From Apostichopus japonicus (Eukaryota; Echinodermata; Holothuroidea; Aspidochirotida; Stichopodidae): a stretch of 64,000 nucleotides of DNA. The notes beneath the pieces were generated by a model. It was not told the DNA's origin and searched no databases. It saw only the letters and a list, made by a program, of their open reading frames with translations. The stretch lies in assembly GCF_037975245.1 (NCBI RefSeq), contig NC_092577.1:25355398-25419397 (forward strand), read 5' to 3'. Position 1 is the first letter of the stretch. Every line of letters starts with the position of its first letter. The position numbers and the translations under genes are program-made. Of the stretch, positions 1-64,000 are shown one piece after another.

Positions 1-2257
1 TCTAAAAAGGTCGGCCTCAAGCGACGACTCAGACGACGATATGTCGTCTAGAGCTCGCTTGAAGCTTACAGAATCGTCATCGGCGTAGTTTTGCCTCATT
101 GCCCTCTCATGGCCCATACATTTTCAGTTGCCACTTTCAACGTCAATGGCATGAGGGATCATCGCAAGCGCAGTCGCATTTTCCAATATTGTATTTCAAT
201 GGAGGTCGACTGCGTTTGCCTGCAAGAAACACATATTTTGGAAGAAGATGTCCCTCTATGGGCTTACGAGTGGGGTGGTGGGCTGCATGCTTCGTTTGGT
301 TCGTCTTCATCCTGTGGCACTGTCATCCTTCTGTCACCTCGTCAGGCGGGTTGTGCCACTAGGGTGGAGACGGATCACGAGGGCCGATTGGTTTGCATTC
401 TGTTCAAGTATCCACAGGGTAACATCTCCCTTTGCAATGTGTATGCTCCCAATCGGCCTTCTGCTAGACGAGAATTTTTTAACACGCTACCTTCCTCTGT
501 TCCTGGTAGTGCACCATGTGTCATGGTCGGAGACTAACTGTGTCCCAGACTCGGGTCTTGTGTGTCTGCTAGTCCTGACGCTGGGATCACAGAGCTGGAC
601 AGATTCACTTCGGCACACCTTTTAGCCGATGTCTGGAGGCATGTGCACCCGTGTAGTACGGCGTATACGTGGGTGAGGCCGAACGGAGAAGATGCCTCCA
701 GGATAGATCGAGTGTATGCGCCCTGTAAGTTTGACATTTTCGGGTTGCGAGACGCTCAGCTGTCCGCTCTGTGACCATGACACTGTAGTAACACGTTTTG
801 TTTTGCCTTCCATTTTCCCGATCGGGCGGGGCCTATGGAAGCTTAACTGTCGGATTCTTGGCGAGGCAGAGTTCCGCCAAGGTTTCGAGACCAGGTACAA
901 AGGATGGCAAACATTGAAGCCGGCCTTTGCCTGTACATCCCAATGGTGGGATGATGTCAAGTTGCGCATGAAACGCTTCGCAATTCAGTATTGCGTGACC
1001 CGCACACGGCGTCGAAGAGAAATTTTCCAAGCTGTGCGCGGAGGTGAAGTTTGGCGACCCTTCGGCTGTCATCGCTTTGCAGACATATCTCGATGAAAAG
1101 TACCACGGTGCCCGCGTCAGGGCCCGTGCCGAAGCGGTCGAAGCCGAGGAGCGCCCATCACTGAGGTTTTACCAGTTCGTAAGCTCATCGGCGGGTGACA
1201 GACGCGTTCCATCTGTGCGCGCTACTGATGGGACCGTGGTTAGTGACTCTCACGGCATTGTCCGCGTATACAAGGATTATTATTTGAGTTTGTTTACGCG
1301 TGGCAATGTCGACTTGTCGGCACAGGCCGATTTATTGAGGGGAATCTCAAAAACCGTTCCCCACGATGTCAATGATATTTTTTGGGGGGGGGGGGCGGAA
1401 TAACCACTGTTGAGCTTTGGAGGGCGCTTTCGAAGATGAACAATGGCAAGTCTCCGGGTTCGGACGGGCTTCCGAGGAAGTTCTACCGAACCTTCTGGGC
1501 AATAATAGGACCCGACATCAGAGCCGTCTTCGAGGACGCCTTCCAAAACGGACTGTTAAACCAAAGTCAACGTCTGGGCATGATTACTTTGCTGCCAAAG
1601 TCTGGGGACCCCATAACAAGCGTCCGATCACCTTGTTAAATGTGGACTACAAGTTGCTGGCTTAGGCTTTGTGCAACCGCCTTGCACTGGCTATGTCGCA
1701 TCTTGTTGGTTATCTCCAGACTTGTGCAGTGAAGGGTCATTGCATCCAGCAGAACTTGTCGTTGATGCGCGACTTGACCGACTTTGTTATTGAGCGTGAT
1801 CTGTGCATTGGTGTCTCTGGACCAGCAGAAGGCTTTTTGACATGGTGGATCGCGGTTTTTTAATGAATGTATTGGAGACGTTTCAGGTGCACCCGGTTTT
1901 TCGTAAATGGATTTCTGTTTTGTATCAGGAAAGTTTCAGTTCTGTTATCGTAAATGGGTTTTGTTCGGAGGTTTTTAACGTAGAGAGGGGGGTGCGTCAG
2001 GGGTGCCCTCTGTCTCCATTACTTTATGTTTTGTTTAGCGAGTCCCTCTCTCGTCTTTTGGAAAGGGACTCCAAACTTGTTCCATTCGTTGTGCCAGGGG
2101 GTGCCAAAGTGAAATGCGTTCAATATGCAGATGACGTAACGTGTGTTGTTTCGAGTCTGGGCTCCTTTCGTGCCCTTTCGCAGGATTTATCTATCTTTGA
2201 GAGAGCTACCGGGGCGAAGTTGAATCCGGAAAAGACAATGGGCCTTCGCCTTGGTAG
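1..2257 (+). mobile_element. Tx1-like LINE copy A, segment 1 (ORF1 tail and most of ORF2)
   Basis: Non-LTR retrotransposon of the Tx1/L1 group, family 1. Bases 2-88 encode the acidic, Ser-rich end of ORF1, stopping at TAG 86-88. ORF2 begins at ATG 109, 20 bases later. It shows apurinic-type endonuclease motifs (FNVNG, LQETH, NVYAPNRPS) and reverse transcriptase blocks (GKSPGSDGLP, RQGCPLSPLL, QYADD). Compared with the open copy B it is broken at least seven times: a short deletion after the GD of the GDFN motif near 535, shifts near 730, 1030, 1390 (a T-run/G-run expanded to thirteen Gs) and 1610, a stop near 1663, and a shift near 1810. It stops abruptly at 2257 inside a codon run that resumes at 8731, so the copy was cut by an insertion rather than truncated. 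Its 5' end lies outside the window. Confidence 0.9.
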
Positions 2258-2644
2258 CATAATGAAAACTTTCAGTTGTAATTTCGCATAAGATACAGCA
2301 TCCGGAAGAAACCAAAATGCTGTCACATAATCGGCTAGTTTTGGACTATTTAGTTGGGCTAATCCATTTTTATACATAGGAGATAATGAAAAACCATAGG
2401 CAAATTTTGAACTTCAATCTGTAATTTTTAATTCAATTCTCGAATCAAACAATGTAATAATACAGAAACATTAACGTTATATCACAAATCATTGTAAATA
2501 TAGGCAAAAAATAATTGTTGTAGGCCCTACTTCGTAATATCAGCGTCAGTAGACAGTAGCCGTATGTTAGGCTAGTACTAGTATACTAACGTTAGGCTAC
2601 AGCATCGCCACATGAAAACCTCACCATACATACTATATAACGTT

Positions 2645-3286
2645 AGGCTTGAGCTGTATACAACGTACATCATTATACCAACGTTACTGTATGACTATGA
2701 GTTACGCGATTATATGATCAATTTGTGTGAGCAGAAGAACCTCTTACTTAATCCAAAGAAATCTAAAGAAATAATTTTTGAAAACATCAACATTAAACAT
2801 CAAGGTCTCATTCAGACCAGGGATCAGAACACTTATGTTCAAGGCTCCATTGTTGAGCGGGTATCTCATACTATGTACTTAGGAGTTTGATATTGACGCC
2901 AAGTTACACCTTTACTAAATATAGCCTATATCTAAATCGATGTCTAAGGTGTATTACATTGTATCGACGTTGGCATACATTACTCCTTATTTTCATTTAA
3001 TGTAAGAGATAAGGTTTTCAGCTCATCAATTCTGCCAGTGATTGTGTATGCAGTTCCTGTCTGGTATCACTTTCTACTTGAAAAGGACAACAAAAGAATA
3101 AGAAGTTTCTTGAAATACTGCTCAAAAATATTTAATCTCGACTATGAAAGCCTTGTTGGTAAAGTAAACACTGCTGCTAAAAATGAATTCATAAGACTAG
3201 CTAAGAATATACATAGTTCTAAAGATCACCAATACCGATTCGCCTTAAGCTCAAGTCGCCCACTGCCCAATTTGCCCCACCTATAG
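2645..3286 (+). pseudogene. LINE reverse transcriptase C-terminal fragment (CR1/Jockey-like)
   Basis: Two sense frames resemble the end of a LINE reverse transcriptase. The first has NLLLNPKKSKEIIF followed by TMYLGV, which matches the thumb-proximal 'NPKKSKEI...YLGV' segment. The second (3038-3286) has VIVYAVPVWYHFLLEKDNK followed by IRSFLKYCSKI, typical of the region after the polymerase domain. The frames are separated by about 150 bases with stops. There are no endonuclease and no YADD motif, so this is a 5'-truncated relic. It is different from the Tx1-like families elsewhere in the window and appears to have been carried in, or to have landed in, the 6.47-kb element. Exact ends are not visible. 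Confidence 0.55.
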
Positions 3287-3476
3287 GGCCTACAACGATG
3301 AATGAATTATTAATAGACAAACGAGACATATAGGCACAGTGTAGCGTGTATTTTTTACAGATAGTAGTAGGCTAGTCCTATGGGTAACATTGGCGAATAC
3401 AGAAGGGGAGGATATATAGGTGGTGAGTTATAGAGGTTGGGGCGAATTGACTCGCATTCGTAAATATGTACTACAA

Positions 3477-5617
3477 CTAGTCCAAATTCTTTCCACAAGT
3501 TCTCTTGTTGTGACCCTTTCTTTTACAGATACTGCACTGAGTTGTCCAATTTTTCTTTCGTGTGCACCTATCAGCTAGCAAGTGTAATCTATACTGTTTG
3601 CTCATTATTTGTTGCATTGCCTTACATCCAAAATTTGTGGAACGATGGTACCATTTTGTAACAAGATCATTTAACTTTTCTAGACCCTGCTGACAGAAAT
3701 GGGAAATATTTCCATGAAGTTTCATAACCTCTGGCACATGGTATGCTAATACATGCATGTAGGGTGTTACGTCAGTGCTACAATTTGCACGATAACACAA
3801 ATCAACCCATTTCTTAGCAGATTTCTGAAAATTTGCAACTTGTAGTTCTGACAGGTGTTGGTCCATTTCAGCCAATAACAATGGGAAATCCCTCAAGTAT
3901 TTTTAATTCTACAAGTTTTGGATGTGCAGGTATTAATGTATCCAAATCTATTTTCTCCATTAATTTCCTGTGCTCAGGACCACGGAACGCTCGGTATTCC
4001 AATTTCCCATCTTTTCCCAATGAAGAATTTCCAATCATAGATACCAACCACATCATGAATAAAAACCTGAAACCTATGGATGTGTTTGGCATTTGACAAT
4101 TTCTTCATTGTCATGGAACATTTCTCAATATTATCCATCCTTCGCAAATATGAGATAATATGCCCAACAAGCTGATCACCGATGCGCAAGCATAGATGCA
4201 GTGTATCTGGAATGACTTTATGAATCGGTACAGATTGAAAAACTGGTTCTTCGATACAGTTGTATTTCATTTGATCATTTGCTCGTTTATGTGAGCATTG
4301 GATTATCCCTTCAATGGTTCTTGCACCTTCTTTGGTATCAGTCATTGACCATGACTTGCTCATATCAAATCTGTCATCCCTTCTACAATGACACCATAAG
4401 CATGAAAAGTTACTGGCAAAACCAGCAATACCAAGAATCTGATTTAAATACTTTAGATCACCACCCAAGTATTTATCAATCTTGATTTCTTTTCCATTAA
4501 TAGTAACACATGATAATGTATCAAATTCCTGAATGAGGTCGTGAATAGCAGACTTTAAAGACACGTTATCTTCCTTGCACTTTGCTATTGCGAGAAGGTA
4601 GTTACCATGCTCTGACATACTTGTAGCTTCATCTACTAATGTATATGAAAGATTTACAAACTGTTGCTTACAAGTAATTCTTGTTCCATCACCGCTGAGC
4701 TTAATACGGACTACTCCGTCCTTTATCAAGTTTGCTCTTTTGGGCTCAGATAGCTTCAGAATCAGTGAGTTGGTCAAAGAGGTATACACACCTGGGCAGT
4801 CACCACTGATTTCTTTTATTTCAATGCCAGAGTTGAGGCTGTGGCGCCTCTTAATAACTTTACCAGCAGCGGGCATAATGGAGGACATGGATTGAGCAAG
4901 CTCGTGATATCCTCTATTAGGGATATTGTATTGATCAAGAATAAATACAATTCTATCAATATCATCATCTGCATCATTTTTAGGGATTTCATTACCTGAA
5001 TCAAGGCATATGACGACTTCCTCGTCAAATTCATCCCTAAATTTGACAGAGATAGGTTTCCAACCTTCAGTTGGAGTATCCAACATTACTAACTGAACAA
5101 CTTTGTGTTTGGCCCTGCCACGTTCACCAAGTTTCTTCTTAGTTGGATTAGTCAGCCTATCAATCTTTCTCTTAAGCTCATTATTTGAACCTTGGGCCTG
5201 ATCTAGTTGTTGTTGCATGTGAGTAACAGTTGACTGTGTAGCAGACAACTCTTCCTGAATAATATTAACCTGTTGTTTTGTTGGTGACCCGGTGCAATGT
5301 GGTATACTTAAATTGTAATCAGTGTGTTTCCATTTCTTGAATAAAGCGTCTCTCCTAAATCCAGACCGTGACACATTTCTTAACTGACGATGCATATATT
5401 TCAACTTTGAAGCTAACGTCTTTAGCCCCTGACGTGTATCAACATGGGCTACATTAATATGATGCCTAGATAAAATCTGTTGCAGTGCAATTTCAATGTG
5501 TTTTGGGTGAAGTGAATCTGTATGTTTAGATGTTAGGTTAAACAAGTACAAATTATTCAATGAAAGGAATACAACGTGTGGATACAACTTTATATTGGAT
5601 TGATCAGTTTCAGACAT
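3477..5617 (-). pseudogene. DDE transposase-like protein (RAG1/Transib- or CACTA-like), near full length
   Basis: A long frame runs from ATG 5617 to 3974 and continues in two other frames to 3477, about 700 residues in all. Candidate catalytic residues: Asp in LSGDGTRIT (codon near 4690), Asp in VIPDTLHLCLRI (near 4207) and Glu in QQGLEKLND (near 3680). Between the first two lies CLWC, a C(2)C motif; PDTLH is a D(2)H motif. Both are signatures used for RAG1/Transib and CACTA-type transposases. The stretch YMHVLAYHVPEV just before the Glu resembles the RAG1 segment before its catalytic Glu. A coiled-coil-like region lies at residues 120-160. The C-terminus holds a zinc knuckle, CSICKRKGHNKRTC. 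Two frame changes, near 4020 and 3895, break it. The family is common but unnamed in invertebrates; the DDE assignment is my inference. Confidence 0.65.
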
Positions 5618-5907
5618 ACTGTAATACAAAGATGGAATACCCTACATGCCAATAATGTTGATATATAGCCTACTGAGCTTACATTACAAAGCTAAGTAGC
5701 ATTATTAATTGTTCCAAGCGTCCCCACGGCTTACTCGTTCATGTCAGGTAATCCATACAGTTCAGTACATGCATAGTATTGTAGGCATGCTGTATGCAGA
5801 TACAGGTAGATTTGGTTCACGACTGTATGCAAGCCAATATTGTAACAAATAATATACAACTTGAAAGTGAAAAATAATATACATTCACTATCTATCGGTC
5901 CATCTGA

Positions 5908-6776
5908 TCACCCCCTTGTCAAATCAATTTCGGTCCAGAAAACTGGCTTCAGCGAGTCCGTTCCCACGACCTCTAGTCTTGCAAACAGAAATACAAGGTT
6001 AAATCCACGATGTTTGTACGAGGGGCTCTCGTCTGCATGAAACTCTACCAATGAACGTGTTCCTGACAAACGATAACAGACAGTGTCATCAACAATTTCA
6101 GATTGTGAAACTGACAAGAGCGAGTCCGTTCCCACGATCTCTTACAAACTTGAATACTAGGAAAAATCCACGATGTTTGTAGGTCGGGTTCCCTTCTGCA
6201 TCAAACTCTACCAATGGACTTCTTTCTGACAAACGATAACGGACAGTGCCATCAACAATGAACGCGAAATCCTTATTTTTATTTACAACCCTAAAGTGCC
6301 AATTGTTTCCAAGAAGTTCATTCAAATCTGACAGTTTCGAAATGTAATACCAGCCTTGCGATTTGGAGCGTCCACATCTTTTGATGAGGTCAAACGACTC
6401 TTTCTGCATTGGCAGCCGAATCTCCACCAAACTGTCCGTTTTCCGTTGAATGTGGAGATTCTCCTTTACAGCGGTAGCTAGCTGTAAGTAGAACAGTGAT
6501 GTCCCTTCTGGATTAGTAAAGATGTATTGATCTGGAATTGTTAATACGTCTCCCAACGGTTGCCATTCATTGTATTTCTTATCCCAATCGATATAATGTA
6601 CAAACACTTGTGGTACACCATTAACTTATAGCTTCATCCACTATATTAATTGGGAAAAATGTTGAGGCTGACCAACAAATGTGTTTGGTTTTCTCACCAC
6701 TATTAATTTTTGGTCCTTCTGATAAAGCCTTGTAGTCCACTGTGGTTGTGGTACGCCTACTTCGGTATGCCGCCAT
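5908..6776 (-). pseudogene. Chromo-barrel-like protein, likely N-terminal partner of the transposase
   Basis: ATG at 6776 opens MAAYRSRRTTTTVDYKALSE; a one-base shift near 6618 leads into VFVHYIDWDKKYNEWQPL, which has the spacing of aromatic residues of a chromo-barrel (MRG/MOF-type) fold. The frame continues to 6098 with a basic segment (LIKRCGRSKSQGWYY) of unknown fold. About 50 codons containing VEFDAEGNPTYKHRG are repeated at 5908-6080 as VEFHADESPSYKHRG, so this end has been tandemly duplicated and diverged. The gene lies directly upstream of the transposase-like frame in the same direction, 290 bases away. In related invertebrate proteins I would expect both parts in one product, so they may be exons of one gene. 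Confidence 0.5.
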
Positions 6777-6954
6777 CATCCAAGATCATAGAAAACTGTA
6801 ATTTGAAAATCAAATTGTTTAGTATATAGGCTCTCAAGGAAAAATTTAAATTGCCCCAACCCCATTTCTAACACCGGACAGTGATAACGGCACTTGTCTA
6901 TTGAATAACTCACCCTTACGCAACACTCAGTAGGCCTACCGTAAACTGATATTG

Positions 6955-7175
6955 AGAAATAATTGTTGCAACATTGCTTATTTAACCAGTCGTCTGGTAA
7001 ATTAGAGTCACAGTTAACCTTGCTTATATAACCGATCGTCGAGTAAATTAACATTGCAAAATTGCTTATTTACCCGATCGTTGGTTAAATTATCGTTGTA
7101 ACATTGCTTATTAACCGAATGTTTGGGTAAATTAGCGTTGCAACATTACATTGCATATTTAACATATCGTCATGG
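6955..7175. repeat. Diverged tandem array, about 45-55 bp unit, four to five copies
   Basis: The phrase 'AACATTGCTTATTTAACC...GTCGTCTGGTAAATTAG' recurs from about 6965 to 7170 with changes (GTTGCAACATTGC, GATCGTCGAGTAAATTA, GATCGTTGGTTAAATTA, GTTTGGGTAAATTAGCG). Units are about 45-55 bp. The array sits about 180 bases upstream of the chromo-barrel start codon on the minus strand, where subterminal repeats or a promoter of the element would be expected. Confidence 0.6.
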
Positions 7176-8717
7176 CTAATTGATTGTTAATTTATCTATG
7201 ACGTAGAGAAATCCACTACCGATCGGAATGTTGGTAGGAACTCTCATAGACCAAATGCACATGAAAACCGAAAGATTTTTTAACCACTATTAGTTCGAAA
7301 TTCAAACAAGGGTTACTGGGTTAGCCATGGGGCCTTGAGTAGCTACCTTACGAGTGCCCACTAGCTACAGTAGCTAATCACTAGCTAACAAATACCTGGC
7401 ATTTCCTTACGTCATCATGATTGGGTAAAGAAACAAGGACAACGATCCGTTAAATAGTCACAATTCATATTATTTGACAGACTGAAAAAGAGTGACCCTG
7501 GTGACTGACGAGTGACACTCATGTGGGATATTTGTGGGTCACTTTGTCGACTCACCATGACAGATCAGTGAGGGGGGGGGGGTCATGACTTGTGAGCATC
7601 ATGGGCATATCCAGACCAGAGATGGGACTCACTCCCCCTGTCTCTTCCTGTGTATTTGGCTCACTGATTCAAGTTCAAGCAAATTACCAGAGACTGAAAG
7701 ACCCGCCAGAATCGAACCTGTTCTCAAACAAAGTCAAAATACCCGGAACCCCCTTGCTAAAACTGTTTGCAATTAGTATTTAATAAAATGGAATTATAAT
7801 TCTATTTGTACAGTTTCAAATAGACGTTTAAACGCTAGGTAGTACTAATAGTATGTAGTCCTATTACATTATTTACCATTTGCATGTTACATTCTAACCA
7901 GTACTATAAAGTATTATAGGCGTAAGGCTAACGTTTGCACAGTGTAGCTGGCTAGAACTAACGTTATGCTATGACTAGGCTATAGCCTACATGATTCAAT
8001 ACAATGTAAACCGTTCATTCCTGTACCAAAATGGTACTGTCCATCACTGGGTCCACGAGGATGACGTCCAAAAATGAGTGTTCTTTAGCTTTCTAAGTCC
8101 CAAATAACTCGAAAATACCTCGAAAATAGTAATGGTCAATGTTGTCTGCTTGTCTTAGGAAGCAAACTTCAGGCAATTAGTTGATTTTAGATTTAAACAG
8201 CGATACCGATCTTACCTTAATTCTGTCGATTTACGCACAGTCAGGTTTGACCTATTTTGACCTCAAATCACGGAACTTTTTCATTGAGGTAAAAATGATC
8301 ATTGGGCTTTCAACCAATCAGATCAATGATTTGGTATATGATAGATGAATAATTCATGTGTTTAAATCCGTTTACCCCGTATTGATAGGCTGTATCATTT
8401 TGTAGTGGTGTGCTTTTAAATTTAGCCAAAGGTTATAAAATCGATGTAAAGTAGAGACATGTTGTATTTTCACATAGATAATAGCAACACATTTCCGAAT
8501 ATATTTGTAAAATGATCACTCAGCTTACATTAAATTGATTCAATTTTAGGGCAATACTTAAAAGAAGATATTTAATATGTATAATTCATTCACCCCGCAA
8601 CTTGATAAAACGACCCACAACATTCATTCATCGTTTGCTACATAGAGAGGTGCTATTGCGTTCTACGTCACACGTATTATAAGGTCCACATTATTGAAGC
8701 CAGGCAGATGATAGCTG
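7176..8717. other. Non-coding right part of the 6.47-kb element
   Basis: No frame here has protein-like composition. It contains a run of ten Gs at 7571-7580, several GTGAC/GTCAC words around 7490-7560, and many short 'TAGGCTA' words near 7915-7990, a word common across the window. The last 12 bases of the element, at 8718-8729, mirror its first 12. Confidence 0.4.
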
Positions 8718-8730
8718 GTTTTCATTATGA

Positions 8731-9743
8731 TGGAGATACAGAGACTTACCATTCGGTGCGTCGTGGTCGGATCAGAATATCAACATTAATGGTATATGGT
8801 TCGGCTACGATGCACCTTGTGACGTCACCTGGAACGAGAGGGCTGAGGTATTCGAGAGCAGGCTCGAAGCCTTCGGCACCCGCTGGCTTTCGATCCTAGG
8901 GAAAGTCACCGTAATTAATCGTTTTGTTTCGTCCATGTTGTGGTACCCGCGCGCGGTGTATCCAATTCCGCGTCGCGTGCTGGTGCGGTTGGAGAGAGCG
9001 ATATTTTCATTTATTTGGTCGGGTGGTACAGAACTTGTGAAAAGGGCGGTAATGTACCAAAAACTGGAGAAGGTGGGTTAGGGGTGGTTCATCTGGGAAG
9101 TAAATTGACCTTTTTGTTATTTAAGCAGTTGTTTGTAGCGGTAACTGACCCAGGGTTGCCTTGTTCATATTTTCTACGTTTTTGGGGCGGTTTGCACCTG
9201 CGTCGATGGGTCCCGGCGCTGTTTAGCAACAGAGAACCGCATAGTAGTACTCCAAACAGGGTGGTGCGTGTCATCTGTTCCGCTCTGATTGAGTTGCCCC
9301 CTGTTGACCTGTCACAGCCGGCCCTCGTTGACAGTTCGTTGCGGGATAAGGCCTTGAATGCAACTTTTGTCCAGGGACGTCATTCTGCCGAAGTATGGCG
9401 TTCGGTGCATTCAAGGCTGAAGGGTTGCAGGCTCCGTGATCTCGCATGGAGAGTTGCACACGGTGCCTTGGTGACCAACCTAAAAAGATATCATTGGCGA
9501 CTGGGTGATGGACTGTGCCCTAGGACCGGCTGTGACAGCTTTAGAGAGTACTGCTCATGTTTTTTGGCATTGTTGCTTTGTAGTAAACTTATGGGAGTGG
9601 TTCCAGACCTGGACCGACCGTGTTACGGGAGGCGAGTTTTTTTTTTATGCAGGTAGGTTCACAATGGTACGAACCTACCTGCATAAAAAAAACTCGCGTG
9701 CGGGCCGCCCTTTTGTAGTTTCTGTGGGGGGGGGGGTGGGTGT
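8731..9743 (+). mobile_element. Tx1-like LINE copy A, segment 2 (C-terminal ORF2)
   Basis: Resumes copy A exactly where segment 1 stopped. It encodes the post-RT part of ORF2: FGTRWLSILGKVTVINRF in copy B corresponds to the first 200 bases here, then WRVAHGALVTNLKRYHWRL and the zinc segment with CPRTGCDS. Frame changes occur at several points, for example near 9070 and 9545. From 9632 the LINE is replaced by a 66-bp hairpin, and about 330 bp of the consensus is missing before CGTGCGGGCCGCC resumes at 9696. The segment ends in an 11-G run and TGGGTGT, which is the left copy of the target duplication made by LINE B. Confidence 0.85.
9632..9697. repeat. Hairpin (27-29 bp arms, 10-base loop) at a LINE deletion junction
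   Basis: Left arm 9632-9660 (GCGAG, ten Ts, ATGCAGGTAGGTTC), loop ACAATGGTAC, right arm 9671-9697 (GAACCTACCTGCAT, eight As, CTCGC). The arms match except for the homopolymer length. It replaces about 330 bp of LINE A, so it looks like a repair or template-switch scar, or a small foldback insertion. Confidence 0.8.
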
Positions 9744-9903
9744 GCTTTTTACGTGACCCGCCACGCGGGATACAAAACGTCACGGCCAAACGGCACTACC
9801 AAACCATCCCATTCTGACAAACGAAACTAAGGTCTAGCGAGCCAAAAAAACATACGCCCGCCGACCTGCAGAGACAAAACGCCCACCCCCCCCACTCAAA
9901 CAT

Positions 9904-12900
9904 TCAAAAACGTACAGAAGGACGACCCGCACGCAGCGAAACGAAAAACCCCTCCCCGGCACACCAGCGTCCAAAAAAGGCAGCCCCAGATAAACGGCGA
10001 AAATCGCCTTCAATCTGAAGGCGAATGTCAGACTTCACCGCCTCCAGGAGTGCCTGCCAACTGGCAAATTTCCCCCTAAAAACCAAATTACATCTATTCC
10101 GCCAAACATGTTTTTTTACAATAGAGCAAACAAAAAGAATGCGGTGCAACACAGCTACCGAACAAACTGGAGGGTCTACCCCATATAAAATAAAGCCCTG
10201 CCCTACCGACCATGAACGGTCTCCCGTAACACGGTCGGTCCAGGTCTGGAACCACTCCCATAAGTTTACTACAAAGTAACAATGCCAAAAAACATGAGCA
10301 GTACTCTCTAAGCTGTCACAGCCGGTCCTAGGGCACAGTCCATCACCCAATCGCCAATGATATCTTTTTAGGTTGGTCACCAAGGCACCGTGTGCAACTC
10401 TCCATGCAAGATCACGGAGCCTGCAACCATTCAGCCTTGAATGCACCGAACGCCATACTTCGGCAGAATGACGTCCCTGGACAAAAGTTGCATTCAAGGC
10501 CTTATCCCTCAACGAATTGTGAACGAGGGCCGGCTGTGACAGGTCAACAGGGGGCAACTCAATCAGAGCGGAGCAGATGACACGCACCACCCTGTTTGGA
10601 GTAATACTATGCGGTTCTCTGTTGCTAAACAGCGCCGGGACCCATCGACGCAGGTGCAAACCGCCCCAAAAACGTACAAAATATGAACAAGGCAACCCTG
10701 GGTCAGTTACCGCTACAAACAACTGCTTAAATAACAAAAAGGTCAATTTACTTCCCAGATGAACCACCCCTAGTCCCCCCTTCTCCAGTTTTTGGTACAA
10801 TACCGCCCTCTTGACAAGCTCTGTACCACCAGACCATATGAATGAAAAAATCGCCCTCTCCAACCGCACCAGGACGCGACGCGGAATAGGGTACACCGCG
10901 CCCGGGTACCACAAGATGGGCGAAACGAAACGATTAATAACAGTGACTTTCCCCAAGATCGAAAGCCAGCGGGTGCCAAAGGTTTCGAGTCTGCTCTGAA
11001 ATACCTCAGCCCTCTCGTTCCAGGTGACATCACAAGGTGCATCGTAGCCGAACCATATACCATTAATTTTGATATTCTGATCCGACCACGACGCACCGAA
11101 TGGTAAGTCTCTGTATCTCCAGCTACCAAGACGAAGGCCCTTTGTCTTTTCCGGATTCAACTTCGCCCCGGTAGCTCTCTCAAAAATAGATAGATCCTGC
11201 GAGAGTGCGCGAAAGGAGCCGAGACTCGAAACAATACATGTCACGTCATCTGCATATTGAGCGCATTTCACTTTGGCACCCCCTGGCACAACGAATGGAA
11301 CAAGTTTGGAGTCCCTTTCCAAAAGACGAGAGAGGGACTCGCTAAACAAAACATAAAGTAATGGAGACAGAGGGCACCCCTGGCGCACCCCCCTCTCTAC
11401 GTTAAAAACCTCCGAACAAAACCCATTTACGATAACAGAACTGAAACTTTGTTCATACAAAACAGAAATCCATTTACGAAAAACCGGGTGCAACTGAAAC
11501 GTCTCCAATACATTCATTAAAAAACCGCGATCCACCATGTCAAAGGCCTTCTGCTGGTCCAGAGACACCAATGCACATGGCAGATCACGCTCAATAACAT
11601 AGTCGGTCAAGTCGCGCATCAACCACAAGTTCTGCTGGATGCAATGACCCTTCACTGCACAAGTCTGGAGATCACCAACAAGATGCGGCATAGCCAGTGC
11701 AAGGCGGTTGCACAACGCCTTAGCCAGCAACTTGTAGTCCACATTTAACAAGGTGATCGGACGCTTGTTATGGGGATCCAAGGGGTCCCCAGACTTTGGC
11801 AGCAAAGTAATCATGACCAGACGTTGACTTTGGTTTAACAGTCCGTTTTGGAAGGCGTCTTCGAAGACGGCTCTGATGTCGGGTCCTATTATTGCCCAGA
11901 AGGTTCGGTAGAACTCCCTCGGAAGCCCGTCCGAACCCGGGGACTTGCCATTCTTCATCTTCGAAAGCGCCTTCCAAAGCTCAACAGTGGTTATTCTGCC
12001 CCCCAAAATATCATTGACATCGTGGGGAACGGTTTTTGAGATTCCCCTCAATAAATCAGACTGTGCCGACAAGTCGACATTGCCACGCGTAAACAAACTC
12101 GAGTAATACTCTTTATATACGCGGACAATGCCGTGAGGGTCACTGACCACGGTCCCATCGGTAGCGCGCACAGACGGGACGCGTCTGTCACCCGCCGATG
12201 AGCTAACGGACTGGTAAAACCTCAGTGAAGGGCGCTCCTCGGCTTCCACCGCTTCGACACGGGCCCTGACGCGGGCACCGTGGTACTTTTCATCGAGATA
12301 CGTCTGCAAAGCGATGACTGCCGAAGGGTCGCCAAACTTCACCTCCGCGCACAGCTTCGAGAATTTTTCTCTTCGACGCCGTGCGCGGGTCACGCAATAC
12401 TGAATTGCGTAGCGTTTCATGCGCAACTTGATATTATCCCACCACTGGGATGTAGAAGCAAAGGCCGGCTTCAATGTTTGCCATCCTTTGTACCTGGTCT
12501 CGAAACCCTGGCGGAATTCTGCCTCGCCAAGAATCCGACAGTTAAGCTTCCATAGGCCCCGCCCGATCGGGAAAATGGAAGGCAAAGTAAAACGTGCTAC
12601 CACAGTATCATGGTCAGAGAGCGGACAGCTGAGCGTCTCGCAACCCGAAAATTTAAAACTCATGGGCGCATACACCCGATCTATCCTGGAGGCATCTTCT
12701 CCGTTAGGCCTCACCCACGTATACCCCGTACTACACGGGTGCATATGCCTCCATACATCGGCCAAAAGGTGTGCCGAAGTAAATCTGTCCAGCTCTGTGA
12801 TTCCAGCGTCAGGACTAGCAGACACAGAAGTTCCGAATCTGTCAAGACCCGAGTCTGGGACACAGTTAAAGTCTCCGACCATGACACACGGCGCACTACC

Positions 12901-13296
12901 AGGAACAAAGGAAGGCAGCGTGTTAAAGAAATCTCGTCTAGCAGAAGGCCGATTGGGAGCATACACATTGCAAATGGCGATGTTACCCTGTGGATACTTG
13001 AATAGAATGCAAACCAATCGGCCCTCGTGATCCGTCTCCACCCTAGTGGCACAACCCGCCTGACGAGCTGACAGAAGGATGACAGTGCCACAGGATGAAG
13101 ACGAACCAAACGAAGCATGCAGCTCGCCACCCCACTCATAAGCCCATAGAGGGACATCTTCTTCCAAAATATGTGTTTCTTGCAGGCAAACGCAGTCGAC
13201 CTCCATTGATTTACAATATTGGAAAATGCGACTGCGCTTGCGATGATCCCTCATGCCATTGACGTTGAAAGTGGCAACTGAAAGTGTATGGGCCAT
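9904..13296 (-). CDS. LINE B ORF2: endonuclease-reverse transcriptase, intact
   Basis: 1130 codons from ATG 13296 (MAHTLSVATFNVNG); the frame is open a few codons upstream, but this is the first ATG, 19 bases after the ORF1 stop. Residues 1-235 form an apurinic/apyrimidinic-type endonuclease (FNVNG, LQETH near 39, MVGDFNCV near 141, SRIDRVY near 203, SDHD near 228), which nicks target DNA. Reverse transcriptase spans roughly 440-760: GKSPGSDGLP, SLDQQKAFDMVD with Asp 580, GVRQGCPLSPLL, and QYADD with the catalytic pair near 683. The C-terminus has a CCHC-type zinc segment, CPRTGC...HVFWHC, near 988-1006. Motif order and spacing are those of Tx1/L1-group LINEs. No internal stop is present, so it could encode a working enzyme; whether it does is unknown. 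Its partner ORF1 is broken. Confidence 0.9.
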   Translation of the reverse strand: MAHTLSVATFNVNGMRDHRKRSRIFQYCKSMEVDCVCLQETHILEEDVPLWAYEWGGELHASFGSSSSCGTVILLSARQAGCATRVETDHEGRLVCILFKYPQGNIAICNVYAPNRPSARRDFFNTLPSFVPGSAPCVMVGDFNCVPDSGLDRFGTSVSASPDAGITELDRFTSAHLLADVWRHMHPCSTGYTWVRPNGEDASRIDRVYAPMSFKFSGCETLSCPLSDHDTVVARFTLPSIFPIGRGLWKLNCRILGEAEFRQGFETRYKGWQTLKPAFASTSQWWDNIKLRMKRYAIQYCVTRARRRREKFSKLCAEVKFGDPSAVIALQTYLDEKYHGARVRARVEAVEAEERPSLRFYQSVSSSAGDRRVPSVRATDGTVVSDPHGIVRVYKEYYSSLFTRGNVDLSAQSDLLRGISKTVPHDVNDILGGRITTVELWKALSKMKNGKSPGSDGLPREFYRTFWAIIGPDIRAVFEDAFQNGLLNQSQRLVMITLLPKSGDPLDPHNKRPITLLNVDYKLLAKALCNRLALAMPHLVGDLQTCAVKGHCIQQNLWLMRDLTDYVIERDLPCALVSLDQQKAFDMVDRGFLMNVLETFQLHPVFRKWISVLYEQSFSSVIVNGFCSEVFNVERGVRQGCPLSPLLYVLFSESLSRLLERDSKLVPFVVPGGAKVKCAQYADDVTCIVSSLGSFRALSQDLSIFERATGAKLNPEKTKGLRLGSWRYRDLPFGASWSDQNIKINGIWFGYDAPCDVTWNERAEVFQSRLETFGTRWLSILGKVTVINRFVSPILWYPGAVYPIPRRVLVRLERAIFSFIWSGGTELVKRAVLYQKLEKGGLGVVHLGSKLTFLLFKQLFVAVTDPGLPCSYFVRFWGGLHLRRWVPALFSNREPHSITPNRVVRVICSALIELPPVDLSQPALVHNSLRDKALNATFVQGRHSAEVWRSVHSRLNGCRLRDLAWRVAHGALVTNLKRYHWRLGDGLCPRTGCDSLESTAHVFWHCYFVVNLWEWFQTWTDRVTGDRSWSVGQGFILYGVDPPVCSVAVLHRILFVCSIVKKHVWRNRCNLVFRGKFASWQALLEAVKSDIRLQIEGDFRRLSGAAFFGRWCAGEGFFVSLRAGRPSVRF

Positions 13297-13315
13297 GAGA
13301 GGGCAGTGGGGCAAA

Positions 13316-14375
13316 CTACGAAGACGACGATTCCGTAAGCTTCAATCGCGCCCTAGACGACATATCGTCGTCCGAGTCGTCACTTGAAGCCGACCTTTTA
13401 AGAGAGGGTTCCCCCATTTCATCGTACCAGCTCGTCCCAGTGGCACGTTTCGGCTCGCTGATCACCGATTCACCGGAGTCGCTGTCAGACAGAGCCTCCG
13501 GAGGATCGATGACCACCGATTCTCCGTCAGACAAAGCCTCCGGATCTGGCGATACCGGCTGGGGACTGGGGACGGAACTGGACGAGTTGATGGGGGAAGC
13601 TGGTGGAGACTTTCTCGGTGCGGGCACGGGGTTGGGGTCTGCAACGACGGGGGTGGGTGAACCAGGTGCAGGGGAGGGTAAAATCCCACCAGATTCCCCC
13701 TCCTCTCGTGAAGTAGTAGGTGCGTCGGAACTTGACTTACCCCCACTCTTAGTCCTAGAGACATAAGAGGAGGGACAAGCTCGAAAGACATGTCCCTCCT
13801 TCCCACATAGTGAGCACACAACCTCGTTTGGGCAAGCGGTGCTATCATGCCCAAGACGAAGGCAGCGCCCACATTTCTTGTTTGGGCAGCCCTTGGCTTC
13901 GTGCCCGGTCTCCCCACACCTGAAGCAGGTACGGGGCTGACCGGGATACCGCACGTGGGCTTTATGCCCTGCTATAAACAGGAAGGAGGGAATGTCCTGT
14001 TTCAGGTCGATCCGAACCTGTCGGTGCCCGTTCAACACCCCAGGGGCTTGTGCATAGGAGCACATTTTGGCAGCCTTGACAGCCCCAAACCGACCCAAAG
14101 CCGTTACGACAAGTTCCTGCCGCACCTCTAGTCCTACGTGGATGATAGTTACCCATACGGATCGCTCGTATGGAGTAACTGTCATCCCCTCGACGTTACT
14201 CAGCAACGTGACACCTTTCTGACGGGCCACGTCACTGGTAAGCTTGCAAAGCATCAACCTCCCCAGGCACAACAACACCCTTGCTCTTCAAAATACTAAA
14301 AACTTGCACCGGTGGAACCGCTTGTTCACCGGTGAACGACAACTTAACAATCCGAGAATCACGGCGCGATGCCAT
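13316..14375 (-). pseudogene. LINE B ORF1: CCHC zinc-knuckle RNA-binding protein, frame broken once
   Basis: ATG at 14375 opens MASRRDSRIVKLSFTGEQAV and runs 48 codons to PGEVDALQAYQ, then TGA. The rest continues in another frame from about 14262: TSDVARQKGVTLLSN, a basic/aromatic domain, three zinc knuckles (CFRCGETGHEAKGC, CGRCLRLGHDSTAC, CSLCGKEGHVFRAC) and a Pro/Ser/Asp-rich tail ending TESSSS-TAG at 13316. Compared with the equivalent protein of family 2 (copy G), about a dozen codons are missing at the join, so a deletion caused the shift. ORF1 of Tx1-type LINEs binds the element RNA in a ribonucleoprotein particle. Confidence 0.8.
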
Positions 14376-14440
14376 GATACCGAAGGTGGCTAGGCCACAG
14401 GGGAGTAACAAAAACAAACTAAAGGGGGGGGGGTGGGTGT

Positions 14441-14586
14441 TGGGCGTTTTGTGTCGCTGCAGGTCGGCGGGCGTATGTTGTATTTTGGCTCGCTTGACCT
14501 GAGTTTCGTTTTTCAGAACGGGATGGTTCGGTAGTGCCGTTTGGCCGTGACGTTTTGTATCCCGCATGGCGGATCACGTAAAAAGC
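14441..14586 (+). mobile_element. Tx1-like LINE copy A, segment 3 (3' UTR end)
   Basis: The last 146 bp of copy A, separated from segment 2 by LINE B: TGGGCGTTTTGTGTCGCTGC through CCGTGACGTTTTGTATCCCG to CACGTAAAAAGC. Read on the minus strand it mirrors the 3' UTR of LINE B, so B seems to carry long inverted repeats; the target duplication shows this is nesting. The next bases are ACATAAAG. Confidence 0.9.
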
Positions 14587-17500
14587 ACATAAAGATGGTG
14601 GTGGTAATGGCTGTCTTGCTCTAACTGGCGAGTGGATTAGAGCCGGTTGAGTGCCTGTGGTCTCCAGGAGCTGCTGCTACTTTCCAAACAGTTTGGAGAG
14701 CTTGAAATTTGCCTAACATATTGGGCACACCTATGGGAGAACAAAATATTGTTAAAAGTACTAGACACTGGAATGCTGAAGGAATATGAGATTTAGGATA
14801 TGATATACGGACAGTCACCAGAACAAGTTGAATATTCCCAGGTTTGGGTACCTGCTAGAGAGAAAGTAGATATGAAGCCATGTGAGGTCATGCATTATAT
14901 GCAATATTAAATAAGTTTCCATTCACAGACAGATGTTGGGAATATAACCTGTATATTATTACAAACCAAGCACAGTCAGTGAAACACAATTTCACTGACA
15001 CGAGTCCAGTTTACCTACATAAGGTCAGAAAATAAAACCAGAATGGCTTCAATATAGAAGCTAGCACAAGATACATGATTCCTCAAAAACACATACCTTT
15101 CAAAGGGTTCTTTCCAATTCTTGAATTTGGTTTTGGGCAGCTTCCACTTTCTTTTCTGACTTTCCCTTCAAAATTTGGTTTTGCCTTCTCAGAAAGTCTA
15201 GCATGGACTCTACATCATCACTCCATCATCTGAATATGCTGAGTCTTCATCTTGGCAGCTGCCACTTTGACTCAGGAGGAGCTCTATACTGTCCCTTTTT
15301 TTTTGGGGGGGGGGGGAGGGGTTACATTTTTCTGTTAAAATAATTGACAACACTAATACTAGCCATGCTACATTATAGCTGGGGTACAGCTGTTGAGTGC
15401 ACCATATACGTTGACCCTGGGAGGCAAGTCTTAAGTTGACTTTGGGGGAAGGGTCCAACGGACTGGACCAATCTTGAAGCCAGGATTGTGGGATTCGGAA
15501 GTTTCAATATTTTTAATTTCCTCCTACTTGTAATTACTATAACAAACTTCTCTTTTTTTGGGGGGGGGGGGGGACGGATAAGTGGGTGACTACCCTTGCC
15601 CTAAACAATCACACCACTAAACTAAATCTCTAATTAGTGACTGAAAGGGTTATATTTCATACATGAGAGACTGATTGCTCTTGTGGTTCCTCCTCTATCA
15701 TGTCGCACGTAAAATCGTCTGGCAGCTGTTTTCTCTTAACCGCCCGATGACCGCTCGATATCTTCTTGTCCTGATAAAAACATTAAGGACAGTATAAAAT
15801 TAAACAAGCTAGCATACGGTACCTGTTCACTCTGCCAAAGCAACTACCAAAGCCAAAGCAACTGATGTCAAGTAAAGCCTGACCCACACTGCTATCTTCA
15901 GTGGTAACTGTAAATATGCTAAATATTCTGAAAAGTAGTTACTGCACGAAAACAAGACTAGGGCTAGCCTTTAATTAGGATCGATGAAACACACCCATGG
16001 TACACATATCCAAGCCTCCCACAACACATACAGGCCTAGCCTGTACCCCAAGTTCCCAAACCAATACCGTTGTTCCAGTTTAGGCCTGGCCCCTATATGT
16101 ACACAACTTCAATTACTAAATTGGGCCTCTCGGAGGTGTGGCAAATTGTTTGGGTTAATAAAGTCAATATATTATATTGCCTAGGCCGACCGATATATAG
16201 GCCCCCTATAGCCTCACTTTCACCAAACTACAAAACAAGTACAAGCCATATTCTTGTGCCATAATTTGAAATCACTAGTTAGAAAGAGATTCGGCTAGAA
16301 GTGTATTTTTGTCATATTAACAATAACATAGTACAGAGTGAGAATATATAATATGAGGTCGGTGGGTATTGTGTATGGTGTTTTAGTCATAATTCATAAC
16401 CCATATGTGTTTGTGAACGTTAGTAACAATAGACCTAGGCCCGCGAAGTAAGAAGCCAAAATGGGAGCTGGGGTTGGGGAGTTTGTTTATAACTGTTGGT
16501 AAATTCCGTAGCAGATTGGACACAAATGCTCTTGGAACAGTTTATTTGGGTAACCTTAATCAGTTGGGGGGGGGGGGGCAGAGTGGACCATGGGGCACAG
16601 TGATACACTTGAAATAATATTCAAACTGTGTATTGCTATCTATTTACCATCACATCAAAGCCTATAACTCCCAAAAGAATTACCAGAGTGGCTGCAGTAG
16701 CAGACAAATTTCAAATTTAATTTTCCAATGTAATTGTTGCTGCTCATTGTGTGTTTATACCAGGGTTTAGCCTAGTTCTACAGTTTGATGTTGATCTTTC
16801 GATCTATGCAAATCAGTTGAGGGTAGGTATGAAAAAAATACTGAAAAATAGAAAAGCATTAACAGTAGGCTATGGTCTCAATGTTTTGCCCTATATTAGT
16901 ACTCATTGTGAGTTAAGTGTGCTTACTACTTCTATTTCTTGCTGCCTGTAAGATCACCTTCAGATCTTTTACTTTCCCTGATGATCTTTTAACATGTGCA
17001 AATGAGGTACATATCAAAGAAAGTTGCATCTATTAAAAGTAGGCTATGGTTTCAATGTTTGGATTTAGTCCTATATTAATATTCAAAGTTGAGTTTTACT
17101 GTCTATTACTCTTACTGTCATTTAAAATCACCTTCAGCTCTCTAATTTGCTGGTCGATCTTTTTCATATCTGCAAATTAGTTAGCTAAGTTGCTCTTTGT
17201 TTTCTTTTCTAATGATTCACTGTGCCCCATGGAGTGAGCCAGTCTGCCCCACGCATTGGGGCACAGTTAATCAATATGGTGAAATGTCTTCATTATTCAA
17301 TAAGTAGTCAATGCATTTGAAATAGAAGTTATGTGGTATTTGATTATAGTACTATACAATTGCCATTTATCCATGTAATTATATATATGAAGGCAAATTT
17401 TTGGGGGAACCAGTGTAAAGTTCTGAACCAATTTCTCCCCCACCACTTCCCTCTCCTTCTACACTGTGCTTGAAAAGATTTGAAATGTTGCTGTGTAGGG

Positions 17501-17600
17501 TAAGGGTAACGGTAATTTAGCTTTCATTATATACTTTCAGACACCAAAAAGGGAGAGAGAAAGGTCTATTTACCAATAAAACAAGTATAATACGTGTAAT
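14587..17600. other. Mostly non-coding; possible minus-strand exons near 15.1-15.8 kb
   Basis: Two minus-strand stretches look coding: about 15790-15650, bordered by ATCAG and reading QDKKISSGHRAVKRKQLPDD then EEEPQEQS; and about 15240-15100, reading DDGVDDVESMLDFLRRQNQI then KGKSEKKVEAAQNQIQEL, a coiled-coil-like segment. They could be 3' exons of the FLYWCH/MULE gene upstream on this strand or of another gene; I do not recognise them. G-runs of 12-14 occur at 15305, 15552 and 16567. The remainder holds nothing I can identify. Confidence 0.3.
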
Positions 17601-18112
17601 TAAAATAGGCGATTTACTAATAACGTTGAAAGGCAACAATAACACTTAAAGAGTTAATCATGGTTGACCGCACTTTGGAACTACCCCCAAGGCCCTGCCC
17701 ATGCCCTTTTTTCTCCCCGTAGGGGCAGGCGAAAAAGCAAAAAGCAAAGGTAGTTGCTATATGCTTTCCCCTTGCTTGTATGAATGCATGAATTGAAAAA
17801 AACTTGGTTGAAGGGAGACCGGCAGACTTTGAAAGTGGCATCAGCGTACCTGTGAGAAGCAAAGTTAGAAAGGAATTTATAACAAAATATGTTATTAATT
17901 TAACAACATAGATAGAATGAAAGAACTCAGATGTATCATGAGATCATCAACATATTGTTGTTAGTGGGTCATAATGAAAAGCACTCACCAGCACTTTGCT
18001 TTGGCGATAAACCAAGCTGTTGCTCTGTTGAGAACAAAAGATGTCGTGCCTCCTCATCCACCCTTATATCCGCCACCAGAAATTGCTCTGGAATGTGTTT
18101 TAACTGGAAAAA

Positions 18113-18114
18113 GC

Positions 18115-18153
<39 letters not shown>

Positions 18154-18166
18154 TTATATTATAACC
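18113..18166. repeat. A-run and (TA)n microsatellite
   Basis: About eighteen As followed by about thirteen TA dinucleotides and TATTATATTATA, inside an intron of the FLYWCH/MULE-like gene. Confidence 0.95.
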
Positions 18167-18560
18167 TAATATATATGGGGGCAGACGTTTCAAACACAAA
18201 AGTACATAAAATAAGCAATTAATACCTGCAGTTCAAAATCCCAATTCTTTGGTTCTTCCGGGCGATTCTTCCTCCGAACGGTCCTTGTTGTATGGAGGAG
18301 TTGCTACAACCCAGGGCAATTCGGTGGATCGCCTTCCGAAAGGTGTGCACTCAGTGCATGGCGAACCAATCGACTTGGCTTATCCTTTGGATTGTTCAGT
18401 GCAGAATCCTATTAAATGATAAAAAGAGTGATGAAATCAGAACTGAACTGACTGGGAGAAATATGAAGAGGAGTGTCGAATCAATTTCTTTGGACTTCAC
18501 AAATTAGAAAAATGACAGTAACCGTGCATGGGCAATAACTAATGCCCAACACATATCTAT

Positions 18561-18581
18561 ATGGCGGGTCACGTAAAAAGC
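18561..18581 (+). mobile_element. 21-bp LINE 3'-end micro-insertion
   Basis: ATGGCGGGTCACGTAAAAAG plus C equals the last 21 bases of family-1 LINEs. It is flanked by ACACATATCTAT (18549-18560) and ACACATATATCTAT (18582-18595), a target duplication with one extra AT. It reads as a LINE insertion in which copying stopped after about 21 bases. Confidence 0.75.
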
Positions 18582-19299
18582 ACACATATATCTATACAAA
18601 ATTATATTCAATGTCCATATCCTTGCCACACTTTCTGAGCCCTGCATTGCCTCGTGTAGGTGACCCTTCTGACTCCTGGTGAATGTTATTCCAGTTTGTT
18701 TCACACTGGCAGGGCAGTAGGATATGTCCTTCGTCCAACAGGGCATCTCCATGCATTTGATCCATCTGAAAAACCCAAAAAATGAATTGAACATATCCTC
18801 CTATTAACAACTTTGGTAGCCTTTTAGATTTTGCAATGATCTGAATTACAGAAATGGCAAACATTGCATGTACACAATACATACACATGGTGCACTTTAT
18901 GTGACTTTAGCCTACCTTTATATTCCCAGGCTGTAAAACACTTTCTTCTTGCCTCTTCCTGAACCGCCTTCTAGGAAGGTGTACCTAATTGGAGTGTCCA
19001 AGGCTACGTCTGGAGTAAGGTCTGGTTGTTCCAGTGTATGAAATTATGTTGTGGTCTTTTAGTTTGTATAGAAATATCACATACTACAACTGACCTCGAC
19101 ATCCAAATGACTCTCGTCGTTACTTGTTCCAGGCTCAACATACTCCCCAACAGCCTCACTTAACTGGACGGCATCACGTTGTTCTTCCTTGCAGGGAGCA
19201 CATGTCCAGTAAAAGTTTCGCTGGGACCAAACTAATGCTAAGTACTCCCTGCGACCCATTACTGAAGTATAAAGTGCAAAAAAATTAAGTGAAAACATG

Positions 19300-19811
19300 A
19301 CGGAGGAACTTCCCCAAATTTAAAAAATAACAAATAGAAGAAATACACAGTGAAAGATTAAGATTATTAAGATTAAGGAAATACAAGCCAATATACTAAG
19401 AAAATTATATATGTGTCGTTGCGACATGACGGTAAAACTTTGAAAGATTTGAACAAGAAAGAAACAAACACATTAAGTGAGAAATAGTAAAAAAGTAATA
19501 TTGACATTTGAGATTGTAACGTCAGTATATGTGTCGTACCAATTTGCGAGGATATTTTTCAAGTAATATTCTTCAGTGACAACTAGTTAAAGGCAATATT
19601 CACATTTCAGATTGTAACGTTAATGGTCTTTATACTCATCCGTAGTAAGCAGTGCGCTTAGCTATATAGCCAGCCATGTCATGAATATTCTTGTTTATGA
19701 TTGTAACCTAGCCTGGTCTCTAGTTACTGCGGGTAACGATTTTTCCGAACAGATCTGCTGTAATGACAGCATCCTTGACTGTGCTAAGGCGCCTCGGAAC
19801 GCAACAACTAG
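19300..19811. other. Non-coding; possible LTR flank of a Gypsy relic
   Basis: No coding signal. The right part immediately precedes a tRNA-like primer site at 19812, so part of it may be the LTR of the retroelement described next; no second LTR copy was found to prove it. Confidence 0.3.
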
Positions 19812-20445
19812 TGGCAACGGTAGGATTCTGAACTCCTGGAGAAGAATACTAAACCAGAACTCTGTATGCTGGCCCAAGAAAAGTGTAGCTGTCTGGTGGA
19901 ACAAAGAACAGAAAAGACCGTCTCTCCAACAAGGTACAAGGCAACAAAGGAGTCTGATGATTCTTACGGAAAAGACTTTGGTTCCCATGCTTTCTGACAG
20001 ATTTGCAATGCAATGCAGTCTGGCAATACTACAGCTTAAACCGCTGATAGAGAAGAATATTCGGATTTGTCGAATTATTCCTGAAAGAATCAAGAAAACA
20101 CTCTACATCAGACCAAACCTTTCCTGGACACAGACTGCGACCAAAGCGATATGAATCAATCCCTATAATACACTCCTTACCAGAGAGAAAGTCATGGTTA
20201 TGTTGCCCAGAACTAACAATCAGTTCAGGTACCCCCAATCATCCGGAACACGTGTAACTGCTAACACTCCGACACGACGGATGAACCCTCTGGAAAGATT
20301 TTCTCGTTAAATTTGAGGTAGTCTCGGAACTCCATGGCCGGAGCCCGCTTTCGATGGCATTGAACCTGGCAGCAAATCTGAGAGGGCCAGCTCGAGCGCT
20401 ACTGGCAGATCTCCCTGAAGAGTATCGGAGAAATTACCAGGCTCC
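19812..20445 (+). mobile_element. Ty3/Gypsy-type LTR retroelement relic (primer site and gag part)
   Basis: A fossil on the plus strand. A primer-binding-site-like stretch (19812-19829, TGGCAACGGTAGGATTCT) has the layout of a tRNA 3' end. About 20220-20445 encodes part of a gag protein: DFLVKFEVVSELHG and LNLAANLRGPARALLADLP, a pattern typical of Gypsy capsid regions. It is fragmentary and broken, and is cut off where LINE I begins. Protease, reverse transcriptase and integrase of this copy are not in the window. Its orientation is opposite to that of the Gypsy relic beyond LINE I, so they are separate insertions. It looks old. Confidence 0.55.
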
Positions 20446-23400
20446 AGCTAAAGGTGTTGCACAGTCTCGATGGCTTTACAGCCCACATGGGGACAAATCC
20501 CATCACCTAATCGCCACCTGACTAGGCGAAAATGGTTAGTGATGAGGACCCTATGTGCAATCCTCCACGCCAAGTCCCGGAGACGACTATCTAGTGACTT
20601 ACAACACACATACCACCACACATCTGGAGAGATGGCGGTTTGGCTAGTCGACGCTGCAGAACATGTTGCCCACCCTCCTCTTTGATCCCCGAAGGGCGTG
20701 TCGCCTTTGGCCGGTTATTGGAAAAGGATCCGGGCCAGTGGTGGCGAAAAAGAAACCCACCCCAGAACCTAACAAAAAAGGCAAAGGGAAACGAAGGATT
20801 CTCAAAAGCAACGAAAACACCTTTCAAAAGGAGAAGGCGCAGTTTAGTATGTAGGTGGACCAAATCAAGCCCACCGCTCAAGGGGGGTCTTATACAGAAC
20901 GGTCCTTTTGACAAGGTTTGGTTTGCGCTTTCCCCAAATGAAATAAAAAATGATCCTCTCCAATCGCACCAAGGCATGATCCGGTGCAGAGATAACCGTC
21001 CCAGAGATAACCGTTCCAGGATACTAAAGGAGAGGAACAATAAAATAAAACGATTAACAACTGTAACCTTCCCAGGGAGGGAGAGCCACCTCCGACTGAA
21101 TGTGTCGAGCCTTGCCTCCACCTGATCAGCCTTCTCGGCCCAAGTGGTGGCCTCCGGGGCACTATAACCTAGCCAGATGCCATTTACCCTGATCATGACA
21201 TCTGACCAAGTAGCATCGAACGGGAGGATTGGCCGCGCCAACTCTTGGTCTTGGACTTGTTAAGGCTGGCACCAGTAGCCTCTTGAGAGGTGGCCAAAAC
21301 TTTCGATAACGGCTTGAAGGAGGCGAGGTCCGACACAATACAAGTGACGTCTCGGCATACTGCACGCATTTAAATGTAGCCCCACCCGGTACATTGCAGG
21401 GTTCAAAACCCAAGCATCTGTCCAGCGAGGTACTGAGCGTTTCGCTGAAGAGAACATACAACAACGGGGAGAGGGGACAACCCTGACGGACTCCCCTTCG
21501 AACCGGGAAGGGACCAGAAGTTAATCCGTTAACAGTGACAATGCTCGTGACGTCCTTGTATAGGAACGAGACCCAACGAATAATCACTGAGTTCAATCCG
21601 AAGGTCTCTGAACAGGAAGTCGCGATCTACCATGTCAAAGGCCTTCTCCTGGTCCAAGGAGACCAGTGCACATAGCAAATCACGAGCTTTAACAAACTCG
21701 ATCAAGTCTCTCGTGAACCACAGGTTATGCTGAATACACTTGCCTCGCACAGCACAAGTCTGGAGAGGACCTACAATATCCGGCATCACATCCGCTAAGC
21801 GATTTCCTTAAACTTTGGCCAGGATTTTGTAGTCCACATTTAACAGCGTTATTGGACGCCTATTTTTGGGTCCAAAGGGTCTCCCGACTTCGGGAGGAGA
21901 ACAATATTTCCAACCCGCTGTGTTTGGCTCATGTAATTAAACTGGAAAGCGGTAGCGAAGACATCTCTCAAGTCCCCACCGACTGCCTCCCAGAAGGTCC
22001 CTATACAACTCTGCAGGGAGGCCATCGGGACCGGGGGACTTTCCCTTCTGCATCGCTGCTACCGCTGTACAGAGCTCACCAACGGAGAGATTCGAACCCA
22101 AGCTTATCGTTTTTACTATCAGGGGGGGGGGGGGGCTTGTCTATACCAGATAACAAGTCTTCCTGGAGATCCTCGCTAACAGCAGCCCTGGAGTACAGGT
22201 TCGAAAAGAACGACCTAAATACCTCTAAGACTGCCTGCGGGCTCTCCACGACGACCCCACCAGTATGACGCACTGCCCTTATTCTGCGGTCAACCACAGA
22301 CTTGGTGTCGTTCCCGTAAAAACAAATAGTGAGCTTCTCGTCCGCATCAAGAAACTGGATTCTGGCACGCAGAAACACCCCAAATGCATGCAGATCAGAC
22401 GATGAAGAACCATCCCTTGCGCTATTGCACAGGGAATGGAACTTTAATCTCCGTTGGTAAGCTCTCTGAAAACAATACCTGATTGCGAACTGCTTGATGA
22501 GGGACTTGACCTCGTCCCACCAGACTAACGTATTGGGAAAAGCAGGCTTGAGGGACTGCCATCCTCTGTACTCCTCGACAAATTGCTCCTTGAAATTTTG
22601 CTCTTTGACAATTTCCGTGTTCAGCCGCCAAAGTCCCTTTTCCACATGAAAGGACTCCGGCAGCTGCAAGCGCAAAACAACTGCGTCATGATCAGACAAA
22701 GGACATGGAATAATCGAACACCGAGATCGAGGAAACTTGCGCGGGGCATAAAACCTGTCGAGTCTGGATGAAACTCATCCATCTGGTTTATGCCACGTAC
22801 AAGCAACCACCTGGGGATTTTGGGACCTCCAAACATCCAAAAGATCTCGGTGCTTGACAATCGAGCCTACCTCAATCATACCGGTGGTACAATTGGGGGA
22901 CCCTTTCCTCAAACGCCTATCTAAAGCAGAATGAGGGACACAGTTGAAGTCCCCCGCCCAGGATACACTTTTCCCAAAGAATGAAAAAGTTTTGGGGACA
23001 CCAAAATTACAGTCCCGCCAGATGCCCCTGATCCAAAGGAGGCATAAAGACCCCCCCCCCCCCCACACCAAGGACCAAAGATGAACATCACTCTCACAAG
23101 ATATGTGGGTCTCCTGCAAAAGGACCACACACACTTGGAGCAACTTGCAGAACTGTAAAATCCGCCGCCTTTTGGGGTACCCCTCATCCATTCACATTAA
23201 GGGTGACGAGGGATAAGGTGTCTGGTGTCATAACCTGAGATGTTTTGATAATACGGGTCTTTCCAGGCCCTTTGCGGTGTTCCCCCTTTCCTCCGAGCGA
23301 GCAGAGTTGTTAGCTCCTCGTCAACATTGATCGACCTCCCTGTCAGTAACAGGAGGTCCACTAACGACCATCGTGTCCGGTATAGCGGAAGTGACTGCGG

Positions 23401-23997
23401 GCAGGGTGGAAGGGCCGCTCGAGTCAATGAGATCAGTGGCCTGTTTCGTCTCGTCTCGTCAAACCAATCGGAGGCTGTAGTGCAGTCCCCAATTGGCGAG
23501 TCCGAATCTGGGCCACTTAATGTCTCTTGCGCCGGTTGACTCGGGGCCCGACTAGTATCACCGATAGCGGGCGTAGCTACCGGTGAACCAGTACAAGCGG
23601 CATCCTGCTCCGCATGCCACTCCGCTAGTACCATCTCCGCCGTTTTGCTCCGGCAACTTCGATCAGGGACGAAGTGGGACACCGGGGCTCTAGTGTCGCA
23701 CACTGGGGCGATGAAAGGAGCAGCAGGTGGTACGGTGTCAGAGGCCGGGACGGGGTCTGCTTCAACCACGCCAGTAGCCACTTCTGCGGCGTATGAGCGG
23801 TCAGGGCATAAACGGGCGAGATGGGCCGTTTTCACACACGAGTTGCATACGATATCCCCTTTACACTCGGCCAGGGTATGCCCAACCTGTAAACAGCGGC
23901 TACACCGATTGTTCGGGCACAACCTGGCCTCATGCCCTTCCAGCCCACACCTCCAACAATTGCGAGGCTGGCCCGCATATGCAATGTGGGCCCTGCA
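20446..23997 (-). mobile_element. Tx1-like LINE copy I, family 2, truncated at both ends
   Basis: Antisense family-2 LINE. ORF1 enters at 23997 with two and a half zinc knuckles (CWRCGLEGHEARLC, CSRCLQVGHTLAEC, CNSCVKTAHLARLC, where the last has an altered Gly/His spacing). It then joins ORF2 at the sequence TTATG near 23207, where other copies have TAATG, so ORF1 lost its stop and runs on to 23197. The endonuclease (LQETHI, AGDFNCVPHS) and RT (GVRQGCPLSPLLYVLFSETL) follow in at least seven frames with shifts and a G-run of 12 at 22122. The C-terminal part ends at about 20446, short of the true 3' end, where it abuts the gag relic. At 23997 it abuts the integrase part of a Gypsy relic. No target duplication is visible. 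Confidence 0.8.
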
Positions 23998-26900
23998 ATG
24001 TGGGAAGTACAGTTTCTTGTCTTCACAGAAATCCACATGGACTCTCTGAGAAGGACGGGTTGGCCAAACCCACGGATGAAGTGGTAATTTTGTAGGAGCC
24101 ACCCTCACCTGTTGACAGACTGAACACCCCCTTACCCTTTGTTCAATATTAGCATCCAACTTAGGCCAGCATAAAAAACTGCGAGCCAAGGCTTTCATGC
24201 TGCAAACCCCTGGATGTTCCCAATGGAGCTCATTTAGGACCTGCTCATGAAACTGCTTTGGAATTACAACCCTTGTTACCCCATAGCACACACCCTTGTT
24301 GACAAGATAACTGATCCCTTCTTTGAAATATGGCTTAAATGCCTCTGTCAACTGGTCACTCTTTTCTGGCCAACCAGTTAAAACCAAGTGATGAACTTTG
24401 CTCAAAACTGGATCGAGCCTAGTAGCTTTTGACAAATCCTCAGCTAATACTGGGAAGTTGTCATCTATTACATTTACAGCAAATACTTTACCCTCAATTT
24501 CTTCATTGCTAGTTTCCTTACTAGGTAACCCAGACAATGCGTCACAATTGGCATGTGAGGCAGACTCTCTATACTCAATTTCATAATCATATGCAGATAA
24601 TACTAAGGCCCACCTTTGCATTCTAGCTGCGACAATAATGGGTACACCTGTTTTTGGTCCAAGAATAGCCAGTAACGGCTTGTGATCTCTAACGAAAAAA
24701 ATTTTCTGCCATAAAGGAAATCATGAAATTTATTCACAACAAAGATAACAGACAAGGCTTCCCCGCTCTATATGGGAATAGTTTTTCTCACTAGGATTCA
24801 TGGTTCTGGAAGCATAAGAAATTGGTTTTTTCGTCACCATTTTCAAACTCGTGAGAAAAAACAGCCCCAGGCCATACGATGAAGCATCGCATGCTTGTTT
24901 TAGTTTCTGATTTGGATCATAATGTTCAAGTAACTTTTCACTTGTGAGGCCTACTTTACATGCTTCTTCACACTTGTACAATTCCACTGAATACCCTTTT
25001 TCAACAGATGATGTAATGGACTAAGTAGTGTTGACAAGTTTGGCAAGAACTGATTATAATACTGGACCATACCTAACCATGATCTAAGCTGTGTTACATT
25101 GATTGGATGTGGGGCCCTGTTTGCTACAACCGAAGCCTCTACTTGTCTCAGACCCTCCCCCACTATACTCCAAACCTAAGTACACAGTAGTGGTCTTTAG
25201 GAACTCACATTTAGGCAATTTCAAATGAACATTGTCTGTACTAAACCTCTCTAGTACCATCTCTACGATGTGAAGGTTTTCATTTTCATTTTGACCACCA
25301 ATTAGGATGTCGTCTTGTTTACAAAATTGCTTCCTTGCTTGCAAAATATTTTGGGCGCTGATTTAACACCATGGGGCAGTTTTAAGTAGGAGTACAGACC
25401 CTTGTGTGTGTTTATCGTGAGAAACTCTCGACTCTGCTCATTAACCTGTAGCTGAGCATAAGCATTTGACAAATCGAGTTTTGAGAACACCTTTGAACCA
25501 GATAATTGTACATACAAATCTTGGGTAGTGCTTTTTACGTGACCCGTCGTACGGGATACAAAACGTCACGGCCAAACGGCACTACCAAACCATCCCATTC
25601 TTACAAACGAACCTCAGGTCAAGCGAGCCAAAAAAAACTACATACGCTCACCGACCTGCAGAGACAAAACGCCCAACCCCCCACTGAAATATTAAAAAAC
25701 TACAAAAGGACGACCAGCACGCAGCGAAACAAAACACCCTTCCCCAGCACACCACCGTCCAAAAAAGGCAGCCCTAGATAAACGGCGAAAATCGCCTTCA
25801 ACCTGAAGGCGAATGTCAGACTTCACCGCCTCCAGGACTGCCTGCCAACTGGCAAATTTCCCCCTAAAAACAGCATCACATCTATTCCTCCAAATAAGTT
25901 TTTTTACAACAGAACAAACATAAATAATACGCTGCAACACAGCAACGGAACAAACTGGAGGATCTAATCCATACAAGACAAAACCCTGTCCTACCGACCA
26001 GGAACGGTCTCCCGTTAAACGGTCGGTCCAGGACTGAAACCACTCCCACAAGTTCAAAACAAAGGGGCAATGCCAAAAAACATGGGCAGTACTCTCTAAG
26101 CTGTCACAGCCGGTCCTCGGGCACAGTCCATCACCCAATCGCCAGTGATACCTTTTCAGATTGGTCACCAAGGCACCGTGTGCAATTCTCCATGCAAGGT
26201 CACGGAGCCTGCAACCATTCAGCCTTGAATGCACCGAACGCCATACTTCGACAGGATGACGTCCCTGTACAAAAATTGCATTCAAGGCCCTATCCCGCAA
26301 TCTTGGGTAGTAGGTAATGTAGTTTGCTCATCCTCTACTGAAGGATTAATACTAACCTTATAGTCACCGCATATTCTTACAGATTTATCAGCTTTCGCTA
26401 CAACCACAATTGGACTCGCCCATGTAGATCTATCAACTTTGCCAATAACCCAATTTTCCTCTAGTTTTTGCAATTCAGCTTGAACTGGATCTCTCAGTGC
26501 ATAAGGCACTCTACGGGGCTTATGAAACACAGGTTTAGCATCAGGCTTAATTCCGATATGCGCTTCGTGACCTTTCAAACCATCATAGCTATCCTGGCAT
26601 AAATAACTATGTTTACGTAAATCAGATCTAACCTATGCTTTGCACCAGACTCACTAGATGGTACTTTGTTGACACTGAAAACTTCATTCCAATTCAACTT
26701 AAATTTGCCTAGCCAATTTCTACCTAGGAGTGCTTTTGATTCCCATAGTCAACAACAAGAGGTTCTCTTGTATAAGTACACAACTTTAACTTTTGAATTT
26801 ACAAGCAAAATGTGACTAAAATCTCTGTCATACATAGACTTCTACAAGGTTTACCATTTAACAACATAGTTTCAAAATAACCTCCTTTTGAAAGAACTAG

Positions 26901-27400
26901 ACAAGGACATTATACTGTAAACACCCAAAAAGTCATCGTCTAATTGACTAGAGTTCCCCTCACCAACTGACTTCACAACACCAGGTTGTTTCGAGTGAGA
27001 GTCCTTTGGTAACTTAGACTTACAATACTTCGCAAAATGTCCTGCTTTCTTACACTTATGGCAGATGACACCCTTACGAGGACAGTCCTTGGCGTAGTGG
27101 CTGTCTCCACAACGATAACATGACACAGCTTTATTCATGCCTCTTGTCTCCCTGTCACATTGGTAATGCTTCTTGACAAATGTCCCAACTTTGTTCACTG
27201 ATCCTCCATTGCTCTGACCAGGGCGCATCTCTTGAGCCTGTTTAGACGGCCATTTCCATAGCTGTTGCAAATGCGACAGGCATCCACAAAAGTCAGGTCT
27301 GCAGTGTTCAAAACTTTCTTCTTGCCAGATAAAACATTTCCAGTCTCTCGGTATACGAAGCAAACGTTTCCTTCGCATGGTCAAACTGGCCTACACCTCC
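23998..27400 (-). mobile_element. Ty3/Gypsy-type LTR retroelement relic (gag-pol), with LINE C inserted
   Basis: A fossil on the minus strand, in the order gag (about 27.4-26.9 kb; two zinc knuckles, CYRCGDSHYAKDC and CHKCKKAGHFAKYC), protease/reverse transcriptase (about 26.8-25.1 kb; for example KSVRICGDYKVSIN), RNase H (about 25.0-24.5 kb; ends VLSAYDYEIEYRES) and the integrase zinc domain (about 24.3-24.05 kb; HWEHPGVCSMK...CSVCQQV). Motif order marks Ty3/Gypsy. LINE C is inserted at 25530-26298, and LINE I removes the rest of the integrase. No LTRs were identified. It is broken in several further places and appears old relative to the LINEs in it. Confidence 0.8.
25530..26298 (-). mobile_element. 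Tx1-like LINE copy C, family 1, 5'-truncated, 13-bp target duplication
   Basis: A 769-bp 3' fragment of a family-1 LINE in the Gypsy relic. AATCTTGGGTAGT occurs at 25517-25529 and again at 26299-26311. It encodes the ORF2 C-terminus: RALNAIFVQGRHPVEVWRS, LRDLAWRIAHGALVTNLKRY, zinc segment CPRTGC...HVFWHC, then a 3' UTR ending CACGTAAAAAGC. The frame is open across the fragment, suggesting a young insertion. The clean duplication fixes the element's 3' end and shows no poly(A) tail. Confidence 0.92.
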
Positions 27401-27757
27401 AATAAATCCACTAGCGTTAGCCATACTGTTTATCGTAGGTCTAGTTGCACGTCCATAACAATACTAGAGAGCCGACGTATACGTACTCTGGGTACTACAT
27501 ACGTAATCACTGCGATGACTTCCGTCAACGTCCATCGACAAACGTCTTCCAGGACAATTGTAGAGGAATTATTCCATTGTTCTGTGGGGTTTTTAATCCC
27601 ATTTTCGTCGCCAGTGTAACATATTTGGTGGCCCTTAATGAACTGGAAGAATCTTTTATTTACAATATGGAACGCCAATAAGGACAAATATATTACAGTA
27701 TCATTGGCAATTAGGTGATGGACTGTGCCCGAGGACCGGCTACGACAGATTAGAGAG

Positions 27758-28788
27758 AGCTTTGAGAGGCCATCTCGCCCGTTTAATGCCCAGACCGCTC
27801 ATACGCCACGAGAGTGGCTACGGGCGTGGTTGAAGCGGTCCCCGTCCCGGCCTCTGACACCGTATCACCTGAACGAAGTTGCCGCTCCGGCCGAGACTGC
27901 CATTCTGCCCACTGAGGCGGAGCTGGACAAAACGGCGGAGATGGTACTAGCGGAGTGGCATGCGGAGCAGGATGCCGCTTGAACTGGTGCTTTTTACGTG
28001 GTTCACCGATAGCTGCGCCCGCTATCGGTGATACTAGTCGGGCCCCGAGTCAACTGGCCCAAGAGACATTGAGTGGCCCAGATTCGGACTCGCCAATGGA
28101 AGACTGCGCTACAGCCTTAGTAGTTGCGGCTAAGGAATCCTCCGATTGGTTTGATGAGACAACAACAGGCCACTAATCTCTTTGACTCGAGCGGCCCTTC
28201 CACCCTGCCAGCAGTCGCTTCCGCTTTACCGGACACGATGGTCGCTAGTGGACCTCCTGTTCCTGACGAGGAGCTAAGAACTCTGCTCGCTCGTAGGAAA
28301 AGGGGAACACGGCTAGGTGCCTGAAAAGACCCGTATTGGGAAAACATCGCAGGTAATGGCACCGGACACCTTATCCCTCGTCACCCTTAGTGTGAATGCG
28401 ATGAAGGGTACCCCAAAGGGCCTGTCGTCTACTATCGGGACGGCGTTCCCCGGATGAAATTAGGAGTGAGTTAGTTGTTAGGTGTGGGGTTGTGTGGTCG
28501 TTACATAATATGGGTTGGTTTTTTTTTCTCTTTGTGGTTTGGAGTTGGCTTTTTTGGGTTTGTAGTGTTTGTTTTTGTTTTGCTTCTGTTGGCCTTTGGG
28601 TCCGTGTCCTTTTCACGTCACGTTAAACGCTACGTTAGTGAGAGATTTGTCTTTGTGGGTGTCAGTTGGGTTTTTGCTGGTTGTTTTACAGGTGGTTGTT
28701 TGTGCTGGTTGTTTTACAGACTGGTCGGATTGTTTTTGGTTCCGTTGACCTTTGGTCCGTGTCCGTTTTCTTTGCACGCAAAAAGCAC
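27758..28788 (+). mobile_element. Tx1-like LINE copy F, family 2, internally deleted
   Basis: Inserted in LINE E with a 6-bp direct repeat AGAGAG (27752-27757 and 28789-28794). It starts within ORF1 (third zinc knuckle onward), continues to the ORF1 stop in CGCAGGTAATGGCACC, then about 70 bases of ORF2 (MAPDTLSLVTLSVNAMKGTP), and jumps straight to the last codons of ORF2 (PVVYYRDGVPRMK) and the 3' UTR, which ends GCACGCAAAAAGCAC. Nearly all of ORF2 is missing. A 10-bp micro-insertion lies at 27989. The TAATG shows the ORF1 stop overlapping the ORF2 start. Confidence 0.8.
27989..27998 (-). mobile_element. 10-bp LINE 3'-end micro-insertion inside LINE F
   Basis: Other family-2 copies read GTACTGGTTCACCGGTAGC here; F reads AACTGGTGCTTTTTACGTGGTTCACC. 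The extra bases fit GCTTTTTACG, the LINE 3' end in antisense, flanked by TGGT on both sides (27985-27988 and 27999-28002). The borders are ambiguous by one or two bases. Confidence 0.55.
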
Positions 28789-29255
28789 AGAGAGTACTGG
28801 CCATGTTTTTTGGCATTGTTCCTTTGTCTTAAGCTTGTGGGAGTGGTTTCAGACCTGGACCGACCGTTTAACGGGAGACCGTTCCGAGGTAGGACAGGGT
28901 TTTGTTTCATATGGGGTAGATCCTCCAGTTTGTTCTGTTGCTGTGTTGCAGCGTATTATTTGTGTTTGTTCTGTTGTGGAAAAACTTGTTTGGAGGAATA
29001 GATGTGATGTTGGTTTTAGGGGGAAATTTGCCAGTTGGCAGGCAGTCCTGGAGGCTGTGAAGTCTGACATTCGGCTTCAAATTGAAGGAGCTTTTCGCCG
29101 TTTATCTGGGCCGCCTTTTTTGGACGGTGGTGTGCTGGGGATATGTGTTTCGTTTCTCTGCGTGCTGTTCGTCCTTTTGTGGTTCTTTGATTGTTTGAGT
29201 GGGTGGTCTCTGCATGTATTTTTGGCTCTCTTGACCCGAGTTTCGTTTGTCAGAA

Positions 29256-29696
29256 GGTGGCATACTCCTATTAGAGGCTATATCAATCCGCTCGATTGTT
29301 CTCAAGAAAAGTGCCAAAAAGCAGCGGGAGAACATCTTTTGTGACCTGTTATCAATCATAATCTATTTTCTTGTGGCTTGCATGTTGAAGAGCATGTGGT
29401 GAGAAAATTTGGTCAATTGAGCCAATTTTAACACCATTAGGCCTCCCGGGAGCAGCGTACGAAATTTGTTTACCACTGAGTGAAGAGGTTTGTTTACAAG
29501 TGACGAAAGTTTCCGGATCGGATAGCAAAAAATCTTCACGGTCATGGTATGGAAAATTGATGGTGACATGAAAGGCCAATTTGTCAGCTATCCGGTGATG
29601 GGTAGCGTTTAGCTAGTGAAAACTTATCTAGACCACGTTACTTTAGTGATGATTCAGTGTGTAAGTCAGTGGGGCTTTTAATGGGCGTATGCTACC
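29256..29696. mobile_element. 441-bp MITE in LINE E
   Basis: Terminal inverted repeats: GGTGGCATACTCCTATTAGA at the left, and GGTAGCATACGCCCATTAAA as the complement of the right end, matching at about 16 of 20 bases. AGAA (or CAGAA, one base ambiguous) is repeated on each side. LINE E continues on both sides, so the boundaries are certain. It has no coding capacity. The superfamily is not assigned. Confidence 0.8.
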
Positions 29697-29889
29697 AGAA
29701 TGGGCCGTGACGTTTTGTATCCCGCATGGCGGGGTCACGTAAAAAGCACAAAATGGACAATATAAACACGATACTGAAATATAACAAATGGATAAATGCG
29801 ATGAAATCCTAACATGACTTCCCCTTGCTGTGACCCAACACGGGCGGTAGCTCACTATACCCACCGGACTAACAGTGCATGCTACCCTA

Positions 29890-30106
29890 GGCACGGTCAC
29901 TTCGAACAGTAAATACCATGTACGGTGAATTGCGTGATAAAATGTTACACGTAAAGACACCCAGGGCGAAGAAGTGTTTACGAGGAGAGATTTTAGGCGT
30001 CACACTTAAATGGTCAATTTCACTCGGAAAGCTAAAAAAGCTGATGCTTTTATATGCTAAGGTATTTCTACAACCTCCAACTAGACAGAATTCTGACATT
30101 TGGTAA
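29890..30106 (-). CDS. Possible THAP-domain start exon
   Basis: From ATG near 30094 the minus strand reads MSEFCLVGGCRNTLAYKSIS then FFSFPSE, which fits the start of a THAP zinc finger (C-x4-C, then hydrophobic-FP). The expected Trp and second Cys/His pair are not visible before the frame ends, so an exon border or decay must intervene. THAP domains occur in P-element- and Kolobok-type transposases. Weak call. Confidence 0.3.
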
Positions 30107-30162
30107 AAAAGGAGTGATATCGTTGATGTTTCTCGCAGCTCATTCGTGGTATACAACTTCAC

Positions 30163-32240
30163 TAACTGAGGGACAAATCATTGTTTTGATTGGGAGTATA
30201 CTAACAATGACGTGACATGGTCACCTGATGTCTGAGGAATTTTTCAGGAATGTCTGATATAGTTTTCCTAAAAGGCTGACTTTACCCATTTTTTCACGCA
30301 TTTAACGAGTTAATTGCAGCAAAGTAATTGGAATCCGATAATTTCTCACATATACTGCATGTTGGACTTGGGGAAATGTATGATCCCTATTGTTTTGGGT
30401 CATATGAATATTTACAAAATATGACTTAATCTTGATATGCCAATATCTTTCAATCCATTCTTTAATTGGATAAACATTGCCAAATTTTACGACTTGATCA
30501 GTGTTTTGGGTATCCACACCTTATCTTTCAACATGATTCATTCATTACTACCTTTACAACAGTATACTTGTATACTATACTATAATAACACTACACATCT
30601 ATAGTGAGGAAAATGTAGTCACAATTAAGGGTGCCCCATGGGCATATGTAATGTTTTGATATACTATTTTAATTATACTTGTATAATTGCATTTAAGGTG
30701 CTTTTTTTCTTAGCTCATCTGCATTATATTTTTTATCAGCTATATACCAGTTCATTATTATATCTACCGTTCATTATCTACATGTGACCAATTCCTTATT
30801 TTCAGTTTTGCATATACTTTTACCTTGCCATGATAACTCTAATTTGCCATTCTCAATACACTTGTTTCAACAGAAATAAAACTTCGATTTTCCATGTTCG
30901 GTGCTTTCAGTCCAGATTTTGCATTTCATCCTAATTGTTTGTTAACAAGTCTATTATTCACATTTCTTGTAAGTAGTCTATTCTTAACCAGTATTTGATT
31001 TAATGTTACCTTATTTCTAAGCATTGCCTCATTTGCGAGACTTATTTTATGCATAAATTTGCAATCTTGCTGCAGATCCTGCCAAAAACTTGTCACAATT
31101 CAATCCTTGGATTTTCACGGATTTTTCTACAAATACTATTAACACACAAATCAGTTGTCGTCATCCATATACAGCCATGTAATTAGTATTTCAATCAATT
31201 AACTTTCAATGTAACATTCAATATTTGTTTCTAAAAGTGTGTCATTACATCAAAATTTAAAAACATGTTTACAGCATGTATTTGTCACACAAAGCAACCA
31301 AAACTATAATGTTTAAAAACATGTCCTCATTTCCTTTGCATTAGTGCATGCAATGGATTTAAAAACATGCTTCAAGCATGAATTGTTTAAAATCCGACAC
31401 AAAAAAAAAATGCTTCAAGCATGTACATGTATGAAACATTTCAAATATATGCTTCACGCATGCCATAGTGCACGTGAGGGCATTTCATACATGTATTGTT
31501 TCAAACCCCTCGCAAAAAACATGCTTTAAGCATGTACATGTATGAAACATTGAGTAATACATGCTTTAAACATGTATTTTCTGGAGCATGTAACGTAGCT
31601 CATTTACATGCATGTATTTTTCAAATACATGCTTCACGCATGCCATAGTGCATGTAAGAAGGGCATTTTCATACATGTATTGTTTCAAACCCCGCGCAAA
31701 AAACATGCTCAAAAATACGCATGCATGTAAAGGGTACTATCAATTTGTGTAAGGGTAGCCAACCCTAAACACATCACGAGTCTTGATTTATTCCCTAGCA
31801 AGTCCCTACATCTTTCTTATTATTACCACTGAACTGGAAACAACATAAACATACCTGATTAAAAAGATATGGGCGGAGAAAGTACACGACAGTTGTTGTT
31901 GGTATATGCAATGGCTTGATAAGAAAGCATGGGTGGTACATGAATAACTTCTCAACCCATCGGCAAAGAAACCAGAAAAAAAGGGGGCGCCGAATAACAA
32001 TGACGGTTTGTGCCCCTGCACACTCCCCTCCCGAAGAGAATGTTGTCCCCAACAAATGAATCAAGTTGTGGTTTAATACAAAAACAATGTCTCAATCCAC
32101 CGTAATCAAACCAAGCAAGACCAACTAATCTCACCTGAAATCAACACTGAATACTACAAGGGCGGGTACTCTAAAAGTAGGAAAACTATCCCTGAAACAT
32201 AGTATCGCTGACTTTCAGAATTTATCCCTGAAATGTTGGT
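30163..32240. other. Non-coding AT-rich stretch
   Basis: No supported gene. It contains the palindromic repeat field described separately. A minus-strand frame near 32.06-31.8 kb has no recognisable domain. Confidence 0.5.
31260..31740. repeat. Palindrome-rich repeat field, period about 175 bp
   Basis: At least six copies of a near-perfect palindrome of the form ATGCTTCAAGCAT or ATGCTTTAAGCAT occur (near 31362, 31410, 31450, 31520, 31562, 31629), with weaker copies at the edges. A longer unit (CTTCACGCATGCCATAGTGC, then GGCATTTCATACATGTATTG, then GCAAAAAACATGC) is present twice, about 175 bp apart. Confidence 0.8.
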
Positions 32241-32890
32241 GAACCCAATCTATCATACTCCACACCCATGGGGGTGCCGTGCCCTCTGCCGAACAGGATA
32301 CCTATGCTCATTTTCGCTGTTACTACTCATGGTGAGCAAAGGGACCCCAGACCCCTGATCAGACTGGATGGGACAGTGTCCTGGACATCCAGAAGTGGTA
32401 TTGCATGGTATACACGTCAGTTCCTCCTGGTTGTTCTCATCGTTCTCATCCTGCTGATCAAGTTGTCTTGGGCAATCTTCCCCTGGCACATCTGGCTGCT
32501 CCAGATCCACGTTCTCATCTAAAGTCTATTGGGACTTCTGGTTGAATGTCTTCATTCAGAACCTCAGTGATAGGGACAAGAACAGCGTCTTCCACAATTC
32601 CAGACTTACCTCGTAAACCCAAGGGTAAGATCTCATCTCTTGCAAGATAGTCGCATGGGAGTAGCAGGGTTCTATGGACTACTCTTGACTTTCCAGAGTT
32701 GTTCTTCTCTCTGGATCTGGTAACTCGCCCTTCCTTTCTATCACAATATATGGTTGCTCCTTCCAATAGGGCCTGAGCTTGCCTGGGCCTTCATGTGCTC
32801 CCATATTCCGTAACAGTACTGGTTGCAGGACAGTGGCCCTTGCCCTCTTGTCATATTATTTCTTACTTGAGGCAGCTGCCTTCTCCACAT

Positions 32891-34743
32891 GTGTGCTTTT
32901 TACGTGCAAAGAAACGGACACGGACCAAAGGTCAACAAAACCAAAAACAATCCCAGTCTGTTTAACAACCACCAAAAACCCAACTGAAAACCCACAAACA
33001 GAAATCTCTCACTAACCCACAAATGTATAAAATATAGCGTTTAACGTGACGTGAAAAGGACACGGACCCAAAGGCTAACAGAACCAAAACAATAAAGCTC
33101 CACAAACCAGCCCCGAAAAGCCAACACCAAACCACAAACAGAAAACCCCCAACCCATATTATGTAAGGACCACACAAACCCCCCACCCCACACATAACGA
33201 GTAACTAACTCCAAAATGCATCCGGGGTACGCCGTCCCGATAGCAGACGACAGGCTTGCGCATTACCTGCGAAATTTTCCCAATACGGGTCTTTTCAAGC
33301 CCCTAACAGTATTGCCCCTTTTCTTACGAGGGAGCAGAGTTCTTAACTCCTCGTCAACCTTGATCGAGTGGACCTCCCTGTCAGGAACAGGAGGTCCACT
33401 AGCGACCATCGTGTCCGGTATAGCGGAAGCGGCTGCGGGTAGGGTGGAAGGGCCACTCGAGTCAATGAGATCAGTGGCCTGTTTAGTCTCATCAAACCAA
33501 TCGGAGGACTCCTTAGCCACAACTAATAAGGCTGTAGTGCAGTCCTCCATTAGCGAGTCAGAATCTGGGCCACTTAATGTCTCTTGGGCCGGTTGACTCG
33601 GGGCCCGACTAGTAACACCGATAGCGGGCGTAGCTACCGGTGAACCAGTACAAGCGGCATCCTGCGCCGCGTGCCACTCCGCTAGTACCATCTCCGCCTG
33701 AGTGGGCAGGCTGGCAGTCTCGGCAAGTTCGATCAGGGGAGAGGTCGGACACGAAAGGGGGAACAAAGCCTCCATCGGGGCGCTAGTGTCGGACACTGGG
33801 GCGATGACAGGAGCATCATGTGGTACGGTGTCAGAGGCCGGGACAGAGACCGCTTCAACCACGCCCGTAGCCACTCTCGCGGCGTATGAGCGGTCTGGGC
33901 ATAAACGAGCGAGATGGCCCGTTTTCCCACACGAGTTGCAAACGATATCCCCTTTACACTCGGCCAGGGTATGCCCAACCTGTAAACAGCGGCTACACCG
34001 CTTGTTCGGGCACAACCTGGCCTCATGCCCTTCCAGCCCACACCTCCAACAAGTGCGAGGCTGGCCCGGGTATGCAATGTGGGCCCTGTGCCCATTAGCC
34101 CACAAGGTAGAGGGGATATCGGACTTGAGTTCAACTCTAACTCGTCTAGTCCCGGTCTTGACACCCATACATTCAAGGAATTCCGGCTCCTCGTAGCCGG
34201 TCACTTTCCCAAAACGCCCCAGTGTCCGCACAACAACCTGTTCAGACATGTCCAGAGGGAGATGGAGGACTGTCACCCACACCGAACTGTCATACGGTGT
34301 GACCTTCAGTCCCTCAACTCCCTCCAACACATGGACGCCTCGGACGCGGGCAGCCTCCGAGGTAAACCGTACATCAAATCAATTCATACCCCGGAGAGGT
34401 TTACGCTGAAGCGCGTCAACCTCTCCAGGGACCTTTAAACCAACAGAACGCAAAAGTGAAAAAAACTTGTACGGGGACAACCTTAGCCTCCCCCGAAAAA
34501 TCAACAATACGATTTTGCTGTCACGGCGAGCCGCCATGACAGCTAGGGGTGTGGCAAAGCCACGCACCTATACACAAACCAAAACAAACCCAAAACACAC
34601 AAACTACACTAAAACAAACTGTAAACTAATGAAGGGCCAACGTAAAAACACAATAAAGGTGTGGTCAACGAAAGGTGGAGAGCAGCCGAAAACACGTCCG
34701 CACTCCACGAGAACTCCACTGAACTGAACTCCACTGAACTGAA
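32891..34743 (-). mobile_element. Tx1-like LINE copy G, family 2: complete ends, ORF2 deleted
   Basis: 1.85 kb between two copies of CCTTCTCCACAT (32879-32890 and 34744-34755). It has a 5' UTR of about 200 bp, ORF1, and then, right after the ORF1 stop TAATG, only the last part of ORF2 (CCTGTCGTCTGCTATCGGGA, the codons for PVVYYRDG) and the 3' UTR ending GCACGTAAAAAGC-ACAC. The 5' end carries two copies of GTTCAGTTCAGTGGA not present in the fragment at 35145. With both ends and a duplication, the deletion was probably present in, or made during, the insertion rather than by later erosion. Confidence 0.85.
33263..34537 (-). pseudogene. LINE G ORF1: three-knuckle RNA-binding protein, one in-frame stop
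   Basis: ATG 34537 opens MAARRDSKIVLLIFRGRLRL; an in-frame TGA about 54 codons on (GMN-stop-FDVRFTSEAARVRG) probably replaces a Trp codon, and the frame then runs open for about 370 codons. Three zinc knuckles: CWRCGLEGHEARLC, CSRCLQVGHTLAEC, CNSCGKTGHLARLC. A long acidic, Ser/Pro-rich tail ends VLGKFRR and TAA, which overlaps an ATG (TAATG). Confidence 0.8.
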
Positions 34744-35144
34744 CCTTCTCCACATTATGTGATGCCAATGAGTAAGCTTCAGTCATCTGTTCCTGCCATT
34801 GCTTGACAATCTCTGGGTAGCTTGAGGGAACTCCTTGAGTTGATGAATTCAGGGAAAACGCCAAATCAATCGGCAGTCTTGGGGATCGTCCAAAGAGAAG
34901 GAGAAAAGGTGAATAACCCGTTCACTCATGTTTCGTGCAGTTATAAGCATGGACTACTTTTTCAGTGAGTCTTTCCATCTCAACTTTTGTTCCTCAGGAA
35001 GTGATCGCAACATCTGGAGGAGGGTTCGGTTAAATCTCTTTACTTAACCATTACCCTAGGGATGATAAGGTGTTGTGCGGGAGGATGCCATGCTGGACAG
35101 CTGTTGGAGTCGTGCAAAGAACTTATTTACTGACTGTTTGACTT

Positions 35145-35264
35145 TCGTGGAGTGCGGACGTGTTTTCGGCTGCTCTCCACTTTTCGTTGCCCACACATTT
35201 GTGTTTTTTTACGTTGGCCTTTCAATAGTTTGTGGTTTGTTTATTGTAGTTTTGGCTGTGTTTC
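35145..35264 (+). mobile_element. Family-2 LINE 5' UTR fragment J
   Basis: TCGTGGAGTGCGGACGTGTT and what follows match the 5' UTR of LINE G, but in the opposite orientation, for about 120 bp; it then stops at the 3' end of LINE H. The first bases can fold (GTGGAG...CTCCAC). The rest of this copy is not found beyond H. Confidence 0.75.
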
Positions 35265-35266
35265 GT

Positions 35267-36893
35267 GCTTTTTACGTGCTAAGAAACGGACACGGACCAA
35301 AGGTCAACAAAACCAAAAAGAAACCCAGTCTGTAAAGCAACAACTGAAACCCATCAATCTCTCACTAACGCAGCGTTTAACATGACGTGAAAAGGGCACG
35401 GACCCAAAGGCCAACAGAAGCAAAACAAATAAAACACTACAAACAGGCCCCAAAAAGCCAACCCCAAACCACAAAGAGAAAAATTAAACCAACCTATAAT
35501 ATGTAACGACCACACAGCCCCCACACCTACCAACTGACTCACTCCAAATTTCATCCGGGGAACGCCGTCCCGATAGTAGACGACAGGTTTGCTCCAGCGT
35601 CTACGGAAGGCAGTGTCGGGAAGCCGTGCATGGTCCGCCTCCATGCGCAACCTGATGTCACTTTGCACGAGGGGGACAACATCCTCTGCCCTCCAGACGT
35701 CCCCATCGAAGACTAGGCGGCATCTGCTGTTCCAGATGTGTCTCCTGATGACAGCGGCAAACAACAGCGGATCCCTAACCCAGGTTGGGCACACAGGGGG
35801 CAACAAACCATACAAAACAAAATCACTACTAATGGCCCACTGTGTGCAACCAACAATACTAATAACGAAGGCGTGAAACCAATCCCACCCCAACCGGACA
35901 AAGGGACACTCCAGCAAAAGGTGTTGCATAGTCTCGATGGCTTTACAGCCCACACGGGGACAAATCCCATCACCTAATCGCCACCTGACTAGGCGAAAAT
36001 GATTAGTGATGAGGACCCCATGTGCAATCCTCCACGCCAAGTCCCTGAGACGGCTGTCTAGTGACTTGCAACACACAGACCGCCACACATCTGGAGAGAT
36101 GGCGGCCCGGCAAGCCGACGGGCACACAGGCGCGAGCATTGAACGAAACAATGGTGGGTATAACACAGAGGGGGCCACGTTCAGCAGAACATGTGGCCCA
36201 CCCTCTTCTTTGATTCTACGAAGAGAGTCACCAATCTGAGTATAGACCCCAGAAGGGCGTGTCGCCTTTGGCCGGTTATTGGAAAATGATCCGGGCCAGT
36301 GGTGTCGCAAAAGAAACCCACCCCAGTACCTAAGAAAAAAAGCAAAGGGAAACGAAGGATTTTCAAAAGCAACAAAAACACCTTTCAAGGGGAGAAAGCG
36401 CAGTTTAGATGGTAGGTGGACCAAACCAAGTCCACCGCTCAAGGGGGTCTTATACAGAACGGTCCTTTTGACAAGGTTTGGTTTGCGCTTTCCCCAAATG
36501 AAATCAAAAATGATCCTCTCCAGTCGCACCAAGGCATGATCCGGTGTGGCGATCACCGTACCAGGATACCAAAGGAGAGGAACAATAAACCTATTTACAA
36601 CTGTAACCTTCCCAGGGAGGGAGAGCCACCTGTGACTGAATGTGTCGAGCCTTGCCTCCACCTGATCAGCCTTCTCGGCCCAAGTGGTGGCCTCCGGGGC
36701 ACCATAACCTAGCCAGATGCCATTTACCTTGATCATGACATCTGACCAAGTAGCATCGAACGGGAGGGACTGGCCGCGCCAACCTCCCAAATCGCAGCCC
36801 TTTGGTCTTGGACTTGTTCAGTCTGGCACCAGTAGCCTCTTGGAAGGTGGTCAAAATCTTCGATAAAGGCTTGAAGGAGGCGAGGTCCGACAA
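35267..36893 (-). mobile_element. Tx1-like LINE copy H, family 2, 5'-truncated
   Basis: Antisense fragment of 1.63 kb: the last third of ORF2 (frame open for over 470 codons) and a 3' UTR ending GCACGTAAAAAGC. The 5' end breaks off after GAGGTCCGAC and is joined directly to a perfect hairpin. No target duplication is visible. Confidence 0.85.
35354..36790 (-). CDS. LINE H ORF2 C-terminal region, open
   Basis: About 478 codons beginning after the reverse transcriptase YADD motif: LPFDATWSDVMIKVNGIWLG, ERIIFDFIWGKRKPNLVKRT, WGGFLLRHHWPGSFSNNRP, RLRDLAWRIAHGVLITNHFR, zinc segment CPRVGC...HLLLECPF, and YYRDGVPRMKFG near the end. The first codons up to GGWRG are not a real start; the piece is a truncated ORF2. 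The last codons before the stop (WSLHIIGWFNFSLCG and on) may be read-through into 3' UTR. Confidence 0.75.
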   Translation of the reverse strand: MGGWRGQSLPFDATWSDVMIKVNGIWLGYGAPEATTWAEKADQVEARLDTFSHRWLSLPGKVTVVNRFIVPLLWYPGTVIATPDHALVRLERIIFDFIWGKRKPNLVKRTVLYKTPLSGGLGLVHLPSKLRFLPLKGVFVAFENPSFPFAFFLRYWGGFLLRHHWPGSFSNNRPKATRPSGVYTQIGDSLRRIKEEGGPHVLLNVAPSVLYPPLFRSMLAPVCPSACRAAISPDVWRSVCCKSLDSRLRDLAWRIAHGVLITNHFRLVRWRLGDGICPRVGCKAIETMQHLLLECPFVRLGWDWFHAFVISIVGCTQWAISSDFVLYGLLPPVCPTWVRDPLLFAAVIRRHIWNSRCRLVFDGDVWRAEDVVPLVQSDIRLRMEADHARLPDTAFRRRWSKPVVYYRDGVPRMKFGVSQLVGVGAVWSLHIIGWFNFSLCGLGLAFWGLFVVFYLFCFCWPLGPCPFHVMLNAALVRD

Positions 36894-36957
36894 AATGTAT
36901 TACCTACTCACCAAGGGCCATATAGATGGCCCTTGGTGAGTAGGTAATACATTTTGT
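36890..36957. repeat. Perfect palindrome, 32-bp arms, at the 5' end of LINE H
   Basis: Left arm 36890-36921 (ACAAAATGTATTACCTACTC, then ACCAAGGGCCAT), spacer ATAG, right arm 36926-36957, an exact reverse complement. The right arm runs on into flanking unique DNA, so the left arm looks like an inverted copy of the flank placed between it and the LINE. Confidence 0.9.
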
Positions 36958-37840
36958 TAATCATGAAGGTCATTTTCAGGACAATAGTTCATATCCCAAG
37001 AAGTGAAAGTTGGTTTCACGTCAAATGTTGATAACACTCGGTGGGTAGATACTCCCATTGTTATGCTTATGGCCATTAGCGCTAATGCCATATCTCAAGA
37101 AGAGAAGTTGGTTAACTGTTACATTTTAGTATGTGTATGAGTAATTGATTGCTATAGCTTTCCATATGTCAATTTGAAGCAATATTAGATGTTGTCACTA
37201 TTTCCTTCACTTAATCATTCGCTCGTATTCAGGTCTGTATTTCTTGCCAAATATAGACTTGTTTTCACTATCATGTAAGATTAAAGACATGTTATTTGTA
37301 TTACATTTTCTTTCTGTGAAAGACGTCATCAGTTTTTCTCTATTTTTGGGTCTTCCTTGACTTTACCGTTCAGGGCTTTGAATAAACACTGTTTCTTTCA
37401 CTGCTGTTCTTACTTCAATCTGCAAAATCTTCCAATATAAGGTGCTAATTTATATTGAAACATAGACATTAATAAGCTTGAATACACATAACAAGTTCAA
37501 TTAAGTCCTCCTTTTTTGGGGTTGCATGTGCTTAGAATAAGTCTGTTGATCTTTACAACAACAAAAAAGAATTAAAAAAAAAAGAGGAATAGTTCTTCGA
37601 ATCCAAACCTGATTCCAAACTAGTACATTCATTATGTTTTATCTCAATTGGCATTACTGATGACTTTGAGAAAAGAACCCCCCCACCCCACCCTACCACT
37701 TTTTAAATTACTGCAAATTTGTAGGAGACATGCAGGTTTCAATCACTTCAACCCCCCTCCCCCACTGCCCCCAAATAATGTTACTTGCTGAAGCGAGGAA
37801 GACTAATTAATATATTTTCACTTATTACAAAGTAAATCTT
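36958..37840. other. Non-coding stretch
   Basis: No coding signal. Short C-runs and A-runs occur near 37570-37590, 37680 and 37755. Confidence 0.5.
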
Positions 37841-37848
37841 GGTCTAAT

Positions 37849-38251
37849 CCTACTCTGATGGCTTGCAACAACTGTGCAACTGATGGAGGTTGGCTCGGGC
37901 AAATTGTGCCAGAGATGCGCCTTGGGTCATCCTCGGCAAGAACAACATGTGCTCTCGTTGAGACTTGTCATCATCAAGCCCCCGTCTAAATATGTCCTTC
38001 ATCAGCTCCTATTCATATGCTTCTTCTGCACTTTCCTTTGAAGCCAAACTACATTTGCTGATGTTTTATACTTACACAGGTTCCCCCTTCTCTTTCAGTT
38101 TGCTGTCGCCCTTTGCTTCTTCTGCACTTTCCTTTGAAGCCAAACTACATTTGCTGATGTTTTATACTTACACAGGTTCCCCCTTCTCTTTCAGTTTGCT
38201 GTCGCCCTTTGTGGTGTTGGTAAGTTTCTGGCCTTGTATGACAGAGGCCTG
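37849..38251 (-). CDS. Two candidate exons of an unrecognised gene, one tandemly duplicated
   Basis: On the minus strand, TTTATTTCTTTCAG (near 38251) precedes ASVIQGQKLTNTTKGDSKLK then EKGEPV, followed by the donor GT/GTAAGTAT. A 96-bp duplication repeats the exon end and the donor. Further on, ATATGAATAG precedes ELMKDIFRRGLDDDKSQREH then MLFLPRMTQGASLAQFARAN, ending in a stop near 37855. I do not recognise the protein. The splice-like borders are the main support, and other joins are possible. Confidence 0.35.
38019..38210. repeat. Perfect 96-bp tandem duplication
   Basis: GCTTCTTCTGCACTTTCCTT to GTTTGCTGTCGCCCTTT occurs at 38019-38114 and 38115-38210 without any difference seen. Recent duplication, or an assembly repeat. 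Confidence 0.92.
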
Positions 38252-39006
38252 AAAGAAATAAAAATGAATCATAGGTTCAAAACATTACACGATGCACAGA
38301 ATTTACCTAAATAGATGTCCATGAGTCAGTATCATCCATAAGATACAGTTACTCGCCCATATGCAAATCGCTTGGCTGCATAAACAAACACATGGCTGTG
38401 AAAGTTTTCTAGGGCTGATGTATGTCTCAAAGGCAGCATAAGGGATAAGTTCATGAATAATTGTGAATCTTAAAGGCCAGATTTCGTCTCTCAAACGACC
38501 ATGTATTTTTATTTTCAATTTTTTGATTGGTTGAAAAAATTGCTAACCGAAATGGTTTTCCTTTTACATGGGTCATGGGCAAAAGTTACTAAAACATACA
38601 TTTTTCATTTCTCATGATTTTCCTGTTAAAATTGTTAAATTAATATTTATATTAAGGCAAAAATATTAGAAGATTTTTTGTAACCGAACATTTGATTTCA
38701 AACTTTAAAAAAAATTCTCTTTAATCAGCATCATTTGCACCTGGCATTACCATTTACCGTAAATATCGCGTATTGAGCGCTATAACCGTATCGTTACCGA
38801 GAAACCGTTGATGAAACACTGTACCATGTATGTGCATATGTATATGTAGGACAGCACATTACGACATATGCAGCACAACGATCAGTTCGAATTCAACCAT
38901 CACTTAGCGTACAACAGCAACAGTATTTTTCACTGAGGACGGTTTAAACGTTGCATTATTACCCAAAGATTCCAGTTTCTTGGATTCTCGAATAGAATCT
39001 GAGCCG
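38252..39006. other. Non-coding stretch
   Basis: No supported gene. A minus-strand frame at 38.5-38.3 kb has no recognisable domain. Confidence 0.45.
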
Positions 39007-39156
39007 ATGTCTTGCAAGTGCCGTGGCACTTGTCAACGGGGTAAACCTACCAGGCGAGCCGGAGTTGGATGCCCGTGTAAATCGTTTGGTTCGTTTTGCA
39101 ATTATCATTGCAAATGTGGCACGAAAAAAAAGACCGTGTCTCATCAAAGCACTTGA
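39007..39156 (+). CDS. Cys-rich short frame, possibly an exon upstream of the P2X7-like gene
   Basis: MSCKCRGTCQRGKPTRRAGV then GCPCKSFGSFCNYHCKCGTK, 49 codons with eight cysteines in C-x-C and C-x3-C spacing, then TGA and a donor-like GAG/GTAGGT at 39158. The frame is also open upstream (FLDSRIESEP). Cys-rich segments of this sort occur at the start of invertebrate proteins that end in a P2X7-like domain, as I recall, so it may belong to the gene that follows. The in-frame stop before the donor argues for decay or for a separate peptide. Confidence 0.35.
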   Translation: MSCKCRGTCQRGKPTRRAGVGCPCKSFGSFCNYHCKCGTKKKTVSHQST

Positions 39157-39402
39157 GGTAGGTGTTATTAAACTGTTTGTGTATTGATTCACAAACGCTT
39201 AAAGTCTCTACATAACTCCCTGCAATTTTGTACTAAAGAAAGATCTATTAAAAGTTAAAATTTGAGCTTATGAAACAATTCATTCAGCCATCGGTACTGG
39301 CATATAGGGTAGCCTGTAAGTATAACGGTCGTATATTGCAGTACACGAGTAATGCACGGTGACCAACGGATTCAAAGCCTGTGGAAATTGAGTTTGAGTT
39401 GT

Positions 39403-39480
39403 ACCAGGGAGTTGTTATGTAACAACTCCCTGGTTGTACTGACTGGCTAGGCTATGCTACCAGGGAGTTGTTATGGAACT
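39403..39480. repeat. Palindrome with an extra copy
   Basis: ACCAGGGAGTTGTTA, TG, then its exact complement (39403-39434). The same half, ACCAGGGAGTTGTTATG, returns at 39459-39475. Confidence 0.85.
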
Positions 39481-40067
39481 CCCCGATGCTACCCCTGAGG
39501 CCGTAGTCTGTGACATTATGAAAATTACGGGCATCCTTTCACGCACCAGTGATGTAAGCATAACGACATGCCATTTCCCCTCTAAATTTCGTATTAGGCT
39601 GTCGACTGACGTAACTGTGTTTTAATAATATAGGCCTAAGTGCTTGGACCACAAAACTAGCTGCGCTGGATTAAAGGCAATATTGTTGAATTTGTAACCT
39701 TGCAGTAGATTGCCGACCATACCCAAATTACAGTTTGTCAATGATTTTAGTCGGTGAAGTATGAAGTATACTTCATATGCCTAGGCTATAGGCATGTAAC
39801 ACAACAGTATGTACTGATTATAACTTTGAAACAGCTGCTAATCTTGAACAGCTTACACATTTTTTATGCAATCACTCTACAGGGTTTAATGAGGTTTAAT
39901 TGCAGTCATCAGTAGTGTAATGATATGTTATTTAGATATCCCTAATACTGTTGTATTGCATCTTGACACTTACACGTACAGAAGCGTAACCATGCATTTC
40001 ATTAAATTTTAAATGGTTTTACGTTTAGTTTTTTTCTTGTTAATTAAAGCCCAATTAGGCGAGTGTT

Positions 40068-41244
40068 ATGTCAACAAACTTCAACATACCAAAAACTTTC
40101 TCTTACATGCCGATAGGTACTGTAGCCTGGTTTCAAAGCACATCTGATGAGGGAAGGACTGAAGAAGTTCAAGGGTCAGTTGAAGAAGCCATGGTTGAAA
40201 GCGCAGGCTCCATTTGCCATGAAGCGAATATTCAGGTAATAAATTATATTCATTAATATACATTAAACATTCACACACTGTACTCGCAAGTAAGAATCAT
40301 ATTTACAGTCTTCTGAACAAAATTTATAGAACAAGCCAGATCTGCTGGTGAAAGTCATATTGTCTTTTAAGGAGTAATTTATCCAGTATGACATAGCAAC
40401 TTGGTATGCAAAATGGACAAAAGTGCAGGATTGTAAACCTGTATTGTACTTGAATACACACTGAAACATACAGTACTATTTGCAGTAGCATAGATAGGGC
40501 CAAGATTCATAAATCTTCAAATAGCTGCAAACAAAAATGAACACAAAACATTTATTTTCAGTATCCTATGAGATCCCCTTACTCTGTATTTCACTGCTTG
40601 CAGTAAACAATGTGTATCTCTGGTCATTGTTCACGTGTGGTACCTACATAGCCCAATTGTTTGCAATATATTATCCAAATTCTGTGATGTGTACTCTGTG
40701 GTGAATTGCACTAGCTGGTGATATTTAAAGTTACATTTTTGTTTACCAACAGAGGTATGTGAAAGGCTTGTCCAGAGAGAGGTTTAAGGATGTTGCAACG
40801 GAGCTTCTTCGAAGACAGCCAGATGCCTTGAGTGATTTCACTCCACCACAAACTACACAAGAAAACCAGCCTGCAGAGATTCCACCGTGGTGTAAGTGTA
40901 CAAGTGTACCAAATGTAGTCAAATGCCAACAATCATTGAAAACAAGTGTTGTTGTAGGAGGATTGCTGCTTGCACAACAGAATCTCAAGCATTCAGAGAC
41001 AATTGCTTGAATGCAAAAGTTTTATCTGTCAACATGCAAGTGCGCGAGGATGAACTGGCCAACGAAGAAAACAGATCAAACCGTCACTATATATAGGAAC
41101 TATATTTACTGGAAGTTTGGACGTCTTGGCCGTGGCAACAGACTGGTCATCCCTGCTTGTTGTGTCATGAAAATAAGGCAGAGATTCCCATCAGCAGATG
41201 GGCAGTACAGGGGTTTTATTGCAGGAGACAACCTCCAAGATTAA
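40068..41244 (+). pseudogene. Gene with P2X7-receptor-type C-terminal (zinc-binding) domain, two exons seen, frame broken twice
   Basis: Exon 40068-40235 (MSTNFNIPKTFSYMPIGTVA ... EANIQ, 56 codons, phase 0) ends CAG/GTAATA. After a 517-base intron, ACCAACAG precedes exon 40753-41244 (RYVKGLSRERFKDVATELLR, PPW, then KCTKCSQMPT, CCCRRIAACTTES, and WKFGRLGRGNRLVIPACCVM, IRQRFPSADGQYRGF, TAA). The pattern C-x-C-x2-C...CC and 'GRGNR.VIP.C....IR..FP...G.Y.GF' matches the cytoplasmic C-terminal domain of P2X7, which occurs without the channel in many invertebrate proteins. No channel domain is seen. Two shifts, near 40897 (an 8-bp duplication, TGTAAG/TGTACAAG) and near 41093, break the second exon unless they are sequencing errors. 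AATAAA follows at 41447. Confidence 0.7.
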
Positions 41245-41446
41245 ACAAGTGGATTGTTGCCAGGCTCCAAATTAATTCATTTTCCAATTCCCCTTAAATT
41301 TACTGGTTGATTTACCTAAGAGACATATGCAGTTAAACCCCTAATGAAACCCCTTATCATTACCATCATTATATAATCATAAACACCTCATATCCACTTA
41401 AAACTATGAGATTAACAATATGTAACACTATTCTTGCTTGAAATGA

Positions 41447-41452
41447 AATAAA
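41447..41452 (+). terminator. Polyadenylation signal AATAAA
   Basis: Canonical hexamer about 200 bases after the stop of the P2X7-domain gene; no competing hexamer was seen between. Confidence 0.4.
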
Positions 41453-44280
41453 GTTTGCACTTTCATATTATGCCTTGATATGCATACATGTGACTCATAT
41501 TCCAGTTATATAGGATTTGCATTTCTTGCTGGTAACATCATAACTTCAAACCTCCAAGTTCATGATATTGTAGGTGTGTGTTGTCTCCTTGGTAAAAGAT
41601 AACCCTACTTTTAAAGGCCAAACCTTATGTGAGGTAAACATGGTAATATAGCAGGATGAATGTTAATGTAGACTGCCCTGGTAAGCAGATGGTCCTAAAA
41701 TTGTTATACATCAAATGTCATATTAAATTCAACAGGGTTTCAATCTGAAAGTCTTTATTTGGATGTTGAATTGTTTATATTGTTATGCCCTTGGCAATTA
41801 CATAGTCCCCATTGTTTTTGTTTCTTCATTGAGGTCAATCTTGGAATATCTTGTAAAATACATATGTTATGTATTTGAAATATTTGTATCTGGCACATTA
41901 AAAGTCTTAAATCAGGCTATTCCCATTATAGGAAATCTCTTTTAAAAAATTCATATAAGTATCTTGTTCATACTATGAAGCAATTGCTTTACATCTCATA
42001 GGTATTTTGTGTTTGTGAATATTTGTGAGTAGATTTCCTGTCAGTGGTGTTTCATCTTTTTCCTTTCCTTTTACATTGCACCTATTTGAAAATGCAACTA
42101 TGAATGTTGATTTGCCTGAATATGCTATTATCCTTATTCTGTGATGTGAAGATTATGTGCCTCTATCATTCTCATTATACTGTATGGAGCTGCTTAAGAG
42201 TATAACAAGAGGTAACTTCACCAGTCACCTATAGATTCATTAACAACTTGGTCAGCAGTAATAACCAGCTCCGTATTTATTAACACACAGGTTTACATAT
42301 TGAATATTCCTCTTATTAGGATTGTGTGTTAATAGTATTGATTTTAAATGTTATCATCTTAGCTAAAATTTACTGAACTCTTGAGTAAAAAGCAGTGAGC
42401 TTTTTCAAATTTAGGTGGTGAGAAATCGTCCTCATGTTTAACTGAACAAATTTTCATACATTTAAAGTCTGCAAATTGTCAGTGGAGAGAAAATGCAATA
42501 TAGCAGATTTTCTTCTGTCCATCTTTTTCAAGTTTGCATGTTTTTACACTTGTTAATCTAGGCTTATGAAAAATAAATCTATATAGAAAGTTGTACCCAT
42601 GTCTGTCCAAAACAATTACGTTGAAGGCCTTATGTTTTTCTCTATTTATCAGGGAGGACACTAACACTCAGTCATCCATACATTTAGGTCCAACCGTTCC
42701 TGCCAAAAACTGGGAAAGTACTAATTCCTACTAAAACTTGAGGACTAAGGAAGGTTTGCCTTGTTAGTACTAGACTTAATTCCCTTGCATACAGCTGCCC
42801 CACTTTTCACTCTAAGCCCCCTATATTTGACAGCAATTATATTGTAGGCATCAGGCTTTCCTCTAAATTATCATGGAGGACACTAAAACCCAGCGATCCA
42901 TACAGTCCCATTCATGTCAAACCTTGAGAAAGTACTAATTCATGACCACAAAAGAGGGAGGCAGGATTGCTGGGAAAATTTGAAGAGTGGGCTAGTCATG
43001 GATTGGCCCAGCAGGTTCATGATATACTTGTACATTCCCCTATTATATCTCAGAGGACACTAAATACCAAACCTTGTCATATTTATTATTATTCTTAAAG
43101 TGGGGGGGGGGGGTGGCAGGGGGACCTTGGGGTGGTGCATTGACATCAACAATGTCATTCTAAATATCTTGCAAAAACTGCCCAACCTTCTCAAACCCCC
43201 TCTATTAAATAGCAAATCTCAAATGTTTCTAGCATTATCTGAGTGATAGCTACAAAAGTCAATACTGAAGAATGATAACTCAAGACAGATCGTTACTATT
43301 ACATACATTAATGAATCTGTATTACTCTGCAACAACTGCATTGCTGCAATGTTATAAAAAAAATGGATCAATGAATGACTCATCAATACTAAGTTACACT
43401 GCCATAGCTCTGGATACAAAGGTTAGGGTATTTTAAAGGCCTATGCATTCTAAAAAAATATATAGCCTCATCTACATTTGACTGGGTTTGTGTGAGCCCA
43501 TGGAACATAAGCCCAGAGCTGGCCTCAAATATCGGCCTCCAGTTTGACTAATGTTTTGTGTTCATTCTTATTTCAACTAATGTCGGCCTGAAGATAGTTA
43601 AACAAATTTTGTGCTAATTTAAATATTTAGCCTCTAGATTAAGCCAGACTTGGCCTCAATTTTTGAAATGATACAAACACTCATAGAACAAAAAGTTTGC
43701 CCACAGATGACTCCACAAGGTGTGACATAGAAACAACATAGACAATGTACTTTAATTCAAGAAAGTTGCTGTTGCTAAGATAAAAAGTAAGAACACATTT
43801 CCTAAATTCAATGTTTAAATCAAAAGATAAAAAATACAGTTTAAACCATGAAGTGATATTGAAGTGATGCCAAAAAATCAGGCAGAAGTTTATCACAAAT
43901 TATATTGACAATTTTGAATCAATATTCCAAGGTCAAGGAGGCTATATAGAAAGATGTTTTCAGTTTGGCTCAAATGTCAAAATAGTTAACATGTTGACAG
44001 TCATTCTACAAGCCCCTTTAAGAATTACTCCAGGTGGAACATACAATGCACAAATAAAATGCATTACCCCATATGCCAGTGTTATTGACTTCTACAGTAG
44101 GTTTACAATACACAAGTACTGTAGTTTATGTTCAACCCATGTAGAATATATTAATTCCATGTAAACCATGAATGTGTGCATTAGAGAATCACAATGAATG
44201 GTTAATACAAAACAATATATCAATGTACAGAGAATATGAAGCTTATATATTTATGGGGGAAAGACAATGACAATAGTTGT
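41453..44280. other. Non-coding stretch with diverged repeats
   Basis: No supported gene. Around 42653, 42872 and 43051 the phrase GGAGGACACTAA recurs; the first two are followed by ATCCATACA and then GAAAGTACTAATTC, giving two to three diverged units about 180-220 bp apart. A ten-G run lies at 43102. 'GGCCTC' words recur from 43510 to 43650. Confidence 0.5.
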
Positions 44281-45773
44281 TTAATTTTTGTAAAAACGTG
44301 ACTTGTGCTCCTGTAGTAATTGAGTAATACTGGGCTTCAGAACATTCGCTATATTTGACTGCAGAAGGAGCGGACTATTTGATGCTAATGAGACATGTTG
44401 TGAAAGATGCCCTGGTGTTGTGGCTCTCATGGAAAATATTCTTCTCATGAGTTGGGGGATGTAACCATAATCCTTGGCTACCTTCAACCGTTCAGGAGCT
44501 GCATATTCTCTGTCTGAATGATAATTGTGGTCAATAGCAAACAACAGCATTCTTGTTACATAACCTTCAAATGAATATGAACATCGTTTACTAGCATACA
44601 TCAACATATGGTTATGAAACGATTCGAGATTACCAGTATGCTTAAAGTTATTGTAATATGGTAATATATTCAAGAATCGTTTGTTTGTCATGGCATTTCT
44701 GAGAGCAGCATGAGGTGAAGAATCTTTCTTAAGCCATGGTTTATTCCTCTTCAATAGATCTATTTCCCATGATGGCACTTACCAATGGATCCATCTATTG
44801 AAAGAACCGTCATGCTCATTGACTTTATGATGTAGCATTGACCACCACAATGCCTTAAGTTTTAACACATCACCAGTACATTCCCTTGAGCAATGCCAGA
44901 AATGATTACCAATGGCTGGTATCCATAGACGTAGGTCTTCATTACCCTTCATTTGTGAAAGTGCAATGACCTTCTTAACAAAATTTTTGGCACCATGCCA
45001 TACATCAATGCTATGCTCTACATTTTCATATTTCTCACAATTTTTGATGAGTGCTGTGGTCTGCACATGGGCATCAGTTACAACCTCAGTAACATTTACA
45101 TTTGCCATTAAATAATGTAGCCCTCTTTCGAATGCTAGTCTTTCCATGTTTGTGCTTTTACCAACAACATCTACATGCAGAATTCTTTAACCACTAGTGT
45201 CCATGAAACTATATGTACAATATTGGGCCCAATGCCCTGGAGAATCTGTTCTCCCATCACCTGCAACACACAATTGCTGCTCCTTCCGAGATTCGAATAA
45301 ACTGCTCTGGTGAGTCCGCCATTCGTCTTTTACAGATGGTGTAACATATATAGTCTTTGGACTTATTTCCAGATAAAACAACAGCTGAAGGAAACTGAAT
45401 ATTACCTGACAACATATTTGAAAAGCATGGCTGTGATGCAACACACTTACATGACCATTACTACAGCTCCACTTAAAAATAACTGCAGTACCTATGGGAT
45501 TGGTGCTGTAAACAAGTTCTTCACTGCATTAAGAGATACAATGCACTTTGCAAAGTCAATTTCATCAGATGGGGTAGCTTCTTCTGAATGTGGATGAACT
45601 GACTCGTCTTGCAGCATTTGGCCACATGACCCTGTATCGAAATGAAAAACCTCAGACTCTGCTGTTTCTTCATCATCTGGTCTGTGGAAATATAAGTTCA
45701 AAGGAAGAGTTTGATGGACGGAACCATAGTGACAAACAATAAACATTTCTATCAATTCTCTCATAAATCTCAC
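44281..45773 (-). pseudogene. Kolobok-like DDE transposase-derived gene K1 (catalytic region)
   Basis: Minus-strand frames together cover the catalytic part of a family common in fish and invertebrates, which I take to be Kolobok-type. Candidate triad: Asp in AGDGRTDSPGHWAQYCTYSF (near 45256), Asp in VVTDAHVQT (near 45085) and Glu in HTGNLESFHNHML (near 44625). Between are SIDVWHGAKNFVKKV, LWIPAIGNHFWHCSRECTGD and PWLKKDSSPHAALRNAMTNK. Upstream, PDDEETAESEVFHFDTGS is an acidic segment. Breaks: a TAA after MDTSG near 45190 and a shift near 44780, where KCHHG can be read in another frame. Each is small, so decay is recent. Transposase genes of this kind cut and paste DNA; whether this copy is transposon or domesticated gene is open. 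Confidence 0.65.
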
Positions 45774-47685
45774 ATAATGGTTTTTTAGCTGTATGGTCAG
45801 GTCTCTATTACAGGCATGTTTTGGTCACAATATGGTCCAAAAAAAGTGCATTGTATATTAGTATGACATGTTAACTTCAAAGGACGCATTGCCAGCAGTG
45901 GCATATGTAGCAATGATTTTCCACTTGGAGGAGTGACGGGGGGAGGGGGACACTGGTGGGGCACAGACCTCTGTCTGTATATCGGTGATGAATGACAAAG
46001 ATATGTGTATTAATACTCAACAACCTTAGAACTGTCAGTCTCGAAATCCTTCATATGCTCTCCAATCCAATTTGCTTTTTAGGGGGCACAAATCTATTGT
46101 GGGGGAGAAGTCCCCCCCCCATCAGGTCAAGTGCACTGATTATCAGATTGTGCAGTCAATGATAAATTTGTTCAATTGAAATCAGTGTTTGCTGGCAATA
46201 ACATATACAACTCTGTGCTATTGTCCTCTTGTTTACTTTTCACCACTAGTTAGGAGATGATTTCCTCATAGCTACAGTTTTTCTCAGGAACACACATTTA
46301 ATTGTCAAAGTATTTATTTTCTCATGTAATACCAGATTCAGACCCATCTTACCATGTTTACACACAGCTAAGTGTTAAGAGTTTCAAGTCTATTGTGTGT
46401 TCGATCAACAGGAAGGAATTACTTCATTGTGAGAATAGTGACTTGTGGTCAATAGTTTGATTGGTGTATGATACTCATTGCAGTAAGCTAATTGTAAAGA
46501 ATCAGTCAGCTGTAACTAATCCCAGTGTGGGTTCTCCAATTTTTTTTATGCTACCCTTCCCGATGATGATGGGCAATCTTAAAACAGAATCATACACGTT
46601 TTCCAAAATCACAAAATAATTATCATCCTATTAACACCCACACAGTGTTCTCAGTCAAAACATGTCACAGATTAGGTATTGCGTCTATTTGATCACGTTC
46701 AGAGTAAAATAAAAAGCGTTGGAATTAGGTTCTCTAAGGAATATAGGCCTAGATTTGTGTTTAGGGTTTGGATTAGTGATAATCGACACTCTTTCCTTAG
46801 TATTAGGAACTTAATTTTCCCCATTTTTCTCTGAATTTGAATGTCTTTGCAAAACTTGGTGAATTTTTTTTTAATAATAGTACCGAGTGAGAAGTTGTGT
46901 GTTTATTGGATTAAATATTTTGATTGGTCTGGTGGTGCAGGGTGGAATTGGTAAAACTGCACCCAATAATGAATAGGCCTACTCATCAAAGCAATTTACC
47001 TCGGCTTTGTGTGGCCGCTACCGTAATGTACAGTACCCAGCACTACTGTGTCTCTTAGTATTAACCTAGACCTTCAAATTTGGTTCTTCAAGTACAGTAC
47101 AGGTTTACTTTCGAGTATACATTCAGATGAATTATGCTCCTTTGAGCTGTATCTGAACATATTCGCAGTTCTGTGTATCAATTCAAGTGTAATTCAGTTT
47201 TAATATTTGAATAGAGAAGGATTTATTCCCTGAAAATTTATATCACTATTTACAATAATCACCTAGATACACAACTTTCCTGCAGCCTACAGGTTGTTCA
47301 ATACATATACACATAGGATATAGCTTCGCAGTTGTTTGGGTCCTAGCATAGCCTATTATCTAGGACCATAATAAAGCTAGCTAAGCCTATGTGCCCTAAC
47401 CTAGTCACAGAAGCTAGGTCAAAGCCCAAACCTTTACTGTACTGTCATGTACTCCCAATCATTCATGGGACAACTGCTTACTGTTTTGAAATTTGCAGTA
47501 ATGCACTTGCCCAATCATTTGGTTATGTGTGAAAAAGAATCTTACCTATTACATAAACGACACAGTCTGTCGCTGTGATGTTTCAGTAGGTGGTTGGCAA
47601 CGACGACTTCTTTCCAGCTTCACCATCTCCAGATGAAGTTTCAAATTCTTTGTTTTGTTGTACCCAAGAAGGAAAAGAATCTAAA
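45774..47685. other. Non-coding stretch between K1 exons
   Basis: No supported coding sequence; if the AT-hook exon at 47.8 kb belongs to K1, this is a 1.9-kb intron. It includes short poly(C) and poly(G) runs near 45940 and 46114. Confidence 0.4.
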
Positions 47686-47689
47686 AGGT

Positions 47690-47812
47690 ACATTCTTGTG
47701 CCCTCATGTTTGGCCGATCGAGACTATAAGCACGTTTCGCTGGAGGATTATCACTCGGAGGTCTTCCTCTTGGTCTTTTAGGAGGAGGTGTACCCGCTCT
47801 AACACTCTCCAT
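47690..47812 (-). CDS. AT-hook start exon, probably of K1
   Basis: ATG 47812 opens MESVRAGTPPPKRPRGRPPS then DNPPAKRAYSLDRPNMRAQE. KRPRGRPPS is an AT-hook, which binds the minor groove of AT-rich DNA. The frame ends at TAG after about 43 codons; a one-base shift would continue as LLDSFPSWVQQNKEFETSSG. It lies upstream of K1 on the same strand with no other gene between, so it is the likely N-terminal exon. Confidence 0.45.
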
Positions 47813-48129
47813 AGCTATAACGGACACTGTCAGAAAAATTATACTGAGAGTGCATATACAGGTCTAGTACTAGTAGTGCTGAGATGGGTACACACAGTGT
47901 ATATATACACTACAGTATGTACAATATCGTACGCATATAGGCTATCGAAACTTTTCGGCAACGGTTTCCGAGCTTGGTAGTCCAATAACCGCGCATGCGC
48001 AGTGAATTAATTGTACGCCTCCCACCAAAAATCACGATATCTGGCCTTTAAGTAAAACCATAGTAATACATTTCATTATTCATTGCTGCTGTAAATAAAA
48101 AGCAGTATGAAAAACTTGTAACACTATGT

Positions 48130-50950
48130 AATAACATTCAAAGGAAATACCTGAATTATGTGCAGTATGGGATATTTCATATCAAGCACAATATCCCTCA
48201 GTGCAATGTGGGCAGGTGAGTCCGGCTCGATTTCTTTTTCCCTGGATCCATCTTGCAGAGGTCCGTGTTGGCAGCATGCTGGAGAAACGCCATCTCTTAC
48301 AGCCCATTCATGTTGTCCCACAACATGGTGGAGTATACCTCTCCAGTTGGCAATAAGGATTATAATAAAATAAATAGTTTCGTTGACAGGTCATTAGCAA
48401 TTGGCTCTAGTAGTTTCTTTTATTACAATACATAGTCCTGGTTCATTGCAATATAATTAAGTCTCTAAAATACCAAAAATAGTTGTGCACTGCCCTTGGC
48501 AATACCAAAAGAGTTTTATGATATCCCCTATCCAGGGCATGAGTGGCCTGTTTCTTGCTTATTTTGCTGCCTGTGTGTGAAATGTACATAACAATGAGTA
48601 TACTATATATAAGAGTATACAATACATTAGATATAATAGATATAAAATAATTATTAAGAAGAAGAAAACAAGTCAAACAATCATACATACCTCACTTAGT
48701 TTTTTGCCAATATTTTTGGCCCCGTGCAAAACATCAAAGGAATGTGAAGTTTCTTCTACACCTTCTGTAGATGGAGGGATGAAAAGAATACTGAAATCGG
48801 TAAGACATAAATACAAGAAATTATAATTCCTTACTCAGGAAGGCTATCTTCTCCATATTCGTAGGATTTGTTCTGCCTCCCTCTTGTCGACAACTTGAAC
48901 ATCCGGAATGTCACCAGTGTCGTAGTCCATTACAGTATATGTGCAATACTGGGCACAATGGCCAGGACTGTCGTTCCTACCGTCACCTGAAAAGGTAAAG
49001 ATAGTGAGTTACAATGAAATATGCTCAGAGTAATGTGCAGAGCTGTGTAACAGCCATTTTACCACTCACCAGATATAATTACGGATTTTCCTTTCCTGGC
49101 AAGTAACAGTTCAGTCTGCAGCTGATTCCAAGTACTTCAATGGCAGGAAAGGTGTTCGTCCTTTGACAGTAGCTGTGGAGGGCAACGTGGCACATAGCCA
49201 TGTTCATAAATCTGAACAACGTCTTTATCTTGGCATTGTTGTTCCCGGAAAGTATAAGTGCTGCTGATACTGCAATGTCCCCTGCATTGTTTCCTTTCAG
49301 CTTTGGTTGAAACCTCCATGTCTTGCTGACAATGTCCGTTGTCACAAATCTGGTAACAAAGACAAAAATAAAAATATACTAGTAATTAAATAAAATAAAA
49401 AAGATAACACCTTGCTCGCAACATTGACATTTAAACATACACATTTAACGACAGCAGCAGTACTAAAAATGTTCGTTGCCTGTGGGGTCGACCGGCATAA
49501 TCTTCTGACACAATGCCGTGGTCTGGAATCTTCTAACAGTTGCAAAAGAGACTCCTTGTACGTGATGAATAGCAAATCTCCTGCACACGCCTCACCACTT
49601 GTACCCTCTTTTCCCCTATCATCTTCAGAATGGTCTGTCTCTTCCATAGATATTAGTTTTTCAAGATCTTAATCTGCCGGTTGCTCTGGATGACTGTTAA
49701 GAAGAATATAAATGCAATGAAGGTGCAATATGCTTCTTGTATTGAAAGTGGTACCAATGTGATATCTGGCAAATCTTCATTTCTTGAAATGTTAGATCCA
49801 CATACCATAATGACCACAGTGGTTACAAATATCATGAAAACCAATAATGGCCTAATTTCTATTGATAAGTGGTGGTGCTGTATCTCAATGAATGTTGTAA
49901 TGTGTAAACATTTTCTTAGAGTTGGTGGCTAAAAGCTATTGTAAACAATTGTGAAAACAGTAGACATGATAGTACATGAATGCTTCTCTAGTTAGAATAC
50001 TGACAGACATACCTAAGGTCGAGTTCAGCACTGATGTCAGACAAACAGTCACCCTCTTCATCAGAGTTTTAGTCAGGATCAGAGTCTCTGTCTTCATCCT
50101 CTGTGAAGTGAACACTCAAACTGAAAGATGAAAAAAATTGTGGATTTCTAAAATCAAAGTTTAAATGTGGAAATGTAGCATAGTAAGTCAATATATCCTT
50201 CTTGTTTTACATTGTACATTTGGCATTGGTTTGCTTACAGCTGGGCTGACTGCCTACAGTTAACATGATAGTTTCATGATGTACAAACAAATCAATCAGT
50301 GAATAAATCACTTACTTGACTCAAGTGATACCTTAGAAGACTCGACCCAATTAGCAGGGGCAGAGACTTAACTGGATCAACTCGTGCATCTCAACTACAG
50401 GATATTGTAACACAGAATAGTGTATGCTACTTAAGCATACTCTCAACAGCCTCGGAACTGTAGCCATTACAGTTTATTGATGTTAAAATGCTCCCTATTC
50501 AGTTTATGCAAGGAAATATGTAGATGAACAACACAGAAAGACTCAAACTCGGTATTACAAACCTACTATAGCATTAAAGTATCTGAAAGCAAAGTTTTCA
50601 TAATCTAATATGTCTGTTCCTTATTCTGCATACAGGATTGCTGAAACTGTTACACCCTACTATAAGGGCACACTACAACAATTATGGACAAAGTATGCAA
50701 TGGTCTCCCCCCCCCCCCGGAAAGTCCCTGACAAATGCAAAATGAAACATTCATGGTTCCCCCTATTTTGTAAATATAAACCAAACATACTCGAGTTCTT
50801 GTCCCCTGTTCGCCATGAGACATATAGGTATGGTACGTTCATCTTCCTTGGCATCTGACACACCAGCCTTGGGTGTTGATGTTAACAGACGTGGTAATTG
50901 GTGAGGAAAGCTTCCAGGGTCAATTCTGAAATAAAATATCATTATGGAAT
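48130..50950 (-). pseudogene. Kolobok-like DDE transposase-derived gene K2, multi-exon, incomplete
   Basis: Same family as K1, with several exons. About 50.93-50.80 kb: IDPGSFPHQLPRLLTSTPKA. About 50.14-50.02 kb: acidic SVHFTEDEDRDSD. 49.65-49.45 kb: SGEACAGDLLFITYKESLLQ. 49.36-49.07 kb, after TTACCAG: TDIVSKTWRFQPKLKGNNAG, then (one base out of frame) WNQLQTELLLARKGKSVIIS, ending TCTG/GTGAGT. This joins in phase to TTTCAG/GTGACGG, giving ISGDGRNDSPGHCAQYCTYT (48988-48850) with the first catalytic Asp. About 48.77-48.69 kb: EETSHSFDVLHGAKNIGKKL before GTATGT. About 48.36-48.15 kb: ILHHVVGQHEWAV and EIEPDSPAHIALRDIVLD before GTATTT. The segment with the second Asp (VVTDAH in K1) and the Glu segment are missing. 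Splice sites are better kept than in K1. Confidence 0.6.
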
Positions 50951-53436
50951 ATCAATACCTTTTGTGCAACATGGTTTTAAAACATTTCCATTTTATTCAC
51001 ATTTGCTACACTTGTAGCACACTTAATGTGTCTTTCTTCACTCTGCATGTAGTTAATTTACTGGCAAGTAACCAATATTGAAAGCTTGAAATGTATTTCA
51101 GTAAGAGGTTTCATTCAATTTCTGTTCGCAAAACATACACCATGTACATTGCCACAATTGAGCTAATATATAAACATTTTTTGCTACTTTGCATTGTACG
51201 CTTTATGTTAGAGCTTACCCGTCCAATTTCTGACTTCTTGAAGGTGTAGTTATCATTGAAAACTCCACTAAAAAAGTCAGTTTTCCTAAGTCCGTACATC
51301 ATAGAAAGAAAGGTATTTTTGGGGAAGAAAGTAAAGTTTTTCAGGGGCCACAGGAAAGTAACAGCCCCACCAAAAGACATGGACATTTCTCCCATGAAAT
51401 GAAGTAGGCGATATGGTTTCATAATACTCATTTTCTGTCTTTTAAGAAAAGTAATATTATTCGAGAATCTTATGTCCTAACTTTGAAATCGTGGCAGCAT
51501 GTGATTTAGGGTAGGAAACAATCGCTTTTCAGGAGAGGAAAGTAATGTTTCTCAGGGAGGAAAGCAAGAAGACATTTGGCCTACGTAGTAAGAGTTAATA
51601 TGGAGGTACTGAAGTAACTGTAATTTTTCATTTAGGAGAGAAAATAACGACTTCAATGAAAGAACCTTTATCAAGGGAGGCAAATTGGCTACGCTATATG
51701 GGAAGAGATATTTGTATAAGAATAAGAATAAGAAATTCCTACAGTTATCCCACTTGGGCCCTAGGCCTACTAAATTTCTTCTTCCCACATAGCCTACCCA
51801 ATATGCTGTCATCAGCTTCCTCCCTGGAAAAACGATAATTTCCTCCTCATGATTTAGGAAGTAAGAAACGTTTGTACGGGAGGAAACTAACGGGAACCGC
51901 CAGAACGTAGGCCTCATGATTTTGGCTACAACATACGAAATCACTGCCATCATAGCCCATGCCTTGTTAAGTGACCTTCGTAGTGCTAGTAAGTAGTACT
52001 AGGCTAAGTACTACTATACTATTATTATAGAAATTAGTAAAGGCCCTACTACTGGTCTAAACGCGAAGTAGTATAGGCCTAGTAGTATAAGTATATACTG
52101 TATTGATAGTGGAAAGAGGTTCGGTGTCAGTTTCTCTCACCGATAATGAGAAGTAACGTTAAATCATGTAAACTAAAAATTTAACGTACAAATCTTGTCT
52201 TTGTTCACCTGTCGAGTAGAAATTGAGCGACTTGTGAATCACTCTTCACTTCGCCCCATCTTTGCCATTGATTCCCGAGAGGGACACGGGTGTCGTGGTA
52301 TTTTTTCTTCTGGTCTTTCCGCCATTTTCTATTTTCAGGTGAAGTTAGGTTCTTCAAAGTTTTATATTTCCCTTTTCAGCGCTTCTCCATTGTTTAATTG
52401 TTTTTTTCACTTCGTCACCAGGTTATAATATTGTGTGCATGTAGCAATTATACGACACTAAATACTTGACGTACAGTAGGCTTACGTGTGTGTACACTTT
52501 ACTCAATGTAATATCGCGTACCGACGCTAAGGGATTACCATGCCAATGAATGAGTCTATTTTTAGCGCCAAGTCATACATAAACATCTCTTCACTGATTG
52601 GTTGAATTTTAATAGGCGGTTTTGTAGAGCTGCATGTGATTAATACTTAATGATTCGATGTGTCAGGGAGACACTTTCTCAGAATCATATAAAAGCCTTA
52701 ATTAAGCTAATTAACGTTTGCTGTGGGGAAAAAAGTATGAGAAAGTCTGTTTTGTCTTTGTGATAGTATCCTTACTATAATTTGGCTAAGCTTGTAATTG
52801 TTTGAAATCACTTTTCTCAGTCGTCTGCTGCTCGATTAGATTACAATTTTCGGAAAAGACATTTTTCGCCCTTATTGTCCTAAGGAGGTTTAGTTTGGGT
52901 ATTATTGCCGCGTTTTGGTAACTTAAGAATAAATCATCTTGAAATATCCATTACAGATTGTTTTTCGCATCGTGAGCTTTGTGTTTTAGCTGATATTTGG
53001 TGAGTGAGTGATTGGTGAGTTGTGTGATCAGCCCTTCAATTTGCAAGTGAACATGTGCCTCAAACAGTGAGCGAATTATGTTATTCTCGGATTCGGTGTT
53101 TTTATTAGTAGTATTATCATAAGCAACAGCGTTTGTGTCTCTCAATCAGTGGATGCTCAGAGCTCACTCATGAGGAGCTGTTTGCAGAATGGATGTCCTC
53201 GGTTATTGCCATTTTTTAGCCATAACCATATGACTTTTCAAGAAGGACAGTACTGTAAATAGCCTATTAGGGTTAAGTGTTCTACTGAAAAATCTTGCAT
53301 AAAAAGCTTTGTAGTTTTTCAATGGTATACACAGTATGCTATGAACAGTGGATGCTTAGTGATAGCCACAGTAAAGAGACAACATGTTACTGACTACTGT
53401 ATTTAGCTTGACAGGTACCAAATTTCATCTGTTACA
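50951..53436. other. Non-coding stretch
   Basis: No supported gene. The frames on the minus strand at 51.1-51.95 kb have no recognisable domain, but the word 'GGAGGAAAG/GGGAGGAAA' recurs from 51530 to 51900, hinting at a degenerate repeat. Confidence 0.4.
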
Positions 53437-53997
53437 TTACCTGAAGGCTTGGGGAATCTCTATAAAAATGCCACAGCTGCTTCTTGGTAAATTAACTAAT
53501 GAGTTGTTACAACCAGGACATTCCTGAGCAACGATTTCATCCTTCTTCCCTAAATAGGTCTGGCAATGATCACAAAATCTGTGCAAAATTAATGGTGCAT
53601 TAGAATCAGCAAATATTTGCACAAACTTATGGTATGAACTTGGAAGTTTATGTCCACAAGTTAGCAGAAAGCCGATCACAAGTAGTCAGTTTTCAATGAA
53701 GATGTGAAATGCAGATGACTGTTCGGTAGCATTTCCACTGCTCAGGTCATTACCTCGGTGAAAATTTCCATCACTAAATTCAGACTCCGGACTTCCGCTT
53801 TCCAAGTCTTCATCAGTGTTGCATCCTCTGTCACTGTTACCAATGCCTCCATCATCACCTGTTTCATCAGCACTACCTTCATCATCCGAACTATCCGTGT
53901 CAAAAGTGCAGGTAATATGTTGTTCAGTATCAACGTGATATCTGTCTTGTTCCACTTGAGCTACAACAAGATTAACAGGAATGAGTAGCAATCCCAC
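53437..53997 (-). pseudogene. N-terminal exon of a CACTA-like transposase-family gene
   Basis: An acidic start (DTDSSDDEGSADETGDDGGI) leads to FIEN, an in-frame TGA, then LLVIGFLLTCGHKLPSSYHK, CDHCQTYLG, CPGCNNSLVNLPRS and IFIEIPQAF, ending at the donor CAG/GTAATG. The two Cys pairs (CDHCQTYLG and CPGC) form the zinc-ribbon-like segment seen before the catalytic core of the same transposase family as the gene at 60.2 kb. The later exons are absent or replaced by LINE D and its neighbours on the lower-coordinate side. The single stop may be decay. Confidence 0.5.
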
Positions 53998-54165
53998 TGT
54001 GTTTGTTTAGCCTGTTGCATGGCTCAACCTAATGGAATCAAAGGGAGGGAACACTGTGAGTTGGTTTCCGGTGTAAATAACCTGGCTTAAAACTTTGACT
54101 ATAGAAACCTGTCATTAAAGAATATCGTGGGTGCAAATAAATGAATGTATTTATGCGACATGTTT

Positions 54166-57100
54166 GCTTTTTACGTGACCCGCCATGCGGGATACAAAAC
54201 GTCACGGCCAAACGGCACTACCGAACCATCCCATTCTGACAAACGAAACTAAGGTCTAGCGAGCCAAAAAAACATACGCCCGCCGACCTGCAGAGACAAA
54301 ACGCCCAACCCCCCCCACTGAAACATTCAAAAACGTACAGAAGGACGACCCGCACGCAGCGAAACGAAAAACCCCTCCCCAGCACACCAGCGTCCAAAAA
54401 AGGCAGCCCCAGATAAACGGCGAAAATCGCCTTCAATCTGAAGGCGAATGTCGGACTTCACCGCCTCCAGGACTGCCTGCCAACTGGCAAATTTCCCCCT
54501 AAAAACCAAATTACACCTATTCCGCCAAACATGGGGTCTACCCCATATAAAATAAAGCCCTGCCCTACCGACCATGAACGGTCTCCCGTAACACGGTCGG
54601 TCCAGGTCTGGAACCACTCCCATAAGTTGACTACAAAGTAACAATGCCCAAAAACATGAGCAGTACTCTCTAAGCTGTCACAGCCGGTCCTAGGGCACAG
54701 TCCATCACCCAATCGCCAATGATATCTTTTTAGGTTGGTCACCAAGGCACCGTGTGCAACTCTCCATGCAAGATCACGGAGCCTGTAACCATTCAGCTTT
54801 GAATGCACCGAACGCCATACTTCGGCAGAATGACGTCCCTGGACAAAAGTTGCATTCAAGGCCTTATCCCTCAACGAACTGTGAACGAGGGCCGGCTGTG
54901 ACAGGTCAACAGGGGGCAACTCAATCAGAGCGGAGCAGATGACACGCACCACCCTGTTTGGAGTACTACTATGCGGTTCTCTGTTGCTAAACAGCGCCGG
55001 GACCCATCGACGCAGGTGCAAACCGCCCCAAAAACGTAGAAAATATGAACAAGGCAACCCTGGGTCAGTTACCGACGCGGAATAGGGTACACCGCGCCCG
55101 GGTACCACAAGATGGGCGAAACGAAACGATTAATAACAGTGACTTTCCCCAAGATCGAAAGCCAGCGGGTGCCAAAGTTTTCGAGTCTGCTCTGAAATAC
55201 CTCAGCCCTCTCGTTCCAGGTGACATCACAAGGTGCATCGTAGCCGAACCATATACCATTAATTTTGATATTCTGATCCGACCACGACGCACCGAATGGT
55301 AAGTCTCTGTATCTCCAGCTACCAAGACGAAGGCCCTTTGTCTTTTCTGGATTTAACTTCGCCCCGGTAGCTCTCTCAAAAATAGATAGATCCTGCGAGA
55401 GTGCGCGAAAGGAGCCGAGACTCGAAACAATACATGTCATGTCATCTGCATATTGAGCGCATTTCACTTTGGCACCCCCTGGCACAACGAATGGAACAAG
55501 TTTGGAGTCCCTTTCCAAAAGACGAGAGAGGGACTCGCTAAACAAAACAAAGTAATGGAGACAGAGGGCACCCCTGGCGCACCCCCTCTCTACGTTAAAA
55601 ACCTCCGAACAAAACCCATTTACGATAACAGAACTGAAACTTTGTTCATACAAAACAGAAATCCATTTACGAAAATTTGGGTGCAACTGAATCGTCTCCA
55701 ATACATCCACCATGTCAAAGGCCTTCTGCTGGTCCAGAGACAAGTCGCGCATCAACCACAAGTTCTGCTGGATGCAATGACCCTTCACTGCACAAGTCTG
55801 GAGATCACCAACAAGATGCGGCATAGCCAGTGCAAGGCGGTTGCACAAAGCCTTAGCCAGCAACTTGTAGTCCACATTTAGCAAGGTGATCGGACGCTTG
55901 TTACGGGGATCCAAGGGGTCCCCAGACTTGGGCAGCAAAGTAATCATGCCCAGACGTTGACTTTGGTTTAACAGTCCGTTTTGGAAGGCGTCCTCGAAGA
56001 CGGCTCTGATGTCGGGTCCTATTATTGCCCAGAAGGTTCGGTAGAACTCCCTCGGAAGCCCGTCCGAACCCGGGGACTTGCCATTCTTCATCTTCGAAAG
56101 CGCCTTCCAAAGCTCAACGGTGGTTATTCCGCCCCCCAAAATATCATTGACATCGTGGGGAACGGTTTTTGAGATTCCCCTCAATAAATCAGACTGTGCC
56201 GACAAGTCGAAATTGCCACGCGTAAACAAACTCGAATAATACTCTTTATATACGCGGACAATGCCGTGAGGGTCACTGACCACGGTCCCATCGGTAGCGC
56301 GCACAGACGGGACGCGTCTGTCACCCGCCGATGAGCTAACGGACTGGTAAAACCTCAGTGAAGGGCGCTCCTCGGCTTCCACCGCTTCGACACGGGCCCT
56401 GACGCGGGCACCGTGGTACTTTTCATCGAGATACGTCTGCAAAGCGATGACTGCCGAAGGGTCGCCAAACTTCACCTCCGCGCACAGCTTCGAGAATTTC
56501 TCTTCGACGCCGTGCGCGGGTCACGCAATACTGAATTGCGTAGCGTTTGATGCGCAACTTGATATTATCCCACCACTGGGATGTAGAAGCAAAGGCCGGC
56601 TTCAATGTTTGCCATCCTTTGTACCTGGTCTCGAAACCTTGGCGGAATTCTGCCTCGCCAAGAATCCGACAGTTAAGCTTCCATAGGCCCCGCCCGATCG
56701 GGAAAATGGAAGGCAAAACAAAACGTGCTATCACAGTGTCATGGTCAGAGAGCGGACAGCTGAGCGTCTCGCAACTCGAAAATTTAAAACTTACAGGCGC
56801 ATACACTCGATCTATCCTGGAGGCATCTTCTCCGTTAGGCCTCACCCACGTATACACCGTACTACACGGGTGTATACGCCTCCAGACATCGGCTAAAAGG
56901 TGTGCGGAAGTGAATCTGTCCAATTCTGTGATCCCAGCGTCGGGACTAGCAGACACAGAAGCCCCGAGTCTGTCAAGACCCGAGTCTGGGACACAGTTAA
57001 AGTCTCCGACCATGACACATGGAGCACTACCAGGAACAAAGGAAGGCAGTGTGTTAAAAAAATCTCGTCTAGCAGAAGGCCGATTGGGAGCATACACATT

Positions 57101-57329
57101 GCAAAGGGAGATGTTACCCTGTGGATACTTGAAAAGAATGCAAACCAATCGGCCCTCGTGATCCGTCTCCACCCTAGTGGCACAACCCGCCTGACGAGGT
57201 GACAGGAGGATGACAGTGCCACAGGATGAAGACGAACCAAACGAAGCATGCAGCCCACCACCCCACTCATAGGCCCATAGAGGGACATCTTCCAAAATAT
57301 GTGTTTCTTGTAGGCAAACGCAGTCGACC
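54166..57329 (-). mobile_element. Tx1-like LINE copy D, family 1, 5'-truncated, with internal deletions
   Basis: Antisense, 3.16 kb, 3' end CACGTAAAAAGC at 54166. ORF2 is present from the endonuclease (VDCVCLQETHILEDVPLWAY) to the C-terminus. Missing pieces relative to copy B: about 90 bp near 54535, about 190 bp near 55073, about 70 bp near 55740, smaller ones near 55550 and 55707, and a shift near 56500. Parts are open over 468 and 336 codons. The 5' end stops at CAGTCGACC, codons before which would be the first 30 of ORF2. No target duplication was found. Confidence 0.85.
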
Positions 57330-57593
57330 CAGTAAGCAAAATCCCGCGGGCCGCCGGTGGCCATAGGCGGCTCACTAGCGGCAGCGGCCAGCCGGTAGAG
57401 GACCACTGATGGACCGCTGAGGGTTGTATACATCGGGGCAATGCTTTGAAAATTGCATCATGGGTAACTGCCATGATTGGCGCCAAGATTGTACTTTTTA
57501 GTTTTTCGTTGTAATGCGCAGACAGACTGGCAGATATAGGCGCTACCGTACTGTTGTACGTGAAGGCAGTGAAGAATCGCTCGTATATCGCGT
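57330..57593. other. Unassigned GC-rich then AT-rich stretch beside LINE D
   Basis: Starts CAGTAAGCAAAATCCCGCGG and contains GGCCGCCGGTGGCC-type words, then AT-rich DNA. No protein or known repeat recognised. It could be the target of LINE D or a separate small element. Confidence 0.3.
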
Positions 57594-57606
57594 TCACGTA
57601 AAAAGC
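57594..57606 (+). mobile_element. 13-bp LINE 3'-end tag
   Basis: TCACGTAAAAAGC followed by AC, the family-1/2 LINE terminus with no LINE body before it. No target duplication could be shown, so it may be a micro-insertion or the remnant of a deleted copy. Confidence 0.4.
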
Positions 57607-57607
57607 A

Positions 57608-58400
57608 CTCTCCGTCTTGACAAAACAAAAGGTATATGTGACCAAATAAACGTAATTATAGTAGTCTAAAAACTATTTTTGTCAACATTTATTAGTTGCT
57701 AGAAACGTAAGCTGGCATTTAGAAGAAATAAATAATGTCATTCGCTTTTAGCCTTGGTAAGCGTAACGTTAGGCTAGGTTAGGCCCCTACTCCATAGGTT
57801 GCACATAACGTAGGCTATGCACATCCAGTGCACTATTTTGACTAAAGTCAACAGGCCTAGCATTTAGTGTGCGGTGACGGTTTACGTAGCCTATGTGTTA
57901 GTCGCCTAGTGTATGTAGTTTGTAGCCTAGTATAGGCCTAACATGTTTTGTTTTTTTAAGGTTTAAATTATAAGGCGTAGGCCTACCTACTATATTATGT
58001 TTCGTTGTGACTATTCCTACGAAAATTTTAGCATGAATAGGCCTAGGCCCAAAGTGTTATTTCAAAACCTGAGACCTAGCCTATGTTTAATTTTGTATTG
58101 CACACAATGACACAAACGTATATATATAAATTGCATGTGCACTAAAGTTTGTTCTTACACTGTCAGAAAACTCCTGACAAAATAGAGCATGCAATTTAAA
58201 TTTATATGATTTAACAAGAGCCAAAAATTTAGACAACGTCAAAAGCGAATGTTGCCAATTTGATTGCAAATGCTTCTTGGATAAAATAGTAATATTAATA
58301 ATGGATGGTTTTAGCAAGGGAAAACTTTTCATGGAATAAGCAAGGATTAGATAAAGCTACAGTACATAATCTGTCCAGCTCTCCTTACTAATGAGCACAT
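57608..58400. other. Non-coding AT-rich stretch
   Basis: Many 'TAGGCCTA' and 'GTTAGGCTA' words, as elsewhere in the unique DNA of this window. No gene. Confidence 0.5.
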
Positions 58401-58407
58401 GCTAGTA

Positions 58408-58640
58408 TGCAGCTGGGCTCGAAATTAACGGTCGTCTGCTTGTCCCTGACAAGTGATTTTGGCTGGGACAATCATTATTTATTTTCTGGTTGTCAGCGGC
58501 ACAACCACTTGCCTACCTACGCACTTACGCTAACAAACAACAAGCCTAAAAAACATACACAGGGCTCGACATTAACGATTGCCCGGGGCAAGTAAAACAC
58601 ACGAGCGAGCAAGCTCTCTCTTATTCTCAATTGCCCGAAT
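58408..58640. repeat. Two diverged copies of a GGGCTCGA-ATTAACG repeat
   Basis: GGGCTCGAAATTAACGGTCG at 58413 and GGGCTCGACATTAACGATTG at 58562, each followed by a CTTGTCC/TTGCCC and GACAAGTG/GGCAAGT pair. They are about 148 bp apart. I recall similar sequence as a dispersed repeat in several animals, but cannot name it. Confidence 0.5.
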
Positions 58641-58998
58641 GGGCAAGTGGTAACTCCGTTTGAAAAAAGGAACGATACATTACGAAACATTGAATCAACA
58701 TCGACAGCAATCAAAAAATATTCACACTGCATATATAGCAGCGCCCCTCGAATGTACATTAATTTTATTCTTATAAATGCAAGTGGTAGTGATATGTGTT
58801 GTAACGATTTGTGAACCACTTAACGCATGCTTTATCACAAATTATGTATAACAACAAACAATGGCTGTTAACGCTTAGCGAGACCAAATATCATCATTCG
58901 CGAAATTCTGTATAGCATCCGTATATTTTGCAATAATAAAATTTTAGCACAATACTTTCGGATGTGATAGAGAATCGCGGTAAGTAACGAATCAGAAT

Positions 58999-59390
58999 CA
59001 GTGGCAGAGCGTCCATACAGTCGGGGGGGGGGGCGGGGCGGATGCCCCCCCTGACGGACTCAAATGGACTGCTGGCGCCCTTTTCAGCTTTTTACTACTT
59101 TTCACTTATTCGCGATCGATTATTGACTTTTTTATTGCGCTCTCATCTACCTATTGACATTTGTCACATTTTGTTGGTGTAATTTTCTGACAAAATGGCG
59201 ATGACACCTATTTATTCTTCATTTATCTGCAAATTAGCAAGGCCCGGGAAGGGTCATTTCCTGCTATCTAGGGAGTATCTTTACTCAAAAAATGTGTGTA
59301 CGCTCTGCGTCAACCTGTGGTGGCGCTCCGCTTAGTGCCAAAAGCGACCATTCTCGCCCCCTCTGACCAATACCCCTAGCTCCGCCACTG
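58999..59390. mobile_element. hAT-type MITE, 392 bp, 8-bp target duplication
   Basis: Begins CAGTGGCAGAGC and ends GCTCCGCCACTG, inverted repeats matching at 11 of 12 bases and of the CAGTGGCGG type used by hAT elements. ATCAGAAT is repeated exactly on each side (58991-58998 and 59391-59398), the 8-bp duplication expected for hAT. No coding sequence. A G-run of 11 lies near 59023. Confidence 0.92.
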
Positions 59391-59524
59391 ATCAGAATGG
59401 TCGATCTATATCTAACATGGGCACACACACATGTTTGCAACACTTGATTATGCTACAAAATCTGTGATTGGCTGGTGAAAACAAGATATATTTTGTAGGC
59501 CCAGCAAATAATATTGACACATAA

Positions 59525-59715
59525 AAATATACCAAAATACTAAACATATTGTTGGTTGTACACAAAACTTTTGAAGGTCATATGGAGGTCATTTAAGGTC
59601 AAATTTATAAACATTGTTGGATCTACACGAAACTTGGTACATATAGGTAACATTTAGTGGCGAAAATTTGGATGGTCATATGGAGGTCAAATTACTGAAC
59701 ATTGTTGGATGTGTC
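59525..59715. repeat. Tandem repeat rich in AGGTCA words
   Basis: ACATTGTTGGATCTACACGA and GGTCATATGGAGGTCA recur three times between 59525 and 59715, spaced about 60-110 bp, giving at least five AGGTCA half-sites in one orientation (for example GAAGGTCATATGGAGGTCAT and TTAAGGTCAAA). Confidence 0.7.
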
Positions 59716-60161
59716 ATAATCAGGGATGTATTAGTCTTACGTATTTATACGGAAATCCGTTTTTTTTTAATTCCAATAAAGTTCCACAAAATTGTACGAA
59801 TATCAAATACACAACGTGGCAAAACATGCCTGGCCCGTTGCAGCAAGCTAACTTCAATTTTCACTCATCGATCAACCAAAATACCATTTCCTGTTACACA
59901 TCGCATTGCACTGTACAACATTGTGCCATGTGAACATCGTTGCGTACGTGCGAACTTCAAATCGCCATAGCTCATTTCTGTCCTTGAAAAACCTTGCCTA
60001 ATTCACGTTGATTGGACTGCTATTTAATATCTTCGTAACTGCTGGTGCTCGACATAAGTTTCAAATTAACGCTTGTGATATTTTGAATAGTTTTCCGGGG
60101 TTTATTTTGGGCTGCACTTACATCCCTGCATAATCTATTTTTTACTTATAGATTGTCTAAC

Positions 60162-62244
60162 ATGGATATCTGTCTAAGCAATCGACAAAAGCGCAGACGG
60201 ATTGTAGCCGAAGTTAATCGCCACATCAATAGCTTGACAGAGTCAGTTCATATTGATGTGGAAACAGATGTACCCATTGAACCAGATATATATCAACAGC
60301 ATAACTTGGAATATGATTCATGTGCCGCCCACCCCAGTCCAGTGTCTGAGCAAGCGCACCTACCACCTGTTGCTCATAACTTGCATGGGGAACAGGAACA
60401 TGTTCAATGTAATGATTCAGGATCAGACGTTAAGCATGAAGTACATGTACCAGCATCGGACCAGAGTTCCGATCATTCTGATGATCACTTGGCACCACCA
60501 TTTGATTCTTCATCAGCATCTAGTGACTCCAACAATGAAACCGATTTGAAGGAGGAGTTAGTTCAGTGGGCAAACAATCATAACATTACACACACTGCAA
60601 TAACTGATTTATTAAAGGTCCTTAAAAAATACCACCCAGAGTTACCTAAGCAGCCCAGAACACTCTTAGACACAAGTACCACTTATACAACTGTGTCTCT
60701 TTCTGGAGGACAATATTATCACTTTGGGGTGAAAGCAGGAGTAGTGGCCAAGCTACCTGAAATGGCCAATGTTGCAGAGTATCAGGAACTAACGATTCAG
60801 GTTAATATTGATGGTCTTCCTCTATTCAAGAGCTCGAATAATCAATTCTGGCCAATATTGGGCATGCTAACAAATTGTGACTTGAAAAAACCCTTTCTTA
60901 TTGGCCTTTTTTATGGTCTAACAAAACCAGCCGACCTTCATTTTCTGGATGAGTTTGTTGCAGAAGCAAAGAAATTACAAAGTGATGGGTTCATGTATAA
61001 TGAACAACACCTAACTATCAAAATATCAGCAATAGTTTGTGATACTCCGGCCCGTGCACTCATCAAAAATATAAAGGGACACAGTGGGTATTATGGCTGT
61101 GATAAATGTATCCAACGTGGACTTTGGCTAGAGAAAGTCACATTTCCTCAAACCAATGCAAATCTGCGGACCAATGCTTCTTTCATTGCCATGACGAATA
61201 AAGAACATCACCTGGGTACAACCCCACTCTCTGAATTAAACATTGGAATGATTACTGCATTTCCTGCAGATTATATGCATCTTGTTCGTTTGGGTGTTAT
61301 GAGACGTTTATTAAAATTTTGGACAAAGGGTCCATTGAGAACAAGGTTAGGACCAAGAGTTGTTAAGGCAATATCAGTCAAATGTCTAGGGCTCCGCACC
61401 TACATCCCTTCTGAATTTGCACGGAAACCAAGAGATTTAAAAGACATTGATCGATGGAAGGCCACTGAATTTAGAGAGTTTCTACTGTATACTGGCCCAG
61501 TTGCTTTGCTTGGTAGTTTATGTGATGAGTTGTACCACAATTTCATGCTTCTCTCCATAGCTATGCTCCTTTTACTCAATCCAAGGTATTGCTTACATTA
61601 TTGTCAGTATGCTCATGAACTATTGGTTTTATTTGTGCAACATTATGGACAGTTATACGGTCAAGATATGATCACATATAATGTACATGGACTGGTCCAT
61701 CTTTCAGATGAGGTAAAGCGGTTTGGTTCACTGGATAACATCTCATGTTTTCCATTTGAGAACTACTTAGGACAACTGAAGAGAAAGGTGAGAAAGCCGT
61801 CATCACCATTAGAGCAAGTAATTCGCCGTATCTCTGAGCAAAGCCAGTCACATGAAACATCTGTCAAACCATTTGCACTAAGAAAGCCACATTGTGGAGG
61901 CCCTATACCAAGGGAAGTCTTAGTGTCTAGCGAATACAAGGAACTTCAGACAAATAAATATACATTGAACATTGCAGCAGGTAACAACTGTGTACAAATT
62001 GGTAGCCACATTGCACTTGTTCGTAACTTTTGCACAATAGACCAGAATGACTGTTGTGCATGAGCGATTTGCACGTAGGGAGGATTTCTTCCAGTATCCA
62101 TTGCCATCAAGCCATATTGGAGTTTACAAAGTGTCACACTTGTGCAGTATACTTGAACATACACTTGTAAGAGACATACTGAAAAAGTATGTCATGCTTC
62201 CTCATCGAAATGCATATATAGCTATTCCTCTTCTTCATTGTTGA
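60162..62244 (+). pseudogene. CACTA/EnSpm-like DDE transposase, one frame change near the end
   Basis: ATG 60162 opens MDICLSNRQKRRRIVAEVNR; the frame is open for 633 codons to 62063 and the last about 60 codons lie in another frame (ERFARREDFFQYPLPSSHIG to YIAIPLLHC, ending 62244), so one small shift near 62045 removes the normal end. After a low-complexity acidic N-terminus come candidate catalytic residues: Asp in QVNIDGLPLF (residue 217 from this ATG), Asp in VCDTPARALI (294), zinc pair CDKC (313/316), D(2)H motif PADYMHLV (370/373) and Glu in FPFENYLGQL (533). These match the Tnp2-like CACTA group. The gene has no intron in this part. AATAAA follows at 62300. The N-terminal zinc ribbon of the gene at 53.4 kb is not obvious here. 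Likely a recently inactivated transposon gene. Confidence 0.7.
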
Positions 62245-62299
62245 ACATTAGATGACGGTTCTCTACTGTGAATGCTGTGCACCTACTGCAGGATGTTTG

Positions 62300-62305
62300 A
62301 ATAAA
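62300..62305 (+). terminator. Polyadenylation signal AATAAA
   Basis: Canonical hexamer 56 bases after the last codon of the CACTA-like gene's displaced C-terminal frame, consistent with that frame being the original end. Confidence 0.45.
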
Positions 62306-62430
62306 AACTAATTAGCACAGTACTGTAAAGGGCAGGAATTGTAACTTCATATACACTCTGAAAGTTTCCATTGGATTTGTAATGGACCTTTACCATACTA
62401 TGGTTTTTTGTTGATCCCTTCTAGTACAGT

Positions 62431-63828
62431 ATGACGTCATATGCAATTGTAATCTTTACTGGACAAGGTGAAGTGGCATTAGTACCAGAAGTATGGTGTA
62501 TTGGGACAGACCTCTGCTATTGGCCACCATATAAGACGATGCTTAGATTCGAAAAGGCAGTTCACTCTTGTCAGCCACCTTCCGAACAGTGGAGCAAGCA
62601 TAAGATCCGGATTTTGTCAACTACCGGTGAGTAAACCTTAACGACAATACTATATGAACTTCATTTAAGCAAGTTGTCAAGCATGTTAAAGTAACCAACT
62701 CATCGTATCATCTGGGTGCTAAGTTGCTAACTATCCTCATAAGAGTGTACACGCCGCCCCCCCCCCCTAAAAAAATGATGATAATAATAAATTGTAAGTA
62801 GTTTGATCTAGTATCTTAAAAGTGTGGCTCTTTTGATTATCATGTTACAGATTCCTACGAGAAGGCATGCAGGCTGGTTAGAAAAGCAGAAGACACCTCA
62901 GATATACAAACAGATGCCAATGATAACCCAGCAAACCCACCATGCAGAAAGCGGAAAAGAAGGTATTGCAATTTTTTATTCCAATCCAAAGGGAAATGTA
63001 ATACATGCATTCATACCAGTGTGCATGTGTATATATGTGTGATGCTTTGGTTGTGACATGATAGCTCAACCGTGCCTGATCAGGTCAAGATCATAAAAAG
63101 GCAGGCTAGTTACCTTTTTGCAATTTACAGCCAATTAAGTAGCTTGGGGCTCCTTACAGTGTGTACAGAACATTTTGATATGTTTGCCCGCTTCGTGTGT
63201 AGTGCTGTTTCTTTCTGGTGGTATTGTCGTCAGATGTCATTTGTGCCAAATGTTACATAGTTCACTTTGTAATGATAAATGAAGCTCAAAGAATATATTG
63301 TTAAGATATGATTTTACAGAATAAAAATCATAATTTATCAAACTAAACTATGAATATATTTTTAAACTCTGAATCACTCAAAATATAGGTTTAGAAGCAG
63401 CTTGAAAGGACTGGAAATTATCATGCACAGTATAGTGCGCAAAATGTTCCTCACTCAATATGCACCTACTATTAGTGGCACTTTGTTAGATAATGTCAAG
63501 TTACCTTTAAGAAAAGCATTGGCCTATTGGAACAGCATATATGTAATGTACATGTATACATTTTCGGAATTTATATTTTTCAGGAGCCGGTACATTTCAG
63601 ACTCGGATGAATCTGACGACACTGTCCCAAATGAATTTGCTGAACCATCTTCACCACCACCTTGCCCAAGTCCATCGTTGCTTTCTTTACCATTACTACC
63701 TATAGTTCCACCCGCCTTGCCTCCTACCTCAGACACCAGATCTGTTTCACTGCCATTACCAAGCCACACACCATCTGGGACGACTATCTCCAGTCCAGAT
63801 AATGACCGGGTACCATCAACTGTAGCTG
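62431..63828 (+). CDS. Three-exon companion gene (DUF4806-like N-terminal region), continues beyond
   Basis: Exon 62431-62626 (MTSYAIVIFTGQGEVALVPE, CYWPPYKT, ending STT-G/GTGAGT, phase 1), exon 62851-62962 (after TTACAG; SYEKACRLVRKAEDTSDIQT, ending KRKR-AG/GTATTG, phase 2), exon 63584-63828 (after TTTTTCAG; SRYISDSDESDDTVPNEFAE, then a Pro/Ser-rich run, ending GCTG/GTATGT, phase 1). All three joins keep one open frame, which is strong evidence for a real spliced gene. The first exon ('Y.IV.F......VAVVP..W......CYWPPYK') resembles a family found in many copies in invertebrates, often with a C-terminal DUF4806 domain. That domain would lie beyond the window. It lies 190 bases after the CACTA-like gene in the same direction and may be the second gene of the same transposon. 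Confidence 0.65.
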
Positions 63829-64000
63829 GTATGTGTGATGATTATTGGTTCCTTGCTTTAGCAAAAGGAACCTATGTAGTCAAGTTGGCGTGTGTGTGTA
63901 TGTGTGCGTCTGTGATTCCTGACCTTAGGTATGCTCTAACTCAATATGGGAAAGGTGCATGAAAGCCATACTTTTTCCTATAGATCCGCCATAGTAAGAA
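63829..64000. other. Start of the next intron, window end
   Basis: Intron sequence after the third exon; no further exon before 64000. Confidence 0.4.

Follow-up and report, generated by a model that had tools for sequence, protein, structure and literature searches.

Does the 6.5-kb unit that splits a LINE in the sea cucumber Apostichopus japonicus represent a transposon of the RAG1/Transib kind, accompanied by a chromatin-reader-like protein? RAG1 and RAG2 are thought to derive from a transposon carrying both genes (PMC7204232). The PHD finger of RAG2 binds H3K4me3, and amphioxus ProtoRAG has no PHD finger (PMC8355894). A transposase (here ORF2) with a chromatin-reader-like neighbour (ORF1) would recall RAG1 with its partner RAG2. 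If the reading is true, a related lineage in which another type of reader accompanies the transposase would offer a comparison case for reader acquisition. Moreover, the known range of ends and partners in the RAG1 clade would widen, and proteins of the ORF2 type would be tied to a defined element. The window analysed was the whole stretch of 64,000 nucleotides from contig NC_092577.1; its features are listed in Table 1.

Table 1. Positions of the element, its ends, host LINE and coding features in the window.
Feature	Positions	Strand	Basis
Whole element, 6472 bp, within LINE	2258..8729		LINE halves align to insertion-free copies; copy 2 ends at same bases
Left terminal inverted repeat CATAATGAAAAC	2258..2269	+	sequence at LINE break point; also in copy 2
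Right terminal inverted repeat, reverse complement of CATAATGAAAAC	8718..8729	-	LINE break point; also in copy 2
Host LINE, left part	1..2257	+	alignment to LINE copies
Host LINE, right part	8730..9631	+	alignment to LINE copies
Neighbouring LINE copy without insertion, empty-site reference; open frame 9904-13341	9904..13403	-	alignment
Two degraded ORFs, resembling a LINE reverse-transcriptase tail by eye	2582..3286	+	ORF list; without Pfam support
Transposase C-terminal part, other frame, 141 codons (HxxxxH, Glu, zinc knuckle)	3480..3902	-	ORF list; RAG1 Pfam E=0.011-0.013
CSICKRKGHNKRTC, Cx2Cx3GHx4C zinc knuckle	3495..3536	-	motif; same as CTT* of RAG1L in PMC7204232
QQGLEKLND, putative catalytic Glu (RAG1 E962 equivalent)	3666..3692	-	alignment
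HVLAYH, ZnH2-type HxxxxH	3738..3755	-	alignment
N-terminal transposase region (555 codons) with coiled coil and front part of DDE core; frame interrupted behind it	3977..5641	-	ORF list, family comparison
PDTLH, conserved; pairs with DALH of RAG1 in an alignment that puts the catalytic Asp elsewhere	4196..4210	-	alignment
CLWC, ZnC2-type CxxC	4391..4402	-	alignment to RAG1
GGDLKYL, putative second catalytic Asp (RAG1 D708 equivalent)	4445..4465	-	alignment to RAG1
SGDGT, putative first catalytic Asp	4682..4696	-	not aligned on RAG1's own motif; equivalent site inside C16b DUF1280 match
Tandem duplication of ORF1 3' part, 5940-6096 and 6108-6259, 81% alike, ~157 bp	5940..6259	-	alignment; also in copy 2
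ORF1 for a chromo-barrel-like protein (barrel at 6563-6607); its first part is out of frame	6098..6625	-	ORF list, Pfam; relative at C16:26386410 passes Tudor-knot cut-off

Borders, ends and copies of the element

The borders were read from two LINE copies of the window that lack the insertion. The copy at 10221-13403 (minus strand) matched the left and right halves of the host LINE at 93.3% and 95.5%, respectively, and the copy at 57329-54583 (minus strand) matched the left half at 90.8% and the first 245 bases of the right half at 92.7%. Both carried the empty site GGTAG-C-TGGAG, and the filled site was GGTAG/CATAATGAAAAC...GTTTTCATTATG/ATGGAG. Therefore, the borders are placed to within one base, as the original prediction had expected of the split LINE. 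No target-site duplication was visible at the window copy when the filled site was compared with the two empty ones. The predicted 12-bp inverted terminus was also borne out: the repeat was perfect, ended abruptly after 12 bp, and recurred at the ends of a second copy (copy 2). Genome-wide, CATAATGAAAAC gave 160 + 135 matches, against 98 + 81 for the reversed pattern. The 12-mer alone is thus not rare, and its weight comes from its presence at both LINE break points and both ends of copy 2.

Copy 2, at C17:16.28-16.32 Mb, lies between flanks unrelated to those of the window element and differed from it at 34 of 1663 sites over the long ORF2 frame. Its two flanks stood 13 bp apart, with no element between them, at C12:21088318-21088644, and a similar element-free relative was found at C17:19026050-19026399. 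The C12 site is not exact to the base, because about 67 bp adjoining the right end of copy 2 had no counterpart there. The 5-bp flanks of copy 2, TCGGG and GGGGG, differ, and the run of C in which the insertion lies leaves any target-site duplication there ambiguous.

Other genomic copies with the same termini and an empty site had been proposed as a check. The nearest copy had the termini and, elsewhere in the genome, relatives of its site without the element, but the 12-mer was absent from the eight loci of distant subfamilies that were scanned. C3 and C17b resembled each other between about 26781266 and 26784434 of C3, and an inverted repeat was not seen. C16b and C16c had a common edge at TATGTGCACTGAAAGC, whose partner was not found in C16b. 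C10, C11, C15 and C2 are embedded in a larger repeat, and no ends emerged from them; the C11 pair was discarded as border evidence because it is a large duplication that takes in the flanks. A scan of four loci for inverted repeats returned many chance pairs, a few of them with 2-3 bp matching flanks, and none was judged credible. Ends can be defined for the window copy and copy 2, and not for the distant subfamilies from the loci scanned.

The transposase and its similarity to RAG1

The stretch 3477-5617, originally taken as a single protein frame, proved to consist of two frames of 555 and 141 codons on the minus strand with frame breaks between them, and the window copy of the transposase is broken. 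The best-preserved relative, on C3, had one intact ORF2 frame of 741 codons. The window transposase carries GGDLKYL, CLWC, HVLAYH and QQGLEKLND in this order, and the Asp of SGDGT is the one we take to be equivalent to D600 of RAG1. With these putative choices of catalytic Asp, the order D, D, CxxC, HxxxxH, E matches that of RAG1. The motif series D...CLWC...PDTLH...E had been predicted. CLWC, PDTLH and the Glu stretch were present, but alignment to RAG1 moved the second Asp; it is most likely that of GGDLKYL, before CLWC, and not that of PDTLH. The C-terminal CCHC zinc knuckle was found as foreseen. Its Cx2Cx3GHx4C pattern also occurred in C3, C17b and C16a, with DH replacing GH in C16b and C10, and the same knuckle defines the CTT* (C-terminal tail) of RAG1L (PMC7204232).

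Profile searches against RAG1 and CMC transposases, suggested with the original prediction, revealed similarity to both RAG1 and DUF1280, but all of it lay below formal cut-offs. With E allowed up to 10, the RAG1 Pfam model (PF12940) found matches in five of the 15 family fragments; the strongest had 19.1 bits (E=4e-4), and none of the 15 exceeded the Pfam cut-off of 25 bits. Among ten PDB chains matched by the family profile, seven were RAG1 (E 0.04-0.33); the best match, chain 9lni, was aligned to the coiled coil. Mouse RAG1 scored 14.2 bits against the family (p about 6e-7), compared with 1.6 bits for reversed mouse RAG1; of 4,000 shuffles, 3,032 received a score, and the highest was 5.9 bits. 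The Glu region supplied 11.5 bits, almost all of the mouse RAG1 score, and 0.6 came from the CxxC region. With hhalign, the GGD-CxxC region alone of mouse RAG1 was aligned to the family profile (E=1.7e-4, probability 49.7). These sequence comparisons point to a RAG1 similarity that is weak but specific. DUF1280 (PF06918) was matched by one fragment of 15, C16b, over the first-Asp region (E=1.8e-5; 24.9 bits, cut-off 25.0), and gave no match in the scanned pieces of C16c and C10. PMC3985635 identifies DUF1280 as the transposase of Chapaev and places it with RAG1 in its clade II.

Structure prediction had been advised for comparing the RNase H-like core. AlphaFold, given window positions 3977-5641 as a single sequence, returned a mean pLDDT of 30.9 and no usable model.

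The chromo-barrel-like ORF1 and its linkage to ORF2

A chromatin-reader-like module had been placed directly upstream of the transposase. ORF1 is real, and one relative, at C16:26386410, passed the Tudor-knot cut-off (PF11717; 22.8 bits against 20.8), but the window ORF1 lacks its first part in frame. The scores of the window (12.8 bits, E=0.11), C3 (13.0) and C16a (16.2) were below the cut-off. No ORF2 match was found within the 1.4 kb read downstream of ORF1 at C16:26386410. The best five of 30 PDB matches to C3 ORF1 (E 0.027-0.14) were At1g02740, MYST acetyltransferase 1, ARID4A (twice) and MORF4L1, which we take to be chromo-barrel proteins. Of 14 ORF2 loci, 12 had ORF1 upstream on the same strand and two lacked it, and 3 of 15 ORF1 loci had no ORF2 match. 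The two ORFs overlapped in C16a and were separated by 22 bp in C3 and by about 460 bp in the window. Among the papers that a literature search listed, none linked a transposase or transposon to a chromo-barrel or chromodomain in its title or abstract opening.

The two ORFs might instead be exons of a single protein, with the chromo-barrel as the N-terminal domain of the transposase itself; this is possible but less likely than not. The close spacing on one strand fits a single protein, as do a pyrimidine-rich stretch, hydrophobic in translation, that in three subfamilies lies ahead of the conserved beginning of ORF2 as the end of an intron might, and the C16d ORF1, which has no stop in the stretch shown. 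However, in C3, the window, copy 2, C17b, C16a, C16b, C16c, C11, C10 and C2, a stop of its own closes ORF1 no more than about 12-24 codons away from the conserved FVK-like motif. In addition, a shared splice donor or acceptor was not evident, and ORF2 had an in-frame ATG in C3 and C16a.

Classification and proposed model

The 6.5-kb unit is very probably a dead cut-and-paste DNA transposon of the CMCT (RAG1/Transib/Chapaev) group, with a chromo-barrel ORF1 and a transposase ORF2 on the minus strand. A RAG1-type DDE transposon with a reader-like partner is supported by the ends of copy 2, the empty sites, the RAG1 and DUF1280 similarity below cut-off, the one Tudor-knot match and the recurrent linkage. 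The plain label of RAG1/Transib-like goes too far, because the ends are CAT and not the CAC described as invariant for RAGL/Transib, no 5-bp duplication is seen, the catalytic Asp had been misassigned and no RAG2-like gene was found (the controls were empty as well). As for the last point, five other ORFs (96-112 codons) had no RAG2 match, and genome searches with PF03089 (RAG2) and the RAG1 family were empty, though the control genomes were equally empty, so that these searches carry no weight as to absence. Since its ends are CAT and not CAC, the element is neither a canonical RAGL/Transib nor a canonical Chapaev.

The element resembles RAG1 and RAGL (ProtoRAG, TransibSU) in motif order, in the knuckle and in having a second protein encoded beside the transposase. 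RAGL elements differ in their CAC ends, mostly 5-bp duplications and convergent RAG2L gene (PMC7204232), whereas the second ORF here is a head-to-tail chromo-barrel ORF. Transib shares the RAG1-type core and CA..TG ends but encodes nothing besides its transposase; it has CAC ends and makes 5-bp duplications (PMC7204232). A divergent member of Chapaev/Chapaev3, with CAT ends as a small drift from CAC, is rather unlikely. The DDE core of the RAG1 clade, the CMC-type motifs, the CA..TG ends and the near-threshold DUF1280 match of C16b would suit it, and Chapaev makes 3-4 bp duplications, with which GGG at copy 2 is compatible. However, no such duplication was seen at the window copy, and Chapaev ends are described as invariably CAC/GTG, while both copies here end in CAT/ATG (duplications and ends of Chapaev from PMC4079192). 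A whole-genome DUF1280 search (E<=0.001) found C20 twice and C2 but none of the 14 family loci, and the family profile gave no match to a Chapaev-like fragment from the same genome. Chapaev also has the Chapa zinc domain, in contrast to the separate chromo-barrel ORF here.

A closer relationship with EnSpm/CACTA, Mirage, Plavaka, ESTA or Lanisha than with RAG1/Chapaev is improbable. According to PMC12730594, all of these have C(2)C and H(3-4)H motifs and most have CA..TG ends, and ESTA, Plavaka and Lanisha were compared with the element by published description alone. Nevertheless, RAG1 and DUF1280 were the sole recognised transposase models among the Pfam matches listed (25 of 35 families), and Transposase_21 (EnSpm) and DUF1258 (Mirage) were not among them. 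An origin of both proteins from host genes, or as unrelated remnants lying between inverted repeats that arose by chance, is barely credible: the window copy is indeed broken and contains pieces of other repeats, but two insertions share the same ends, element-free sites exist, and the same gene pair occurs in several subfamilies.

For the CMCT transposon favoured here, the following model is proposed. The minus strand would encode ORF1 and then ORF2, head to tail. ORF1 would join a chromo-barrel to a C-terminal module some 130 residues long. ORF2, with its roughly 740 residues in the best-preserved relative, would have a coiled coil, a predicted DDE RNase H-like core with zinc-binding CxxC and HxxxxH, and the Cx2Cx3GHx4C knuckle. 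The transposase may bind the short CATAATGAAAAC ends, with the knuckle probably making part of the contact, excise the element by D-D-E chemistry like that of RAG1 and insert it at another site. Its chromo-barrel partner would probably be a reader of methyl-lysine and might steer target choice or local chromatin. A bolder and more tentative reading, which we regard as possible but do not favour, is a new RAG1-clade lineage with non-CAC ends, in which a transposase and a dedicated chromo-barrel reader would be a second independent invention of the RAG1-RAG2 plan, with several divergent subfamilies in one genome.

The stretch with the two degraded LINE-like ORFs was also present in copy 2, where it is broken by about 357 bp near 3230.

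Borders and copies of the element

Within the 671-Mb genome (35 contigs), the element interrupting the LINE most probably belongs to the cut-and-paste transposons of the RAG1/Chapaev/Transib group, and the window copy is dead. Its ends are well supported by comparison with two uninterrupted LINE copies in the window, which read GGTAGCTGGAG at the insertion point, while the interrupted LINE reads GGTAG / 6472 bp / ATGGAG. A perfect inverted 12-mer, CATAATGAAAAC, stands at both termini of the 6472-bp unit, and the split LINE with a 12-bp inverted terminus was thus borne out. The 12-mer is common by itself in the genome (160 + 135 occurrences; reversed pattern, 98 + 81), and its weight therefore lies in its place at both break points. 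No target duplication was visible against the uninterrupted LINE copies; the simplest readings are that nothing was duplicated and a single base changed, or that 2 bp were duplicated and damaged later.

The original prediction had suggested searching for other copies with these ends and an empty site. A genome search with both ends returned a second close copy (copy 2), which carries the same 12-mer outermost on both sides, in flanks different from those of the window. These flanks are adjacent without the element, 13 bp apart, on C12 and similarly, with poorer conservation, on C17; copy 2 is therefore an independent insertion whose site has unoccupied relatives. The C12 site does not match to the base, as it lacks an equivalent of about 67 bp that adjoin the right end of copy 2. 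Because copy 2 is set in a C run, no duplication and one of up to 3 bp look alike. An insert of about 30.5 kb interrupts copy 2, whose two parts overlap by 7 bp of the element; this looks like the target duplication of a large insertion. In the long frame of the transposase ORF (ORF2), 34 of 1663 compared sites differ between the window and copy 2, with 8, 14, and 12 at the three codon positions, as expected from decay without constraint. In addition, a 49-bp relic on C17 has only the right end, its edge reading CGTAATG.

Degraded ORFs within the element, also present in copy 2, resemble a LINE reverse-transcriptase tail by eye, a reading without Pfam support. A short inverted repeat lies between the interrupted LINE and the following one, arranged tail to tail.

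Coordinates of the element, its relatives, and neighbouring features
Feature	Location	Loci
LINE break	window 2257/8730	
ORF2 pieces	window 3977-5641, 3480-3902 (minus strand)	
Degraded ORFs	window 2582-3286	
Short inverted repeat	window 9632-9697	
Following LINE	window 9904-13403	
Copy 2, left/right end	C17:16319368/16282133	
Insert in copy 2	C17:16282534-16313026	between L037 and L039
7-bp overlap	window 8328-8334	
Unoccupied sites	C12:21088318-21088644; C17:19026050-19026399	
Right-end relic	C17:24793886	
Single-frame ORF2	C3:26781906	
ORF1 copy above cut-off	C16:26386410	
Deleted copy	C2:7.262-7.272 Mb	L059 with L068, L072
Hydrophobic stretches	L042:3573-5795; L045:5483-6616; L017:1396-1977	
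C11 blocks	C11:5634300-5642767; C11:8860050-8868516	L063/L064, L015/L016, L030/L031
Chapaev-like fragment	C20:16522860-16523036	L075

The transposase and its probable relation to RAG1

The transposase had been taken as one stretch at 3477-5617; in the window it is broken into two pieces, and a relative on C3 keeps a single frame of 741 codons. At least 24 ORF2 matches were found, in the 14 loci detected, which fall into five or more groups (window/copy 2; C3/C17b; C16a; C16b/C16c; C10/C11/C15; named after contigs). Readable copies share the motif order GDGT; D then xK (GGD in most, VTD in C16a); CxxC; D-x-LH (LN in C17b); HxxxxH; QQGxEKxND (QQDMEKIND in C4); and Cx2Cx3GHx4C (DH for GH in C16b and C10). 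The C10, C11, and C15 copies are disrupted around the Glu. In alignment with the mouse RAG1 core, the catalytic residues of which we take to be D600, D708, and E962, the CxxC and Glu regions coincide with those of RAG1, and the D preceding CxxC falls on TGYDEKL. PDTLH, initially proposed as the catalytic Asp, is therefore probably not. The aligner did not place the first RAG1 motif on SGDGT, and this first Asp is the weakest link of the correspondence.

The expected RAG1 likeness was seen in profile searches, but below cut-off. Pfam RAG1 was matched by five of 15 ORF2 family fragments at E up to 10 (window piece, 0.011-0.013; C16a, 0.021; C16c, 4e-4), and none of the 15 passed the cut-off. In the PDB profile search, seven of the 10 chains with E no higher than 10 are RAG1; the match to the top chain, 9lni, covers the coiled-coil part of the family. 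In a direct test, mouse RAG1 scored 14.2 bits, compared with 1.6 for its reverse and at best 5.9 among the 3,032 shuffles, out of 4,000, that received a score. Of the 14.2 bits, 11.5 came from the Glu region and 0.6 from the CxxC region. As a scale, chain 6pqn_A, taken to be the Transib transposase structure, was found by mouse RAG1 itself at no better than E = 0.0031. The fold and chemistry of the transposase are inferred.

C16b matched DUF1280 at E = 1.8e-5, 0.1 bit below cut-off; this model is the Chapaev transposase, in one clade with RAG1 according to PMC3985635. PMC12730594 gives as defining features of the RAG1/Transib/Chapaev-containing group (CMCT) the C(2)C and H(3-4)H motifs, mostly CA..TG ends, and 2-5 bp duplications; the window element has the C(2)C/H(3-4)H motifs and CA..TG ends. 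However, it is without the CAC ends described as invariant for Chapaev (PMC4079192) and RAGL/Transib (PMC7204232).

A Chapaev-like fragment on C20 (DUF1280, 37.6 bits) is apparently distinct from the ORF2 family.

The probable chromo-barrel partner

In ORF1, a chromo-barrel precedes a conserved module about 130 residues long. Matches to Pfam Tudor-knot were below cut-off in the window (E = 0.11), C3 (0.098), and C16a (0.0097), and above it (22.8 bits) in a copy on C16, beyond which 1.4 kb read held no ORF2 match. Moreover, of 30 PDB chains found with C3 ORF1 at E up to 10, the best five (E 0.027-0.14) are, we assume, chromo-barrel proteins. The genome search gave 23 ORF1 matches in 15 loci. 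ORF1 lies upstream of ORF2 on the same strand at 12 of the 14 ORF2 loci (exceptions, C9 and C16:3.64M), or 11 of 13 independently, since the two loci on C11 stem from a single duplicated block. The chromatin-reader-like module directly upstream thus held as an arrangement, but its window match stayed below cut-off; ORF1 would be a putative reader. Three of the 15 ORF1 loci are without an ORF2 match (C16:26.386M, C16:26.584M, and C2:7.267M). The last has lost about 1.85 kb including the DDE core and retains ORF1, the flanks, and a piece of the ORF2 start, like a non-autonomous derivative.

Splicing of ORF1 and ORF2 into one protein is conceivable, although we consider it somewhat doubtful: among the copies compared, ten close ORF1 with a stop of its own at similar positions (C16d continues reading), which favours two proteins. 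The ORF2 start in three subfamilies codes for a hydrophobic, signal-peptide-like stretch; alternatively, this could be the pyrimidine tract at the end of an intron.

A chromo-barrel partner is uncommon for such a transposon. No description of its pairing with a RAG1-clade transposase was found in the open-licence literature, represented mostly by titles and abstract openings, and Repbase may already name the family.

At the C10, C11, C15, and C2 loci, the gene pair lies within a repeated unit of more than 10 kb, extending beyond the stretches compared. The two C11 blocks lie 3.2 Mb from each other on the same contig. Their identity is 99.97% over all stretches compared, including flanks, and they reflect either duplication in the very recent past or an artefact of the assembly.
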